Below, piece after piece: positions 1-64,000 of a stretch of 64,000 bases of DNA (positions are counted from its first letter, which is position 1; every line of letters starts with the position of its first letter). The DNA is taken from NCBI GenBank assembly GCA_016209225.1, contig JACQWO010000069.1:1-64000 (forward strand), read 5' to 3'. The notes below the pieces were generated by a model. It was not told the DNA's origin. It saw only the letters and a list, made by a program, of their open reading frames with translations, and did not search any database. Both the position numbers and the translations under genes were made by a program. This DNA comes from Desulfobacterales bacterium. GTDB taxonomy: Bacteria; Desulfobacterota; UBA8473.

Positions 1-4
1 TCTT

Positions 5-129
5 ATTCCCCCCTCGCTCCGCTCGGGGGGAATGCGGCGCTGAGCGGTTGTGCCTGCCCTCCGCTTCGCTCCGGGAGAACCAGGCACAGGAGACGGATGT
101 CCCTTCGGGACACCGCTCAGCGCCGCATT
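5..129. repeat. Composite palindromic repeat, nested hairpins
   Basis: Seen: a first hairpin pairs 5-13 (attcccccc) with 25-33 (ggggggaat). A second, larger inverted repeat pairs 31-48 with 112-129 over 18 perfect bases. Inside it, 50-56 (gtgcctg) pairs with 81-87 (caggcac), and 98-103 with 107-112 (tgtccc/gggaca). The word cgctccg occurs twice in the loops. The whole forms a branched cruciform or RNA structure just upstream of the first gene. It resembles an intergenic palindromic repeat unit of the REP/MITE kind. Whether other copies exist outside the window cannot be seen. Although an open frame runs through it, it is unlikely to be coding. Confidence 0.75.
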
Positions 130-162
130 GAACGAACAAAATCAAAAGGAGGTAGATTTAAA

Positions 163-999
163 GTGGCTTATACGTGGGAGAAAGTATCTAGCTTTAATTT
201 AACTGACATCATCTATGAGAAGAGACCAGGGGTGGCGAGGATAACCATAAACAGACCCAAGGCATTCAATGCCTTTACCTCTCATACTATGAAAGAGCTC
301 GTTGAGGCATTGGCGGAATGTGCTGATGATGACCGTATCGGGGTAGTTGTTATTACTGGAGCGGGTAACAAAGCCTTCTGTACCGGAGGAGATGCCAAAG
401 AGGCAGAGGCCGGCTATAGCTCAGAGATGCTCAGACATACACCCAAGGTTCATGCCCTTATAAGGGAGATGCCCAAACCGGTGATCGCTGCTGTGAATGG
501 TTTTGCTATTGGTGGTGGACAGGTACTGCAACAGATTTGCGATCTCTCCATCGCATCGGAGACGGCACAACTCGGACAGGCCGGCCCTATGGTAGGGAGC
601 TATGATGCCGCCTTTGGCGCCGCTTACTTGACCAGGATGGTAGGAGAAAAGAAGGCAAGGGAGATTTGGTATCTTTGCCGAAGGTACTCAGCCAAAGAAG
701 CCATGGAGATGGGTTTGGTGAATGCAGTTGTGCTTCCTGAAAAGCTGGAGGAGGAAGTGGATAAATGGTGTGACGAGATCCTGGCAAAAAGCCCTGGTGC
801 GATAAAGGCTCTGAAAGCAGTCTTTGGCTCTATGAGTGCCGAGATCCGAGGTCTGGAGATATTGTCGTTCGATGGTCTCTGGAGGTATTATGCCACAGAA
901 GAAGCTAAGTACTATAAGGAGTCCTTCTGGGAGAAGAAGAAGGCCGATCCGGTAAAATACCGGAAGAAGGAGTTGTTCCCAGGAGTGTACGAGGACTAA
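163..999 (+). CDS. Enoyl-CoA hydratase/isomerase family protein, MenB/BadI-like
   Basis: Crotonase-fold enzyme of 278 residues. The segment CTGGD forms part of the oxyanion hole, GFAIGGGQVL is the second family signature, and GEKKAREIWYLCRRYSAKEA matches the stretch shared by naphthoyl-CoA synthase (MenB) and 2-ketocyclohexanecarboxyl-CoA hydrolase (BadI). Those relatives close or open a ring next to a CoA thioester, so a role in menaquinone synthesis or in alicyclic/aromatic acid degradation is possible. No other men or bad gene is nearby to decide. The GTG at 163 is chosen because aaaggagg lies at 145-152; the frame is open back to 97, but that part is the palindromic repeat. Cytoplasmic. 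The exact substrate is uncertain. Confidence 0.85.
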   Translation: MAYTWEKVSSFNLTDIIYEKRPGVARITINRPKAFNAFTSHTMKELVEALAECADDDRIGVVVITGAGNKAFCTGGDAKEAEAGYSSEMLRHTPKVHALIREMPKPVIAAVNGFAIGGGQVLQQICDLSIASETAQLGQAGPMVGSYDAAFGAAYLTRMVGEKKAREIWYLCRRYSAKEAMEMGLVNAVVLPEKLEEEVDKWCDEILAKSPGAIKALKAVFGSMSAEIRGLEILSFDGLWRYYATEEAKYYKESFWEKKKADPVKYRKKELFPGVYED

Positions 1000-1093
1000 T
1001 CCGATTGGACATGATCACGCAAACGGTACGTGTTTACCCGTGTTTTGAAAAATCTTAAAAATGGACTTTTTCTACAGGCTCAATGATTGAGCT

Positions 1094-1136
1094 AAGGGGG
1101 AGTGCGGTTTTTATACCGCGTCCCCCTTGATTCTTT
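1094..1136 (+). terminator. Rho-independent terminator of the MenB/BadI-like gene
   Basis: Aaggggga (1094-1101) pairs with tccccctt (1121-1128), and the stem continues tgcggt/accgcg with one bulged base around the loop ttttat. A T-rich stretch (gattcttttt) follows. It lies about 95 bases after the stop at 999 and before the convergent minus-strand gene. Confidence 0.7.
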
Positions 1137-1271
1137 TTGCCTAAAAGTAAATTTTTTGGTGAATAATCGCTGCGCGTCCTCGACAACAAGGTAATAATGA
1201 AGAATAGTCAGTCTAGTGGAAAGATGAGTGGAGAGAATGAAAACGGTTTTTGCATTTGGTTGGAATGTAAA

Positions 1272-3014
1272 TTAGCCATGTGGGAACACCGCGTTCCAGA
1301 GCCCTTCGAAAAAGGCCCTCGCGTTCTTACCAATCGAGCGATTGTTGTACCCGCCTTCCTGAATCACCAGAATAGGCAGTCCCAAACCGCCAATCCTCTT
1401 TCCCATTTCCGCGAAGTCTTTCCGCAGTAAACTCCACGTCCCTGTGGGGTCCCCTTTTGCTGTGTCCAACCCCAAACACACGATCAAGAATCTCGAACTG
1501 AACCGACGGATATTGGACAATGCCTTTTCCATGACCCGCATGTAGCCTTCACCATCCAAGTTTTCAGGCAACGGGAAATTAACATTGTAGCCAAAACCAT
1601 GGGCTTCCCCCCGCTCATCAGCAAAACCGCTGAAATAGGGGTAAGCTATTCCAGGATGGCCGTGGATAGAGACCGTAAGCACATCATTTCTCCTGTAAAA
1701 TATTGTCTGCTGTCCATTTCCATGATGGTAGTCGATGTCCAGCATAGCTATAGACCCATACTCACTCAGGTATTGGGCAGCTATAGCCGCATTGTTGAAA
1801 TAGCAGAATCCTCCAAAGGAACGTGCTTCGGCATGATGACCAGGCGGTCTGACTAGGGCATAAGCCAGACGGTTTCCCTCAAGAATCTTCGTGGCTGCTG
1901 TGAGGGCACAATCAGCCGCTCTCTTGGCAGCGATAAACGCCCGGCGGTTCAATGGGGTAAAGGTGTCAATGCAGTAGTAGCCGGCTCTAACAGCCAGTTC
2001 TGTTGGGGGACGTGACTGGTTTCTGATCGGGAACACATAGGGGTACACGGAAGAGTCCGGCCCCAGTTTTTCACAGACACGCTTAAAATAGTTAAGATAA
2101 GCACGGTCGTGTACAGCGAGGATATGCTTCTCAGGAAATTCAGAAGGAACGACAGGGTCAAACAGGCTTGTCTGTTCCAATACCCCCAGGATGGATTGAA
2201 TCCTAACTGGGGACTCTACGTATCCCCTGCTGTGTACATGATGAAGACTATGTCGGTCGCTGACAACCAGGGCAATCCTCGAGAGACGATCAGAAACTGG
2301 GTTGAACTTCTGAGCCAAAGCCCTAATGTATCGGGGTTCGCACAGGCGAACAGGATTGTCCCTGAATGACTCGACCACTGTATTTACGTATTCAGGGCTA
2401 CATATGCCTCTATATTTCCTCTCCAGGATGGTTTTTACAACCTTTCGGGCAGAGTTGCGTGGCATAGGTGTATGCTGTCCCAGATCATCGAACATCAGGT
2501 ATGGTGGGCTGTCTCCTCCCTGTTGCACCGGGGTTTCATAGGCTGTATTCTCAATGGGTTGTGCCCCAAAAGTTTCGTAGAATCTGAGCCTTGCCTTGTT
2601 TTGCTTGAGAATCTCAGGGTCTCTGCAAAGTGCAGGGTCGTCTGGCAGGCACTCGAAGAAAATACCCATAACACGCAGTAGACGTGCTTCTTCTCGAACT
2701 CGTCCGTACAATGCTCCCCCTACACCCCTTCCGGTGACTCTCTTGCGTGTGGACATGAAGTCGAGGTAGCAAAATCCCAGTCGCGGTTCATGCGATAGGA
2801 GCGCGAATCCCTGTACTGTCTCTGCCCTCCCCTCGGCAACGTACACTATAGAACGAAAATCATACTTAAATGGATTCCGTAAAATGTCAGGTATCCTGTC
2901 GACCTTGGCTTGACTTAGCCCCCTGAATTGAGACGCAAGTATTGTCCGGACTTGATCCAAAGCCTGACGGTTTCTGTCTAAAACATCATCAAAAATTCTT
3001 CTTATACGGAACAT
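1272..3014 (-). CDS. GNAT acetyltransferase-histone deacetylase fusion protein
   Basis: A 580-residue protein with two enzyme-like halves. Residues about 1-180 look like a GNAT N-acetyltransferase, with the acetyl-CoA motif VTGRGVGGAL near 93-102. Residues about 245-575 are a class I/II-type histone-deacetylase-like domain: RPPGHH near 389-394, the zinc-ligand segment LDIDYHHGNG near 425-434 (D428, H430) and GLDTAKGDPTG near 515-525. The catalytic residues of the deacetylase appear intact. Bacterial relatives include acetoin-utilisation AcuC and acetylpolyamine amidohydrolases. The natural substrate is unknown; joining an acetylase and a deacetylase in one chain suggests control of one target in both directions, which is inference. 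The start has GAGG about 8 bases upstream. Follows arfB by about 55 bases and is probably co-transcribed. Confidence 0.85.
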   Translation of the reverse strand: MFRIRRIFDDVLDRNRQALDQVRTILASQFRGLSQAKVDRIPDILRNPFKYDFRSIVYVAEGRAETVQGFALLSHEPRLGFCYLDFMSTRKRVTGRGVGGALYGRVREEARLLRVMGIFFECLPDDPALCRDPEILKQNKARLRFYETFGAQPIENTAYETPVQQGGDSPPYLMFDDLGQHTPMPRNSARKVVKTILERKYRGICSPEYVNTVVESFRDNPVRLCEPRYIRALAQKFNPVSDRLSRIALVVSDRHSLHHVHSRGYVESPVRIQSILGVLEQTSLFDPVVPSEFPEKHILAVHDRAYLNYFKRVCEKLGPDSSVYPYVFPIRNQSRPPTELAVRAGYYCIDTFTPLNRRAFIAAKRAADCALTAATKILEGNRLAYALVRPPGHHAEARSFGGFCYFNNAAIAAQYLSEYGSIAMLDIDYHHGNGQQTIFYRRNDVLTVSIHGHPGIAYPYFSGFADERGEAHGFGYNVNFPLPENLDGEGYMRVMEKALSNIRRFSSRFLIVCLGLDTAKGDPTGTWSLLRKDFAEMGKRIGGLGLPILVIQEGGYNNRSIGKNARAFFEGLWNAVFPHG

Positions 3015-3069
3015 CAGTCCAGCCTCATTGCCTGCATTTCAACCAGGAGCCTTTGGGGACATCCTACTA

Positions 3070-3483
3070 TTACTCCGAAACCCTGCCTCGCAGCGTCTTT
3101 GTCTTACCCCGCAGAGCTTTACTGTCCAGCCGCCTTTCCTGGGAGCCTCTGGTTGATTTTGTAGGATGTCTGACTTTCTGTATAACTGCCACACCTTTAA
3201 TTAATTTCTGCAAACGCTCAAGGGCATCTTCCCTATTTTTTTCCTGAGTACGAAATTTCTGAGCCTTGATAATGATCACGCCCTCCTTGCTTATGCGCCG
3301 ATCTTGCAGGTTTAACAGACGTTGCTTATAGAAATCGGATAGAGAGGACGCATTGATATCAAAGCGCAGATGAATTGCCGAAGATACTTTGTTAACATTC
3401 TGCCCTCCGGCCCCCTGTGCCCGGATTGCCGAAAGTTCAATCTCATCATCAGGAATGGAAACATTCTGGGAGATTTTTAGCAC
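3070..3483 (-). CDS. arfB: Alternative ribosome-rescue factor ArfB (peptidyl-tRNA hydrolase)
   Basis: Small class-I release-factor-like protein (about 137 residues) that hydrolyses peptidyl-tRNA on ribosomes stalled without a stop codon. The catalytic GGQ lies in IRAQGAGGQNVNK near the N-terminus, and the C-terminal tail is rich in Lys and Arg (KSTRGSQERRLDSK...), which in ArfB enters the empty mRNA channel. There is no codon-recognition domain, which separates it from RF1/RF2. The frame opens at a GTG at 3519, but the GTG at 3483 is preferred: AAGGA lies 10 bases upstream and the resulting start MLKISQNVSIP lines up with ArfB proteins. Lies upstream of the GNAT-HDAC gene on the same strand. 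Confidence 0.88.
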   Translation of the reverse strand: MLKISQNVSIPDDEIELSAIRAQGAGGQNVNKVSSAIHLRFDINASSLSDFYKQRLLNLQDRRISKEGVIIIKAQKFRTQEKNREDALERLQKLIKGVAVIQKVRHPTKSTRGSQERRLDSKALRGKTKTLRGRVSE

Positions 3484-3553
3484 TGACAGGTCATCCTTAA
3501 TACTGTAAAAGTCAAGCACTTCCCTGACAGTCAGCTTCTCTCAGGGATGATGT

Positions 3554-3856
3554 TTAAGCCGCTTGTTTTGTAGTTAGTTGTTCTTTGATAATCTTACCCA
3601 TTTCTATGGGCCTTCTGCCCAAAATAGCTATGATTCTCTCTTTTACTTCCGGCAGTGTCTCATTGGGAAAGATCTTCGGAATAGGCGGCCTATCCAAAAG
3701 CCTATCAAGTCCTCTTTCCTGGAATGCCCGTTTATACTCGTAAAACTGGCTCCGGGAAATTCCGTGATGACGGCATGCCTCTGATACGTTACGAAGTCTT
3801 TCAGCAAGTTGTAGCAATGTCAGTCTCTTTTGTGCTATCTTCTTTGCGGCGGTCAT
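3554..3856 (-). pseudogene. Truncated IS481-type transposase, helix-turn-helix part only
   Basis: One hundred residues, beginning with a leucine-rich helix-turn-helix segment (about 10-55; RHHGISRSQFYEYKRAF) and PPIPKIFPNE, like the N-terminal DNA-binding part of IS481/IS3-type transposases. The DDE catalytic core is absent, and the tail from about residue 78 no longer looks like a transposase. I read it as the stub of a broken insertion sequence rather than a working regulator, though a domesticated DNA-binding protein cannot be excluded. No terminal inverted repeats could be identified around it. Confidence 0.6.
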
Positions 3857-4180
3857 ATCTTCCTCCTTCGTTAATGTTTTTTGGCAAAAACACTTTATCC
3901 AAAGAGAAGACTGACTGCCACTTTTTTAACCCGCAAACTGTACAGGAAGATATTAACTTTTACATAAATTGAAGCCACCGATGACCTCGATGCCCTTGCT
4001 GAGTATATTGGCCCTTGTTCATTGAGCCAGAGACCTGAAAACCCTTTGGGAAAGAGAAAAAAAAGGTTGACCGTGAACTACGCCTAACAAAAAATTTAAA
4101 CCGTATTCACCTGATAAATTCTGTGAATCTCAAGTTAGGACATCCTTTACTCGAGATTAGAAGCCCAATGGAGGTGCTTT
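3857..4180. other. Intergenic stretch with weak toxin-like remnant
   Basis: No intact gene is seen. On the plus strand from 3971 a short frame reads DDLDALAEYI, which resembles the N-terminus of ParE-type toxins. It runs into a stop at about 4088. A second frame, free of stops from 4039 to 4191 but without a good start, overlaps the start of the small gene at 4181. Together they may be a decayed toxin gene ahead of its antitoxin. The evidence is thin. Confidence 0.3.
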
Positions 4181-4351
4181 ATGAGGGCTAAAAAGTTTGA
4201 TGCGGTTGAAACGAAACGCAGGCTACAAAAAGAAGCTGAACAAAAGTTGTCTACACTTTCGGAAAAGGAGCAGGTGGAGTTTTTGGCTAAGAAATTTTGG
4301 CTCTTATACAATAAAGTTGCTAACGTATTCCTGGGCAGCCCGTTCCCATGA
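4181..4351 (+). CDS. Small hypothetical protein, possibly antitoxin-like
   Basis: A 56-codon frame with a good ribosome-binding site (ggaggtg, 6-7 bases before the ATG). The product begins MRAKKFDAVETKRRLQKEAE and is highly charged and helical, resembling short antitoxin-like proteins with an (M)KAKxFDAV start. The last 48 bases overlap the 3' end of the minus-strand GT5 gene, and the C-terminus (VFLGSPFP) probably derives from that overlap, so the original gene may have been cut short here. No intact toxin partner lies beside it. Function not known. Confidence 0.45.
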   Translation: MRAKKFDAVETKRRLQKEAEQKLSTLSEKEQVEFLAKKFWLLYNKVANVFLGSPFP

Positions 4352-5998
4352 GAAACTACGCCTGATATAGTTTATCCCTTCTGTCAGCATCCTGTAATAC
4401 AGTTCAGGGGTGTCTCTATAGACTTGAACACCATCTACAATGCTAAGCATAAGCTCGCGGGCCATTGATTGAAACAGAGGGTATCTCTTGCGCTGTTCAA
4501 CTCGGTCTAACCCTCTGCCTTTAATGTCATATTCGGCAGCGTTAATTCCTCTCCAATCATCAACAGCAGATTCTATGTTGTCTCTCTCTCGAAACAGGAT
4601 TCCGGTGGGTGTGGCCAAAGCAGTGTGCCAGCGCTCGCTCCTAACCTGGACAGCTTGGGTGAAAGATGAGGCAGATTGAAGGGGGGCGATTTGCTGGACA
4701 ATCCCTCCAGTTGCTCGACCAATCCCCACAGTTCCATTCAAATAGAATTCGTTAGCCATTCCGAACGGCTCATATAGTGATGGCATGACCCCATAGGTAG
4801 CTCCCTGGAGAGTAGCGAAAAAGCCCTCTTGAAACAAAAAGGGAAGCACGAGGACACTTTCGGAAAATCTTTCCGACATCTTTTTCAAGAAGTACAACCC
4901 CTCCAACCCCTCATCTCCGGGGATTGGAAAGAAGAAAAATCGTGCCTCTCCCCCTTTTTCCAAAAACTCTGTAATCCCACTCGCTGCAACATCATAACCT
5001 TTCTGGCGAGGATCATCCCGCCCTGCCAAGACAAACCATGGAGAGTCATCTCTCTTAAACTTTTTAAGATCCCCCCAGATAGGTTTGTCTCTTGAAGGGA
5101 CAAACCTATCCAGTGCATGAAGGGCTTCTTTTCTTCTGATACTTTTCCATTCATGCGCCGGAGCGAAATTCCCTTGCATCATCTCAGCCAAGATGCCTTC
5201 ATTAATCGCAAGGCTTGCAAAAAGACCGTTGTCAACCCCAAAAAGCCTTGGTTTCAGAATGTCTTTGAGATGGGGCGCCATGACTTCAGCCTGGAGAGGA
5301 TCTTCCGTTAGGTCCATGGCGAATTGGCTTGATACAGTGAAGACAGGCTGTTCGACAAGGGGCAGCGCCCGTTGCAGTACGGTTTCACCTGGGCAAGAGG
5401 CAGGATCAATTCCTACCTGTAAAAGGTCAGCATTTGTAACTCCGCTGTCATAGCTGTTGTGAAGTGTTAGATACAGCTCTTGATTCTTGTCCTGTCTGGT
5501 CAGGGCTAAGGCTGTGGTTGCCGCTTCCCAATCCTGCATCATTACCTTCCAATGGTCTGTCTGGTCTGTGTTGTCAAGTATGCGGGCTATTGTTGCACCG
5601 AAAAATAGGGAGTCCCTGAGCAGATTCCTTGAAATCTCTCCCTGCGTTTCCCCTACGTCATACGGATGGCGTCTTCCTGCAAAGAACCGACTATCCACTG
5701 GTTTTAAGAAGTACCATGCCCACTGGTATCGATTATCGTTGTATCGATAGACCTCTACGGGGACATTTTTATTGTCAAATGGGACATTGATGTTAGTCAT
5801 GAGTTTGATTTTGTTATCGAGGGATAATGTCTTCTCGATTTTGTAATGGAATGGCGTGATGACAATCGTATCCAGACCTGAGACTTTTTGAACATAGCCG
5901 GGTAAACGCCCCATTACTGCAGCAATCCCTCCGCAGGGAGCAAAGGGAGTCTCATATGTAACAAAGGCTAATTTCACAGACATCTGCCCTACCCCCAT
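4304..5998 (-). CDS. Divergent GT5 glycogen/starch-synthase-like glycosyltransferase
   Basis: GT-B fold enzyme of 564 residues. The N-terminal half has the starch-synthase catalytic layout (LAFVTYETPF; PCGGIAAVMGRLP near 21-33; MMQDWEAA; LTLHNSYDSG). The C-terminal half has VLAGRDDPRQKGYD and the donor-site segment SLYEPFGMANEFYLNGTVG followed by RATGGIVQQI. Compared with bacterial GlgA, the KxGG lysine that contacts ADP-glucose is a cysteine here (C22), and the HDW motif is QDW. It is therefore a GT5 relative that may use another donor or acceptor. It is the only GT5 gene in the window, although glgC and glgB are 6-15 kb away. It starts 11 bases after the GpgS-like gene and is surely in its operon; a second possible start is the ATG at 5983. 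Confidence 0.75.
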   Translation of the reverse strand: MGVGQMSVKLAFVTYETPFAPCGGIAAVMGRLPGYVQKVSGLDTIVITPFHYKIEKTLSLDNKIKLMTNINVPFDNKNVPVEVYRYNDNRYQWAWYFLKPVDSRFFAGRRHPYDVGETQGEISRNLLRDSLFFGATIARILDNTDQTDHWKVMMQDWEAATTALALTRQDKNQELYLTLHNSYDSGVTNADLLQVGIDPASCPGETVLQRALPLVEQPVFTVSSQFAMDLTEDPLQAEVMAPHLKDILKPRLFGVDNGLFASLAINEGILAEMMQGNFAPAHEWKSIRRKEALHALDRFVPSRDKPIWGDLKKFKRDDSPWFVLAGRDDPRQKGYDVAASGITEFLEKGGEARFFFFPIPGDEGLEGLYFLKKMSERFSESVLVLPFLFQEGFFATLQGATYGVMPSLYEPFGMANEFYLNGTVGIGRATGGIVQQIAPLQSASSFTQAVQVRSERWHTALATPTGILFRERDNIESAVDDWRGINAAEYDIKGRGLDRVEQRKRYPLFQSMARELMLSIVDGVQVYRDTPELYYRMLTEGINYIRRSFSWERAAQEYVSNFIV

Positions 5999-6009
5999 AA
6001 CCTGCCACT

Positions 6010-7272
6010 TCAGGCATTGTCGGCCTCCACAGCTTTCAGAAGCTTGACATATATGTCTGGAATACTATAGAGGACGCGGTTCCAGGATGGGATTTGAGTA
6101 TCCTCGCGTTTTTCTTTTATCTCTTTCCATGTAGTCCACAGGAAGTCGTGAAAATGCAATGCCGTGAGCTCTTCTTCATGGCGATCAAAAATCAGGTCAT
6201 TCACTTCTGCATCGTCGCTGTATTGTTTAATGAATTTGAGGGCATTCTGATAGTAGGTTTGCCTCACCATTTCTACGAACGCATCATCAAGAACAACCCC
6301 GTTAGAACGCATGTAGTTAAAATAAAATTTAGCGATATCTATTACCATGCGGTGTAGCCCTTTCGTCCTGTCGTCAGGCGAGAGGACCTGATGCTTGTGT
6401 TCGTAATTGGAAATGAGATCAATCTGGGCGATCTTTCGAGGGATAACCCTGTGGTACACCTCCGAGAGGGTACTTACCTCGAGCCCCCAGTCGTAAGCGA
6501 TATTTATCCCTTTCGCCAGACGCGCGGTGAAACTAAACTCACCGGCCAAGGGATAATTAAATGTCCGGTGGTAGGCGAAGAAAGATTCCAATGCGTGGTA
6601 ACCCTGGTCGTGCATGATCTGTTTCATGATATCCACAAAGGGTATAACAAAGAGACGCGTGACTCGTCCTTTCATGGTTCGTTCTGTCGGAGAAATTCTG
6701 GGGTAATATCCTTTACAGAACTCAAAGTCGTTGTTAGGATTCGCCGTGGGTTCAATGAGTCTTCCCAAAAGGAGTCGGTTATATGTAAGAATATCACAGT
6801 CATGAAGGGCTATCACATCGCTGTCCTCTCGGGCAAAGAGATAACCCAGGGCAAGCCATACTGACTGTCCTTTCCCCTGGACCCCGGTAGGTATTTTTCT
6901 GTCACTGATATCACTGAGTATACCCTGAATAAGTGGACCATCGACCCATAGGATTTTGACATCCCTCTCAGGTGTGATAAGTTGTCCAAAGTATTCTTTT
7001 GCCTCCTTGAATTTGCTTTCCTCTGTTGTGCCCCCCAGAGCCACTACCACACTGTTGAGGTAGCGAACTTTCTGGATTTCATCCACTATTCTGTCCAGAA
7101 CCTGGGGATTCAGCATCTCAGAATAAAGACACGGAAGAAGAAGGCTGATTCTGGTATGTCGGGAATACTCCTCAAGTTTCTGTTCAAGCCCCATGAGATA
7201 TTCCTCACGGTCAAAGACCTCATAGAGCGCATGGAGGGTGGTGATTATTCCTTCCTGGTGAAAATCTGTCAT
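6010..7272 (-). CDS. GT-A glycosyltransferase, glucosyl-3-phosphoglycerate-synthase-like
   Basis: A 420-residue retaining-type GT-A enzyme. ISLLLPCLYSE (42-52) is the nucleotide-sugar start, GVQGKGQSVW (130-139) is a loop typical of the glucosyl-/mannosyl-phosphoglycerate synthase group, and HDCDIL (157-162) carries the DxD metal ligand. The middle segment NYPLAGEFSFT...WGLEVSTLSEVY matches the acceptor-side region of GT81 enzymes. In that family the product is glucosyl-3-phosphoglycerate, the precursor of the solute glucosylglycerate; no matching phosphatase gene is nearby. The start has GGAGG at good spacing. Just upstream of the GT5 gene. The donor (GDP-, UDP- or ADP-glucose) cannot be read from sequence. 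Confidence 0.7.
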   Translation of the reverse strand: MTDFHQEGIITTLHALYEVFDREEYLMGLEQKLEEYSRHTRISLLLPCLYSEMLNPQVLDRIVDEIQKVRYLNSVVVALGGTTEESKFKEAKEYFGQLITPERDVKILWVDGPLIQGILSDISDRKIPTGVQGKGQSVWLALGYLFAREDSDVIALHDCDILTYNRLLLGRLIEPTANPNNDFEFCKGYYPRISPTERTMKGRVTRLFVIPFVDIMKQIMHDQGYHALESFFAYHRTFNYPLAGEFSFTARLAKGINIAYDWGLEVSTLSEVYHRVIPRKIAQIDLISNYEHKHQVLSPDDRTKGLHRMVIDIAKFYFNYMRSNGVVLDDAFVEMVRQTYYQNALKFIKQYSDDAEVNDLIFDRHEEELTALHFHDFLWTTWKEIKEKREDTQIPSWNRVLYSIPDIYVKLLKAVEADNA

Positions 7273-7385
7273 GAAAATTTCCTCCTTTCTCGGTTGTAAT
7301 TCACCAAGGTTTGGTAGAATATGCTTAGGTTCGGCAGCCTAGTTTTAGTTGGAGATACAAACCGTGATTGTTATCGAGGGAGTAA

Positions 7386-7420
7386 ACCCCGTTAGAAAGG
7401 ACGGGGCTTTCTAACGGGGT
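7386..7420 (-). terminator. Strong hairpin, likely terminator after the LapA-domain gene
   Basis: A perfect 14-bp stem (accccgttagaaag / ctttctaacggggt) with a 7-base loop, about 20 bases beyond the stop of the minus-strand LapA-domain gene. On the minus strand only a short T stretch (TTTACT) follows, so termination may be partial. It separates that gene from the GpgS-like operon. Confidence 0.6.
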
Positions 7421-7441
7421 AAAAAGGTCATTCGGCTCTGC

Positions 7442-7639
7442 CTAGGATTTTTTGGATGTAAGGATCCTCAAGAACCAGCCCGTAATCAGACCAACTATAA
7501 AGGTACTAAACAACAGAACGATTCTTGACATTGATATTTGCCAGAATAGAAACCGTACTTCAATGACCTCGGTATTTTGAAGAAGAAAGATCACAAGGAG
7601 AGCAACCAAAACTAAAATGATTATGCTTTTGATTTTCAT
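7442..7639 (-). CDS. LapA-domain (DUF1049) small membrane protein
   Basis: Sixty-five residues with two hydrophobic segments (about 4-21 and 37-58) joined by NTEVIEVRFLFWQISMSRI, the characteristic linker of the LapA/DUF1049 family. E. coli LapA works with LapB in controlling LPS assembly; many bacteria carry stand-alone LapA-domain proteins of unknown role, and no lapB lies here. Inner-membrane protein. The GGTGGTGG before the ATG can act as ribosome-binding site, and an extended -10 promoter lies about 45 bases upstream. Confidence 0.85.
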   Translation of the reverse strand: MKIKSIIILVLVALLVIFLLQNTEVIEVRFLFWQISMSRIVLLFSTFIVGLITGWFLRILTSKKS

Positions 7640-7689
7640 TTGCCACCACCTGATTTTTTATTCGGGCTCCCGAGTTTTACTTTGGAGAT

Positions 7690-7698
7690 ATTATACCA
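7690..7698 (-). promoter_or_regulatory. Extended -10 promoter for the LapA-domain gene
   Basis: On the minus strand TGGTATAAT matches the extended -10 consensus TGnTATAAT. The -35 region is poor, as is common for this promoter type. The predicted transcript starts near 7682, about 43 bases before the ATG at 7639. The rest of 7640-7880 shows only two short palindromes (cgggctcccg near 7663 and cgggatcccg near 7834). Confidence 0.5.
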
Positions 7699-7880
7699 AC
7701 TATTACATATAGTACCGTAAAATCGATCCCTACACAACAAAAATATTCATTTGCTGAACCAAGATGGCAATCTCTTGTTATGCTGGAATGGTCTTTTTCT
7801 CTATGGATAACTTTTAGCGGCTGCCTCTGTATTCGGGATCCCGCCCTTGTGGATATACTAGGGGATATAGATAGGTGGGT

Positions 7881-7918
7881 AAAAAAAAGGCATGGTCATA
7901 CAAAGCCCCATGCCTTTT
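7881..7918 (-). terminator. Rho-independent terminator of the small secreted-protein gene
   Basis: On the minus strand an 11-bp stem (AAAAGGCATGG / CCATGCCTTTT) is followed by further T residues (8 Ts in all). It begins 20 bases after the stop codon at 7938. Confidence 0.85.
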
Positions 7919-7937
7919 AATTTTAATAGATTAGATA

Positions 7938-8294
7938 TTACTTGGAGATTGATTTGGCAGCCATAGTATCTTTGACATACATAGCTTTTACCTTATCGCC
8001 TACCTTAATATCAGCCAGAGCCTTCTTTTCCTTACCTACCTTTACCACAGTTTCAGGAGAGACATTGAGGGTAATCTCCTCAGGAGTCTTCCCAGCCTTT
8101 TTAATCGTAATGGTAGCGGCATCTACCTTTGTAACCTCACCCTTTACCACAACTACTTTCTCTTTTGGGGCTTTGGCTTCTTTCTTTGCCTCTGCTGGGG
8201 CTGTGGCGTCTTTCTTTGCCTCTGCTGCGAAACTGACACCAGCAAGAAATACCACGGTGATAATAAGTGCCAGAACATAAGATATTTTTCTCAT
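7938..8294 (-). CDS. Small secreted Lys/Ala-rich protein, function unknown
   Basis: One hundred and eighteen residues. A classic signal peptide (MRKISYVLALIITVVFLAGVSFA, cleavage after about residue 23) is followed by a Lys/Ala/Pro-rich low-complexity linker (about 24-45) with a repeated EAKK/DATAPAEAKK word. A compact beta-rich domain follows (about 46-118: VVVVKGEVTKVDAATITIKK...VGDKVKAMYV), resembling small OB-like domains such as DUF5666. Exported to the periplasm or envelope. The ribosome-binding site aaaggaggtga is very strong. The sigma-54-type promoter and palindrome upstream, and the NtrC-type two-component genes next door, suggest this is their main target, in the way zraP is for ZraSR. 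The sequence is not ZraP-like, and the function is unknown. Confidence 0.8.
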   Translation of the reverse strand: MRKISYVLALIITVVFLAGVSFAAEAKKDATAPAEAKKEAKAPKEKVVVVKGEVTKVDAATITIKKAGKTPEEITLNVSPETVVKVGKEKKALADIKVGDKVKAMYVKDTMAAKSISK

Positions 8295-8346
8295 TCTTCT
8301 TCACCTCCTTTCTGATAATGTATTAGTGTTAAGTATAAATAAAAGA

Positions 8347-8362
8347 AGCAACTTTTATGCCT
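8347..8362 (-). promoter_or_regulatory. Sigma-54-type (-24/-12) promoter
   Basis: The minus strand reads AGGCAT-aaaag-TTGCT, against the consensus TGGCAC-N5-TTGCW. The invariant GG and GC have the correct spacing; two less critical positions differ. It would start transcription near 8336, about 40 bases ahead of the secreted-protein ATG at 8294. The adjacent regulator belongs to the sigma-54-dependent activator family. Confidence 0.6.
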
Positions 8363-8426
8363 ATTTATAAATTCAAGGAAAATCAATGACTTAACTCTTG
8401 AATACAATGTCCACTTTCCTCATTTG

Positions 8427-8442
8427 GGAAACCTTCGTTTCC
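8427..8442. promoter_or_regulatory. Palindromic activator site upstream of the sigma-54 promoter
   Basis: GGAAAC-cttc-GTTTCC is a perfect 6-4-6 inverted repeat, with weaker matches (atttgg / atttgg) outside it. It lies about 65-80 bases upstream of the -24 element, where NtrC-type activators bind, and overlaps the last codon of the regulator gene. The binding partner is inferred from position. Confidence 0.5.
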
Positions 8443-9818
8443 TATTTGGGGAAATCCCCTTTTATCTCTAATTTCTTAATTCTGTACCAAAGGGTTTTAT
8501 AGCTTAAGCCCAAAAGCCTGGCTGCCTTAGTAATGACGAAATCAGATTTTTCCATAGCCTTAACGATCAAATCCCTCTCCAGATCATCCAGAGATATCCC
8601 CTCTTCCGGGATGTCCAGTTCAACCTTTCCCATAGTGTAAGAACAGGGATGTATCGTTTTTGAAAAGTCTTTAACCTCTAAAATCTCCCCATCGGATAGG
8701 AGGACTGCCCTTTCTATAGCAGATTCCAGTTCTCTTACGTTGCCTGGCCAATTGTACTCCATCAATAAACGAAGGGCATCCTTAGAGATTCCTTTAATTT
8801 CTCTTTTTAGGGAATGATTGAATTTATGAATAAAGTACTCCACTAATGCCGGTATATCTGTAATCCTATCCCTTAAGGGAGGAAGGAATACGGAGACCAC
8901 ATCTAACCTGTAGTAGAGATCGGCTCTGAACCTCCGTTCTTCAATCTCCTTTTCCATGTCCTTATTAGTAGCCGTTATTATCCGTACATCCACCTTGATA
9001 TTTTCTCTACCTCCTACTCTTCTTATCTCCTTTTCCTGAAGTGCCCTCAGTATCTTTGCCTGCATGCCTGGACTCAGGTCCCCAATTTCATCTAGAAAAA
9101 GAGTGCCTTTGTGTGATACCTCAAAAAGACCTTCTTTTCTCCTGTATGCACCGGTAAAACTGCCCTTTTCATAGCCAAAGAGTTCCGAGTCTAAAAGGGT
9201 TTCCGGAATAGACGCACAGTTTATAGCATGGAAAGGCCTTTCCTTTCTGGGACTGTTATAATGGATTGCCTTTGCTATCAACTCTTTCCCTGTGCCACTC
9301 TCACCAGTAATCAAGACCGTGGAATCGCTGGGCGCTACCTTCTGGATTAACCTGAATATCTCTTGCATCTTCTCATGCCTTCCAATGATATTGCCAAACC
9401 TGAACCTCTCTTCTAATTGCTGTTTAAATAAGAGGTTCTCCCTTACCAGCCTCACTTTCTCAAAACCCTTTTTGATACTGAATAGCAATTCATCCCGGCC
9501 TACCGGTTTAAAGAGATAGTCAAAAGCCCCTAGTTTCATTGCCTCTTCAGCAGAACTCACTGACCCGAAGGCAGTGATGATAATTACAGTTACGTAGGGG
9601 GCCTCCTTCAGGAGATTTTGCGTTAGATCTCCCCCATCCATATCGGGAAGTTTTAGATCGGTTAAAACCAGGCTACAAAGCTTTCCCCTGAATATTCTCA
9701 ATGCATCTCTCCCAGTAGCAGCAGTTTCTACCTCGTATCCTTCTCCTTTTAAGATGAGCTTAAGGATTTCCAGTTGAGATTTATCATCTTCTATTACAAG
9801 GATCGTACCTTCATTCAT
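8442..9818 (-). CDS. Sigma-54-dependent NtrC-family response regulator (ZraR/HydG-like)
   Basis: Four hundred and fifty-eight residues in three domains. The receiver (1-120) has the acidic pair DD11-12, phospho-acceptor D54 (VLTDLKLPDM) and K104. The AAA+ domain (about 143-380) has Walker A GESGTGKE (172-179), the sigma-54 contact loop GSFTGA (219-224, S in place of the usual A) and FLDEIGD as Walker B. The C-terminal Fis-type helix-turn-helix (about 415-450) includes KAARLLGLSYKTLWYRIKK. Phosphorylated regulators of this kind assemble into a ring and open sigma-54 promoters. It begins in the stop codon of the sensor kinase (TAATG), so the two are translationally coupled. The likely target is the downstream secreted-protein gene. 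Confidence 0.93.
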   Translation of the reverse strand: MNEGTILVIEDDKSQLEILKLILKGEGYEVETAATGRDALRIFRGKLCSLVLTDLKLPDMDGGDLTQNLLKEAPYVTVIIITAFGSVSSAEEAMKLGAFDYLFKPVGRDELLFSIKKGFEKVRLVRENLLFKQQLEERFRFGNIIGRHEKMQEIFRLIQKVAPSDSTVLITGESGTGKELIAKAIHYNSPRKERPFHAINCASIPETLLDSELFGYEKGSFTGAYRRKEGLFEVSHKGTLFLDEIGDLSPGMQAKILRALQEKEIRRVGGRENIKVDVRIITATNKDMEKEIEERRFRADLYYRLDVVSVFLPPLRDRITDIPALVEYFIHKFNHSLKREIKGISKDALRLLMEYNWPGNVRELESAIERAVLLSDGEILEVKDFSKTIHPCSYTMGKVELDIPEEGISLDDLERDLIVKAMEKSDFVITKAARLLGLSYKTLWYRIKKLEIKGDFPK

Positions 9819-11224
9819 TACTGCCTCCTTAGTTTGACCTTTACTTTAGTCCCCTGATTAGGATGGCTTTTAATGCTAATTTCTCCTTTGTGTTCCTCGA
9901 TGACCCGTTTGGTAATAGCCAGCCCCAATCCTATACCTATTTCTTTTGTGGTAAAATACGGCTCAAACACCTTCTCCATGTCTTCAGGCATTATACCCTC
10001 TCCGGTATCCTCAAACTCCACCTCTATAAAAAGGTCGGATTGAGATACCCTGATTGTTAGTTCTCCGCCTAAGGGCATTGCCTGAATGGCATTCACGATT
10101 ATATTCATAAGGCAGGTCTCTATCTTATCCCTGTCCACCATGCAAAGAGATTTGAGTGGAAAGGAGTTTTTTACCATTATTCCCTGGGCATCGATCCTTT
10201 CTCTGGTAAGGGTTAGAACCTCTTCCAGTAAAAATACCAGATCGGTTTCCCTCAAATTCAGTTTAAGAGGTCTGCCATAATCCAGAAGATCCTCTATCAT
10301 CCTGCTTATACGGGAGATTTCGCCTTTCATATTGGAAACCAGGTGATGAAATTCCTCATTTGGAGAGAGTTTATCTTTTATATGGTCTATACTTAAGCTG
10401 ATAAAATTCAGAGGATTTCTTACTTCATGGGCAATCCCGGAGGCAAGTTGCCCAATAGCAGAAAACCTCTCGGCTTCCTTGAGTCTCTCTTCAAGTTCCC
10501 TTCTTTCCCGTAGCTGTTTCACCATCTTATTGAAGTTTTCTACCAAAAGACCAACTTCATCTCTCTGTCTTGTAGGGGGCAGCTCTTCAAGATTACCTTC
10601 AGTTATCCTTTGAGCAGCCTTAGCTACCTCTTGAATAGGTCTGGTATATCTCCAGAATAGGAGAAAGGACAATACTATCCCAATGCCAAAGATCAGGGCA
10701 GTCACCAATATTCTTTGATAATACTTCTTCCTCAGGAGTTTATTGAAGTCTTCTAAATCCGTATTGATATGGATATAACCCCGGTGCTCTTCTCCTATGA
10801 TTACCGGAATGATGACACCCCACTTTTTCTCACTACCGAAATTTTTATCGAGGCTTGCCTCCGTTATCATACTATCAGACAAGGGACTGACCTTTGTGCC
10901 CAGTTTTTTGGGATCAGAGCTGGCGATCACTTCATCCGCGTTGCTGATAATAGAGACCTCCTTAATCCCCTTTCCCCGGAGTTTCTTTATGTAGCTACGA
11001 AGACGCACCTCAGAATCGTCTCCCTCCAGGGTTAGTTTTTCTACACTCATCCTGATGGCCTCAGAAATTCCTTCGGTATGGCTGCCCAACTTCAGCACCA
11101 TATCTTTCTTCCCCTGGACATAAAGAACCGACAATGCCAAAATCGTAAGTAGGGATAAAAAGACAAAGATAAAAAGGAGCTTTGTCCTTAGATTCATATT
11201 AAAACTACCAAGAATTGCCCTCAT
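9818..11224 (-). CDS. Membrane sensor histidine kinase of the NtrC-type pair
   Basis: Four hundred and sixty-eight residues, starting at the ATG at 11224, which has AAGGAGG at ideal spacing (a TTG one codon earlier is not needed). Two membrane segments (about 16-38 and 173-192) enclose a periplasmic sensor domain of about 130 residues. A HAMP linker (about 193-245), a HisKA domain with phospho-acceptor H267 in SGIAHEVRNPLNF, and an ATPase domain with NIIVNAIQAM, DTGEGI and GIGLGL follow. This is the ZraS/HydH layout; the ligand is not evident. The stop overlaps the regulator start by one base. Confidence 0.92.
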   Translation of the reverse strand: MRAILGSFNMNLRTKLLFIFVFLSLLTILALSVLYVQGKKDMVLKLGSHTEGISEAIRMSVEKLTLEGDDSEVRLRSYIKKLRGKGIKEVSIISNADEVIASSDPKKLGTKVSPLSDSMITEASLDKNFGSEKKWGVIIPVIIGEEHRGYIHINTDLEDFNKLLRKKYYQRILVTALIFGIGIVLSFLLFWRYTRPIQEVAKAAQRITEGNLEELPPTRQRDEVGLLVENFNKMVKQLRERRELEERLKEAERFSAIGQLASGIAHEVRNPLNFISLSIDHIKDKLSPNEEFHHLVSNMKGEISRISRMIEDLLDYGRPLKLNLRETDLVFLLEEVLTLTRERIDAQGIMVKNSFPLKSLCMVDRDKIETCLMNIIVNAIQAMPLGGELTIRVSQSDLFIEVEFEDTGEGIMPEDMEKVFEPYFTTKEIGIGLGLAITKRVIEEHKGEISIKSHPNQGTKVKVKLRRQ

Positions 11225-11241
11225 CAAATCCTCCTTATTAC

Positions 11242-11327
11242 GTTACCACTAAGGTTGTTTAGGCTGAAGGCTGTTAGGCTACAGTCTACAGTCTAACTGC
11301 CTACAGCCTATCCACCTGAGTAGTTAT
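11242..11327. repeat. Inverted-repeat element, degenerate copy of the GTAACTACTCAGG family
   Basis: The right end acctgagtagttat (11314-11327) matches the terminal repeat seen at 37729, 41518 and elsewhere. The left end gttaccactaagg (11242) is a poor copy. The interior is built of short words, gttaggctacagtctacagtctaac, enclosed by taggctg/cagccta. No flanking direct repeat is visible here. It occupies the divergent spacer between the sensor kinase and glgB. Confidence 0.5.
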
Positions 11328-11505
11328 GATAACAGTATATCATAGTTAAAATGCTTTTGTTTACAAGATTTTTTAGGGCTTGATTTTTTTTATAATAAAG
11401 GTATTCTATAGAAGAATCCTGTGATAAAATATCATTTTTTTGCTATCTAAAGAAAGAGCAGTATAGTTGCTATGTGAGCCGAGGGAAGAGAGAGTTGATG
11501 TAGAT

Positions 11506-13446
11506 ATGCCTGAGAACATGAAAGACAAAACGGGAAATGTCCTGCACGGTGTGAGCCTTCTTACGGACCACGATGTTTATCTCTTTAAAGAAGGAAACCA
11601 TTTTAAACTCTACGATAAACTCGGCTCTCATCCAATGACCATCGATGGAAGGAAGGGAGTCCTCTTTGCAGTATGGGCGCCAAATGCCGAGGCGGTGTCG
11701 GTCATCGGAGATTTTAATGGATGGAAGCCGGATGTGCATCCTTTGAAGGTAAGGGAGGATAAATCGGGCATATGGGAAGCTTTTGTCCCTGGCATTGAAA
11801 AGGGGACTCCTTACAAATATCACATTGCCTCCAGATACAATAACTACAAGGTTGACAAAGGTGACCCCCTTGCCTTTTATTGGGAAACCCCTCCCAGAAC
11901 GGCTTCAGTTGCATGGGATCTGAATTATGAATGGGGAGATGACGAATGGATGAAAAACAGGCATAAATTCAATGCCTCTGATGCCCCCTTTGCCATATAC
12001 GAAGTACATCTTGGTTCGTGGAAAAGATGCCCTGAAGAAGGAAACAGGTTTCTCACCTATAGAGAAATAGCCCATTCTTTAACAGAATACGTAAAGGAGA
12101 TAGGGTTTACCCACGTTGAATTATTACCGGTTATGGAGCACCCCTTCTATGGATCATGGGGGTATCAAACTGTAGGATATTTCGCACCAACAAGCCGATA
12201 TGGAACTCCCCAGGATTTTATGTATCTGATAGACTATCTCCATAAAAATGGGATTGGAGTAATATTGGATTGGGTCCCTTCCCATTTTCCAACGGATGAA
12301 CACGGGCTTGCCTATTTTGACGGAACCCACCTTTATGAACATGCAGACCGAAGAAAGGGACACCATCCCGATTGGGATACATATATCTTTAATCTGGGAA
12401 GGAACGAGGTCAAGGAATTCCTCATCAGCAGTGCTCATTTCTGGCTGGACAAATACCATGTTGACGGTTTCAGGGTAGATGCTGTAGCGTCAATGCTGTA
12501 CCTTGACTATGGAAGAAATGAAGGAGAGTGGATACCTAACGAGTATGGGGGAAATGAGAGTATCAGGGCTATAACCTTCCTGAAGAGGTTCAACGAAGCG
12601 GTCTACAGGGATTTTCCCGATGTCCAGACAATAGCGGAAGAATCTACAGCATGGCCAATGGTTTCTCAACCCACGTATGTGGGAGGTCTTGGTTTTGGAA
12701 TGAAATGGAATATGGGATGGATGCATGATACCCTGGATTATTTTTCCAAAGACCCCCTTTACCGGAAGTACCATCACAATCAGCTCACCTTCAGTATATG
12801 GTACGCATTTTCGGAAAATTTTCTCCTTCCCCTCTCACATGATGAAGTTGTCCATGGAAAGGGAGCCCTTGTTGGAAAGATGCCTGGAAATGAAGAACAA
12901 AAGTCGGCAAACCTTCGGCTCTTGTTAGGATACATGTATGGCCATCCAGGAAAGAAACTGATCTTCATGGGAGGAGAGTTTGGTCAGTGGAGAGAGTGGA
13001 ATCATGACGAGAGTTTAGAATGGCATGCCCTTCAATACCCCTCTCATCAGGGAATACAGAGGTGGGTTAAAGACCTGAACCTCTTTTACAGAAACGAACC
13101 TGCTATGTATGAACTGGATTTTACGATGGAGGGTTTTGAGTGGATAGATTTTCATGACTGGGAGCATGGCATCATAAGCTTTATAAGAAACGGTAAAGAA
13201 ACCGATAGCATAATCCTTGTTGCCTGCAATTTCACACCTGTTCCACGATATAACTATAGAGTGGGAGTCCCCCGGGGTAGCTTCTGGAAAGAGGTCCTTA
13301 ATAGTGATTCAGAGGTATACGGCGGAAGTGGACATGGGAACCTCGGCGGTGTTGAAGCGACGCCAGTACCAGCCCATGGAAGAGATCATTCTATTTCCAT
13401 AACCTTACCCCCTTTAGGGGTTCTGTTTTTTAAGAGTGAGACGTAA
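11506..13446 (+). CDS. glgB: 1,4-alpha-glucan branching enzyme
   Basis: GH13 branching enzyme that cuts alpha-1,4 chains and reattaches them by alpha-1,6 bonds. Residues about 35-125 are a CBM48 module ([20 protein letters not shown]). The (beta/alpha)8 barrel shows [31 protein letters not shown] (nucleophile Asp), AEEST (acid/base Glu) and [10 protein letters not shown] (transition-state His-Asp), all intact. A C-terminal beta domain completes the protein. It is about 646 residues from the ATG at 11506; the frame is open from a TTG at 11467, but the ATG gives the usual start. First gene of the plus-strand glycogen group. The distal half of its 3' end overlaps an apparent recombinase frame by a few bases. 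Confidence 0.95.
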
Positions 13447-13459
13447 ATTTCGAGGACAG

Positions 13460-13762
13460 AATGTATGTAAGACAGTAAAATGGATATTCCCATGTCCTGA
13501 TAAAGAAAGGTATATAACAATAAGAACCGCTCAAAGGATATTTGACATGGCATGTAAACGAGCAGGGATAAAGAAGGGGGTGACTATCCACAGTCTTAGA
13601 CATTCATTTGCAATACATCTTTTGGAAAATGGGATTGACCTGAGATACATTCAAGAGCTATTAGGGCATAAAAATTCCAAAACTACCGAAATATATACAC
13701 ATGTAAGCACAAAAGATTTTGCAAGGATAAAGAATCCGGTAGACCAGATATTAGATGGTTAG
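13460..13762 (+). pseudogene. C-terminal stub of a tyrosine recombinase (integron-integrase-like)
   Basis: About 100 residues of the catalytic part of a phage-integrase/XerC/IntI-type recombinase: [34 protein letters not shown] with the HxxR pair, [16 protein letters not shown] with the final His and nucleophile Tyr. The N-terminal core-binding half and the first catalytic Arg region are missing, and the frame begins inside the end of glgB, so the gene is broken. The wording of the C-terminus is close to integron integrases. It marks the insertion point of the toxin-antitoxin genes that follow. Confidence 0.75.
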
Positions 13763-13767
13763 CTATG

Positions 13768-13800
13768 GGAGGTATATCCGACATAGTCGTCTATACCTCC
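13768..13800. repeat. Hairpin and direct repeat after the recombinase stub
   Basis: Ggaggtata (13768-13776) pairs perfectly with tatacctcc (13792-13800). The loop contains cgacatagtcgtctat, which recurs with one change (cgacattgtcgtctat) about 35 bases further on. There is no T-tract. It may be part of a recombination site or a decayed repeat. Confidence 0.45.
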
Positions 13801-13895
13801 AAAACTAAACAAAAGGCGACATTGTCGTCTATGAACAAGTTATCGGCAATTCTTTGCGAGAAAAGCAAAAACTTCTGTCTAAGGAATAATCCTGA

Positions 13896-14147
13896 ATGGT
13901 AAATTGGAACCGCTTCCTCCCGAAAGACTTTGAATATGATTTTGACCAGGATAAGCTCAGTGCTCATCGTGTCTCCTTTGAGGAAGCTGTTGAGTGTTTT
14001 TTCTCGGATTTTGAGATCCGCAGGAATAAGGCATATAAAGACAGGTACCAACTTATCGGGAAAACGATTGGAGGACGTAAACTCAAAATTGTTTTTCAAC
14101 TCAAACCGGACAACGTTGTCCGCATTATAACAGGATGGGATATATGA
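13896..14147 (+). CDS. BrnT-like toxin
   Basis: Eighty-three residues resembling BrnT-family RNase toxins (RelE-like fold): FEYDFDQDKLSAHRVSFEEA near the N-terminus, corresponding to the family's helix with KHGVSFEEA, then an alternating charged stretch and IVFQLKPDNVVRIITGW, corresponding to the family's C-terminal RIISAR-like strand. The family cleaves RNA and is held inactive by BrnA. Here the Trp of the usual FEWD is Tyr. Aaggaat lies about 9 bases before the ATG. The stop overlaps the downstream antitoxin start (ATGA), the usual coupling for such pairs. Confidence 0.7.
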   Translation: MVNWNRFLPKDFEYDFDQDKLSAHRVSFEEAVECFFSDFEIRRNKAYKDRYQLIGKTIGGRKLKIVFQLKPDNVVRIITGWDI

Positions 14148-14431
14148 AATCTAAACTTAAATTCAAAACCGAAGAAGATATTGACCGTATTGTTATTACC
14201 CAAGCAGATGATGAGTCTGCGTGGGGAGTGCCTGTGAAGGTGAGCAAGTCAAAGTCAACCTCACTTGATCTTCCTTCTGATTTAGCCGCGCGGGCGGCAT
14301 TTTTTGCCCGTCTACATCGAGAGGCAAGTTTAGAGAACTGGCTTAAACGGGTTATACAGGAAAGATTAGATATTGAAGAAGCAGCCTTTGCTGGATTTAA
14401 AAAAGAATTGGTTGCAAAGAACAGCCGATAA
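14144..14431 (+). CDS. BrnA-like antitoxin
   Basis: Ninety-five residues starting with the ATG that overlaps the toxin stop. A charged N-terminal part (about 1-45) is followed by a helix-rich part with SLENWLKRVIQERLDIEEAA, like the ribbon-helix-helix end of BrnA/CopG-type antitoxins (LENWIKRVI is a frequent form). It should bind the toxin and repress its own operon. Identification rests on the pairing and the C-terminal helix pattern. Confidence 0.65.
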   Translation: MKSKLKFKTEEDIDRIVITQADDESAWGVPVKVSKSKSTSLDLPSDLAARAAFFARLHREASLENWLKRVIQERLDIEEAAFAGFKKELVAKNSR

Positions 14432-14556
14432 CACAGGCCAAAAGATATACATACAAATACTTCGCACTTATTTTGGCATTGAACGTTATCTGCTCAGTGC
14501 GGTCAGGGGAAAGACCATTTTTTAAAACTATTTAATAATTATCAGGAGTTAGTAAA

Positions 14557-14781
14557 ATGGAGATTGCTAATAGAATATTAGTTGATGAGAAGATTAGATT
14601 TGGAAAGCCCGTTATAAAAGGTTCGCGGGTTCCGGTGGATTTAATAATTGGAAAATTGGCTGGTGGCACAACCTATGATGAAGTTATGTCTGAATACGAA
14701 ATAACCAGAGAAGATATCTTAGCTGTATTGGATTATGCTGCAAAACACCTTTCAGATGAAGAAGTCAGGGCTATAGTATAG
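14557..14781 (+). CDS. DUF433 (VapB-like) antitoxin, orphan
   Basis: Seventy-four residues with the DUF433 pattern: IRFGKPVIKGSRVPVDLIIGKL, then YDEVMSEYEITREDILAVLDYAAKHL, a winged-helix-like DNA-binding module. DUF433 proteins normally precede a PIN-like Mut7-C/DUF5615 toxin. Here only an 11-codon frame (MPKFAIIRRKP, 14784-14819) follows, so the toxin is absent. It lies in the same small insert as the BrnTA-like pair. Confidence 0.8.
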   Translation: MEIANRILVDEKIRFGKPVIKGSRVPVDLIIGKLAGGTTYDEVMSEYEITREDILAVLDYAAKHLSDEEVRAIV

Positions 14782-14841
14782 AATGCCTAAATTTGCAATT
14801 ATTAGAAGGAAACCATAATTAGTAAGGAGTAATCCCCCATA

Positions 14842-17271
14842 ATGGATAAGTATATATGCATCCACGGACATTTTTACCAGCCCCCAAGGGAGAACCCCTG
14901 GCTTGAAGAGGTGGAACTTCAGGATGGAGCTTATCCCTACCATGACTGGAATGAGAAAATAACCGCCCAGTGTTACAGACCTAATGCAGCTTCCCGCATC
15001 CTTGACAAGGAGGGAAGGATTGTTGATATAGTAAACAACTATTCAAAGATCAGCTTTAACCTGGGACCAACCCTTGCCTCCTGGATGGAAAGAAACAAAC
15101 CCGAAGTCTACAGGGCTATCCTCGAAGCTGATAGATTGAGCATAAAACGGTTCTCAGGACATGGTTCGGCAATAGCCCAGGTATACAATCATATGATCAT
15201 GCCCCTTGCAAACAAGAGGGACAAATGCACCCAGGCAGCATGGGGGATAAAGGACTTTCAGAAGAGGTTTAGGAGATTCCCTGAAGGAATGTGGCTCCCC
15301 GAGACTGCCGTTGATATAGAGACCCTTGAAGTGCTGGCAGAGCTTGGAATAAAGTTCACCATCCTCTCTCCAATACAGGCAAAGAGGGTAAAGAAAAAAG
15401 AGGAGAGCGAATGGCAGGATGTCAGTGGAGGAAGGGTTGACCCAACGATGCCTTATCTCTGTATCCTTCCATCCGGAAGGGCTATAAACCTGTTTTTCTA
15501 CGATGGGCCTATCTCCCGGGACATTGCCTTTGGAGAGTTGTTGAGCAGCGGAGAGGCCTTTGCCAGGAGACTGCTCTCTGCATTTAGTGATCAAAGGGGC
15601 GGGCCACAGCTTGTACACATTGCAACGGATGGGGAGACCTATGGGCATCACCACCGCTTTGGGGATATGGCTTTAGCCTACTGTCTCTATCTTGTCGAGG
15701 CAAATAATCTTGCAAAGATAACCAACTATGGAGAGTACCTTGAAAAATACCCTCCAACCTACATTGCTGAAATCTCAGAAAACTCATCCTGGAGCTGCTG
15801 TCACGGAATAGAAAGGTGGAGGGACAATTGCGGCTGTAACACAGGGTTGAACAAAAAATGGACACAGGCGTGGAGGAAGCCTCTAAGAGAGGCTATGGAC
15901 GGGTTAAGAGACAGACTCGTACCGCTCTATAAAGAAGAGGCATCAAGGTATTTCAGTGACCCATGGAAAGTGAGGAACGATTACATCGAGGTAATACTGG
16001 ACAGGTCACGGAATAATACAGAAAAATTCCTCAGAAAACACACTGTCAAAGCCCTTTCAATAGAAGAAAAGATAAGAGTCTTAAAGCTTCTGGAGGTGCA
16101 GAGAAATGCCATGCTCATGTTTACAAGTTGCGGCTGGTTTTTCGACGATATATCCGGAATCGAGACTACCCAGGTCATGCAATATGCAGCCAGGGCTATC
16201 CAGCTTACAGAGGAACTATTTGGCATATCCGTTGAAGAAGATTACCTTTCAACCCTTGAAAAGGCTCCTGCCAATATACCGAAACTGGTAAATGGCAGAA
16301 GTATCTATGAAACCCTTGTCAAACCTGCAATGCTTGACCTCATGAGGGTTGGTGCCCATTATGCCATATCCTCCATCTTCGATGGACATTCTGAAAGCAC
16401 TGCCATATACTGTTATACCGTCACTAGAGAGACATACAACCTGAGTGAGGCAGGGAGGTTGAGGCTTGCGGCAGGAAGAGTCAAGGTAGTGTCGGACATA
16501 ACATGGGATCAAGAATATGTATGCTTTGCCGTGCTCCACCTGGGAGAGCATAATATCATCGGAGGGATTAGGATTAATGTAAACGATGAAGCCTTCTCAA
16601 TGATGTACAAGGAATTAACAGAGGTTTTTGACAGAGGAGATATCTCCAAGGTCATAAGGGCTATGGATAAATACTTTGGCGCGAATAACTACTCTCTTTG
16701 GCATCTCTTTAAGGATGAACAGAGAAAGGTCTTAAATCACATCCTTCGTTCAACACTGGATGAGGCAGAGGCTTCGTTCCGTCAGATATACGAGGATAAT
16801 TACGGCACCATGAACTTCTTACATGAAGTCTCTTACCCCCTTCCAAGCCCACTTCTTGCGGCCACCGAGGTCATCCTGAATACTGACATAAGGAAAGTTC
16901 TTGAAGAAGAAAAACCGGATTTAGATAAACTGAAACAACTGATAAGCGCAGTAAAGAGATGGACTGTGAATATTGACAAACCAACCCTGAGCTTTGCTGC
17001 AAACTCTATGATCAATACCCTCAGCGAAAAGTTAAACTTGAATAGTAATGATCTGTCAATAATTGAAACCCTTGAGCATACTATAAGGCTGTTGAGGTTA
17101 TTAGCACTGGAGTTAGACCTGTCTAATTCCCAGAATATCTACTTTTGCATAGGGCAGACGATCCTTTCTGATAAGGTGAAAGAGAGAGAAGAAAGTAAAG
17201 ATGAAAAGGCAGGAGAGTGGCTGGATGCTTTTTGTAAATTGGGGCATCAATTACATGTCAAGGTCTTATGA
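14842..17271 (+). CDS. GH57 glycoside hydrolase with DUF3536 region
   Basis: Eight hundred and nine residues. The start ICIHGHFYQPPRENPW is the GH57 first conserved region, followed by FPEGMWLPETAVDIETLEVL and HIATDGETYGHHHRFGD, where GH57 catalytic and substrate residues lie. The long C-terminal half corresponds to DUF3536. Members act on alpha-glucans (amylase, 4-alpha-glucanotransferase or branching activity), and the position between glgB and malQ supports a glycogen-processing role. There is no signal peptide, so it is cytoplasmic. Substrate specificity cannot be read. AAGGAG is some 15 bases before the ATG, a loose spacing. Confidence 0.88.
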   Translation: MDKYICIHGHFYQPPRENPWLEEVELQDGAYPYHDWNEKITAQCYRPNAASRILDKEGRIVDIVNNYSKISFNLGPTLASWMERNKPEVYRAILEADRLSIKRFSGHGSAIAQVYNHMIMPLANKRDKCTQAAWGIKDFQKRFRRFPEGMWLPETAVDIETLEVLAELGIKFTILSPIQAKRVKKKEESEWQDVSGGRVDPTMPYLCILPSGRAINLFFYDGPISRDIAFGELLSSGEAFARRLLSAFSDQRGGPQLVHIATDGETYGHHHRFGDMALAYCLYLVEANNLAKITNYGEYLEKYPPTYIAEISENSSWSCCHGIERWRDNCGCNTGLNKKWTQAWRKPLREAMDGLRDRLVPLYKEEASRYFSDPWKVRNDYIEVILDRSRNNTEKFLRKHTVKALSIEEKIRVLKLLEVQRNAMLMFTSCGWFFDDISGIETTQVMQYAARAIQLTEELFGISVEEDYLSTLEKAPANIPKLVNGRSIYETLVKPAMLDLMRVGAHYAISSIFDGHSESTAIYCYTVTRETYNLSEAGRLRLAAGRVKVVSDITWDQEYVCFAVLHLGEHNIIGGIRINVNDEAFSMMYKELTEVFDRGDISKVIRAMDKYFGANNYSLWHLFKDEQRKVLNHILRSTLDEAEASFRQIYEDNYGTMNFLHEVSYPLPSPLLAATEVILNTDIRKVLEEEKPDLDKLKQLISAVKRWTVNIDKPTLSFAANSMINTLSEKLNLNSNDLSIIETLEHTIRLLRLLALELDLSNSQNIYFCIGQTILSDKVKEREESKDEKAGEWLDAFCKLGHQLHVKVL

Positions 17272-17272
17272 T

Positions 17273-17298
17273 GAGAAGTCAGAAGTCAGAATGGAAAT
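17273..17298. repeat. Short tandem-word repeat (gaagtcagaagtcag)
   Basis: Immediately after the GH57 stop, gagaagtcagaagtcagaat is a tandem repeat of agaagtc. The same string follows the tadA stop at 42044 and, with one change, lies ahead of the ParB-like start near 52660 on the other strand. It is a dispersed repeat rather than chance. Confidence 0.55.
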
Positions 17299-17313
17299 GA
17301 ATAAGGAGGAAGA

Positions 17314-18810
17314 ATGAAGAGAAGAGGAAGCGGCGTACTTCTTCATATATCATCCCTGCCTTCACCATTCGGCATTGGAGATTTGGGACCATGGGCTTAC
17401 CGTTTTGCGGATTTTCTTGCTGAGACCAAACAGGGTTTCTGGCAAATCCTCCCCTTAAACCCTGCCGAACCGGCTTATGCCAACTCCCCATACCACGCCA
17501 CATCTGTCTTTGCCGGCAATCCACTGCTAATAAGCCCAGAGCTTTTGGTCCGCGACGGCTTCCTTGCCGAAGAAGATATTAAACCATCACCCAATTTTCC
17601 CGAGGAACGGGTAAATTATGAAGAGGTTGTTGCTTATAAAAAAAGGCTCTTTTCTCTGGCATACGAGCATTTCAAAAAAGGGGGGGGCAATCATGAATAT
17701 GAAAGGTTTTGTCAGGATAATTCCAATTGGCTCATAGACTTTGCCCTTTTTCTCACCCTCAAAGCCCATTTCAATGGAAAGATGTGGAGTGAATGGCCTT
17801 CTGAAATACGGGATAGGAAAAGAGAAGCTCTGCAACCGTTTAAAGAAAAGCTTTTGGACAAAATGGAGTTTCATAAGTTTCTTCAGTACCTCTTCTTCAA
17901 ACAGTGGCTCTCACTAAAGCTCTATTGCAATCATAAGGGCATTCATATCATTGGAGACATCCCCTTTTATGTGGAATATGACAGCGTAGAGCTTTGGACT
18001 AATCCCGATATATTTAAGCTGGATGGAGAAAAAAGGCCTTATGCTGTTGCAGGTGTTCCGCCCGATTACTTCAGTGAGACAGGACAGCTATGGGGCAATC
18101 CTGTTTATCGGTGGGACGTTTTGAGGGAGAGGGATTATAATTGGTGGGTTCAAAGGATAGGACATAACTTAAGACTCTTTGATCTGGTAAGGATTGATCA
18201 TTTCCGTGGCTTTGTGGGGTACTGGGAAGTTCCAGCAGGCGAAAGCACCGCAATGAATGGAAGGTGGGTTGAAGCACCCGCACAAAACCTGTTCAATACA
18301 CTGCTCAGGAAATTTCCCTACCTGCCCATGATAGCAGAAGACCTGGGGTTCATCACCCCTGATGTACGGGAAATAATCAACCGTTTTGACTTTCTGAGCA
18401 TGAAAGTGCTCCTTTTTGCCTTTGGTAATGATCTTCCTACCAATCCCTATATACCTCATAATATCGTGAAAAACTGTGTTATATACACAGGAACCCACGA
18501 CAACAATACGGTGAGGGGATGGTTTGAAAAAGAGGCAACATCGGAGGACAAGAGGAGACTATTTCAGTATCTGGGACATGAGGTGTCAGTAGAGGATATT
18601 CACTGGGAAATGATCCGGCTTGCCATGATGTCAGTCGCAAACATGACCATATTCCCAATGCAGGATATCTTAGGTCTAGGGGAGACGTCCAGGATGAATC
18701 GACCGGCGACAACACAGGGCAACTGGCTATGGAGGCTTCTGCCTGAACAGTTAACACAGGACATTGTAACAAAACTCTCGGAGATAACCGAAATTTATGG
18801 AAGGGGGTAA
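17314..18810 (+). CDS. malQ: 4-alpha-glucanotransferase (amylomaltase)
   Basis: GH77 enzyme of 498 residues, the usual length. It transfers alpha-1,4-glucan segments between chains and, with the phosphorylase, trims glycogen or maltodextrin. GIGDLGPWAYRFADFL at the start, GDIPFYVEYDS, LWGNPVYRW, VRIDHFRGF (nucleophile Asp), AEDLG (acid/base Glu) and YTGTHDNNT (third acid) are all present. Ribosome-binding site aaggagg 6 bases before the ATG. Separated by 15 bases from the next gene, so one transcript. Confidence 0.95.
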   Translation: MKRRGSGVLLHISSLPSPFGIGDLGPWAYRFADFLAETKQGFWQILPLNPAEPAYANSPYHATSVFAGNPLLISPELLVRDGFLAEEDIKPSPNFPEERVNYEEVVAYKKRLFSLAYEHFKKGGGNHEYERFCQDNSNWLIDFALFLTLKAHFNGKMWSEWPSEIRDRKREALQPFKEKLLDKMEFHKFLQYLFFKQWLSLKLYCNHKGIHIIGDIPFYVEYDSVELWTNPDIFKLDGEKRPYAVAGVPPDYFSETGQLWGNPVYRWDVLRERDYNWWVQRIGHNLRLFDLVRIDHFRGFVGYWEVPAGESTAMNGRWVEAPAQNLFNTLLRKFPYLPMIAEDLGFITPDVREIINRFDFLSMKVLLFAFGNDLPTNPYIPHNIVKNCVIYTGTHDNNTVRGWFEKEATSEDKRRLFQYLGHEVSVEDIHWEMIRLAMMSVANMTIFPMQDILGLGETSRMNRPATTQGNWLWRLLPEQLTQDIVTKLSEITEIYGRG

Positions 18811-18825
18811 GAGAAGGATTAAGCC

Positions 18826-20154
18826 ATGCACTATGACACAGCCCTTAGGGGCTACACATCAAAGCGAATCGAGGAGATTGAATCCGCAGATATCCTGATA
18901 GGGATCCCCTGCTACAACAACGAGAGAACCATCGCCCATGTGATCCAGATGGTCAGTCATGGTCTGGCCAAGCACTACAATGAACGAAGGAGCGTAATCT
19001 TCATTGCCGATGGGGGCTCCACAGACGATACCAGGGAGGCAGCCAAGGAGTTTGAGATCAAACCATGGCAGGAGAAGATTGTCTCTATTTACCGGGGCTC
19101 AGCGGGAAAAGGGACAGCCCTCAGGTCTATCTTTGAGGCTGCTAAGCGGCTCGGTGTTGAGGCGTGCGCTGTTGTGGACTCAGACCTCAGGAGTATCACA
19201 TCGGACTGGGTGCAATACCTCCTGGACCCGGTTATTAGCAGGAAGTATCAGTTTGTGTCACCTGTCTACCTCCGGCACAAGTACGATGGAACTATTACTA
19301 ACAATATCGTATACACTCTCACTCGCGCCCTTTATGGAAAGCGCATCCGACAGCCCATAGGGGGGGACTTCGCCTTCTCCAGGGATTTAGCCGGATTCTA
19401 TAGCGATCAGGACGTTTGGGGAACGGACGTGGCCCGGTATGGGATAGACATCTGGATGACCACCAACGCTATCACGCAAGGGTTTAGTGTCTGCCAGTCC
19501 AATCTGGGAGCCAAGATTCACGACGCCAAGGACCCGGGACAGCACCTGGGTCCCATGTTCCGCCAGGTTATCTGGACCCTTTTTTTTCTCATGGAACACT
19601 TTGAGACCTCCTGGAAAGAGGTCAGGGGCAGCAAACCTGTTGAGACTTTTGGACACGAAGAATACGTGGAACCTGAGCCAGTAACCGTTAACGTAGAGGT
19701 GATGATAGAGAATTTCAGGACCGGCTTTCAGCAGTTCTCTTCCCTGTGGAAGGAGATATTCTGCAAAGATTGTTTCGACGAGATCAGGAAGAGTTACAAA
19801 ATGGATTCGGGCCATTTTCATCTCCCCACCGATACATGGGTCCAGATCCTCTATGAATTGGCAGCTACCTTCCATGCCTGGCGCATCAACCGCAACAAGC
19901 TGATCGACTTAGTGACCCCCCTCTACTATGCCAGGGTGGCATCCTTCGTGCAGCAAACCCAGGAGATGTCCTCACAGGAGGCCGAGGCGCTGGTAGAGGA
20001 GCAGGCTATAAAGTTTGAGGAACACAAGGATTATCTCGTTGAGGTATGGGATAAGAAATCCGAGGATACAGCAGATATCCTTGCCAAGTTTGAAAAGGGA
20101 CTTAGCAAGGAAGGGGCTGAAGAAAAGCAGAAAAAAAAGGTAAGGAGACAATAA
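18826..20154 (+). CDS. Retaining GT-A glycosyltransferase, mannosylglycerate-synthase-like
   Basis: Four hundred and forty-two residues. Residues about 22-125 form the nucleotide-sugar domain: ILIGIPCYNNERTI, SAGKGTALR near 92-100 and the metal motif DSD at 118-120 (VVDSDLRSI). The middle carries RQPIGGDFAFSRDLAGFY and ARYGIDIWMTT, matching the acceptor-binding GGE/GGD and GID motifs of mannosylglycerate synthase (GT78) and its GT81 relatives. The C-terminal helices (to about 430) also fit. It should make a glycerate or phosphoglycerate glycoside, a compatible solute, or prime a glucan; which one is unknown. It is embedded between malQ and glgC, 15 and 33 bases away, and is surely co-transcribed. 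Confidence 0.75.
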   Translation: MHYDTALRGYTSKRIEEIESADILIGIPCYNNERTIAHVIQMVSHGLAKHYNERRSVIFIADGGSTDDTREAAKEFEIKPWQEKIVSIYRGSAGKGTALRSIFEAAKRLGVEACAVVDSDLRSITSDWVQYLLDPVISRKYQFVSPVYLRHKYDGTITNNIVYTLTRALYGKRIRQPIGGDFAFSRDLAGFYSDQDVWGTDVARYGIDIWMTTNAITQGFSVCQSNLGAKIHDAKDPGQHLGPMFRQVIWTLFFLMEHFETSWKEVRGSKPVETFGHEEYVEPEPVTVNVEVMIENFRTGFQQFSSLWKEIFCKDCFDEIRKSYKMDSGHFHLPTDTWVQILYELAATFHAWRINRNKLIDLVTPLYYARVASFVQQTQEMSSQEAEALVEEQAIKFEEHKDYLVEVWDKKSEDTADILAKFEKGLSKEGAEEKQKKKVRRQ

Positions 20155-20187
20155 ACAAACGAAGATAACAGAAAGAAGGGGAGAGCA

Positions 20188-21405
20188 ATGAGGAACGTCC
20201 TGGCCATGATTATGGCAGGGGGTGGCGGACAGCGGCTCTATCCATTAACCCGTGACAGGGCCAAACCGGCAGTCTGTTTCGGGGGGATATACCGCTTGAT
20301 CGACTTCACATTAAGCAATTGCATCAATTCGGGAGTTCGAAAGATTGTAGTCCTGACCCAATACAAGTCTCTGTCCCTGGAGCGGCATTTGAGGTTGGGG
20401 TGGGATATATTGGATTCAGAACTTGACGAATATATATTTCCGATCCCCGCCCAGATGAGGACCAGCGGGGAATGGTATAAGGGAACGGCCGACAGCATAT
20501 ATCAGAATTTATACTTTGCCGATACAGTAAATCCCCGGTATTTCCTGATCCTCTCAGCGGATCATGTGTACAAAATGGACTATTCTAAAATGCTCGCCTT
20601 TCATCAAGAGAAAGGCGCCGATGTTACTGTGGCCGCCATAGAGATCGATCAGACCGTCGCATCTCGGTTCGGTATACTGAAGGTGGGTGAAGAAGACAGG
20701 GTGATAGGTTTTGAGGAAAAGCCTGAGAGAATCGAGGCTTCACCCAGCAGCAAGCAGCCCCTCTTTGCCAACATGGGGGTCTATATCTTCAATAGCGACG
20801 TCTTAAGAGAATCACTTGAGGAAGATGCCCATAAAGAGACCAATCACGACTTTGGCAAAGACATTATTCCGGAGATAATCCACAAAGCGAGGGTCTTTGC
20901 CCATAATTTTAGAGATGAGAACAAGAAGGAAGCCAAATACTGGAGGGATGTTGGTACTATTGATGCTTACTTTGAGGCCAATATGGACCTGGTTGCACCG
21001 GATCCAGCCCTGAACCTTTATGACACTGACTGGCCCATACGTACCTATCAAGGTCATTATCCCCCTGCCAAGACTGTCTTTGCGCAGGAATATCCCGGTG
21101 GAAGGTTGGGTATCTGCCTCGATTCCATGGTTTCTGGGGGATGTATAATTAGCGGCGGCAGGGTGCAAAACTCTGTCCTCTCTCCCCGTGTTAGGATCAA
21201 CAGCTACGCTGATATTCGGGAATCCGTTTTGATGGAAGGTGTAGAGGTAGGCAGATATTCTAAGATCAGGAGATCTATCATAGATAAAAGAATAAAGATA
21301 CCTCAAGGAACAGAGATCGGGTATAACCTGGAAGCGGACAGAAAGCGGTTCTTTGTAAGTGAATCAGGGATAGTGGTTATAGCTAAAGGCACGAAAATTA
21401 ATTGA
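20188..21405 (+). CDS. glgC: Glucose-1-phosphate adenylyltransferase
   Basis: ADP-glucose pyrophosphorylase, 405 residues, which commits glucose-1-phosphate to glycogen. The N-terminal nucleotidyltransferase shows MIMAGGGGQRLYPLTRDRAKPAVCFGG, and the substrate loops are DHVYKMDY and FEEKP. A left-handed beta-helix domain occupies about 290-400 (SGGCIISGGRVQNSVLSP, with hexad repeats). Allosteric residues cannot be judged. It provides the donor for a GT5 synthase, yet no classical glgA lies in this cluster; the only GT5 gene is the divergent one at 4304-5998. Confidence 0.95.
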   Translation: MRNVLAMIMAGGGGQRLYPLTRDRAKPAVCFGGIYRLIDFTLSNCINSGVRKIVVLTQYKSLSLERHLRLGWDILDSELDEYIFPIPAQMRTSGEWYKGTADSIYQNLYFADTVNPRYFLILSADHVYKMDYSKMLAFHQEKGADVTVAAIEIDQTVASRFGILKVGEEDRVIGFEEKPERIEASPSSKQPLFANMGVYIFNSDVLRESLEEDAHKETNHDFGKDIIPEIIHKARVFAHNFRDENKKEAKYWRDVGTIDAYFEANMDLVAPDPALNLYDTDWPIRTYQGHYPPAKTVFAQEYPGGRLGICLDSMVSGGCIISGGRVQNSVLSPRVRINSYADIRESVLMEGVEVGRYSKIRRSIIDKRIKIPQGTEIGYNLEADRKRFFVSESGIVVIAKGTKIN

Positions 21406-21420
21406 TGGAGAAAAAGAGAA

Positions 21421-23571
21421 ATGGATATGGGACTATTAGCAGCAAGGCTTCCTGCACCTATTGGCAGACTTGCTGAGTTGGCTTACAATTTGTGGTGGTC
21501 ATGGCACCCAGAGGGGCGGGCTCTATTCAGGTCGTTGGATAGTGTACTCTGGAAAGGCGCCCACCATAATCCAGTCAAACTCCTCGAGGATATTCCCCTT
21601 CAAAGGCTCCTGGCCGCAGCAGCAGACATTTCTTTCCTCCAGGAATATGACACTGCGGTAAAAACCTTTGATGCCTATATGTCACAAAACAGCAGCTGGT
21701 TTGCCGCTCACTATGGAATCCTTGACAGGCAGACCATTGCCTACTTTTCAGCAGAGTACGCCATACATAACTCCCTTCCCATATATGCCGGAGGTCTTGG
21801 TGTCCTGGCAGGCGATTATTGCAAGGAAGCCAGCGACTTAGGGGTGCCATTGGTAGGCATAGGATTCATGTATCCCCAGGGATACTTTCACCAGCATGTT
21901 TCCGCCGATGGCTGGCAAGAGGAGCTCTACGAACAGCTGGATTTCGAAGGGGCGCCCATTAGTCCTGTAGTCTCCTCTCACGGGGAGAGATTAAAGGTTG
22001 CCATCGAGATGGATTCAAGGACAGTATGGGTTGCCCTATGGAAGGTCAATATTGGACGAGTCAATCTCTTCCTGATGGACACCGATATAGAAGAAAACCC
22101 ACCACGGGACCGTCGGCTTTCCGCTCGACTTTATGTGAGCGACCGGGAAAAGCGTCTGCAACAGGAAATTCTTTTGGGGATTGGGGGGGTACGGATTCTC
22201 CGGGTACTGGGGATCGAACCGACTGTCTGGCACGCTAATGAGGGACATGCAGCCTTTATGATGCTTGAGCGTGTTCGAGAATTGGTGGAAAAAGGCATGA
22301 ATTTTGACGAAGCCGTTCCTCGGATTCAGGCTACCACTGTATTTACCACTCACACTCCAGTTCCTGCAGGTCACGATGCCTTCCCCTTCGATCTGATTGA
22401 GAACTACTTCCATCGCTATTGGGAATCTTTGAGTTTGGACAGGAACACCTTCATGGAACTGGGCAGAATAAAAGGAGAAACTTCTTTCAGCATGACTGTG
22501 CTGGCACTGCGGATGGCTGACTGGCGAAATGGGGTAAGCATACTTCACGGCAAAATCTGTCGCAAGATGTGGCAATCCCTTTGGCCAGAGGTTAAAGAGG
22601 ATGATGTCCCCATCACTTCTGTGACCAATGGGGTACATATCCCCACCTGGTTAGCCCCGGATATGAGGAATCTCTACAGGAAATATCTGGGCAAGGATTG
22701 GAGAGAAAAACAGGATGACCCCGACTTATGGAAACAAGCAATGGACATTCCGGATAAGGAACTCTGGAAGACTCATCTGTGGTTGAAACGTAAACTCATC
22801 AGTTTTGTATGCGATAGGTCCCGTAAGCGCTGGACTGAAGACAATGTAACACCAGGGCAGGTGCTGACTATGGGAGCATTGTTGGACCCCGAGGTGCTTA
22901 CCATCGGTTTTGCTCGTCGTTTCACTGATTACAAGCGGGCCACCCTGATCTTAAAGGATACGCAGCGTCTGAAGCGGATTGTTCAGAACCAGTCGCGGCC
23001 GGTACAGATAATATTCGCCGGCAAATCACATCCGGCGGACGAACAGGGCAAACACCTCATTCAGCAGATATATCATATAGCAAAGGACCCTATGTTTGGT
23101 GGGCGAATAGCATTCGTTGAGGATTACGATATGCATGTAGCACGGTACCTAGCGCATGGCATGGACGTTTGGTTGAACACTCCTCGACTATTGCAGGAAG
23201 CCAGCGGCACCAGTGGTCAAAAGGCAGCGCTCAACGGCGTCCCCCATTTTAGCGTATTGGATGGATGGTGGCACGAAGGTTACAATGGAGTCAATGGCTG
23301 GGCTATCGGCAATGGTCAAACATCTCCTGTGGCATCTCAAGATGACCAGGATGCCGAGGCATTCTATCGTCTCCTTGAGGAGAAGATTGTGCCCCTATAT
23401 TATGAACGCGACTGGAATGGATTGCCTCGTGGATGGATAAGGGTAATGAAAGAAGCCATCTCTTCAATCGTACCTGCTTTCTGCGCACGACGCATGGTGA
23501 AGGAATACGTAGAAAGAATGTATGTAAAAGCTGCCAAAGCAGCCGAAGGCCTGACCACTCCCCATGATTAA
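21421..23571 (+). CDS. glgP: Alpha-glucan phosphorylase, short form
   Basis: GT35 phosphorylase, 716 residues, of the short type found in archaea and many anaerobes. The N-terminus (LAYNLWWSWHPEGRALF) is the DUF3417 segment. FSAEYAIHNSLPIYAGGLGVLAGD and HANEGHAAFM line the active site. The pyridoxal-phosphate lysine lies in EASGTSGQKAALNG near the C-terminus. Releases glucose-1-phosphate from glycogen ends. The start is 15 bases after the glgC stop. Last gene of the plus-strand glycogen operon. Confidence 0.94.
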   Translation: MDMGLLAARLPAPIGRLAELAYNLWWSWHPEGRALFRSLDSVLWKGAHHNPVKLLEDIPLQRLLAAAADISFLQEYDTAVKTFDAYMSQNSSWFAAHYGILDRQTIAYFSAEYAIHNSLPIYAGGLGVLAGDYCKEASDLGVPLVGIGFMYPQGYFHQHVSADGWQEELYEQLDFEGAPISPVVSSHGERLKVAIEMDSRTVWVALWKVNIGRVNLFLMDTDIEENPPRDRRLSARLYVSDREKRLQQEILLGIGGVRILRVLGIEPTVWHANEGHAAFMMLERVRELVEKGMNFDEAVPRIQATTVFTTHTPVPAGHDAFPFDLIENYFHRYWESLSLDRNTFMELGRIKGETSFSMTVLALRMADWRNGVSILHGKICRKMWQSLWPEVKEDDVPITSVTNGVHIPTWLAPDMRNLYRKYLGKDWREKQDDPDLWKQAMDIPDKELWKTHLWLKRKLISFVCDRSRKRWTEDNVTPGQVLTMGALLDPEVLTIGFARRFTDYKRATLILKDTQRLKRIVQNQSRPVQIIFAGKSHPADEQGKHLIQQIYHIAKDPMFGGRIAFVEDYDMHVARYLAHGMDVWLNTPRLLQEASGTSGQKAALNGVPHFSVLDGWWHEGYNGVNGWAIGNGQTSPVASQDDQDAEAFYRLLEEKIVPLYYERDWNGLPRGWIRVMKEAISSIVPAFCARRMVKEYVERMYVKAAKAAEGLTTPHD

Positions 23572-23600
23572 ATATGAAGTTGGACAGCAGAACACACATC

Positions 23601-24572
23601 TCACTCTTCAGAAATATCTCCCAGGGCAGTTTCCACCATTGAAGGATCTACATGGACAATCAACAGGCCGAGGTCCTGGAAGCCTTCGGTAAGGCATGCT
23701 TCCACCTCCTTTGCGATTCGATGACCCTCAGCCACAGTCAGATTCTTGTCCACCACCACGTGGATTTCTACTTGATAACGCCCGCCGGAGGTGCGAACCT
23801 TTAAATCATGAACATCAATGACACCTTCCACACGACAGGCGCAGCGCCTGATCCCGTCCACGATTTCGGAATTGGGGGCCTTGTCTGTAAACTCGCGTAC
23901 AGAGTCCCGCAGGATTTCTAAACCCACCTTAAGTATAAAAAACGAGACCACAAGGGCCGCATATGCATCAAGGATGTGCCAGCCTGGTTTGATCATGGCT
24001 CCTCCCACTCCTATCAGCACCGCCACAGATGACAGGGCATCTGAACGATGTTCCAAGGCATTGGCTATAACTGCGGCACTCTTGATCTGTTTTCCAACAT
24101 GGATTGTGTAGCGGTAGAGAGTCTCCTTAATGGCGATGGAAAGCCCTGCCGCTCCTATGGCTAGCCAGGTGGGGTGATGCTCGGTATGGTGGTAGATATT
24201 TAAAGTGGCTTCTATGCCTATATAAACCGAAGTGCCCACGAGCCCCAGGCCAATAATCGAAGATGACAGGGTCTCAAACCTGGCATGTCCAAAGTGGTGA
24301 TCTTTATCAGAGGTTTTGCGCCCTGCCGTTAAGCCAAACAGCACCACAAAATCGGTTACAAGATCTGATGCAGAATGGGCTGCGTCAGCAATGAGTGCCT
24401 GACTGTGGCCGAACAGACCTGAAAAAAACTTGAGGGCGATCAAGAACAGATTGACCAGAATACCGATATAAGTAATCCTGTAGCCAGAATGGACTTGTGA
24501 ATGACCTGGTTCTGACATCTCTATTTGATGCCTTTCTTTCCTGTCTGACTTTGCGTTGGGCACAGCCTGCAT
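23601..24572 (-). CDS. Cation diffusion facilitator (CDF) metal exporter
   Basis: Three hundred and twenty-three residues with six predicted membrane segments (about 32-210) and a cytoplasmic ferredoxin-like C-terminal domain (about 225-305). Metal-site motifs HSASDLVTD in the second segment and HRSDALSS in the fifth give the HxxxD/HxxxD zinc-type arrangement. The N-terminus carries a charged extension, and the ATG at 24518 (codon 19) is an alternative start. Exports divalent metal into the periplasm. Its place behind the Cus/Czc-type locus on the same strand suggests shared metal response. The metal is probably Zn2+ or a similar ion. Confidence 0.88.
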   Translation of the reverse strand: MQAVPNAKSDRKERHQIEMSEPGHSQVHSGYRITYIGILVNLFLIALKFFSGLFGHSQALIADAAHSASDLVTDFVVLFGLTAGRKTSDKDHHFGHARFETLSSSIIGLGLVGTSVYIGIEATLNIYHHTEHHPTWLAIGAAGLSIAIKETLYRYTIHVGKQIKSAAVIANALEHRSDALSSVAVLIGVGGAMIKPGWHILDAYAALVVSFFILKVGLEILRDSVREFTDKAPNSEIVDGIRRCACRVEGVIDVHDLKVRTSGGRYQVEIHVVVDKNLTVAEGHRIAKEVEACLTEGFQDLGLLIVHVDPSMVETALGDISEE

Positions 24573-24747
24573 CTTCTTTAGTGCAAAGGGTATACTTAAT
24601 TATCAGGCCGTTTATCCATAGTATCAAATTATCACATTCTAGACGACAGCCATATCGTATGTCAACAACTGAATATCACAAATCGTTACTCAGTGGGAAC
24701 TTTGAAAAAGTATCCCCTTACAACGGATGACTGACACTATGAAAATT

Positions 24748-25941
24748 TCAGGAGAGGTGATGATCCTGTAACAGGATAGGTGGTGAATGGCGAACACGCA
24801 TGAGGAGAACGGATGCTGCAGCAGCGAAGCCTGCACCGGTTAAAAAGGCAGCAGGCACACCAAAAAACTGCCAGATGAACCCGAAGATCAGGCTGGCAGG
24901 CAATGCCCCAAGACCGATTGTGCCGTGGTAATATCCAAAGGCAGTACCTCGAAGATGTCCTGGAGCGAGGTTAGCCACTAATGCCCTCTCAACAGGTTCT
25001 GTAAGTCCAAAATAGACGCCATAAGCAAGAAAGATGACAATGAGCATTCCGGGAGAATCTGCTAGAGCAAAAGCTAAATAGATCACGGCATACACAATCC
25101 ACCCAAAAAGAATCATGGTGCGGTGACCAATTCTATCTGAGAGACGTCCACCGATATAGGTGGAAAGCATCTTGATCACATGGTGCATAGACCAGAGCGC
25201 CCCAACCCATGCAGCGGGGACACCGGCATCTGAAAGGCGAAGAAGGAGAAAAGCGTCGGTGGAGTTTCCCAGGGTGAAAACCAGCAGCGCGGTAAGCAGA
25301 TACTTGAAGTCTCTGCCCAATTCCTGCCAATGCCCTGACAATCCTGATGGCTGAGGGTTTTGTTTGAGAGGGATACGGGGTTCCTTAACCCCTGCCATCA
25401 GGATAATAATGACCACAGCGGCAGGGATAGCTGAGAGAAGAAATACATGGCGAAGGGAAAGGTATCCAAACGCAAGAAGCCCTGCTGCAACCAGAGGCCC
25501 GACCACAGCCCCGGCATGATCCATAGATCGGTGAAATCCGTAGGCCGATCCCCTATGGGCTATATCCGTTGTGTCAGCAATCAACGCATCCCTGGGCGAT
25601 GTCCTGAGACCCTTGCCCACACGGTCTATAAATCTCATGACCAGCACAAACGGCCAGATCGTTGCCAGGCCAATAAGGGGTCGAACCAGACCGGAAAGGC
25701 CATATCCTGCAAGGATGAGAGGCTTCCTGTGACGCATCCGGTCGGTCCATATTCCGGAGGCCACCTTCAAGAGGGATGCTGTGGACTCGGCTATTCCCTC
25801 GATAACCCCCAGCGTCATGGCTCCCGCTCCCAGCACCGTGGAAAGAAAGATGGGGAGTAACGGATAGACCATTTCGCTCGACAGATCGGTGAAGAAGCTG
25901 ACAAGCCCCAGAAAAAAAACGGTTTTGGAGATACCTTTCAT
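24748..25941 (-). CDS. Major facilitator superfamily transporter
   Basis: Three hundred and ninety-seven residues with about 12 hydrophobic segments. The MFS signature follows segment 2 (GIWTDRMRHRKPLI) and repeats in the second half (GGRLSDRIGHRTMI). FIDRVGKGLRTSPRDALIADT is typical of a group of uncharacterised MFS exporters often found beside metal-resistance genes. Inner membrane; substrate unknown. It lies 57 bases after the PAP2 gene. Confidence 0.85.
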   Translation of the reverse strand: MKGISKTVFFLGLVSFFTDLSSEMVYPLLPIFLSTVLGAGAMTLGVIEGIAESTASLLKVASGIWTDRMRHRKPLILAGYGLSGLVRPLIGLATIWPFVLVMRFIDRVGKGLRTSPRDALIADTTDIAHRGSAYGFHRSMDHAGAVVGPLVAAGLLAFGYLSLRHVFLLSAIPAAVVIIILMAGVKEPRIPLKQNPQPSGLSGHWQELGRDFKYLLTALLVFTLGNSTDAFLLLRLSDAGVPAAWVGALWSMHHVIKMLSTYIGGRLSDRIGHRTMILFGWIVYAVIYLAFALADSPGMLIVIFLAYGVYFGLTEPVERALVANLAPGHLRGTAFGYYHGTIGLGALPASLIFGFIWQFFGVPAAFLTGAGFAAAASVLLMRVRHSPPILLQDHHLS

Positions 25942-25998
25942 TCGCCTTGGTAGTGTAAATATTTATGTAATTTCTAAAATAATAGGAAAAGGCGCTTT

Positions 25999-26787
25999 TC
26001 AAAAGTGAAACGCTGCCATTACTCCTACTCCATTTGGAATAGCGGCTGGAGTTACAACTATCTTTGGTCTCTTTGTTCCCGTTTTGTCCATACTGGCAAC
26101 TGCCAGATATGCCATCCACCAGCCCAATGCTGCCTGGGAAAAATAGTGAGCATTATCGTTTATCCTTGATATCCCACCTAGAGCCGATGCAAAGTAGAGA
26201 CCGTACTTATAGTATGGATTATCTGTCATTTTAGCAGCCGTGATGAAAGGGACAGCCCCATTAAAACTGTGTCCACTCACCCCATTGTTATCACTAAAGG
26301 GGCTCCAGCCTGAGCCGCCTTCATCCGGTCTCGGAGCTCCAAGTGCTCTTTGTAGGAAAAGCGCTGGAGGAGCCCCTACAAGGAGCGTTCTTAAGCACCT
26401 TTTTCCCCATTCACCAGTTGTGGAACTCAATTCTACATCCCCGGCAAACTCTCCAAAAAGGGCAGCCCCTAAATATACAGGGATGGTTATTACCCCCTCT
26501 CCAAACATCCTTGTGACTGTTGAAAGGTTGTCAGTATCTTTGTTCCTTACTGATTCTTGATACCGATCCTGAATTTCCCTATCTGCCGATGTATTGGCCA
26601 ATACTCCAGCCGCCCCCAGCCCTATTGCCAATTTTTCCAGATTCCCTATAGAATAAAAGTTCTTATAGTCTTCATATATGGTATTCTTTACCCTGTCCTC
26701 CCAACTATCTTTCCCTTCCTCTGTCCAGGCAATAGACGGGAGAATTAACAGAATCATAACCAAAAATACTACTCTTAGACTTTTCAT
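25999..26787 (-). CDS. PAP2-superfamily phosphatase, exported
   Basis: About 262 residues from the ATG at 26787, which has GGTAGG upstream; a longer frame from 26820 would overlap the pump gene. Signal peptide about 1-20 (MKSLRVVFLVMILLILPSIAW). The phosphatase triad is visible: RALGAPRPDEG (motif 1), GVSGHSFNG (motif 2) and SRINDNAHY (motif 3). Family members dephosphorylate lipid or isoprenoid phosphates at the membrane. It begins 4 bases after the HME-RND stop, so it travels with the metal pump; that link to efflux is unusual and unexplained. Confidence 0.8.
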   Translation of the reverse strand: MKSLRVVFLVMILLILPSIAWTEEGKDSWEDRVKNTIYEDYKNFYSIGNLEKLAIGLGAAGVLANTSADREIQDRYQESVRNKDTDNLSTVTRMFGEGVITIPVYLGAALFGEFAGDVELSSTTGEWGKRCLRTLLVGAPPALFLQRALGAPRPDEGGSGWSPFSDNNGVSGHSFNGAVPFITAAKMTDNPYYKYGLYFASALGGISRINDNAHYFSQAALGWWMAYLAVASMDKTGTKRPKIVVTPAAIPNGVGVMAAFHF

Positions 26788-26791
26788 TTCA

Positions 26792-29700
26792 TTACCTACC
26801 TTTCTTCTCAAATCGCCCATAACGCAATGTAAGGGTCGGAAGCACTAAAAGATTTAAAACCGTTGAGGTCGCAAGACCGCCGAGAATCACCATTGCCATA
26901 GGACCTTCAATTTCACGACCTGGCGCTCCGCTCCCGATAGCCAGCGGCAGCAGCCCCAGCCCGGTAACCAGAGCGGTCATAAGAATCGGGGCAAGTCGCT
27001 CTGAAGCTCCTCTAATAGCCGCTTCATGCCCCCAGAGCATTCCCTCCACATTGACAAGGTGGCCATAGTGAGAAATCATCATGATGGAATTGCGCAGCGT
27101 AATGCCAAAGAGAGTTACAAAACCGACCAGAGAACCGATGGAAAGCCCCCCGCCCGAAGCAAACACGGCGAGCACACCGCCTACCAGCGCAAAGGGGAGG
27201 TTTGCCATAATCAAAAGCAAGTTGCGGGAGTTGCCGACTACAATAGACAAGAGCATGATAAGACCAATGCCTGCCAATAGAGAATGTACTATGAGGTCTC
27301 GTGTAGACTGAGCCTGGGCTGCGGCAGCGCCGCTAAATTCGGCATAGGTTCCGGAAGGGAAGGAGACGGTTGAGAGCAACTGTTTTTTTGCCTTGCTGAC
27401 AAAGGAATTAATATCACGCCCTGTCACATTGCAGGTCACCGTTTGTACACGTCGGGCGCTATTGTGCAGAACCACATAGCGCCCTGAGGTTTCATAAATA
27501 TCAGCAAGTTGCCGCAATGATATATATGTTCCTGCAGGATTACGCAAAGGCAATAACCCGACACGGGCAATATTTTTCCGATCTTTCGGGTCGAGGATCA
27601 CCGATACCCCAAAGACCCGATTCCCCTCATAGATTTGGCTGACTACATCCCCATCGTAAGCGGTGCGTACTGCGTCAAGGACATCAACCGGATTAAAGCC
27701 CCAGCGAATAAGGTCATCATTCCGCAGGTAAATCACAAGGTACGGGGTTCCTGGTGGCGATTGGACCTGCACATCGGCAGCCCCTGGGATTTTTCCTAAA
27801 ACCCGTGCGATCTCTTGAGCCTTTTTATCCAGTATGTCGAGTTCATTTCCGAAAATATTGATAACAACAGAAGCTGTATATCCGGAGAGCGTTTCCTCTA
27901 CACGTTCAGTCAGAAAGGTTTTGACAGCGAAATTGACACCGGGGAACCGAGTCAACACATTGCGTATCTCCAATCGTGCCAGCTCAGCCTGCTTCTCTTT
28001 AAGCGGCTTGAGATCTACTTCAAACTCGCCGTCATGGGTTCCAAAGATATCATCCGCTTTTTCCGCCCTGCCCACCCGCTGGGCAACAGATCGTACATAG
28101 GGCAGCTTCAGGAGTTCGAGGCTGACATGGCGTCCCAACCGCAATGACTCCTGCAGCGAGGTGCCGGGCACCGCTGCCATATGAACAATGAAATGCCCTT
28201 CCTCAAGCTCCGGCAGAAACCCTCCTCCTAAGAAGGGCAATACCGCAAGCCCGGCTACTGCAAAAAACACTACGCCGGCGATTACTATGCGATGTCTCCG
28301 CTCTATTTGTACAAGCAAGGAACTATATTTCACTTTCAACCATTGCACAACAGGAGGTTCCTTGAAAGTACGCTGACCAAGAAACACAAAACATAATGCA
28401 GGGGTTACCGTAAGAGCAACCAACAGGGAAGCGAGCGTTGCTATAATATAGGCGATTCCGAGCGGCGCAAACAGTCTCCCTGCCACGCCCGACATGGTCA
28501 ATACCGGAATAAAGACCAGTGCCACCGCAAAAGTCGCGTACACTACAGCATGTCTTACTTCAATCGAGGCATCAAGGACAACTTGAAAGACGGGCTGCGG
28601 ATTCTCTCCTAAGCGGTTCTCACGCAGTCGCCGTAAAATGTTTTCTACATCAATGATAGCGTCATCTACGACCATCCCTACCGCAATGGCGAGGCCCCCC
28701 AGTGTCATTGTGTTAAGGCTGAAACCCAGGCGTTCTATCGCCATTACCCCGGCCAGCAACGACAAAGGGATTGCTGTCATAGAGATGGCCGTTGTTCTGA
28801 AGTTGAATAAAAAAAGAAACAATACGGCAATTACTAGAAATGCACCGATGAGCAAAGACGACCGGATATTGCGAATGGCTGTCCGGATAAAGTTGGCGGG
28901 CAGGAAGAGGTCTGAATGAAGAACAATTCCTTGTGCGCTTAAAGCAGGATTAAGTTCTTGCAACGCCTGCTTAACGTTTCGGGTCACCTGAAGGGTATTT
29001 GCTCCATACTGTTCGGAAATCATCAACATTATACCCGGCTGTCCCATAATTGTGGCGGCGCCGGCAGGCGGTTCAGGCGCATTTACTACTCTCGCCACAT
29101 TGCCGAGGGTTATAGCATCACCGTTCTGGTATGTGAGGACAGTCTTGGCAAGTTGCTGAGGAGTGAGGACTTGCCCCTCGGTATGAAGAACGATGTGTTG
29201 ATTGTCATTGTCGATGAAACCGGCTCCCCGGATACCTGTGGCATTTCGGGCAGCTGCGACTACATCATTGATTGCCAGGTTATATTGTATCAGGCGGTCG
29301 GGCTGAACCTGAATCTGAAGCTGTCTTGTCTCACCACCGAATACCACAACCTTGGCAACGCCGGGAACAGCGAGAAGACGCTGTTTGACCGTCCAATCGG
29401 CAATGGTACGGAGGTCCATCAGGGAAAGCCTTCCAGAAGTTAACCCTATCGCTAACATAATGCTCGTGGAAGATGTCAAGGGGGTCATGACCGGCGCAGA
29501 CACTCCCTGCGGCAATTGACCGGCCAGTGCAGCAAGTCGTTCAGCTATCATCTGGCGGTCAAGGTAGATGTCGCTCCTTGGACTAAAAGTCACCGTGACA
29601 ACTGACAGTCCCTGAATCGAGCCGGAACGAAGCGATTCGATTCCTGCCACGCCGTTAATAGCATTTTCTATAGGCTGTGTGATAAGCACTTCAACCTGTT

Positions 29701-29875
29701 CAGGACTAAGCCCTGGAGCCTCTGTCTGGATGACTACCTGTGGTGGAGCAAACTCAGGGAAGACATCATATTTGGCCTGTGAGAGTGTGTAAAGACCATA
29801 GCCCGCGAGTATGCATGACAGTGCAATAATGACCCCACGGAAGCGGAGCGAAAATCTTACAATTGCTGTCAGCAT
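26792..29875 (-). CDS. Heavy-metal efflux RND pump (CusA/CzcA family)
   Basis: Inner-membrane RND transporter of 1027 residues with 12 membrane segments in the 1+5+1+5 layout. The N-terminal strand is followed by FPEFAPPQVVIQTEAPGLSPEQVE, the HME signature. Segment 4 has VGMVVDDAIIDVENILRR with the proton-relay aspartates, and segment 10 has LFGITLRNSIMMISHYGHL, typical of metal-type rather than drug-type RND pumps. It moves mono- or divalent metal from periplasm or cytoplasm to the outer channel. Cus (Cu+/Ag+) versus Czc specificity is not resolved. Two bases separate it from the fusion-protein stop. Confidence 0.93.
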   Translation of the reverse strand: MLTAIVRFSLRFRGVIIALSCILAGYGLYTLSQAKYDVFPEFAPPQVVIQTEAPGLSPEQVEVLITQPIENAINGVAGIESLRSGSIQGLSVVTVTFSPRSDIYLDRQMIAERLAALAGQLPQGVSAPVMTPLTSSTSIMLAIGLTSGRLSLMDLRTIADWTVKQRLLAVPGVAKVVVFGGETRQLQIQVQPDRLIQYNLAINDVVAAARNATGIRGAGFIDNDNQHIVLHTEGQVLTPQQLAKTVLTYQNGDAITLGNVARVVNAPEPPAGAATIMGQPGIMLMISEQYGANTLQVTRNVKQALQELNPALSAQGIVLHSDLFLPANFIRTAIRNIRSSLLIGAFLVIAVLFLFLFNFRTTAISMTAIPLSLLAGVMAIERLGFSLNTMTLGGLAIAVGMVVDDAIIDVENILRRLRENRLGENPQPVFQVVLDASIEVRHAVVYATFAVALVFIPVLTMSGVAGRLFAPLGIAYIIATLASLLVALTVTPALCFVFLGQRTFKEPPVVQWLKVKYSSLLVQIERRHRIVIAGVVFFAVAGLAVLPFLGGGFLPELEEGHFIVHMAAVPGTSLQESLRLGRHVSLELLKLPYVRSVAQRVGRAEKADDIFGTHDGEFEVDLKPLKEKQAELARLEIRNVLTRFPGVNFAVKTFLTERVEETLSGYTASVVINIFGNELDILDKKAQEIARVLGKIPGAADVQVQSPPGTPYLVIYLRNDDLIRWGFNPVDVLDAVRTAYDGDVVSQIYEGNRVFGVSVILDPKDRKNIARVGLLPLRNPAGTYISLRQLADIYETSGRYVVLHNSARRVQTVTCNVTGRDINSFVSKAKKQLLSTVSFPSGTYAEFSGAAAAQAQSTRDLIVHSLLAGIGLIMLLSIVVGNSRNLLLIMANLPFALVGGVLAVFASGGGLSIGSLVGFVTLFGITLRNSIMMISHYGHLVNVEGMLWGHEAAIRGASERLAPILMTALVTGLGLLPLAIGSGAPGREIEGPMAMVILGGLATSTVLNLLVLPTLTLRYGRFEKKGR

Positions 29876-29877
29876 AC

Positions 29878-30924
29878 CTAATCCCCAATCTGAATCTGTG
29901 AACGAAATTCTTCAGACATGAGCAATTGCGAACCTCTTACCACGATTCGGTCGCCTGCTGTGATGCCTTTCAATACAAACCATCCATCTTTAACAGGTGT
30001 TTCTGTAGAAATTTCGCTGCGAATAAATTGGCCGGTTCCCTTTTGCACATAGACCCATGCCTTCCCCTGCCGCCAGACAACCGCCGGGGCAGGGACCACA
30101 ACCCCTTGATATCGGGAGCCTGCCGGCAAATAAGCAATTATATTCATTCCTGGAAGAAAGCCTTGCTGTGTGGAAGTAATATAGAAGAAACTCATTCTCT
30201 GAATGCGGGGGTCCATACGTGGGGATGGAGAGACAAGTTTAGCTGATGAGAGATTACCATTAGTAGTCTGAACCAGTGCGGTTTGGGGCGCTGACTTAAG
30301 AGGTATGTCTTGAGGGAGTACGATTTGAATCAGGACATCCTGTTGTTGTCTCAGCCGGTTAAAGACCGGGGATTTCTCAACCAGCCATCCGGCAATAACA
30401 GCGCCCCACCTCTGCCGTACAGCCACATTTATAGTATGCAGGGCTTCCTGTGCAGCATGCGCGTCGGCTTCATTTGAGCGCCACGCCGCCTCGGCAGCCT
30501 GGAATGTCTTGTCGGAAACATTCCGGTTGTTTTCATGGAGGGGCTTTAGTCGTTCATATTCCCTTTGGGAGGCGTCGAGGCTTGCCGTTGCTTTTCCCAC
30601 CTGCGCCTTTCCAGCGACATAAGAATTGTACAGGTCAAACAAGTCCCTCAACTCCATAACCGTCCCGTATGCCTTGAGTTCTTCCTGGTGTGAAACCGGC
30701 TGGAGAGGAGCCACAGCGATCCCGCTTTTGATCTCTTCATTCCTGCTGAGTGTTACAACGCTCTCACCATCCAGGATTGACACACGCGATGGGGTCTTGA
30801 CAGGCTGTTCCAGCTCTTGCTCTTTTGCTAATTCCTTGCGTCCTCCCAGAAATGCCCAGATTAGAAGGGCTCCCACGACTGTGAGAACAATAATGACAAG
30901 TAATGATTTCTTATGGAGTTTCAT
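29878..30924 (-). CDS. Periplasmic membrane-fusion protein of the metal pump (CusB/CzcB)
   Basis: Three hundred and forty-eight residues. N-terminal membrane anchor (about 9-29: LLVIIVLTVVGALLIWAFLGG). A helical hairpin (about 95-165) is flanked by lipoyl and beta-barrel parts, and the C-terminal membrane-proximal domain (about 265-345) has VVPAPAVVWRQGKAWVYV. Shorter than CusB and without an obvious N-terminal Met-rich metal site. It starts inside the last codons of the outer-membrane gene (14-base overlap), showing tight coupling. Confidence 0.85.
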   Translation of the reverse strand: MKLHKKSLLVIIVLTVVGALLIWAFLGGRKELAKEQELEQPVKTPSRVSILDGESVVTLSRNEEIKSGIAVAPLQPVSHQEELKAYGTVMELRDLFDLYNSYVAGKAQVGKATASLDASQREYERLKPLHENNRNVSDKTFQAAEAAWRSNEADAHAAQEALHTINVAVRQRWGAVIAGWLVEKSPVFNRLRQQQDVLIQIVLPQDIPLKSAPQTALVQTTNGNLSSAKLVSPSPRMDPRIQRMSFFYITSTQQGFLPGMNIIAYLPAGSRYQGVVVPAPAVVWRQGKAWVYVQKGTGQFIRSEISTETPVKDGWFVLKGITAGDRIVVRGSQLLMSEEFRSQIQIGD

Positions 30925-32347
30925 TTTTGTCCGCCTCCTTTGTCCGCGGATTCTTTTCAGGTACCACGGGGAAAGATTTTAATGGTTGGAGAGGACGTTG
31001 CACAGCATCCTCGAGCAAGCTCAGGGATTGCTGTGAATTTGCCAATGCATCCAATCGCAAAAGTTTGATGGAGTGAAATTCTGATTGGTTGCTGAGAAGG
31101 GAGAGTCTGTCTTCTTCTCCTGCATTGAACATCGCCTGTATGGATTGGAGTTGTTTTTTCATGGTTGATTGCAGGAAATCAGCCGTTTCTAACTTTTGAA
31201 GGGCTGCGTGGTAGCCTGTAAACGCCCGGTCGATCTCGCCTATAACTCTGGACTGAAGGGCTACAAATCTGCTTTCAGCCTCTTTCCGCCGAGCCTCAGC
31301 CTCAGCAATAGGGCCCTGATTACGATTAAAAATCGGCAATGAAATGGAAAATCCGAGAGACCACTTGTTATTTCCCTGATCCCATGAGTAACCAGGACCT
31401 ATGTGAATATCCGGGTATTGCCTTGCGATTTCGAGCTGCAAAGCTGCCTCACTGGCAGCGTACTCTGAGAGGGCACCCAGGATATCCGGTCGATTGAGTA
31501 ATGCCTGGCGGCGAGCAACCTGCAAAGGAATATCCACGGCAGAGGGAAGCTGTTCTGTAAAATCAAAGGAAATGTGGACATCATTGAGGGCATTTACAGG
31601 TAAACCCAGGGCATCGGCAACCTGCACACGTGCCTCGGCATTCTCTTTTTGCGCCTCACGCAGAGAAAGGCGTGTCTGGATAAGGGGAATATGTACCTGG
31701 GTTACATCAGGCTGTGATGCCTCTCCAAAGGCTAATCGTTGTTCCAGAAGCCTCACAATCTCTTCTTGAACCTTCTGTTGGTTCTGCAAAAGGGTCTCTG
31801 CTAGCTCTGCTCTATAAAGGTTGAGGAGACTCTTTCTCATACGGCTCCTCACCTGCCATACCACCGTTGCAATATTCAGACGGGCTGCCTCAGAAAGATG
31901 TTTAGCCTTAGCTATACGATAACCACGCTTATCGGCAGTCTCTATAGAGATGTCAAGGTTAAATCCGAGGGTCCATGGAGAAAGCCCACCAGCGGTATCG
32001 GCATTGTATTGAGGCGTAAATCCAATACGAGGATTAGGACGTCCACCAGCCGAAATTATCCCTGCCTTTGCAACCCTCCATTGGGCACGCGCCACATCCA
32101 GATCAGGATGATAGTAAAAGGCAACAAGGGTGAGTATCTCAAAATCCCATGATCCTGGAGGCCATATCGTTATCTTATGTTGGAGGTTCTTCTCCACAAA
32201 TTCTTTGAGACCAATGTTGGACAGCGTGCGGGATTCAAAGGCCGAAGCTGTCTGGTCAGGAGCAATAGGCTTCGGATGAAAGGTGGCACATCCGACCATC
32301 ATTATAAGAGTAACGACCAGAACAAGTATCTTTGCAGTGCATCTCAT
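30911..32347 (-). CDS. Outer-membrane efflux channel, TolC family (CusC/CzcC-like)
   Basis: Four hundred and seventy-eight residues. The lipoprotein signal ends in MMVGC (lipobox Cys about 19), followed by two repeats of the outer-membrane-efflux fold with long helical hairpins. The second repeat opens with ALLNRPDILGALSEYAASEAALQLEIARQYPDI, the standard TolC-family wording. It forms the outer-membrane tunnel of the metal pump. First gene of the efflux operon after the sensor kinase. The ATG has no clear Shine-Dalgarno; the operator-like palindrome lies 43 bases upstream. Confidence 0.9.
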   Translation of the reverse strand: MRCTAKILVLVVTLIMMVGCATFHPKPIAPDQTASAFESRTLSNIGLKEFVEKNLQHKITIWPPGSWDFEILTLVAFYYHPDLDVARAQWRVAKAGIISAGGRPNPRIGFTPQYNADTAGGLSPWTLGFNLDISIETADKRGYRIAKAKHLSEAARLNIATVVWQVRSRMRKSLLNLYRAELAETLLQNQQKVQEEIVRLLEQRLAFGEASQPDVTQVHIPLIQTRLSLREAQKENAEARVQVADALGLPVNALNDVHISFDFTEQLPSAVDIPLQVARRQALLNRPDILGALSEYAASEAALQLEIARQYPDIHIGPGYSWDQGNNKWSLGFSISLPIFNRNQGPIAEAEARRKEAESRFVALQSRVIGEIDRAFTGYHAALQKLETADFLQSTMKKQLQSIQAMFNAGEEDRLSLLSNQSEFHSIKLLRLDALANSQQSLSLLEDAVQRPLQPLKSFPVVPEKNPRTKEADKNETP

Positions 32348-32389
32348 GAGTATAAAATACCAAATAGATACAGACAGGACAATGACAGG

Positions 32390-32411
32390 AAGATTACAAT
32401 TCTGTAATCTT
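32390..32411. promoter_or_regulatory. CusR-type operator palindrome
   Basis: AAGATTACA-attc-TGTAATCTT is a perfect 9-4-9 inverted repeat between the sensor-kinase stop and the outer-membrane channel start. It resembles the boxes bound by CusR/PcoR/CopR regulators (ATGACA-N-TTGTCAT type), and the regulator gene lies in the same cluster. No T-tract follows, which argues against a terminator. Confidence 0.6.
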
Positions 32412-32414
32412 TGT

Positions 32415-33875
32415 TCAGTTGGCTGATGGAAATCTCAAGGTGACTGTTGAGCCTTTATTGGGTTCACTTTGAATTACCACTGTGCCGCCATGCATGTCCA
32501 TGATGGACTTGACAATGGCGAAGCCCAGTCCTGTCCCCTTAGGATATTGGGAGCGTGAACGGTCATCCCTGTAGAAGCGGTCAAAGATTCTTGCAAGATG
32601 TTCTGGCTCAATACCTGAACCTGTGTCGCTTACGCTCACTTCAACGGACTGGTCATCTGAGGACTGTTTAACAGAAATGGTAATCCTTCCTCTTTGCGGG
32701 GTATATTGAAGGGCATTGGAAAGCAAGTTACTTATTGCCCGCCGAAACAGGATTGGATCCGCCTTTAATAGCCCATTCCCGTGACAGGTAATCTCGATCC
32801 CTTGCTCCTCAGCTATAACATTGTGAAATTCCCGAACTGATTCAATTTCTTTGAGGGTGTCAAATAACACTCTTTCAATTTTAGCCTCCGCGCTTTCAGC
32901 ACGGGCCAGAAAAAGGAGGCTGTCTATCATGTGAGACAGCCTGGTATATTCTTCAAGGCTTGATTCAAGAACCTGCCTGTATTCCTCTGGTGTTCTAGCT
33001 CTGGAGAGAGCAACCTCAGCTTCACCCATGAGGTTATTGATTGGTGTGCGTAATTCGTGAGCCAGGTCTGCCGAAAATTGGGAGAGCCGGATAAAAGAGT
33101 CTTCGAGACGTTCAAGCATATTGTCAAAGGCAGTGGCTAATGAGACCAATTCCCTTGGCCATTGCATCATACCGATTCGTTCATTAAGACGGGTTGAGGT
33201 TATCCGTTGAACAGTCTCTGTGATTTCTTCGAGGGGTTGCATCCCTTTTTTAGCAACGAGAAAGCCTGCGGCGGCAGAGCACAATATTCCTAAAATGAGC
33301 ACAAAGGATAGCTTTCGACGATACTCTGCAATAAGAGTATTTTCAGGTGATACATCCAATGCTGCCTGGAGGAGTTGCTTTTTTCCGTTAAGGTGGCCAA
33401 CCTCTGCCCATGCAGCCATCAGGAGGTATGTCCTGCCATCACGCGACCTCTGTTTTATTCCATTCTTAGGGTTTTCTGTCACACCGGATGGAGCCGGGAA
33501 TAATGATACGGGAATGATATTGCCCATTCCAGGCGTCTCAATTAGGGTGTGTTTTCCTTCATCCAGAACCCTGGCGTAGTATTTGGTAAACCGTAGAGCG
33601 GCTCCCTCCCATTTTACTTCCTCCTCTAATGCCCCCAAATTATCAGGACGTTCCTGTAAAATAACGCGTAGAACTTGAATCTTATTGACAATGAACTGAT
33701 TGTCTTCTTTTTCCAGATTATTTATAAGCACCCAGTATAAAGAAACAGTAGCGATGACGAGTATTCCAGAGGCTGATAAGGTATATAAAAAGGTTAACCG
33801 TCGTGTAATTGACCAATAGTTTAAGTTCAACCTATCCTTATGCTCTATTGTGTTTTCATCGCTCTTCGAGGACAT
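32415..33875 (-). CDS. Heavy-metal sensor histidine kinase (CusS-like)
   Basis: Four hundred and eighty-six residues. Two membrane segments (about 27-50 and 190-210) enclose a periplasmic sensor. A HAMP linker follows, then a phospho-acceptor His in [18 protein letters not shown] and an ATPase domain with [33 protein letters not shown] and GTGLGFAI. These are the features of the heavy-metal-sensor kinase family (CusS, PcoS, CzcS). The first 20 bases overlap the 3' end of the regulator gene. It should sense periplasmic Cu/Ag or Zn/Cd/Co. Confidence 0.93.
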
Positions 33876-34527
33876 ATCCTACTCCGCGGATTGTATGGAT
33901 TAACTTCTTTTCAAATGGGTCATCCGCTTTTCTTCTAAGTCGGCGAATAGCGACATCCACCACATTGGTATCACTGTCAAAATTCATGTCCCAGACCTGT
34001 TCTGCGATCATTGTCCGTGACAGAACCTCCCCTGCTCGTTGGACAAGGAGCGATAGAAGGGTAAACTCCTTAGGTGTTAGGTCAAGGTGTTGTCCGCCTC
34101 TTATTGCCTTGTGTCTTAGAAGGTTGATCTCCATGTCTGCAATTCTGAGTATTTCGGGTTGTCGGGTTGGTCCTCGACGGAGGATGGCACGTACCCGTGC
34201 AAGCAATTCCGAGAAAGAGAAGGGTTTCACCAGATAGTCGTCTGCACCCAATTCCAGCCCCCTGACCCGGTCATGAACTGAATCGCGTGCCGTCAGAAAG
34301 AGGACAGGTGTCTGCTTACCACCCCGTCTTATCTCAGCGATAATTGACCATCCGTCTCGCTCCGGAAGCATTACATCCAGGATAATAAGGTCATATTCGT
34401 GGGTTGTGGCGAAAAAGAGACCTTCATCTCCATCGTTTGTGATGTCTACAACAAAGCCGTTTTCAGTCAGTCCTTTCCGCAGGTATGCTGCTGTTTTTCG
34501 TTCGTCTTCTATGATCAAAATACGCAT
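33856..34527 (-). CDS. Heavy-metal response regulator (CusR-like, OmpR family)
   Basis: Two hundred and twenty-three residues. Receiver domain with phospho-acceptor Asp in [15 protein letters not shown] (about D51), FLTAR and DYLVKPF. A winged-helix DNA-binding domain (about 125-222) has [24 protein letters not shown] and [25 protein letters not shown], the usual wording of CusR/CopR/IrlR. It is expected to bind the palindrome at 32390-32411 and to switch on the efflux operon. First gene of the minus-strand metal locus. Confidence 0.94.
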
Positions 34528-34741
34528 AATTTAGGCGGAGGCCTCCATTTATTTCTTCCTTGACAATACCCAAAAACCTTAGCCTCAGCATGGGTAAAAT
34601 CTTTTCTGGTAGTGTAAAATTATACTGAAGCGAAAGGGGGGCTTTTTCAAAGCTTCTAATGATGTTGACTAGGAAGGAACCTTACTGGCAATCGATTTTG
34701 AGCCTTACTCATGGAAACACTACATGGCTCTCAGGTATAGT

Positions 34742-35098
34742 TTAATCGATAAACTCGGCAATCCTGCTGTACTTTTGCTTGAGCTCCAAAATAACCCTAT
34801 CGTAGTAGCGAATCCTGGTGATTCCTCGGATGATGAGGTATGAACCCAGAAAAAACAAAACGGCACTTATCACCAATGCCGGCACAAACAGATGTATCAC
34901 CTGGATAACGTCGTAGTATTTCGAGGTAGCTATCAGGACACTCAGCACCGAGAGAGGCAAAGCTAAAACAGCGATTCCTGTGCGCATGGCTGCCAGTGAT
35001 GTCCTTTTTTCCGCCAAGAGAAGCTGAACCTCATTGATGACAACGCCTTCATTCTCAATTTCATTATTCCGTAGCAAAGATTCCTCCTTGAGTTCCAT
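34742..35098 (-). CDS. DUF202-type small membrane protein
   Basis: One hundred and eighteen residues. A charged N-terminus precedes LLLAEKRTSLAAMRTGIAVLALPLSVLSVLIATS and a second membrane segment (about 69-92), like DUF202/YidH proteins (ERTxLAWxRTGLAL). Function unknown; inner membrane. Lies 21 bases after the KtrA-like gene on the same strand and may be in its operon. The preceding spacer 34528-34741 holds no gene I can recognise. Confidence 0.7.
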   Translation of the reverse strand: MELKEESLLRNNEIENEGVVINEVQLLLAEKRTSLAAMRTGIAVLALPLSVLSVLIATSKYYDVIQVIHLFVPALVISAVLFFLGSYLIIRGITRIRYYDRVILELKQKYSRIAEFID

Positions 35099-35119
35099 GC
35101 TGCCAGGTTTTTCAGGCTA

Positions 35120-35776
35120 TCACTCTTCCCCACGCAGCTTTTCAAGCCCTTCATTTGAACCCAGAAGAACCATGATGTCGCTGTCCTTAATTATGGAATC
35201 TCCCGTGGGGATAAGGTTCAAGCGTTCAGGAATGAGTTCCTTGATTGCGATTATCTGAACACCATACCGATTGATAAGATCGAGCTCACGCAGGGTTTTA
35301 CCCGTAAACTTCTTTGATGGAGCCAATTCTATAATACTGTAACCTTCCAGGAAAGGTAAATAGTCGAGCATGTTAGGGTTGTGTAACCTTTCAGCCAGAG
35401 AGATAGCAAGGTCCCTTTCAGGGAAGAACACCTCAGATGCGCCAATCTTCTGGAGAATGCGACCATGAGCATCACTAATAGCCTTGGCAAGTATGCGCTT
35501 GACTCCGGCATCCTTCAGATTTAGGGTAACAAGAATCGAATCACTCAAAACTGAACCGATGCAGACCACTACCGCGTCCATCTCCTTCATCCCAAGCGGT
35601 TCCAAAATCTTCCTGTTGGTGGCATCAGCTACTATGGCTTGGCTGACCCCGTCTTTGATTTCTTGAACCCGGTTGGCATCTTTGTCAATGGCAAGCACTT
35701 CATATCCTTTCTCATATAGGTGTGTCGCCAGATAATAACCGAAATTCCCTATCCCAATAATAGCAAATTGTCTCAT
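35120..35776 (-). CDS. Potassium-uptake regulatory subunit, KtrA/TrkA family
   Basis: About 218 residues. A Rossmann RCK-N domain opens with FAIIGIGNFGYYLATHLYEKGYEVLAIDKD (GxGxxG, with acidic Asp for NAD(H)/ATP ribose), followed by an RCK-C (TrkA-C) domain at about 135-215. It forms a cytoplasmic ring that gates the KtrB-like channel. The ATG at 35776 is preferred because GAGG precedes it at good spacing; an ATG four codons earlier (35788) overlaps the channel stop. Confidence 0.88.
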   Translation of the reverse strand: MRQFAIIGIGNFGYYLATHLYEKGYEVLAIDKDANRVQEIKDGVSQAIVADATNRKILEPLGMKEMDAVVVCIGSVLSDSILVTLNLKDAGVKRILAKAISDAHGRILQKIGASEVFFPERDLAISLAERLHNPNMLDYLPFLEGYSIIELAPSKKFTGKTLRELDLINRYGVQIIAIKELIPERLNLIPTGDSIIKDSDIMVLLGSNEGLEKLRGEE

Positions 35777-35784
35777 TTTTTTCC

Positions 35785-37182
35785 TCATCCTATCATGATA
35801 CTTTCCTCTGCATAGTAATAGTTAGGCACCTCGCGGCGGCTAAAAGCCATGGCAATTAACAGTGGCCCAAGACGGCCCGTAAACATAACTAAAGTGAGAA
35901 CAAGCTTGCCTGTTATACTCAGTCCCCCTGTAATTCCGGTAGAAAGTCCCACCGTGCCAAAGGCACTTACAACCTCAAAGAGGATATCCAGAAACTCTCC
36001 CCTGCTTATAGGATGAGAAACACCCCCTATCTCTGTAATCAGAAGAATTGTGGTTCCAGTGATAACCACAACTATGCTGATCATCACAACACTAATTGCC
36101 TTCCCGACGCTCTCAGCCGAGATTGTGCGATGAAACAATTGAGGTCGCTGGTGCCCCCTAAAACGGGACGTTCCCAGTACGATAAGAGACATTAAAGTTG
36201 TTGTTTTTATGCCGCCCCCGCAGGAACCAGGAGAAGCCCCAATAAACATGAGTATAATAAGGATAAAAAGGGTCCCGTTAGCCATCTCCCCGATTGGTAA
36301 AGTGTTAAAACCCGCTGTGCGAGCAGTCACAGACTGAAAAAAACCTGCAAGAAAACGGTATGGGAAAGATAGGGTTTTAAGGGTATTGTGCCATTCCATA
36401 CCGGTAATGAGGAGGCTGCCCAGGACAAGCAAAACAAAACTAGCAGAGAGTACCATCTTTGAGTGAAGACTGAGGCGAGACCACGTACGGTGTTTGAATT
36501 GGAGTCGTTGCTTCAGCTCAAATAGAACTAAAAAACCGATTCCTCCGCTTATAATCAGGAAACAGGTTACTATGTTTAACAACCAGTTCTGCTGGTATCT
36601 GGCAAAACTGTTCGGGAAGAGAGAAAAACCTGCATTACAAAAGGCGCTGATTGAGTGGAAAACCGATAAATAGAGGGAATGAAAGACCCCTCTTCCGGGA
36701 AGAAAACAGAAGAACATAATCACCAAGCCTATTGCCTCAATTACAAAAGTAAATAAGATCACATCCCGTAGAATAAAAAACAGGCCCCGGTCTTCGCTCC
36801 GGGTGAAAGAGTCCTGTATTACAATCCGTCCTGCTATAGTGGGTCGCCTGCCGACAATCAGGAGGAGCAAAGTTGAAAGCGTCATGATGCCCAGCCCTCC
36901 TATCTGAATAAGGGCAAGAACCACCACCTGCCCAGAAAGGCTGAGGACACTTCCTGTATCCACCACTACAAGACCGGTCACACAACTTGCAGAAGTAGCA
37001 GTAAACAAAGCGTCTATAAAGTTTAAACCTCCATTTGTTGACGCTGACGGCAGCATCAGCAGTGCGGTGCCGATGGAAATAAGGATAGCAAACCCAATGA
37101 TAGAGATACGCGCAGGTGATTGGAGAAGTGACTGCTGAATTCTTTTAACCGGTATTTTAAAGTGGCCTGAGAAAGCCGACAT
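35785..37182 (-). CDS. Potassium transporter, KtrB/TrkH family
   Basis: Four hundred and sixty-five residues, with four membrane-pore-membrane repeats of the superfamily of K+ transporters. Each pore keeps the filter glycine: TSASCVTGL, HSISAFCNAGF, SVTARTAGF and SAFGTVGLS. This is the Na+-dependent Ktr type rather than the larger TrkH. Works with the KtrA-like subunit encoded immediately downstream. Inner membrane. No promoter was identified in 37183-37300. Confidence 0.9.
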   Translation of the reverse strand: MSAFSGHFKIPVKRIQQSLLQSPARISIIGFAILISIGTALLMLPSASTNGGLNFIDALFTATSASCVTGLVVVDTGSVLSLSGQVVVLALIQIGGLGIMTLSTLLLLIVGRRPTIAGRIVIQDSFTRSEDRGLFFILRDVILFTFVIEAIGLVIMFFCFLPGRGVFHSLYLSVFHSISAFCNAGFSLFPNSFARYQQNWLLNIVTCFLIISGGIGFLVLFELKQRLQFKHRTWSRLSLHSKMVLSASFVLLVLGSLLITGMEWHNTLKTLSFPYRFLAGFFQSVTARTAGFNTLPIGEMANGTLFILIILMFIGASPGSCGGGIKTTTLMSLIVLGTSRFRGHQRPQLFHRTISAESVGKAISVVMISIVVVITGTTILLITEIGGVSHPISRGEFLDILFEVVSAFGTVGLSTGITGGLSITGKLVLTLVMFTGRLGPLLIAMAFSRREVPNYYYAEESIMIG

Positions 37183-37300
37183 CTACTTGCCCTTATAATC
37201 CATTGTTTCACGAGAAAAAAATCAGCAAAATAGATCAAATGTTCCGGCTATTCTGTGCTTGCGCCATTCATTCAGATAAAAACAAGTGGATTTTGCTTTA

Positions 37301-37588
37301 TCAGATATGGATTACGTTGTTTTGGGTTCCGAAGCAGTTTGCACAGACCTCATCATTTTTGGGATCATTCTCCCACTGCCAATCTACCAAAAACTTGTAC
37401 TCGTACCTTCCAGGGGAAAGCATCACGGTCTTTTTCCATATACCGCCCTCATCCTTTTTCATGGGATGGACTCTAGCATTCCACTTGTTGAAATCTCCCA
37501 ATAGAACTACTTCGTTTGCCCACGGTGATTCCCATGTGAAGGTAACCCTTTTCTTCCCTGTTTCCTTTTTCTGTTGTTTTTTTGCCAT
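37301..37588 (-). CDS. Stand-alone CBM48 glycogen-binding protein
   Basis: Ninety-five residues, nearly all one module. KKRVTFTWESPWANEVVLLGDFNKWN, PMKKDEGGIWKKTVMLSPGRYEYKFLVD and WENDPKND are the CBM48/AMPK-beta glycogen-binding signature, with aromatic residues for sugar stacking. The Lys-rich first 12 residues are unstructured. There is no catalytic domain and no signal peptide. It might direct a partner enzyme to glycogen in the cytoplasm. It stands apart from the glycogen genes, between ktrB and corA. Confidence 0.85.
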   Translation of the reverse strand: MAKKQQKKETGKKRVTFTWESPWANEVVLLGDFNKWNARVHPMKKDEGGIWKKTVMLSPGRYEYKFLVDWQWENDPKNDEVCANCFGTQNNVIHI

Positions 37589-37619
37589 TTTTCTCCCTTC
37601 CCTTCATCATTAAAAATTC

Positions 37620-37742
37620 GTAACTACTCAGGCACAAAGTGGCAAAGGCACATAGGCACAAAGCGGAGCGAGGTCGTTTCGTTGTTTTTTCCTACTTTGT
37701 GCCTTTGGTGCTCTGTGCCTCTGCGCCTACCTGAGTAGTCAC
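37620..37742. mobile_element. MITE-like element with TIRs and 8-bp direct repeats
   Basis: The left end gtaactactcagg (37620-37632) and right end cctgagtagtcac (37730-37742) are inverted repeats with one mismatch. The element is flanked exactly by aaaaattc at 37612-37619 and 37743-37750, a perfect 8-bp direct repeat as left by transposition. The 97-base interior is an imperfect hairpin of word repeats (ggcacaaag, ggcacatag) and has no frame. Non-autonomous; no transposase is visible in the window. Confidence 0.8.
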
Positions 37743-37771
37743 AAAAATTCAAGCTTGTCTAACCGAGCACT

Positions 37772-38836
37772 TTAAAGCCACTTTTTTCTCTTAAAATAGA
37801 TTACCATTACAACTCCTACAGTTACCATGGCTATCCATACGGCTGGATAGGCCCAATGCAGTTCAAGCTCCGGCATGTATTTAAAGTTCATTCCGTAGAC
37901 ACCTGCCATGAAGGTCAAAGGGATGAATATGGTAGCAATAATAGTTAAAACCTTCATAACCTCGTTCATTTTATTGCTGATACTGGAAAGATAGACATCG
38001 AGCATCCCGGAAACCATGTCCCTGAACGTTTCTATTGTATCCATAACCTGGATTGTATGATCATAGACATCTCTAAGAAATATCCCGGTGGATTGTTTGA
38101 TTAAGCCCGACTCCCCCCGCTCTAAGACATTGATGACCTCTCTCAATGGCCATACCGACCTGCGGAAAAATATCATCTCTCTCTTTAAATGGTGGATACT
38201 CTGCAGGGTTTCTGGCACAGGATTGGTTACCAGATCCTCTTCCAATGATTCTATCCTATCACCAACGCTTTCTAATATTATAAAGTAGTGATCAACAACA
38301 GAATCCAACAAGGCATAGGCAAGGTAATCCGCCCCCATCTTTCTAATACGACCTTTTGCCTTTCTTATCCTTTCCCTTATTGAGTCGAAAACGTCTCCAG
38401 GTCTTTCCTGAAACGAAATGACAAAATTTGAACCCAATAACACGCTTATTTGTTCTGCATTTATCTCACTGCCTTCCTCGTCAATAGAAAGCATCTTTAT
38501 GACAACGAAGATGTAATCCTCAAAATCCTCCATTTTGGGACGGTGCCCTGTATTCAAAATGTCTTCCAGGATAAGGGGATGTATGTTAAAATGGATTCCA
38601 AGTCGTTCTATAACGTCAACCTCATGGAGACCATCTATGTTTACCCAGGTAACGGTCGGTGTATCTTTAAATGGGAAACATTCCTCCACTGTATTTACTT
38701 CCTGCTCTTGAAACTGTGCTTCATCGTAGTCAATAATCCTAATCCTTGTCCTGTCAGTTTTCTTTTCCCCTATATGAACGAGGGTGCCAGGGGAAAGACC
38801 AATCTTTTTTTGCCTCTTCTTAATCAGTTTAAACAT
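37772..38836 (-). CDS. corA: CorA-family Mg2+/Co2+ channel
   Basis: About 354 residues from the ATG at 38836, preceded by AAGGAA; a TTG five codons upstream opens the frame. A large N-terminal cytoplasmic alpha/beta domain and a long helical stalk end in two membrane segments. The pore signature GMN lies in YGMNFKYMPEL at about 25 residues before the last segment, and LTFMAGVYGMN is typical of CorA. Forms a pentameric inner-membrane channel for Mg2+ (also Co2+ or Ni2+). Followed by the MITE-like element. Confidence 0.93.
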   Translation of the reverse strand: MFKLIKKRQKKIGLSPGTLVHIGEKKTDRTRIRIIDYDEAQFQEQEVNTVEECFPFKDTPTVTWVNIDGLHEVDVIERLGIHFNIHPLILEDILNTGHRPKMEDFEDYIFVVIKMLSIDEEGSEINAEQISVLLGSNFVISFQERPGDVFDSIRERIRKAKGRIRKMGADYLAYALLDSVVDHYFIILESVGDRIESLEEDLVTNPVPETLQSIHHLKREMIFFRRSVWPLREVINVLERGESGLIKQSTGIFLRDVYDHTIQVMDTIETFRDMVSGMLDVYLSSISNKMNEVMKVLTIIATIFIPLTFMAGVYGMNFKYMPELELHWAYPAVWIAMVTVGVVMVIYFKRKKWL

Positions 38837-38850
38837 TATGGGTTCCTTCA

Positions 38851-38992
38851 AGTTGGTTTTATTGGTTTTATTTGTTCGGTTAGTTCTGATTAACGTTTAT
38901 TGACGTCCTCCCTTACTGACTTCCACACAACAGCGGGCTTAAGCCCGCTGTTATATGTTCAACATCAAACCAATGAAACCAATCAAACAACT
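38851..38992. repeat. Imperfect long inverted repeat with a 24-bp perfect palindrome
   Basis: The left arm agttggttttattggtttta (38851 on) and right arm near 38965-38992 are imperfect inverted copies built from the word ttggttt. The centre contains a perfect palindrome at 38929-38952 (aacagcgggctt / aagcccgctgtt). There is no T-tract on either side. Lies between pckG and corA, and may work as a weak bidirectional stop or be another repeat element. Confidence 0.55.
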
Positions 38993-39072
38993 CTATTCAC
39001 CTGCGTCCAAAAAAGAAATTCCTATACGATCCAGTCAGCAATATCCCATATAACGAATATAAGGCATTTTGA

Positions 39073-40950
39073 TCATAATTTATCTGGTGTAATATAGTCG
39101 CCGTATCTTTCCCTTGCCTTGTTCAATCTCTGCCTTTGTTCCTCCAATACTTCAAATAACTTTTTGGGTGTATCAGAAACCTTGGTTTCATAAATCTCTT
39201 TTATCCTATCAATCTTTGTCAGGTTTTCCGGAACCCTTATCATAAATTGCTTACTATAGTCTTTTTCAGTATAGTCTTTTTTGAGTACATCCTTAAACAG
39301 CCTTTTAATATCCTCATACCTGGGTATCTTACCGGTAGGTGTTTCAATGAAGCCGACTTCATCATTGACCCGCAGTTCCATCCATTTATACCAGACCCTC
39401 TTATCTGTTTTCTCATTTAAGAAGTTCCCCTCCCTATCTTTAATAAAGTAATTAACAGAAAAGATGATGGGCGGCTTTTTCAGGTCTTTGCCAAAATCCA
39501 GATTGTCTTGAATATACTTTCCTACAGGAATGGACAAAAAATCCAGATTGGACATAGGATTAAATTCTCTTACCCCTTCCTTCCCTAACGTGGCAGCCGT
39601 AGTCTCAGATTCTATTGATGCACCTTTGGCTATTATTCCATGCGCCCAGTCAAAAGATTCTTCCACCGGCACACAGGTATCCGAATCCCTGCCCCCGTAA
39701 ACTATTCCACCTACTGGAACACCTGATGGGTCATTAATCTTCGGGTCAAGATTCTTAAAGGCGTCCAAGCTAATCGTAAATCTTGCATTTGGATGGGAAC
39801 ATTGTATCTCTTTACCCTTTTCGTCTTTTTTCCCAATAAACCACTCCCCTGAATGGTTATAACCTTTGGAAGGGACATCCCCATCCTTTCCAATCCAATG
39901 TATGTGTTTATCTTCAGTAACCAGCACATTGGAAAATATGATTTCTCCAGGGCTATGAAGCCCGTTCCACTGATATGGGTCATCCTTAGAATTTACCCCC
40001 ATTATTATCCCGAACATCCCCTTTTCCACATTGACTGCCCTGACCTCTCCATCTTTTTGTCTGAGATAAGCAATATCGTCCCCCACAATTCTTTCCCCAT
40101 CCAACATGGCAGTAGAGGTCTTCCCGCAGAGGGAAGGAAACGCCCCGGTAAAATAAGTCACCCTATTTTTGGGACCGTTTATTCCAAGGACGAGCATATG
40201 CTCTGTTAACCAGCCTTCTTTTGACCCCTGTCTGATTGCCAGGCGCATAGCCAACTTTTTCAATCCAATAGTGTTGCCGCCGTACTGGGTGTTGGTGCTG
40301 TATACAATATCATCATCGATATCAATATATATTCTTCGTTTATCCAGATTTTTACACACCTTCCTTTCATCGAGTTCCCCTTGAGAATGGACAAACTTGA
40401 AGAAACGGGCTTTTGACCCCTGTCTGACAAATTCTTCATAACCTGCCCGGTAGAGGAGGAACTCACTGTGAGCCACATAACTGGAGTCGGTAAGTTGGAC
40501 ACAGGGGATGGAAAACTCGGATTTGGTCGGTCCCAAACAGAAGAAACATATGTAGAGTTCCTTGCCCTCCATAACATTTTCAAGTATCTCATGGATTTCT
40601 TTTACCCCTTCATCTCTGTCTTTTGTAATTATGGTTGGGCCAAGGTCCACGCCTCTAGGGACAAGGATATCGGTATGCTCTTTGTCCCTTCCCTGATCAT
40701 AATAACTGTCAAAATGAACGGTATGACCATCAATAGCCAGTCTGCTTTCCTCACCATTTATCATTGCCGATTCCCTTATATATTTAATATCATCCCTGGA
40801 ATCAGTACCAACAAACACCTTTCCCGGGTTACAGAGTTCAACATACTTGGCGATGAATTGATGAAGTTCCGGATTGTCAATTCTAATCAGTTTTTGGTAC
40901 CCATCTTCCCCTAATCTGGTCTTGAGCGTGTTCATAGTTTTTTTATCCAT
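39073..40950 (-). CDS. pckG: Phosphoenolpyruvate carboxykinase, GTP-dependent
   Basis: Six hundred and twenty-five residues, the normal length for the GTP class. It interconverts oxaloacetate and PEP using GTP/GDP. The P-loop with the reactive cysteine reads FPSLCGKTSTAML; other signatures are YGGNTIGLKKLAMRLAIRQG and the metal-site DIAYLRQKDG. Cytoplasmic. Together with the PFOR gene in this window it supports gluconeogenesis from acetyl-CoA/pyruvate and feeds the glycogen genes. Single gene. Confidence 0.95.
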   Translation of the reverse strand: MDKKTMNTLKTRLGEDGYQKLIRIDNPELHQFIAKYVELCNPGKVFVGTDSRDDIKYIRESAMINGEESRLAIDGHTVHFDSYYDQGRDKEHTDILVPRGVDLGPTIITKDRDEGVKEIHEILENVMEGKELYICFFCLGPTKSEFSIPCVQLTDSSYVAHSEFLLYRAGYEEFVRQGSKARFFKFVHSQGELDERKVCKNLDKRRIYIDIDDDIVYSTNTQYGGNTIGLKKLAMRLAIRQGSKEGWLTEHMLVLGINGPKNRVTYFTGAFPSLCGKTSTAMLDGERIVGDDIAYLRQKDGEVRAVNVEKGMFGIIMGVNSKDDPYQWNGLHSPGEIIFSNVLVTEDKHIHWIGKDGDVPSKGYNHSGEWFIGKKDEKGKEIQCSHPNARFTISLDAFKNLDPKINDPSGVPVGGIVYGGRDSDTCVPVEESFDWAHGIIAKGASIESETTAATLGKEGVREFNPMSNLDFLSIPVGKYIQDNLDFGKDLKKPPIIFSVNYFIKDREGNFLNEKTDKRVWYKWMELRVNDEVGFIETPTGKIPRYEDIKRLFKDVLKKDYTEKDYSKQFMIRVPENLTKIDRIKEIYETKVSDTPKKLFEVLEEQRQRLNKARERYGDYITPDKL

Positions 40951-41004
40951 TTTCTACTCCTCTCCTGACTAAAAAAGTCCATTAAAACTTGTTATTGTTT
41001 TAAT

Positions 41005-41116
41005 GTAACTATTCAAGCGAGACGCCTGTCCTACTGTGTTGTATAACCACCTACGACGCAGGACAGCCGTCTCGAATGTCTAAAATACAGGGCTTTAGAT
41101 AAAGCTGAATAGTTAC
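41005..41116. mobile_element. MITE-like element, second copy with direct repeats
   Basis: The left end gtaactattcaag (41005) and right end ctgaatagttac (41105-41116) are inverted repeats of the same family as at 37620. Flanks are gttttaat (40997-41004) and gttttaag (41117-41124), an 8-bp direct repeat with one mismatch. The interior pairs gcgagacg...cgtctcg and has no gene. It lies upstream of pckG on its 5' side. Confidence 0.75.
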
Positions 41117-41119
41117 GTT

Positions 41120-41212
41120 TTAAGGGGCTGTTGCCCAAATCCCTTTTCGCTTGTCCAAAATGTTTTTTGATGACCGCTCAAAGGAATTTCTATTTAGGCA
41201 GCAGCCCGTTAA
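41120..41212. repeat. Inverted-repeat element with TTAA ends
   Basis: Ttaaggggctgttgcccaaa (41120-41139) is mirrored by the stretch 41192-41212 with 4 mismatches in 21. The word gggctgttgcc / ggcagcagccc is at the core. It shares a TTAA at each end. It directly abuts the previous element and is a different family. No gene inside. Confidence 0.5.
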
Positions 41213-41429
41213 TGATCTTTTTATCAGAAAAGAACTCTCTTATCAATCATTTCTTTATTCTTTTCTTTTTTTCTAACCGGCACACTTCCCCTTTTTCAGG
41301 GCTACGGGTATTGGATTGCTGTGTTTTTTCCTGTTTAGCAGAAAAATTCTTTTTCCTTAGACAAAAACTTTATTATCCGGCTCCCCTTTTTAGGTTGCTC
41401 GTGGATTGTGTTTATGGTATAAAGAATAA
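41213..41429. other. Pyrimidine-rich intergenic spacer
   Basis: T/C-rich on the plus strand (cttttctttttttct and similar). No gene, terminator or promoter of quality could be seen. Separates the inverted-repeat elements from tadA. Confidence 0.4.
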
Positions 41430-41531
41430 GTAACTATTCAGGTTCAAAGTTCCGGGGTTCAAGGTTAGAGAGCGATGAAGATCGCAAGCCAACCAACCAT
41501 GAACCGTGAACCTGACGACCTGAGTAGTTAC
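41430..41531. repeat. GTAACTACTCAGG-family element ahead of tadA
   Basis: Left end gtaactattcaggttc (41430) and right end cctgagtagttac (41519-41531) are inverted repeats. The interior consists of ttcaaagttccggggttcaa and gaaccgtgaacc words that partly pair. Flanking 8-mers (aagaataa / cattaatt) do not match, so a target duplication is not preserved here. It ends 25 bases before the tadA ATG and could affect its expression. Confidence 0.65.
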
Positions 41532-41556
41532 CATTAATTCAACAATCGGCCGAAAG

Positions 41557-42045
41557 ATGGATATACATACTGAGCTTATGCAGGAGGCGCTGGCAGAAGC
41601 CAGAGAGGCAGAGAAAAAGGGGGAGGTTCCTGTTGGAGTTGTAATCATTTCCTCAAATGGAGAGTTATTGGCCAAGGCTCATAATGAATCTATTTCCCGA
41701 AATGATCCTACTGCCCATGCCGAGATTCTGGCACTGAGAAAAGCAGGCAAAAAACTGGGTAACTATCGTATATCAAACAGCACGTTTTACGTGACTATAG
41801 AACCCTGTATTATGTGTATAGGGGCGCTTATCAATGCCAGAATCCATCATCTGGTTTATGGCGCCAGAGATCCAAAGGCAGGGGCAGTAGATTCCTTATA
41901 TAATATTCCAAAAGACCCCAGGCTTAACCATAGAATGAAGGTCACTTCAGGCGTCTTGGAAAGAGAATGTCAGGATATTATCAAATCATTCTTTCGACGA
42001 CTGAGAGATAAGCAATACAAGTTAGTTGCTTCGCAACAAACTTGA
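41557..42045 (+). CDS. tadA: tRNA-specific adenosine deaminase
   Basis: One hundred and sixty-two residues. Deaminates A34 of tRNA-Arg to inosine. The zinc site HAE lies in PTAHAEILALRKAG, and the two zinc cysteines are in TIEPCIMCIGALI (PCxxC). The C-terminus KSFFRRLRDK is the family's tRNA-contact helix. No convincing Shine-Dalgarno; the upstream repeat ends near the start. Followed by tRNA-Ser, SRP RNA and dnaX on the same strand, a common arrangement. Confidence 0.94.
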   Translation: MDIHTELMQEALAEAREAEKKGEVPVGVVIISSNGELLAKAHNESISRNDPTAHAEILALRKAGKKLGNYRISNSTFYVTIEPCIMCIGALINARIHHLVYGARDPKAGAVDSLYNIPKDPRLNHRMKVTSGVLERECQDIIKSFFRRLRDKQYKLVASQQT

Positions 42046-42072
42046 GAAGTCAGAAGTCAGTAGTCAGAATGG
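42044..42072. repeat. Tandem-word repeat after tadA
   Basis: Gagaagtcagaagtcagtag and further copies of agtcag run directly from the tadA stop. Same word family as at 17273-17298 and near 52660 (minus). Confidence 0.55.
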
Positions 42073-42137
42073 AAATAATTTCAACAAGTTAAAGGTTAAA
42101 AGTTACAGGTTTATTGTACCCCATATAGTGGGGTTAC

Positions 42138-42231
42138 GGAGAGATGGCCGAGTCTGGTCGAAGGCGATTGATTCGAAATCAATTGTCCTGAGAAATCGGG
42201 ACCGGGGGTTCAAATCCCTCTCTCTCCGCCA
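42138..42231 (+). tRNA. tRNA-Ser (anticodon CGA)
   Basis: Acceptor strands ggagaga / tctctcc, discriminator g, encoded CCA at the end. The anticodon stem attga / tcaat encloses the loop ttcgaaa, so the anticodon is CGA (42174-42176). A long variable arm (gtcctgag...gggacc) and ggttcaaatcc T-arm confirm a class II tRNA-Ser. The CGA anticodon reads UCG. Confidence 0.95.
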
Positions 42232-42237
42232 TAGAAA

Positions 42238-42319
42238 CCAGTTAAGAGTGAAAAGTGATGAGTGATGAGTAATTAAAAAGATTTTTGACTGAAAACTGAC
42301 CACTGAAAACTGACCACTG
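42238..42319. repeat. Duplicated tRNA-flank and tandem words
   Basis: Cagttaagagtgaaaagtga and the next 6 bases (42239-42264) recur exactly after the second tRNA at 42428-42453. Between the tRNAs, 42288-42319 carries a tandem repeat of ctgaaaactgacca. Both follow the pattern of short 8- to 14-base words repeated side by side. Confidence 0.6.
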
Positions 42320-42327
42320 TAGTGATG

Positions 42328-42420
42328 GGAGAGATGTCCGAGCGGCTGAAGGAGCACGACTGGAAATCGTGTGTACGCCCAAAAGGTGTACCGAGGGTTC
42401 AAATCCCTCTCTCTCCGCCA
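42328..42420 (+). tRNA. tRNA-Ser (anticodon GGA)
   Basis: Acceptor strands ggagaga / tctctcc with discriminator g and encoded CCA. Anticodon stem cacga / tcgtg with loop ctggaaa; anticodon GGA at 42362-42364. Long variable arm (gtgtacgcccaaaaggtgtac). Reads UCC/UCU. Its 3' half from the T-arm on is identical to the preceding tRNA-Ser. Confidence 0.95.
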
Positions 42421-42550
42421 CAAAAATCAGTTAAGAGTGAAAAGTGATGAGTGAAAAGTGATTAGATTTAAAAAGATAGAGATGATTAGTTTGTTAGTTT
42501 GTCCTGGAAGATGAAGAAGAGATTTTTAAAGGTTGAATATAATTACAGAT

Positions 42551-42653
42551 TGATAGCTGGATCCTACGCAACTAAGGGTTACAAACCCCGTCAGGTCCGG
42601 AAGGAAGCAGCGGTAGTAATATCTTAGTGTGCCGTAGGGTAATCCAGCTATCA
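42551..42653 (+). ncRNA. ffs: Small signal recognition particle RNA (4.5S)
   Basis: Tgatagctggat (42551-42562) pairs with atccagctatca (42642-42653). The conserved apical segment gtcaggtccggaaggaagca (GGAA tetraloop region that binds Ffh) lies at 42590-42609. Length about 100. It lies just upstream of dnaX, as in many bacteria. Confidence 0.95.
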
Positions 42654-42682
42654 TAGTTCTTTAGAAACAAAAAGGTTTTTTT

Positions 42683-44383
42683 ATGTCCTATTTGGTCCTG
42701 GCTCGGAAATGGCGACCCCAACTCTTTGAAGAAGTGGTAGGCCAAAGACACGTCACAAAGACCCTCCAAAATGCAATTGTTGGTAATAGAGTCCCCCATG
42801 CCCTTTTGTTTACCGGCGCAAAAGGAGTAGGGAAAACATCCGTGGCCCGAATTATGGCAAAAGCCTTAAACTGCCAGGATGGTCCAACTCCTCTACCGTG
42901 TAACCAGTGCCAGTTCTGCAAGGATATATCCGCAGGGGTATCCATAGACGTTCTGGAGATTGATGGGGCATCAAATACCGGTGTAGACGATGTCAGAGAA
43001 CTCAGGGAGAACGTTAGATACCTCCCCTCAAAAGGTAGCTATAAGGTCTACATCATTGATGAAGTCCATATGCTCTCCAACAGCGCATTCAATGCATTAC
43101 TAAAAACCCTGGAAGAGCCTCCTGAACATGTAGTATTTATATTTGCTACTACAGAACCCCATAAAATACCCCCAACTATACTATCCAGATGTCAACGATA
43201 TGATTTTAAGCGAATCCCTACCAGAGACATTCTTGCTCATCTGAAACTCATTGTATCAGACGAGAAGGTACAGATCAGTGACGAGAGTTTGGCTTTAATT
43301 GCCAGAGAAGCAGAAGGTAGCATGAGGGATGCTCAGAGTATCCTGGATCAGGCTATATCATTTGCTGGGAAGGATATTGGCTATGATGAAATTGTGGAGA
43401 TTCTGGGGATCATAGATCGGAAACTGTTCTATGAGACTTCCCTTTCAATAATAGAAAGGAAACCTCAAAGATGCCTCGATATTATTGAGGATGTCTATAA
43501 CTATGGGTATGATATTAAAGAATTTTATAAGGGGCTTCTGGAACAGTTTAGGAATCTGGTAGTAGTCAAAGTTGCCGAGGCCCCTTCCATGTTAATAGAC
43601 TTACCGGATAGCGAGATTGAAGATATTACCACGCAAGGGGCATTAGTAGGCATCGACGAGATTCAGCAGCTATTTAGCATCCTTGCCAATAGTGAAGAAG
43701 ATATTATAAGATCAAGTAACCCCAGGTTGGTCATGGAGATGACCCTTGTCAGGATGGCTCATACAAGACCATTGCTCTCTATTGATGATATCTTATGTAA
43801 GGTTGATAACTTAGAGAAAAAACTATTAAATCTTAATAATGAGGGTAATGCTGCTGCCTATATGCCCCTGGAAAAACCGCAGTTTTCGAGCCCATCCTCA
43901 CAAACAGCGGCTATCTCTGAAATTGAGCACTTAGAGGATACTGATGATACCCAACCTTCCGAGGCAGAATCTGGAATTAAGGGGGGGGATACCAAGGAGA
44001 CATGGCTTAATCTGATTGGTTTTGTTAGGAAGAAAAGACCTCTCTTGGCTTCTATCCTTGAACTTGGTCATTTGATAAACATGGACGATGGGAAGATTGA
44101 TATAGGACTTAAAAAAAATTCTGTACTTATGGACAGTATAAATGAGCCCCAGAACAAAAAGGACCTTGCAGATATTTTCATGGAATTCTTCCAGAGGGAG
44201 ATGGCGCTAAACATATCAGTCATAGTGCCTGACTCAGACTCAGCGTCCATTCTGAAAAAAAACGGTAAAGGATCTGACGGGGTTAGAAAACTGGGAGAGG
44301 AGGCATTAAACAATCCAATTGTCCAGGATGCCATTAACATCTTTGGAGGCAAGATTATAGAAATAAAGACTAAGCAAGTATAA
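42683..44383 (+). CDS. dnaX: DNA polymerase III subunit gamma/tau
   Basis: Five hundred and sixty-six residues. Clamp-loader ATPase: Walker A GAKGVGKTSVARI, zinc cysteines in CQDGPTPLPCNQCQFC, DEVHMLS Walker B, sensor TTEPHKIPPTILSRCQRYDF with the SRC arginine finger. Domain III follows to about residue 360, then a linker and a tau-specific C-terminal domain. The linker contains a G8 run (43981-43988) forming a heptamer G GGG GGG in frame; a -1 slip gives a stop at 44008-44010 and a product of about 442 residues, close to gamma of other species. Weak ribosome-binding site aaagg. Upstream ffs, downstream ybaB and recR. Confidence 0.95.
   Translation: MSYLVLARKWRPQLFEEVVGQRHVTKTLQNAIVGNRVPHALLFTGAKGVGKTSVARIMAKALNCQDGPTPLPCNQCQFCKDISAGVSIDVLEIDGASNTGVDDVRELRENVRYLPSKGSYKVYIIDEVHMLSNSAFNALLKTLEEPPEHVVFIFATTEPHKIPPTILSRCQRYDFKRIPTRDILAHLKLIVSDEKVQISDESLALIAREAEGSMRDAQSILDQAISFAGKDIGYDEIVEILGIIDRKLFYETSLSIIERKPQRCLDIIEDVYNYGYDIKEFYKGLLEQFRNLVVVKVAEAPSMLIDLPDSEIEDITTQGALVGIDEIQQLFSILANSEEDIIRSSNPRLVMEMTLVRMAHTRPLLSIDDILCKVDNLEKKLLNLNNEGNAAAYMPLEKPQFSSPSSQTAAISEIEHLEDTDDTQPSEAESGIKGGDTKETWLNLIGFVRKKRPLLASILELGHLINMDDGKIDIGLKKNSVLMDSINEPQNKKDLADIFMEFFQREMALNISVIVPDSDSASILKKNGKGSDGVRKLGEEALNNPIVQDAINIFGGKIIEIKTKQV
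43981..43988 (+). other. Candidate programmed -1 frameshift (or slippage) site in dnaX
   Basis: Eight G residues; the 0-frame codons are GGG GGG, preceded by G, so it is a full slippery X-XXX-XXX heptamer. After slipping back one base the frame reads GGA TAC CAA GGA GAC ATG GCT TAA (seven sense codons, then stop). This would produce the short gamma form. It is in the linker before the tau-specific region, as in E. coli dnaX. Not proven. Confidence 0.45.
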
Positions 44384-44415
44384 AGGGTTGATGAAAGATT
44401 GTATTATGAATCTAA

Positions 44416-44443
44416 CTTTGAACCGTGAACTTTGAACCGTGAA
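44416..44443. repeat. Perfect 14-bp tandem repeat between dnaX and ybaB
   Basis: Ctttgaaccgtgaa is present twice side by side, followed by cggtt, which pairs with aaccg. Same word group as inside the element at 41430. Confidence 0.6.
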
Positions 44444-44465
44444 CGGTTACTAATGGAGGTAGCGG

Positions 44466-44780
44466 ATGTCAAAAGGTTTTGGAAATATTATGAAACAGGC
44501 TAAGATGATGCAGGAAAGGCTTGGAAAGATCCAGGAGGAACTGGCCAATAAGACCGTAGAGGCTTCGGCTGGTGGAGGAATGATTACAGTTGTGGTCAAC
44601 GGAAAACAGGAGCTGATTTCCATAAAGATAGACCCTGAGGTTGTCGACCCCAATGATGTGGAGATGTTGCAGGACCTTATAGTAGCCGCAGTAAGTGAAG
44701 GAATAAAGAGGTCGCAGGAGATGATGGCGGAAGAGATGAGCAAGGTCACTGGCGGGATAAAGATTCCTGGATTAACCTAA
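44466..44780 (+). CDS. ybaB: YbaB/EbfC-family nucleoid-associated protein
   Basis: One hundred and four residues. MSKGFGNIMKQAKMMQERL starts the first helix, then the central VEASAGGGMITVVVNGKQELISIKIDPEVV sheet and the C-terminal helix form the tweezer-like dimer that binds DNA. Almost always found between dnaX and recR, as here. The ATG has ggaggtag upstream. Confidence 0.93.
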   Translation: MSKGFGNIMKQAKMMQERLGKIQEELANKTVEASAGGGMITVVVNGKQELISIKIDPEVVDPNDVEMLQDLIVAAVSEGIKRSQEMMAEEMSKVTGGIKIPGLT

Positions 44781-44811
44781 TTTAACTGTATAGGAATTTC
44801 CATTTTAAATA

Positions 44812-44851
44812 ACTTTAGGCACTTTAAACTTTAGCTCACTTTAGGCACTTA
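44812..44851. repeat. Direct repeat of actttaggcactt between ybaB and recR
   Basis: Actttaggcactt at 44812-44824 and 44838-44850, with aaactttagctc between. A further spacer with its own repeated word. Confidence 0.5.
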
Positions 44852-44870
44852 ACTTGAAAAGAGCAATAGG

Positions 44871-45476
44871 ATGTCGTTTTCTTGCTTTGGTGATTCCATT
44901 GATCGGTTGATAGACAGGTTGAAAAAACTTCCGGGCATAGGTGAAAAGACAGCTACTCGTCTTGCCTTTTATATGCTTAACTCCTCCAGAAAGGAAGCAG
45001 AGGAACTGGCCAAAAGTATAATCGATGTAAAGGAAAAGGTTTCCTGTTGTTCTGTTTGTTTTAATTTTTCCGATAGTGATCCATGCAAGATATGTGGGAA
45101 TGAAAGAAGGGATGATAAGACAATATGTGTCGTAGAGGACCCGGCAGACTTTCTGGCAATAGAGAAGACAGGGAAATACAAAGGCAGATACCATGTATTG
45201 CAGGGGGTGCTCTCACCTTTAGATGGGATCAGTCCCCAGGAGATTAGAGTAAAGGAGTTGATAGAAAGACTGCGCGGTGGAAAGGTGAAAGAGGTTATTA
45301 TCGCTACTAATCCCTCTGTGGAGGGAGAGGCTACCGCTATTTATCTGGCTAAGCTGATTAAGCCCATGGGGATAGAGGTGACAAGGATTGCCTATGGAAT
45401 TCCTGTGGGGGGTGACATTGAATATACCGATATGGATACCTTAAGTAGAGCCATGGAAGGAAGAAGAAAGCTATAA
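44871..45476 (+). CDS. recR: Recombination mediator RecR
   Basis: Two hundred and one residues. Helix-hairpin-helix LKKLPGIGEKTATRLAFYML, a C4 zinc finger (CCSVCFNFSDSDPCKICG), a TOPRIM domain (TICVVEDPADFLAIEKTGKY) and a C-terminal VTRIAYGIPVGGDIEYTDMDT segment with the Walker-B-like end. Works with RecO/RecF to load RecA on gapped DNA. Directly after ybaB. Confidence 0.95.
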   Translation: MSFSCFGDSIDRLIDRLKKLPGIGEKTATRLAFYMLNSSRKEAEELAKSIIDVKEKVSCCSVCFNFSDSDPCKICGNERRDDKTICVVEDPADFLAIEKTGKYKGRYHVLQGVLSPLDGISPQEIRVKELIERLRGGKVKEVIIATNPSVEGEATAIYLAKLIKPMGIEVTRIAYGIPVGGDIEYTDMDTLSRAMEGRRKL

Positions 45477-45489
45477 ACAAACAATTTAA

Positions 45490-49062
<3,573 letters not shown>

Positions 49063-49085
49063 ATTGTCTGGAATAAGAAACTACA

Positions 49086-49125
49086 GAAGCATCCTGGACA
49101 CGTTTCTAGGGTGCTTCTTTTTTTT
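49086..49125 (+). terminator. Rho-independent terminator after nifJ
   Basis: Gaagcatcct pairs with agggtgcttc (10 bp with two G-U pairs), loop of 12, then eight T residues. Confidence 0.9.
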
Positions 49126-49185
49126 GAACCATTCCCAGCAGAAACAAAGCCTCTGAGGACTTGGGTAGAAAAAATCTTGCCCACC

Positions 49186-50370
49186 TCATAAGATGGTGGA
49201 GCTCCTATCATCGATGATCTCCAGGATCCTTCTGTATACGTGATCGAACTTTTCACCTGTGTTCTTAAAATAATGGACTCCCTCAGCTATATTTGATCGA
49301 TAGAGCCCTTTAGCCGTCTCCAGAAGCCTTATATGAATAAATGCCTCATTGCCTGCCATAGGATTAAATTTGGCAGGATCTACAAAGACATCAAAATATC
49401 GAGGCGTCGAGGCGATTTCCCAGGGGGTTTTTGGTTTTCGGCAGGCATTGTATGTAAACTCAAGTCTGGAACGGTGGTGTTTCTTTAGAAAATCAATTCT
49501 TCTGTAAAAGTCCCGAATATTCCTCCCGTGTGCAGGAAGAGAGAGGGCGATCTTTTCCAGTTGTTTAAGATCATCTAAAGTACGAAGATATGTAACCAGA
49601 TCGTTGGGATGAGGGGTTATGGGATATAAGAGGACATCTCCACAGATCAGTGTCTTCTCCTCATCCTCTTCTGAACCGATTCTGAGGCAGATTGACCCGG
49701 GTGAATGGCCTGGGGAGTGCTTTACTGTTATAAAATCACTCTGAAGTCCATCTAATGATAGAAAACCATCCATTGCGATAGGATGATCCACCTTCAGAGA
49801 GAGGCTAAAAGATTCCTGAACAGCCTCTTTATGGTATTCATAGGCTGAAGATTTGGGAAGAGGCATACCAAAGGCTTCGTACCTGGGGCGTCCTTCAAAC
49901 ACTCTCTTTGAGATCGCCCATGGGTTACATATCTGATCAGTGTCCAGAACATGGGATGAAACTCCAGCCCCATTTCTTTCTACTATGGTGCTACCCAAGA
50001 GATAGTGATCCGGGTGGCCATGGGTTATTATAATAGATTCTATGTCTTTGAGGGAGTAGCCTGCTGCTTTCAGTCCATTGATCAGTTCAGTCTCACTATA
50101 ATCATCCGGTATATCTTTCACCTTTTGTGGTATTGGTTGATTTCTCCAGTAGTAGAATATCTTTTTAGCCAGATGGGTTGGAATACCTGTATCCACCATA
50201 ATTAAAGCTTCATCTTCAATAACGTAAATGTGGGTCGGGCCAGGGCCTATAATGTCAGGACAGAATGTGGTAATCTGCGTAACTTTTCTGCCTTTGGAGA
50301 GTACGTATTGTTTGACTCTTCCACTTCCTGCTTCTGAATTAGGCTTGATGATATTCTCTTTAATATTCAT
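49186..50370 (-). CDS. MBL-fold metallo-hydrolase
   Basis: Three hundred and ninety-four residues. The metal site HGHPDH (IIITHGHPDHYLLG) near 119-124 and a later SPGHSPGS and CGDVLLYP complete the ligands expected for a two-metal beta-lactamase fold. A C-terminal helical region (about 290-394) is of the type seen in hydrolases of the glyoxalase-II/lactonase kind. The substrate is not predictable. It starts inside the SPL-like stop (ATGA), so is translated with it. Confidence 0.85.
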   Translation of the reverse strand: MNIKENIIKPNSEAGSGRVKQYVLSKGRKVTQITTFCPDIIGPGPTHIYVIEDEALIMVDTGIPTHLAKKIFYYWRNQPIPQKVKDIPDDYSETELINGLKAAGYSLKDIESIIITHGHPDHYLLGSTIVERNGAGVSSHVLDTDQICNPWAISKRVFEGRPRYEAFGMPLPKSSAYEYHKEAVQESFSLSLKVDHPIAMDGFLSLDGLQSDFITVKHSPGHSPGSICLRIGSEEDEEKTLICGDVLLYPITPHPNDLVTYLRTLDDLKQLEKIALSLPAHGRNIRDFYRRIDFLKKHHRSRLEFTYNACRKPKTPWEIASTPRYFDVFVDPAKFNPMAGNEAFIHIRLLETAKGLYRSNIAEGVHYFKNTGEKFDHVYRRILEIIDDRSSTIL

Positions 50371-51470
50371 TTTTTATCTCCGGTATCGTCCAATAGTTTA
50401 GCTAGATTTTCGCTGTTTTCAACCCCATTGTCTTTAAACACTTTTCTCCATACTTCGCGGCTCTCCATGCAGAGGTATACACATAGTTTCGGATTATAAT
50501 CCCTTATCCATTCTAACATCTTGGAATACATCTCTATCCGAATGGGTTTAAAGTACCTCATTTTCCCGTCCATACCCGGAACAAACTCGTCATATATTAT
50601 CTTACTTTGGGGGAATCTTTTTTGAATTATGGGCTTTAATTCAGGCAAAAACCTGAACCCCCCCATACTTATCCATGAGACATTCCTGGGATCTATCTTG
50701 GCAAAAAGCCTCTCCAGTGTTCTCTGATAGCCTTCTTCCCATCCAGGACAATATATCAACGGATCAAAATGAAACCCTAACCTGTAACCGACCTTCTGGC
50801 ATTTAAAGGCTGCATCTATTCTATCATCTATTGACGGTGCAAAAAATTCCTCTCTTTTGGCTACCTCTTCTGTATTCAAAGACCAGGATACCATTGTATT
50901 GCCATTATGTTGTAAATCAATTAGATTGCCTATATTATCTGTCTTTGTCTTTAACTCCAAAATTACATTCTCTTTGTGAGCGAAATATGGCACTATTAGC
51001 TTTGCAAAACCTGTCAGATGATCCAGGGCTAAACTATCGGTGAATTCCCCTGTCCCAATACGATATATGGACTCGGAATCCTGGCTTAGTTCATACTCCA
51101 GTTCGGCAAACATATCCTCTATATTGGCATATACTACCATTGCCGGATTATTAAGGTAGGACTGAAGGATACAATAAGAACATTCTAGGTTACAGTTGGT
51201 TGCGAAGTTCAGTATTCGGTAGCCACAGCATATATATTCCTTTGTGCCAGGACAGGCCTTCAGAAACCTTCCTCTGTTTTCCGTGAGTAAGAGTACCTTT
51301 TTCCCCACACATGAGGGGTCTTTTCCCCCTCTTATCGCATCTATTGCTGTGTTTGGGTCAGCTACATACTCTACTGGAACACCTGGAAGGTTATTAAGAA
51401 TGTTGTGAGTAAGGAGTGAATCTCTGACTTTGGTATCGATAATAATCTTCCTGGGAATATATCTGACCAT
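50367..51470 (-). CDS. SPL-like radical SAM protein (spore photoproduct lyase family)
   Basis: Three hundred and sixty-seven residues. The radical SAM cluster CNLECSYC (C93, C97, C100; CX3CX2C) follows FATN and lines up with spore photoproduct lyase; the downstream ILQSYLNNPAMVVYANIEDM, WSLNTE and GFHFDPLIYCPGWEEGY also match. From memory of B. subtilis SplB, the H-donor Cys141 of its CTSDIVGIDHL lines up here with E in EFTDSLALDHL, so this protein is unlikely to carry out the classical thymine-dimer reaction. No other sporulation gene is present. Cytoplasmic; reaction unknown. Operon with the ParB-like and MBL proteins. Confidence 0.8.
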   Translation of the reverse strand: MVRYIPRKIIIDTKVRDSLLTHNILNNLPGVPVEYVADPNTAIDAIRGGKDPSCVGKKVLLLTENRGRFLKACPGTKEYICCGYRILNFATNCNLECSYCILQSYLNNPAMVVYANIEDMFAELEYELSQDSESIYRIGTGEFTDSLALDHLTGFAKLIVPYFAHKENVILELKTKTDNIGNLIDLQHNGNTMVSWSLNTEEVAKREEFFAPSIDDRIDAAFKCQKVGYRLGFHFDPLIYCPGWEEGYQRTLERLFAKIDPRNVSWISMGGFRFLPELKPIIQKRFPQSKIIYDEFVPGMDGKMRYFKPIRIEMYSKMLEWIRDYNPKLCVYLCMESREVWRKVFKDNGVENSENLAKLLDDTGDKK

Positions 51471-51484
51471 CTCTTTAGTTCATT

Positions 51485-51670
51485 CTGAAAAATTTCCTTT
51501 TCCGCTCTCTGGTGCAGGATTTTTGACCCATCTATGACTTGCTCCAGGCATTTTCAGGAACTCGCCCTCCTGGCTCAAACACCTGAAAATGCTTATCTTC
51601 CGCTTCGTCAAGATGGGTACCCCAAAAATCCTGCTCATGTTCGCTCCAAAAGAAATTTTTCATTTTTCAG
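51485..51670. repeat. Imperfect palindromic element of about 185 bp
   Basis: Nested inverted repeats: ctgaaaaat (51485) with atttttcag (ends 51670); gcaggattttt (51514) with aaaaatcctgc (51624-51634); acccatct (51526-51533) with agatgggt (51611-51618); gcattttcagg (51548-51558) with cctgaaaatgc (51582-51592). The transcript would fold into one long hairpin between the ParB-like and SPL-like genes. No direct repeats flank it. Probably another MITE-like or structured-RNA element. Confidence 0.65.
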
Positions 51671-51680
51671 GGTGGACTCT

Positions 51681-52643
51681 TTAGCCTTCAATTATTCTTC
51701 TGAATTCTTTATTGTGTTTAATGGAGTCTATCTTTTTCAGATTCTCTTCCAGGTCATCCATGTTTTCAAATTGAAACTCAATACAGTATCTGTCCCCCTC
51801 AAAAGACGGTGGGGGAGTCAGTTTTATAGAGTCTCCCATGTTCAGATTTCTTTTCATTTCCAGGAAATCCTCCTCAGCCTTAACTATCTTTGGATATCTC
51901 AGCTTCCTGAGGAAGTAACGCACCCTACTGCCCTTTTGGGGTATGTTGAGGCTGCTGTCGGCTAAAATGTCCCTTAATTCCCTGGCATCGAGAATGCCGG
52001 ATATCGAGCATCCGTCTCTCTTAGTGATGTCATAGAAATTATCAATAATTTCGTTCTGCTTATTTTTGCTGAACCTTAAGACAGAGAGAAGTTGGAAGAG
52101 TAGTTCTCTGTCTTTTTCTGAAAAATTCAAAAGCTTTGTAGCTACCCCCTCATCTATCCTTCCATCTACAACTGCGTCTTTAATCTTTATATCCAGACTT
52201 GATAGAGGTTTGACCCTATCCAATACCGAATAATGGGGGTTCAATCCTAAAAGAGGCAAGAATTTTTTTACTATAACCTCGTCTGAATAGTATTTTTGTA
52301 GTTTACTAATGGTTATGGATTTCTCAACAGGGTTTAAAACCCTATGGGAGAGATTGTCATAAAGGCCTGTCAAAAAGGTATCCTTGTCTTCAATCTTCTG
52401 GCGAATAATAGCGCATCTCAATTTTTCTATCCCTATGTCCTGGCAGACCAGAAGTCTTTTATAACCACACACTATGCTGTACTGCTCCTTGGATTTCTTT
52501 TTCACAAGTGGAGGATTGAGTATGCCTATCTTCTCAATGGATTTCTTTAATTGAGTTAGGGTAAAACCATAGGTAATGACAAAGGTAGTGTCAGTCAGAT
52601 CAATGGACTTTAGATCTAATTGTTTATATTCTACGTTTCCCAT
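51681..52643 (-). CDS. ParB N-terminal-domain (ParB/Srx-like) protein
   Basis: About 320 residues. Near the N-terminus LKKSIEKIGILNPPLV and YSIVCGYKRLLVCQDIG correspond to ParB box I and box II (GERR replaced by GYKR), the nucleotide/phosphate-binding fold of ParB and sulfiredoxin. The long C-terminal part (about 110-320) is helical and not recognised. A chromosomal partition ParB would have a partner ParA and parS; neither is seen, so it is probably a specialised ParB-fold protein. The ATG at 52643 is preferred: aggag lies before it, although the preceding gene ends at 52631 (13-base overlap). Confidence 0.7.
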   Translation of the reverse strand: MGNVEYKQLDLKSIDLTDTTFVITYGFTLTQLKKSIEKIGILNPPLVKKKSKEQYSIVCGYKRLLVCQDIGIEKLRCAIIRQKIEDKDTFLTGLYDNLSHRVLNPVEKSITISKLQKYYSDEVIVKKFLPLLGLNPHYSVLDRVKPLSSLDIKIKDAVVDGRIDEGVATKLLNFSEKDRELLFQLLSVLRFSKNKQNEIIDNFYDITKRDGCSISGILDARELRDILADSSLNIPQKGSRVRYFLRKLRYPKIVKAEEDFLEMKRNLNMGDSIKLTPPPSFEGDRYCIEFQFENMDDLEENLKKIDSIKHNKEFRRIIEG

Positions 52644-53506
52644 TTTGACTCCTGACTTCTCAAGTTTGGGGCTTTGCAACTAACTTGATATTTCTCCGGT
52701 ATCTTTAAATACCTTTCCCCCTCTTTTATCCTTCCCCTTTTTAAACACCCATTGCCAAATATGGTACATTTTCTCGTTAGCTCTTTTAAGGACGCCTTGT
52801 ACTGTTCAGGGAAAAGAACGCCGCTTTCCAATATATTAACCAAGGCTTTTATCCTAAACCTGTCGAGACCTACAAACTTCTGGGATAACTGACCATGATG
52901 TCCTCCCCTCTTTATTATCAGAGGGGTTTCTATCAAATAGACAGGGTACCTAGCGGCTATTCTGAGCCACATATCGTAATCCTCACACGCCGGTAAACTC
53001 TCGTCAAAGAAACCGATCCGGTCAAAGAACAAATCCCTTTTAATCATAACAGAAGAAGGGCTTATAATACAAAGGGGCAATATCTTCTCGAATATCATCC
53101 CGCTGTGTTTCCTGTGTTTCTTCATGGGATTTACTCTTATGCCATTTCTAAACCATATCTCTTCAGTATAACATATCAAGGAATTGGGATCATGTGTAAA
53201 GAAATCCATCTGAGAAGAGAGCTTCTTTGGTAACCACTTATCATCGGAGTCCAGAAAGGCAATATACTCTCCAGAAGAGGTTTTTATGCCCATATTTCTT
53301 GCACAACTCACACCTCTCTTATTCTGATAAAGATAAATTGCTTTCTCAGAGTATCTTTGTACAATATCTCCAGTTTCATCTGTAGAACCATCATCAACGA
53401 CTATAAGTTCAAAATCCTTATAGTCCTGGGATAGAACCGATTCAATTGCTTCCTCAAGTAGGTTTGCTCGATTATAGGTGGGAATTATAACGCTTACTTT
53501 TGGCAT
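52631..53506 (-). CDS. Glycosyltransferase family 2 protein
   Basis: Two hundred and ninety-one residues. GT-A domain: VSVIIPTYNRANLLEEAIESVLSQ, VVDDGSTDET, GVSCARNMG and FLDSDDKW (DxD) near 85-92, and CEDYDMWLRI for the catalytic segment. Inverting transfer of a sugar from a nucleotide donor to a surface polysaccharide or lipid is typical. Its last residues are formed by the repeat string that also holds the next gene's ribosome-binding site, so the C-terminus may have been changed. First gene of the operon with the ParB-like protein. Confidence 0.85.
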   Translation of the reverse strand: MPKVSVIIPTYNRANLLEEAIESVLSQDYKDFELIVVDDGSTDETGDIVQRYSEKAIYLYQNKRGVSCARNMGIKTSSGEYIAFLDSDDKWLPKKLSSQMDFFTHDPNSLICYTEEIWFRNGIRVNPMKKHRKHSGMIFEKILPLCIISPSSVMIKRDLFFDRIGFFDESLPACEDYDMWLRIAARYPVYLIETPLIIKRGGHHGQLSQKFVGLDRFRIKALVNILESGVLFPEQYKASLKELTRKCTIFGNGCLKRGRIKEGERYLKIPEKYQVSCKAPNLRSQESKWET

Positions 53507-53519
53507 GGATAGATTCTTG

Positions 53520-53563
53520 GTAACTACTCAGGTTCAAAGGCACAGAGCACCAAAGGCATAAAG
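53520..53563. repeat. Half element of the GTAACTACTCAGG family
   Basis: Gtaactactcaggttcaaag and the next cacagagcaccaaaggc match one end of the family and the right arm of the element at 37620 (reversed). No matching opposite end follows, so it is a half copy. Sits upstream of the GT2 gene. Confidence 0.6.
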
Positions 53564-53624
53564 TTTATTTGAAATAGTTTTTCCCTTTCAAACTGATAAA
53601 GGTGCACCCCTCCCATAAACGGTG

Positions 53625-53915
53625 CTAGACTATTCCCTCCATAGGCATAATAAATGCCTTGACCCCGGCCTTGGGGTGCTTTTTCTTCATTTCTTTAACT
53701 GTCGAAATCAGATGTTCGACCTCTTTATCTTCAACTGCTATGGCCAGGAAGTTGTTCCTTCCTGGCCAGCATTGAGTTCCCATATGAGGCTCGGTCTCGG
53801 TGCCTTCGCCCAGAACCTCAGTAAATTTTGTGTAGCCTCTTACCCCTGCGGCCTTTATGGCCCCTATCAGATCGTAGTCAGCAGCCTCAGAGTACGCTAT
53901 AAGAACCATTTTCAT
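53625..53915 (-). CDS. PII-like (P-II superfamily) signalling protein
   Basis: Ninety-six residues with the compact ferredoxin-like PII/CutA fold pattern: KMVLIAYSEAADYDLIGAIKAAGVRGYTKFTEVLGEG, then FLAIAVEDKEVEHLISTVKEM and GVKAFIMPMEGIV. The T-loop is short and the UMP-acceptor tyrosine of GlnB is absent. Members of this group are often encoded beside RND or transport genes. It begins 1 base after the fusion-protein stop and so belongs to the RND operon; it may sense a small ligand and tune efflux, but that is inference. Confidence 0.7.
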   Translation of the reverse strand: MKMVLIAYSEAADYDLIGAIKAAGVRGYTKFTEVLGEGTETEPHMGTQCWPGRNNFLAIAVEDKEVEHLISTVKEMKKKHPKAGVKAFIMPMEGIV

Positions 53916-53916
53916 C

Positions 53917-55215
53917 TTATCCCCCTTCCCTCCCTATTATTCTCACATTGGCATTATCAACCAGGTTTTTATGCCCTTTTGTAACTATCATGTCATTCCT
54001 TTTTAACCTATGGGATAATACCTCTACCTTTCTGTCAAGGCGTCTGCCAACTCTTATGTGGTCCAGTATTGCTCTGTTGTCCCTGATTATAAATATGGAT
54101 GGCTTATTAGCCACTGACACAACAGCCTCTTCTGGAAGCACCATAGCGTCCTTTTTGGTCGAGGTGGTCAACTGTATATCTGCAGAGAATCCCTGTTTTA
54201 ATCTATTATCTCTATTCCCTATCTTTGCCTTTACCTTAAGGCTTCGTGTAGAAGGGTCGGATTCAGGGCTTATAAAATATACCTTTCCTATAAACTTTTC
54301 TCCCGGGAAGACATTAACCGTGGCTACCAGGTTCTGACCTATCTTAACCTCACCGGCAAATGTCTCAGGGATAGAGAAAGAGAGCTTTAACGGGTCGTTT
54401 TGCACTATCTTAAAAAGCTTAATGCCGTTTTTGATGTGCTCTCCAAGAGATACCATCCTACTATTAACTATCCCCGTGATAGGAGAATATACCCTTGTAT
54501 CTTTAAGATTCTTCTCCGCTACCTTCAAGTTCACCATAGCCTTTTCAACCTTTGCTTTTGCTACCCCGACATCCTCTTTCGCAGGGCCACTTATGGCTAT
54601 TCTATATCCATCTTCCGCAGTCAATGCCTTCTTCTTTGCCATTTCATATCTGGACTCTATCTTATCAAATGTGCCCTTATCTATTAACCCGCTCTCGTAA
54701 GATTCCTTCTGTTTCTTATAATCGCCCTCTATCTTCTCAAGGCTGATCCTTGCCTTATCCAGATTCGTCTTCATCTGTTCGGCTCTTTCTGCCCTTGCCC
54801 CTGCCATTAGTTTGTCAAAAGCTGCCCTTGTTTCTTCAACGATCGATCTCGCCTTTTCGACGACCAGCCGGGCCTTTTCATCGTCGACCTTGAGAAGAAT
54901 ACCCCCTTTTTTTACCGGACTCCCTTCATCGGCAAATATCTCTTTTACTTTCCCTGTAACCTCTGAAGTGATGGTCACATTCTCATTTGAAAGAAACGAG
55001 CCAATGGCATCTATATCATAGTTAATATCCATTGTCTTTACACTGGCAGTCTCGACATCAATGACATTCCCTTCAAAACTTCTATTTGCTGTACCGCTAA
55101 TCTCATCTTCCCCCTCCTTTCCACATCCAAAAGATGAGACATATATCAGTGATAGAGCGGAAAAGATAACGAGCACCATCTTTAGAGTTTGCAAACCTTT
55201 GCTCCTCTCGCCCAT
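53917..55215 (-). CDS. RND membrane-fusion protein (second copy of the operon)
   Basis: Four hundred and thirty-two residues. Lipoprotein-type N-terminus (LIYVSSFGCGKEGEDE), a coiled-coil hairpin (about 100-200), lipoyl halves and a C-terminal barrel (DAMVLPEEAVVSVANKPSIFII). Starts 9 bases after the RND pump stop. Unlike the MFP ahead of the pump it has a longer coiled coil, so it could form an alternative complex. Its distal end is followed immediately by the PII-like gene. Confidence 0.85.
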   Translation of the reverse strand: MGERSKGLQTLKMVLVIFSALSLIYVSSFGCGKEGEDEISGTANRSFEGNVIDVETASVKTMDINYDIDAIGSFLSNENVTITSEVTGKVKEIFADEGSPVKKGGILLKVDDEKARLVVEKARSIVEETRAAFDKLMAGARAERAEQMKTNLDKARISLEKIEGDYKKQKESYESGLIDKGTFDKIESRYEMAKKKALTAEDGYRIAISGPAKEDVGVAKAKVEKAMVNLKVAEKNLKDTRVYSPITGIVNSRMVSLGEHIKNGIKLFKIVQNDPLKLSFSIPETFAGEVKIGQNLVATVNVFPGEKFIGKVYFISPESDPSTRSLKVKAKIGNRDNRLKQGFSADIQLTTSTKKDAMVLPEEAVVSVANKPSIFIIRDNRAILDHIRVGRRLDRKVEVLSHRLKRNDMIVTKGHKNLVDNANVRIIGREGG

Positions 55216-55224
55216 ATATTGCGG

Positions 55225-58200
55225 CTATTCAGCCCTACCCTCTCTCTTTTTCACAAGCCTTGTCAGCCAATCATCAAAGAGGTCATAGGCTGCCGGAACG
55301 ACAAGGAGTGTCAGAAAAAGGGAGGTAAGAAGACCGCCAATGACGGAGATTCCCATGGGGGCACGGGTTTCCGAACCCTCGCCGATACCGAATGCCACCG
55401 GCATCATGCCAAAGACCATGGCCAGGGTTGTCATAAGAATAGGCCTAAGCCTGACAGGGCAAGCATGGAGGATTGCCTCCTGTCTTGACATGCCTCTTTC
55501 CCTTAGGGTATTGGTATAATCTACAAGCAGGATCGAGTTCTTCTTCACAAGCCCCATGAGGAGAATTAGCCCTATAAGACTGAAGATATTTAGGGTATTC
55601 CCGGTAATAAGGAGTGCCCCGAATGCCCCGATGAATGAGAGGGGCATGGCAAGCAAGACCGTAAAAGGGTGGACAAAACTCTCGAATTGGGAAGCCAGGA
55701 TCATATATGCCATGACCACCCCAAGGATAAGGGCAAACAAGAGGTACCTGAAAGACTCTCCCATGGTTTCAGCCATGCCTTTGTACTTCGGCAGGTAATC
55801 AGATGGAAGCACCTTTGCCGATATGGCATCAAGCTCTGCCATTGCCTGCCCCAGGGGTTTACCCTCAAGACTGGCAAAGACCGTTATAGCCCTTTGCCTG
55901 TCTACCCGGTTGATAATGTTGGGGCCTCCTCCTTCCTGTATCCGAACAACACTGGAGAGTTCAACAAGCCTTCCGTCCCGTGACCTAACATAAAGCCTTG
56001 CCAGATCATCCGGATCCTTCCTGTCTTCAGGGTTGAGCCTGACCCTAACCTCGTATCGTTTACCCCTGGCTTCATCCTTGAACTTTGTTATGTCCAGTTC
56101 CCCGCTGATAAGGATATTAATGGCCTGGGCAACAGTGGCAACATCCACCCCCAGATCCGCAGCCTTATCCCGGTCAATATAGACCTTAAGCTCCGGCTTC
56201 CCCGTCTCAAGGGAGGTGTCCACATCCACTATGCCAGGCAATCTTGAAAACTCAGCAACGATCTGCCTCGTGTAGGTCTGAAGGGAAGGCAGGTCCCGTC
56301 CCCTGATACTGTACTGAATCGGCACCATTCTCTGACCCCCGCCAATCATGGAGATATCCTCTGCCGTTGCCTTGAGTCCAGCTATCTGAGCGGTCTTCCT
56401 TCTTACCTCTGCCTTAATCTGCTCCTGGCTTTTCTCCCTCTCCGCCCTGGGCTTCAGACGTACGAACAGGACGGCCCTGTTTATCTGAGGGGTTAAGCCA
56501 AACCCCAGTGCATAGAAGACCGTTCTCACCTCTGGGGTCTCTCTTAATATCTGTTCGGCCTTTTTGAAGAGATCGTCTGCCTTATCAATAGAATAATCTA
56601 TTGGGGCTTCAAGTCTCACAATCAACTGGCCCTGGTCTTCGGGTGGTATGAACTCCTTCCCCATGAATTTTGTGATATAAAGGCTAAAAATGAACATAAG
56701 CAGGGCAAGAAGCAGAACGGTTTTTCTGTAACGGAGAGAAATCCCCAGTAGTCGTCTGTATGCCCCTTCCACCTTTTTGTAGCCTGTCTCAAACCATTGC
56801 CCCATCCTGTAAATGTAAGCAAATCCGGAAGGGGTTCCTGTAGGATTCCCCTTTATTGATTTCATCCTTTTCAAAAAGATGGAAGCCATCATCGGGGTCA
56901 GGGTAAAGGAAACCAGCATGGATACCAGAACGGAGAAGACCACGGTAAGCGCAAACTGCAGGAAAAATCTCCCGACCATCCCCTTCATGAATGCCACGGG
57001 AAGGAAGATTGCAACAATGGCAAAGGTGGTGGCCATAACCGCGAGTCCGATCTCGGAGGTGGCAAAAGAGGCAGCCTCCCGTGGCTCCCTCCCTTCCTCG
57101 ACATGACGGTATATGTTTTCTACCACTATGATGGCATCATCAATGAGAAGGCCCACGGAAAGGGAGAGGGCAAGCATGGTCATGTTGTTAAAGGTAAAAC
57201 CAAAAAATTTGATCATTGCAAATGTGGAGACAATCGATACAGGCAAGGCTACGGCAGTGATAAGGGTCGTCCTGAAATTTCTTAAGAAGATAAAAACGAC
57301 AATAATGGCAAAAAGACTGCCCAGGATCAGGTGTTTTTGAACCTCGTTTATGGAGCGTTTGATAAACGTGGACTGGTCAAAGGCGATGTTCAGGCTCATA
57401 CCAGGCGGCAGGGTCTTTATAATACCCGAAAGCTCTTTCTTGACCCGGTTGATTACCTCAATGGTGTTTGACCCTGATTGTTTCTGAACCCCTATGCCAA
57501 CCGCAGGTACGCCGTTGAATCGCACAAGGGAACGTTTCTCCTGCATCCCATCCTCAACCCTTCCAATATCACGGAGCCTCACCGGTGCCCCCTTATAATA
57601 GGCAACAATCAGATCATTGAAATCAGGCACATTGGGGAATTCTCCCTTGATCTTTACTGTGTATTCTTTGGATGCAGTTTCAATCCTTCCACCGGGAAGT
57701 TCCACATTCTCACGCTGGAGCGCCCCTAAAACGTCATTGGCTGCAATCTGATAGGCTTGAAGTTTATTTGCGTCAAGCCAGACCCTAACCTCCCTCAGTC
57801 TCAATCCGCCCAGCCGGATAGCGCCAACACCATTGATCCTCTGGAACTGCTCCTTTAGTACCTCATCGGCATACGTAGAAAGATCACGAACCGATCTTTG
57901 TCCTGCCAGATTAAACCACAAAACAGGCGTTGAATCCGGGTCAACCTTCTCTATAATCGGTTCATAAATGTCCCTGGGGAGTTTTTGTCTGACAACAGAG
58001 ACCTTTTCCCTGACATCCTGTACCGCAAGATCGATGTCCCTTTCGAGGACAAACTCCACCGTTACCAGGGATGCCCCTTCGATACTTGTAGATGTAATGC
58101 TCTTTACGCCGTTGATTGTGTTTACAACTTCTTCAATCTTATCCGTGACGTCAATGTCCATGATCTCCGGGGATGCACCCTTCAACCTTGTTGTGATATT

Positions 58201-58335
58201 TACAATCGGAAAATCAACCTTGGGAAAGAGGTCAACACCGATCTCAGGGTAACTGACCAGGCCAAGAATCACCAGAGCAAGAACAAACATGGTTGCAAAG
58301 ACGGGCCGTCTAATAGATGTATCAGCGAGCCACAT
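55225..58335 (-). CDS. RND efflux pump, HAE1 (AcrB-like) family
   Basis: One thousand and thirty-six residues, 12 membrane segments. Segment 1 has RRPVFATMFVLALVILGLV. Segment 4 carries LSVGLLIDDAIIVVENIYRH with the proton-relay aspartates. Segment 10 has GLVKKNSILLVDYTN with the relay lysine. These mark the hydrophobe/amphiphile-type pumps (drugs, dyes, bile-like compounds). Overlaps the preceding fusion-protein stop by 14 bases. Works with the TolC-like channel encoded two genes upstream. Confidence 0.95.
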   Translation of the reverse strand: MWLADTSIRRPVFATMFVLALVILGLVSYPEIGVDLFPKVDFPIVNITTRLKGASPEIMDIDVTDKIEEVVNTINGVKSITSTSIEGASLVTVEFVLERDIDLAVQDVREKVSVVRQKLPRDIYEPIIEKVDPDSTPVLWFNLAGQRSVRDLSTYADEVLKEQFQRINGVGAIRLGGLRLREVRVWLDANKLQAYQIAANDVLGALQRENVELPGGRIETASKEYTVKIKGEFPNVPDFNDLIVAYYKGAPVRLRDIGRVEDGMQEKRSLVRFNGVPAVGIGVQKQSGSNTIEVINRVKKELSGIIKTLPPGMSLNIAFDQSTFIKRSINEVQKHLILGSLFAIIVVFIFLRNFRTTLITAVALPVSIVSTFAMIKFFGFTFNNMTMLALSLSVGLLIDDAIIVVENIYRHVEEGREPREAASFATSEIGLAVMATTFAIVAIFLPVAFMKGMVGRFFLQFALTVVFSVLVSMLVSFTLTPMMASIFLKRMKSIKGNPTGTPSGFAYIYRMGQWFETGYKKVEGAYRRLLGISLRYRKTVLLLALLMFIFSLYITKFMGKEFIPPEDQGQLIVRLEAPIDYSIDKADDLFKKAEQILRETPEVRTVFYALGFGLTPQINRAVLFVRLKPRAEREKSQEQIKAEVRRKTAQIAGLKATAEDISMIGGGQRMVPIQYSIRGRDLPSLQTYTRQIVAEFSRLPGIVDVDTSLETGKPELKVYIDRDKAADLGVDVATVAQAINILISGELDITKFKDEARGKRYEVRVRLNPEDRKDPDDLARLYVRSRDGRLVELSSVVRIQEGGGPNIINRVDRQRAITVFASLEGKPLGQAMAELDAISAKVLPSDYLPKYKGMAETMGESFRYLLFALILGVVMAYMILASQFESFVHPFTVLLAMPLSFIGAFGALLITGNTLNIFSLIGLILLMGLVKKNSILLVDYTNTLRERGMSRQEAILHACPVRLRPILMTTLAMVFGMMPVAFGIGEGSETRAPMGISVIGGLLTSLFLTLLVVPAAYDLFDDWLTRLVKKREGRAE

Positions 58336-59407
58336 TGACCTTCACCCCCTCCGACAGGTTGTTTTGTCCTACAACTACAACCATCTCCTTCTCTTGCAGC
58401 CCTTCCACAATTTCCATCAGCTCTCCGTACTTACTGCCAATCTTTACCTCTCTTTCTCTGGCATGGTCGCCCTCAACAACAAAGACCCTGGTCTTTGAGT
58501 CGTCATAGAGGATAGATGTGATGGGGACAACGGTTGTATCCCTCGGTCCGCCGGTATAGATGGTGACATTGGCAAAGATCCCTGGTTTCAGAAGCCCATC
58601 ATGATTGGAAACCCTTGCTTCAACCTTAAGGGTCCTGGTCCTTTCCTCAAGACTGGGATAGAGGATGCTCACACTTCCTTTAAATTCCTTGTCAGGGAAG
58701 GCATTAACCCTAAAGGTCACATCCTGCCCTATACGGAGTTTCCCAACGTCCTTTTCCGTTACCGTAAAATTGAGCTTGAGAGGATTGTTCTGGATAACCA
58801 CAAAGAGGTTTGTGCCGTTTTTCATATAATCCCCTGCTGAAACCCTCTTCTCTTTTATGATACCATGTATGGGTGAGTGGATACCCGTTTTGGAAAGCCT
58901 TTCTTTAGAAAGAGCACGGATTGTCTTTGCCCGTTCCACCTCCGCCATGGCAAGAGACAGTCGGGTGGAGACATCATCGAACTGTTGTTTTGTGACCAGT
59001 TCTTCCCTGTAAAGGGCATTCTTTCGTTCATACTCCAATCTCGTATTTTCAAGGGTCGCTTCTGCCTGTTTCAAAGCGATCTCTGTCCTCTTCACTTCGA
59101 GGCTGTAATTCGTATCGTCAATTGTCGCAAGAAGCATCCCCTTTGAAACTACTGTTCCTTCATCCACCCTGACACTTCTCAAAACCCCTTCAATCTCACT
59201 GCTTACCACGACCTCCTCACCAGGCATCAGTGTACCGATGCTTTCTAGGAAGGGTCTGAAAGACCTTTTCTCAACAGCCTGAACCCGTACATTGATAGCC
59301 TTTCCCCGAGTTGCTTCTACCTTTTTGTTCTTACAGGCAGGGCAAATGAAGATAAGGGATAGGAGAAACAACAAAAGGATAACCTGACCTGATCTCTGAC
59401 CTTTCAT
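58322..59407 (-). CDS. RND membrane-fusion protein (first copy)
   Basis: About 361 residues from the ATG at 59407, which has AAGGA nearby; the frame extends to 59470 inside the channel gene. Lipobox LIFICPAC (Cys near 25). Lipoyl halves near 60-90 and 165-195 flank a helical hairpin (about 90-165: ALKQAEATLENTRLEYERKN). The beta-barrel and C-terminal part end at a TAA overlapping the pump start. Periplasmic adaptor between pump and channel. Confidence 0.88.
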   Translation of the reverse strand: MKGQRSGQVILLLFLLSLIFICPACKNKKVEATRGKAINVRVQAVEKRSFRPFLESIGTLMPGEEVVVSSEIEGVLRSVRVDEGTVVSKGMLLATIDDTNYSLEVKRTEIALKQAEATLENTRLEYERKNALYREELVTKQQFDDVSTRLSLAMAEVERAKTIRALSKERLSKTGIHSPIHGIIKEKRVSAGDYMKNGTNLFVVIQNNPLKLNFTVTEKDVGKLRIGQDVTFRVNAFPDKEFKGSVSILYPSLEERTRTLKVEARVSNHDGLLKPGIFANVTIYTGGPRDTTVVPITSILYDDSKTRVFVVEGDHAREREVKIGSKYGELMEIVEGLQEKEMVVVVGQNNLSEGVKVNVAR

Positions 59408-59444
59408 GTAATCCTTACCAACGTAGTATTCCATAAACATAAAT

Positions 59445-60818
59445 TCACTCCCTCTTACTTTTTTTTGCATCCTGGCTGTTAACTGCAGCCTGTTTGCCTG
59501 TGACCCTTTTCAGCAGTCTCCCTGTTACCCGTTCAAGCCTCAGAATGGACAACTTATAGTTATATACAGCATCTACAAGCTGACGCTCTGCTGTAACAAG
59601 CAATGTATTTGCATCCATGACATCTATACTGTTTGCCAGGCCAAATTCAAACTGTCTTGAAATGGCACTGTAGTTATCCCTGGCGAATGCCAGCCTATCT
59701 TCAAGAGATTTCAAAACCCCTTTCTGTGTCATATAGTCAAGGTAGGCATTTTCAACCTCTACATTTATTCTCTTCCTCATGTCTTCATATATAAGATCAG
59801 CCTGTCTCTGTTTTGCCATTGCCTCCATTACCTCTGCCCTCCGGAGACCTCCCTCAAAAAATGGGAAGTTCAGCTTAATGCCCGCATAGATGGTTTCCTT
59901 ATTAAGAGAGGCGGTCGCAGGGTCTTCATCTCTACCTGCATAAACACCCTCGATGGAAAGTGTAGGCCAGTAGAGGCCGCGCGTGTATTTAACCTGATCC
60001 CCTGCAATCTTTTTCTGTATATCCAAAGACTTAAATTCAGCCCTTCCCGAGAGGGCTGCTTCCTTGAACAGCCCCAGGGCATCATCGGGCTTGTAGTCTG
60101 ACGGGTACTGATTACCCTCGGACACCTCTTTGAGATTATAATCTCCTGTCAACCCGACTATCCTTGCAAGGACTGCCTTTATAAAACTCAGATTGTTTTC
60201 TGCCCTAACCAGTTCTGATTGAGCCCCTGATAATTCAGCCTCTGCCCTCAGAAGAACGGTCTTTGTCACTTCACCCACTCTGACTCTTATGGCGGCGGCA
60301 TCCCTATACTTTGTAAGCCTCTCAACATTTGCCTTTGCAATATCCACAGCCTTCTTCACCCTAAGGACATCGTAATAACCAGAGGAAACACCGAAAAGAT
60401 ATTCTTCCCTCACTGCATAGAGGTCATATTTGCTCTTTTCAATAGTATCTTTCGATATTTTAAAAGCATCAAACTCCCTGCCGCTTACCGAGAGGGATTG
60501 GTCGAGCCTTAACCCCCAGGATGTGGAATAATCAGGCTGAATAAGGGCACCTGTTGATCCCCGTTTATCCTCGCTGTATCCCGTAAAATTTCCGAAAGCG
60601 GAGAGTCGGGGGAAGAGCACAGAGACCGCCTTGTCTTTCGTTCTTTCTGAAATATACAGGTCTTCCTCTGACAGCTTTATCCTTTCAGCGCGTTCAAGGG
60701 CAATCTTATAGAGGTCGGCAAGCGAATATTCCTCCGCTGCATAAAGACTCTTGAATATTGTAAGAGTCATCAATACCATTGTAATACATCCAACTATGAT
60801 AAACCTGGGTTTCATCAT
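59445..60818 (-). CDS. Outer-membrane channel, TolC family
   Basis: Four hundred and fifty-seven residues. Signal peptide about 1-27 (MMKPRFIIVGCITMVLMTLT...AA), then two TolC repeats with long helices; the second repeat starts near DALGLFKEAALSGRAEFKSLDI. The Lys/Arg-rich tail (GKQAAVNSQDAKKSKRE) is unusual. The start has AAGGAG at 9 bases. Serves the RND pump, and perhaps also the MacAB-type exporter upstream. Confidence 0.9.
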   Translation of the reverse strand: MMKPRFIIVGCITMVLMTLTIFKSLYAAEEYSLADLYKIALERAERIKLSEEDLYISERTKDKAVSVLFPRLSAFGNFTGYSEDKRGSTGALIQPDYSTSWGLRLDQSLSVSGREFDAFKISKDTIEKSKYDLYAVREEYLFGVSSGYYDVLRVKKAVDIAKANVERLTKYRDAAAIRVRVGEVTKTVLLRAEAELSGAQSELVRAENNLSFIKAVLARIVGLTGDYNLKEVSEGNQYPSDYKPDDALGLFKEAALSGRAEFKSLDIQKKIAGDQVKYTRGLYWPTLSIEGVYAGRDEDPATASLNKETIYAGIKLNFPFFEGGLRRAEVMEAMAKQRQADLIYEDMRKRINVEVENAYLDYMTQKGVLKSLEDRLAFARDNYSAISRQFEFGLANSIDVMDANTLLVTAERQLVDAVYNYKLSILRLERVTGRLLKRVTGKQAAVNSQDAKKSKRE

Positions 60819-60881
60819 GTTAGCTCACTCCTTGTAAGATGGATAGGAAAAATAAAAAGTCATCGGCAAAAACCCTGGGCA

Positions 60882-62111
60882 TTATTCATACCTCAACGCA
60901 TCTATAGGATCAAGAAGTGATGCCTTGTATGCAGGATAAAATCCGAAAAACACCCCTACCAATCCAGAAAAACCAAATGAGAGGAGAATGGCAACGGGTG
61001 ATACTGTTGTAGACCAATCCGTAAGTATGGTCAGTCCCTTTGAACCGGATATTCCAAGAACAATTCCAGCTATTCCACCGATTAATGATAATGTAACCGC
61101 CTCGACTATGAACTGCAGCCTTATATCCCATGTCTTTGCACCAACAGCCATTCGTATCCCTATTTCCCTTGTCCTTTCTGTAACCGAGACAAGCATTATG
61201 TTCATAATCCCTATTCCTCCTACCAGAAGAGAGATGGAGGCTATAGCTCCGAGCAATAGGGTCATTACCTTTGCAGACTGTTCTGCTGTCTCCATAATCT
61301 GGGTGAGATTTCTAACGGTGAAATCGCTCTCCTGTTTCTGACCGATGTGATGTCTCTGTCTTAACAGATCATTTATCTGTTTCTCTGCCGGTGCAAGGGC
61401 TTCACTGCTCTTTGCCTTCACCATTATTATCCTCACCATCCCGGGAAATGGGGTTCCGAAGAGCTTTTTCTGTGCGGTTGTCACAGGAACATAAATGCTA
61501 TCATCCTGGTCCTGACCATGTGGAGACTGACCTTTTATTGCAAGAACACCAATAACTATAAAAGGGACCTTTTTGATCCTGACAACCTGACCAATTGGGT
61601 CAGTATCTCCAAAAAGTCCATCCACCACGGTCTGCCCCAATAAACACACCTTTGTAGCACTCCTGACATCCCGGTCCGTAAATGACCTACCCGAAGCAAG
61701 CGGCCAGTCCCTGACAATAAGCATACTTGGGGTTGTCCCTGTTATACCTGTTGACCAATTCTGGTGTCCATAAACGACCTGTGCGACCCCGCTGAGAACC
61801 GGGGCAACATCCGAGACAGCATTGCATTCCTTCTGTATTGCATCTGCATCACCAATAGTTAGAGTGGATTGAGTACCTGCTCCCATTCTAACCCCCCCTG
61901 ATGTGGTAGCTCCGGGAAGAACCATGATAAGATTACTACCTATACTCGAAATCTGCTCAGATATCTTCCGGCTTGCACCTGTACCCACAGCAAGCATAGT
62001 AATAACGGCAGCCACACCAATAATAATTCCTAACATTGTAAGGGCAGAACGCATCTTGTTCACTTTTAATGCCCTGAAGGATATCCTAAATGTTGAAGGT
62101 ATGTTAATCAT
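60882..62111 (-). CDS. MacB-type ABC exporter permease (FtsX/MacB family)
   Basis: Four hundred and nine residues. One membrane segment near the N-terminus (about 22-43: MLGIIIGVAAVITMLAVGTGA), a large periplasmic domain (about 45-275), and three segments at the C-terminus (about 280-400) with MNIMLVSVTERTREIGIRMAVGA, the family signature. This is MacB without the fused ATPase; the ATPase is a separate gene upstream. Pumps by mechanotransmission with a MacA-like adaptor. 115 bases after the ATPase gene. Confidence 0.93.
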   Translation of the reverse strand: MINIPSTFRISFRALKVNKMRSALTMLGIIIGVAAVITMLAVGTGASRKISEQISSIGSNLIMVLPGATTSGGVRMGAGTQSTLTIGDADAIQKECNAVSDVAPVLSGVAQVVYGHQNWSTGITGTTPSMLIVRDWPLASGRSFTDRDVRSATKVCLLGQTVVDGLFGDTDPIGQVVRIKKVPFIVIGVLAIKGQSPHGQDQDDSIYVPVTTAQKKLFGTPFPGMVRIIMVKAKSSEALAPAEKQINDLLRQRHHIGQKQESDFTVRNLTQIMETAEQSAKVMTLLLGAIASISLLVGGIGIMNIMLVSVTERTREIGIRMAVGAKTWDIRLQFIVEAVTLSLIGGIAGIVLGISGSKGLTILTDWSTTVSPVAILLSFGFSGLVGVFFGFYPAYKASLLDPIDALRYE

Positions 62112-62133
62112 AGTAGTTCACCGTTTTCCGTTC

Positions 62134-62227
62134 ACTGTTATCCGTTCACCGTTTTCCGTTCACCGATACCTGTCTTAATGGGCACAAGCGAAGAATTGAA
62201 CACAGATAACGGCCAACGGATAACAGT
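62134..62227. repeat. Tandem-word region and 13-bp hairpin within the ABC operon
   Basis: Ccgttttccgttcac-like words occur repeatedly from 62117 to 62165. Actgttatccgtt (62134-62146) pairs perfectly with aacggataacagt (62215-62227). It lies between the ATPase stop and the permease start and could lower translation of the distal genes or protect the mRNA. Confidence 0.6.
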
Positions 62228-62910
62228 TATCTTATCTCATCGCTTATAACACATCCATCCAGGAATTTTATTATCCGCCTGCTGTACGCTGCGATATTAT
62301 CCTCATGGGTTACAAGTATTATTGTAATGTTTGATTGGGTATTCAGTTCCACCAATATCTTCATTATTTCGACACTCGTCTTTGTGTCGAGATTGCCCGT
62401 CGGTTCGTCTGCAAATATTATGGGGGCGTTATTTACCAATGCCCTCGCTATTGCGACCCTTTGCTGTTGTCCGCCTGAAAGCTGATTAGGATGATGGTCC
62501 CCCCTATCTTCCAGGCCTACTTTTTTGAGGGCTTCTAACGCCTTCTCTTTCCTCTCCTTTGCAGATATGCCGTCATAGAGCATTGGGAGTTCAACATTTT
62601 CCAATGCAGATGTCCTCGGAAGCAGGTTGAATCCCTGAAAAACAAAACCTATTTTTTTGTTCCTTATGGCCGCCAGTTTGTCTCTGTTAAGATCGCTGAT
62701 ATCGATATTTTCTAAAAAATACTTGCCGCTTGTCGGTTTATCAAGACATCCCAGAATATTCATAAAAGTTGATTTACCGGACCCCGACGGTCCCATTATT
62801 GCGACAAATTCATCTTTTTCTATTGCTAATGACACACCTATGAGTGCATTCACATCTATATCACCAAGACTGTAGACTTTCGTGATTTCCTGCGCCTCGA
62901 TAATTGCCAT
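62227..62910 (-). CDS. ABC exporter ATP-binding protein (MacB/LolD type)
   Basis: Two hundred and twenty-seven residues. Walker [10 protein letters not shown] (about 39-47), Q-loop [10 protein letters not shown], signature [15 protein letters not shown], Walker [13 protein letters not shown] and switch VTHE. Sequence wording is that of the LolD/MacB group. It powers the permease encoded downstream. One base separates it from the fusion-protein stop. Confidence 0.95.
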
Positions 62911-62911
62911 A

Positions 62912-64000
62912 TTAGAACATCCTTGGACTTAAACGGCTTGGTTCCTTTGACTTTGCGAGAGATTCAACTATCAGTTCCTGCCCTTCACTGGTCTTTCCTG
63001 CGACGAGTTCCGTATAGTTTCCGTCACTTATTCCCAAAGAAACCGGAATACGCTTTGGTTTATTCTCTTCAAGTATCCATACACCGGGGCCTTTCTTTTC
63101 TGATACCGGCATACCTTTTCCCGAGGGTTTAAACCGCAAGGCAGCATTAGGGATCTTTAACACATCTTTTTTTATTGATACGATTATGGATACATTGGCA
63201 GTCATTCCGGGTTTAAGCTTAAACTCAGGATTACTTACTTTAACCACTACATCATAGGTTACAACATTCTGAACTGTTATCGGAGCGTTCCTTACCTGCC
63301 ATATCCTTCCCTTAAAAGTAATGTCTGGATAGGCATCTACAGTAAATTGAACATCCTGTCCGACTTTTAGATTCCCTATATCCGCCTCATCCACACTCGT
63401 ATCAATCTGCATTTTTGTAAGGTCCTGTGCAATGCTAAACAGTGTCGGTGTCTGAAAGCTCGCAGCAACAGTCTGCCCAGCGTCCACATTCCTCGACACG
63501 ACAATACCATCTACAGGGGATACTATTTTAGTATAATGAAGGTTTGTCTCTGCAAGGCTTAAGGCTGCCTCTGTCTGGGCGACCTGAGATTTTGCTACGC
63601 TTACCGAGGCGTTTGCAGTTTCATAATTTGTTTCTGCCGTATCGAGATCACTCCTCGCAATAAGATTTTTTGAGAACAACTCCTTGCTCCTGTCCATTGC
63701 CCTCTTTGCATCAACAAGTGTTGCCCCGGCTTTCTCCAGATTTGCTTTAGCCGAAAGGAAATTTGCCTTTGCCTGATTCACCTGTGCATCAAATAGAGCC
63801 GGGTCTATCCGGGCTATAACCTGCCCTTTTTTAACAAGAGAATTAAAATCCACATATAATTCTTTTATCGTGCCTGATACCTGTGTGCCCACAAGGACCG
63901 TAGTCACAGGGTTTACTGTACCTGTGGCGCTAACCGCCATTTCTATATCGCCTCTGATAATCTTATCAGTTCCAAATTTCGGTTCATTTCCTCTGTCTCT
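62912..64000 (-). CDS. MacA-like periplasmic adaptor, 5' end outside the window
   Basis: The frame is open through the right edge of the window (residues before the ATG at 63940 read RGDIE), so the N-terminus with any membrane anchor is missing. It shows TVNPVTTVLVGTQVSGTIKELYVDFNSLVKKGQ (lipoyl half), a coiled-coil hairpin (ALFDAQVNQAKANFLSAKAN...), KIVSPVDGIVVSRNVDAGQTV and the barrel domain NVVTYDVVVKVSNP. This is the wording of MacA adaptors. First visible gene of the operon with the ABC ATPase and permease. Confidence 0.88.
   Translation of the reverse strand, partial: RDRGNEPKFGTDKIIRGDIEMAVSATGTVNPVTTVLVGTQVSGTIKELYVDFNSLVKKGQVIARIDPALFDAQVNQAKANFLSAKANLEKAGATLVDAKRAMDRSKELFSKNLIARSDLDTAETNYETANASVSVAKSQVAQTEAALSLAETNLHYTKIVSPVDGIVVSRNVDAGQTVAASFQTPTLFSIAQDLTKMQIDTSVDEADIGNLKVGQDVQFTVDAYPDITFKGRIWQVRNAPITVQNVVTYDVVVKVSNPEFKLKPGMTANVSIIVSIKKDVLKIPNAALRFKPSGKGMPVSEKKGPGVWILEENKPKRIPVSLGISDGNYTELVAGKTSEGQELIVESLAKSKEPSRLSPRMF

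Follow-up and report, generated by a model that had tools for sequence, protein, structure and literature searches.

To our knowledge, a MITE family generally has a single interior, and an element that starts with GTAA and lies between 8-bp duplications is presumably a lead to IS66. The IVP/S23 gene has been known for decades from rRNA intervening sequences (IVSs), which in 23S rRNA sit at helices 25 and 45, and we know of no function for it. Known IVSs take the place of the tetraloop in an rRNA helix that already exists (PMC4990558). Among IS66 transposons, ends that start with GTAA are given in PMC12888890, and 8-bp duplications are tabulated for the members ISPpa5a and ISPpa7 (PMC3281130). 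The inverted repeats of IS66 elsewhere are longer than those described below, at 22 to 35 bp in Paracoccus (PMC3281130) and 24 bp in ISPsko1 (PMC12888890). Here, we describe short, high-copy elements of a Desulfobacterales genome that are, in our judgment, very likely miniature elements of an IS66 subgroup with hairpin interiors, some of them carrying IVP, that have been replaced, inverted or re-looped in place.

The element and its relatives in the window

The window is the whole 64-kb stretch of DNA that was analysed, and it represents contig 64 of a host genome of 3.10 Mb in 95 contigs. At 37620-37742, a sequence-only reading had seen a 13-bp inverted repeat with one mismatch that was exactly bounded by an 8-bp duplication. 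That structure was confirmed, with ends GTAACTACTCAGG and GTGACTACTCAGG and a perfect AAAAATTC on both sides. The parts of the element, followed by the other members in the window, are as follows.

37612..37619, no strand: left target duplication, 8 bp, AAAAATTC; one copy at the empty G001 ortholog
37620..37632, + strand: left terminal inverted repeat, GTAACTACTCAGG; its 12-bp core is common to the IS66-family elements L322, L323 and L329
37631..37663, + strand: left arm, tandem words GGCACAAAG / GGCAAAGG / GGCACATAG
37664..37694, no strand: hairpin loop; another loop at the orthologous site of G003
37695..37731, + strand: right arm, complement of the left-arm words
37730..37742, - strand: right terminal inverted repeat, GTGACTACTCAGG; one mismatch to the left end
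37743..37750, no strand: right target duplication, 8 bp, AAAAATTC
11242..11327, no strand: second member, 86 bp, GGCTGAAGG-word family, full-length; left end degenerate, GTTACCACTAAGG
41005..41116, no strand: third member, 112 bp; the common words are missing from its hairpin interior; duplication GTTTTAAT/GTTTTAAG, one mismatch
41430..41531, no strand: fourth member, GGTTCAAGG-word family, full-length; contains ATGAAGAT
53520..53563, + strand: fifth member, decayed, left end and left arm only

Allowing up to two mismatches, the 13-mer end matched the 64-kb window eight times against 0.93 expected, a number reached in none of 100 shuffles. These eight matches resolve into five members (11242-11327, 37620-37742, 41005-41116, 41430-41531 and the left end at 53520), and the earlier count of at least five members or fragments in 64 kb was right. 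The same ends that had been placed at 11314, 41005, 41430 and 53520 are real, those at 11314 and 41430 belonging to full-length members, that at 41005 to the 112-bp member, and the last being a left end only. No target duplication was seen at member 11242-11327. The ATGAAGAT within member 41430-41531 corresponds to the first codons of an IVP reading frame as found in L065. Folded as RNA, the element at 37620-37742 gave -53.7 kcal/mol with a z score of -5.3, and the predicted fold is compatible with excision from a transcript by RNase III.

The copies in the window lie outside rRNA genes. Moreover, Rfam families across the window comprised only the SRP RNA and two tRNAs, and none fell within the elements. 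We note that the tRNA genes (42138-42228 and 42328-42417) and then the bacterial small SRP RNA (42555-42652) form a series immediately upstream of a dnaX-like reading frame.

Family size, target duplications and empty sites

The family is large. Exact GTAACTAYTCAGG ends number 149 in the host genome against 0 for the reversed control, and matches to the 13-bp end with up to two mismatches number 384 against 83 for that control. Among the congeners, exact GTAACTAYTCAGG occurs 48 times in G001, 55 times in G002, 125 times in G003 and 6 times in G004, and it occurs 83 times in G006, which belongs to the same family as the host. The conserved end is 12 bp, GTAACTAYTCAG, and the 13th base is G or C depending on the subfamily. 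The elements are multicopy and contain no IS66 gene, most of them are shorter than 200 bp, and 78 of 80 host-genome copies are not wholly within an open reading frame of 150 codons or more. Two subfamily start patterns retrieved no elements from IMG/VR viral contigs, and the searchable literature (open papers only) yielded no earlier description of the element or of IVP genes in MITEs.

Elements were gathered from the sequence stretches around ends in five congeneric genomes, the compared congeners all being draft assemblies, and the resulting set of 204 candidates leaves unsampled copies and counts some orthologous copies of one insertion more than once. An exact 8-bp duplication bounds 56 of the 204 against 0.49 expected when flanks were re-paired at random, and 75 of the 204 have one with at most one mismatch (1.2 expected). 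Only 5 and 2 duplications have lengths of 7 and 9, respectively, and thus the true length is 8 bp. At positions 2 to 7 the 46 distinct duplications are rich in A/T, and they have no usable sequence consensus. Copies are therefore many and flank matches far above chance, both of which support the proposal of a transposed, non-autonomous family defined by its ends; the outcome named beforehand as refuting it, few copies or flanks that match no better than chance, did not occur. The further suggestion that the ends are the conserved part also held, the conserved stretch being 12 bp rather than 13.

Site 37620 is precisely empty in the sister species G001, where a single AAAAATTC is left. Counting this one, the element is absent at eight distinct sites in a congener, and at most of these a single 8-bp copy remains. 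As sites filled in one species are empty in another, movement continued since the species of the genus parted. Flank identity between species at orthologous sites is 85-97%.

The probable transposase partner

The partner was sought in 297 genomes of the phylum. L322 is an IS66-family transposon of 1757 bp with GTAACTATTCAGC ends, a perfect duplication AAAACGCC and a 471-aa transposase, and L323 is another, of 1758 bp, with a perfect 8-bp duplication AAACAAGT. Both have the 12-bp GTAACTATTCAG at each end. The ends of the IS66 loci L329 and L326 are GTAACTATTCAGC and GTAACTACTCAGG, respectively, and several IS66 loci of the phylum are bounded on both sides by the 12-bp GTAACTAYTCAG-type end. NCBIfam and Pfam models identify the tested proteins as IS66 transposases, with E values of about 1e-87 for NF033517 (NCBIfam) and 1e-45 for PF03050 (Pfam). 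Within these transposons, the two ends match each other only over about 12 to 14 bp, the same stretch that the short elements share. Moreover, the genome G128 contains an IS66 with GTAACTACTCAGG ends, 35 ends of this kind and short elements flanked by perfect duplications, and the host's own family contains a decayed IS66 with the end GTAACTACCCAGG (L120).

The host genome has one IS66 gene (L118), bounded by GTAACTTCTCACG ends. It was rejected as the direct partner, as its GTAACTTCTCAC ends have two differences over 12 and it has no matching duplication. Beside this gene, on host contig 7, lie IS200/IS605-like and IS3-like transposases, recognised by inspection only (L118:671-1144 and L118:3235-4369). 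No IS66 was found in the congeners G001 to G004, and same-end pairs up to 3 kb apart in sampled loci of the host genome enclosed no long element with a transposase. The full-length, transposase-bearing element with the same ends that the sequence-only reading had envisaged thus exists in the phylum (L322 and L323), and the draft assemblies of the host genus yielded no intact IS66 that has these ends.

Likely autonomous IS66 relatives share the 12-bp ends and likewise stand between perfect 8-bp duplications, and we conclude that the short elements are very probably IS66-mobilised MITEs. Inside the ends there is no homology to these relatives, as only 12-13 bp are common with L322, L323 and L326. 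Because so little is shared and the interiors are word hairpins or IVP, the elements are better described as MITEs mobilised through IS66 ends than as deleted IS66 copies. Very probably, the partner belongs to the L322/L323-type subgroup of IS66 and is now either lost from the host genus or not assembled there, since IS66s of the phylum share both the ends and the 8-bp duplications, since the two kinds of element co-occur in G128 and since L120 is decayed. An IS66-type DDE transposase would act in trans and recognise only the 12-13-bp end, and thus any DNA between two such ends would be movable.

Word hairpins and the IVP gene

The interior is an imperfect hairpin of family-specific tandem words with two complementary arms. 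Among the 204 elements, the word families are GGCACAAAG (116 elements), GGTTCAAGG (38), GGCTGAAGG (37), CACAGATGAACAC (7), GGAGTCAG (2) and others. At least five interior families share the ends and are mutually unrelated, in keeping with the early remark that interiors differ and are made of tandem words.

A second small palindromic element (TTCACCCTGTT...AACAGGG) is inserted into an arm of GTAACTACTCAG elements in L010 and at L194:851-1038, and the GTAACTACTCAG element that receives it in L010 has its ortholog in G003 (L183:359-538). Numerous contigs of G006 end within a nested composite (L431-L442) in which outer GTAACTAYTCAGC ends with CACAGAT-type words surround inner GTAACTACTCAGG ends with CACAAAG-type words. 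Several of these also include the beginning of an IVP gene, and the composite looks recently amplified. Elements of CGCAAAG words occur in G128 (L443:1059-1306, L445:1089-1295 and L449:1077-1323), two of them with perfect 8-bp duplications, and they contain a reading-frame remnant that looks unlike IVP.

Long copies carry an IVP gene (PF05635, TIGR02436), which encodes S23, the four-helix-bundle protein known from intervening sequences of 23S rRNA. There are 11 IVP matches in the host genome and 0 in 14 control genomes. The 472-bp element L024/L064 has an intact IVP within GGCTGAAGG arms, L065 and L067 have a partial IVP, and in G006 IVP lies within CACAAAG arms. The same ends and an intact IVP also define a 443-bp element (L332) in a MAG labelled Ca. 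Brocadiaceae, and a G128 copy (L446) joins the IVP start to a distal stretch that is also present in L332. Six elements of two word families gave an IVP HMM match with an E value below 0.01. Some short copies are internal deletion derivatives of IVP-bearing copies, and most CACAAAG elements show no recognisable IVP remnant. IVP lies between complementary arms in L064, L065, L067 and L332, and only a minority of copies are built in this way.

Purifying selection acts on the IVP frame, as dN/dS between L064 and relatives in MAGs labelled Nitrospira lenta and Geobacter is about 0.11 and 0.07, respectively. Two loci, L330 and L331, in MAGs so labelled encode IVP proteins 87% and 79% identical to the host element-borne copy, and neither shows GTAACTACTCAG ends. 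Judged by their sequences, these two genes suggest transfer between distant lineages.

How general the word hairpin is can be read from 94 IVP loci drawn from the phylum and from across bacteria. Flanks of the same gene pair at a median alignment score of 22 versus 11 between loci, and 44 of the 94 loci exceed the control's 99th percentile, with words that differ from locus to locus. IS66-type ends are absent from most of the 94. The word hairpin therefore belongs to IVP elements in general, and either the IS66 ends were added to an IVP hairpin or the order was the reverse. Another kind of IVP element, with IVP in GGATTCAAGG-word hairpins and a common GGTTCATCTCCCAAAGAGTTGG-like outer arm, occurs without IS66-type ends at L061, L063 and L397, and a MAG labelled Desulfosarcina also has the kind with this outer arm.

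Interior change at fixed sites

Three sites keep their duplication and differ in interior between species. At site A (L084:1420), the duplication AGATAAAC stands on both sides in four species; the host and G002 have a GGTTCAAGG interior there, and G003 and G004 a GGCACAAAG one. At site B (L087:1501), the duplication is TACGATTT, one copy having one mismatch in G002, and the host has a GGCTGAAGG interior and G002 a GGCACAAAG interior that includes an inner hairpin. Site C (L090:1424) shows the same imperfect pair, GATTTGTA on the left and CATTTGTA on the right, in the host and G001, with a GGTTCAAGG interior in the former and GGCTGAAGG in the latter. The shared one-base flaw points to one old insertion at site C.

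Other sites vary in the same manner. The orthologs of window element 41430 in G001, G002 and G004 have other interiors, and the word family differs among the host, G001 and G004. Otherwise like interiors are inverted in place at L002, L005 and L099:4678, the loop or inner hairpin is changed within kept arms at window 37620, L108 and L255, and at L253/L275 G003 and G002 have different inner words. As compared across orthologs, these sites show an interior that, after insertion, was replaced by that of another family, inverted or re-looped while the insertion point was kept.

Differing orthologous interiors might instead mark independent insertions at the same site, or a second insertion adjacent to the first, into the same 8 bp, and then loss of the first. 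Junctions at L065:821, L110:8461 and window 41430 are indeed non-identical, as expected for separate insertions into the same A/T-rich gap, but with 46 distinct duplications and no consensus beyond A/T richness, the same base should rarely be hit twice. Moreover, sites A and B retain their duplication, both species share the one-base mismatch between the two copies at site C, and side-by-side elements sharing an 8-bp spacer were not found among the elements. Because there is no target consensus, independent re-insertion is unlikely, and least likely at site C. Short-read assembly across a high-copy repeat might also create swaps and flips: the congeners are drafts, many G006 contigs end within such elements, and the 40-bp arms are near-identical between copies, such that loop changes or flips within shared arms (L108, L255 and L002) could arise from a small assembly k-mer. 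Whole-interior swaps at sites A, B and C, however, have only 12-13 bp in common, presumably too short for usual k-mers; elements of 86-157 bp are ones that a single read could often span; and independent MAGs agree at other sites. Assembly error is thus a real concern for loop changes and flips in the 40-bp shared arms and much less so for the swaps at A, B and C, and as an account of interior change as a whole we hold it to be quite unlikely.

Two further alternatives concern the machinery. The ends might derive from a transposase other than IS66 that also makes 8-bp duplications, the likeness to IS66 being due to chance, as the genus is without a partner IS66 and the shared end is only 12-13 bp. 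We regard this as improbable, as it would leave to coincidence the phylum IS66 loci that have the 12-bp GTAACTAYTCAG-type end at both termini, the perfect 8-bp duplications of L322 and L323, and the GTAACTACTCAGG that the IS66 and the short elements of G128 share. Exchange might also be RNA templated, with hairpin transcripts reverse transcribed and copied back with the help of IVP, which is related to Avd, a protein of diversity-generating retroelements. The element folds strongly as RNA and the element IVP proteins score weakly on the Avd model (E values of 3e-6 to 7e-6), but these scores are far below the cut-off, and G001, G002 and G004, of which G004 is rated 100% complete, yielded no reverse transcriptase (one each was found in G000 and G003, and two in G006). 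A diversity-generating retroelement of the Avd type was rejected on the same two counts, the low Avd scores and the absence of reverse transcriptase from three of six genomes, and RNA-templated exchange in any form seems hardly credible.

We favor microhomology or template-switch conversion as the source of interior exchange. Hairpins would stall replication and open the way to copying, and replacement would be an ectopic event in which another copy serves as template over short homology (by template switching or gap repair), with the shared 12-13-bp ends serving as the microhomology that anchors the exchange. Perhaps, and we offer this as a doubtful speculation, IVP word hairpins are a mobile kind of their own that invades or replaces the tips of existing hairpins, with IS66-type MITEs as landing pads, by analogy with the rRNA intervening sequences that replace a helix tetraloop (PMC4990558). 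The nested word hairpins and the turnover of interiors and loops would then be repeated rounds of tip invasion, and IVP would be the element's own mobility or protection factor. If tip invasion were true, the long-standing question of how IVSs move would become testable outside the ribosome.

Comparison with known systems

The elements give the IVP/S23 gene a second home, a transposable hairpin that is countable, datable by target duplications and comparable at empty and filled sites. In this MITE family, moreover, position evolves separately from content, and therefore copy number and insertion history are unreadable from interior sequence.

IS66 of the single-transposase type (PF03050 / NF033517) is alike in its GTAA-starting inverted ends, its 8-bp duplications and, in L322, L323 and L329, the 12-bp GTAACTAYTCAG. 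The elements here, however, are without a transposase, conserve 12-13 bp instead of 20 or more, and have a foreign interior. Bacterial MITEs (BrickBuilt of Porphyromonas gingivalis, PMC4596501; review, PMC10969869) are likewise short and intergenic, with inverted ends, target duplications and a stable hairpin transcript, and BrickBuilt has tandem repeats as well (PMC4596501). Unlike in usual MITEs, at least five unrelated interiors here sit on the same ends, and the interior changes in place. The 23S rRNA IVS with an S23/IVP frame, such as that of Coxiella, also has IVP between complementary arms in one long stem-loop, and its replacement of a tetraloop resembles the loop replacement in our elements (PMC4990558), but the elements here lie outside rRNA, are bounded by transposon ends and target duplications, and are dispersed in intergenic DNA. 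Finally, REP/BIME palindromic repeats are similarly small, intergenic, palindromic and high in copy number, whereas the elements here have clean 8-bp duplications, precise empty sites and IS66-identical ends. What is new here is the presence of unrelated, exchangeable interiors, the IVP gene among them, on IS66-type MITE ends.
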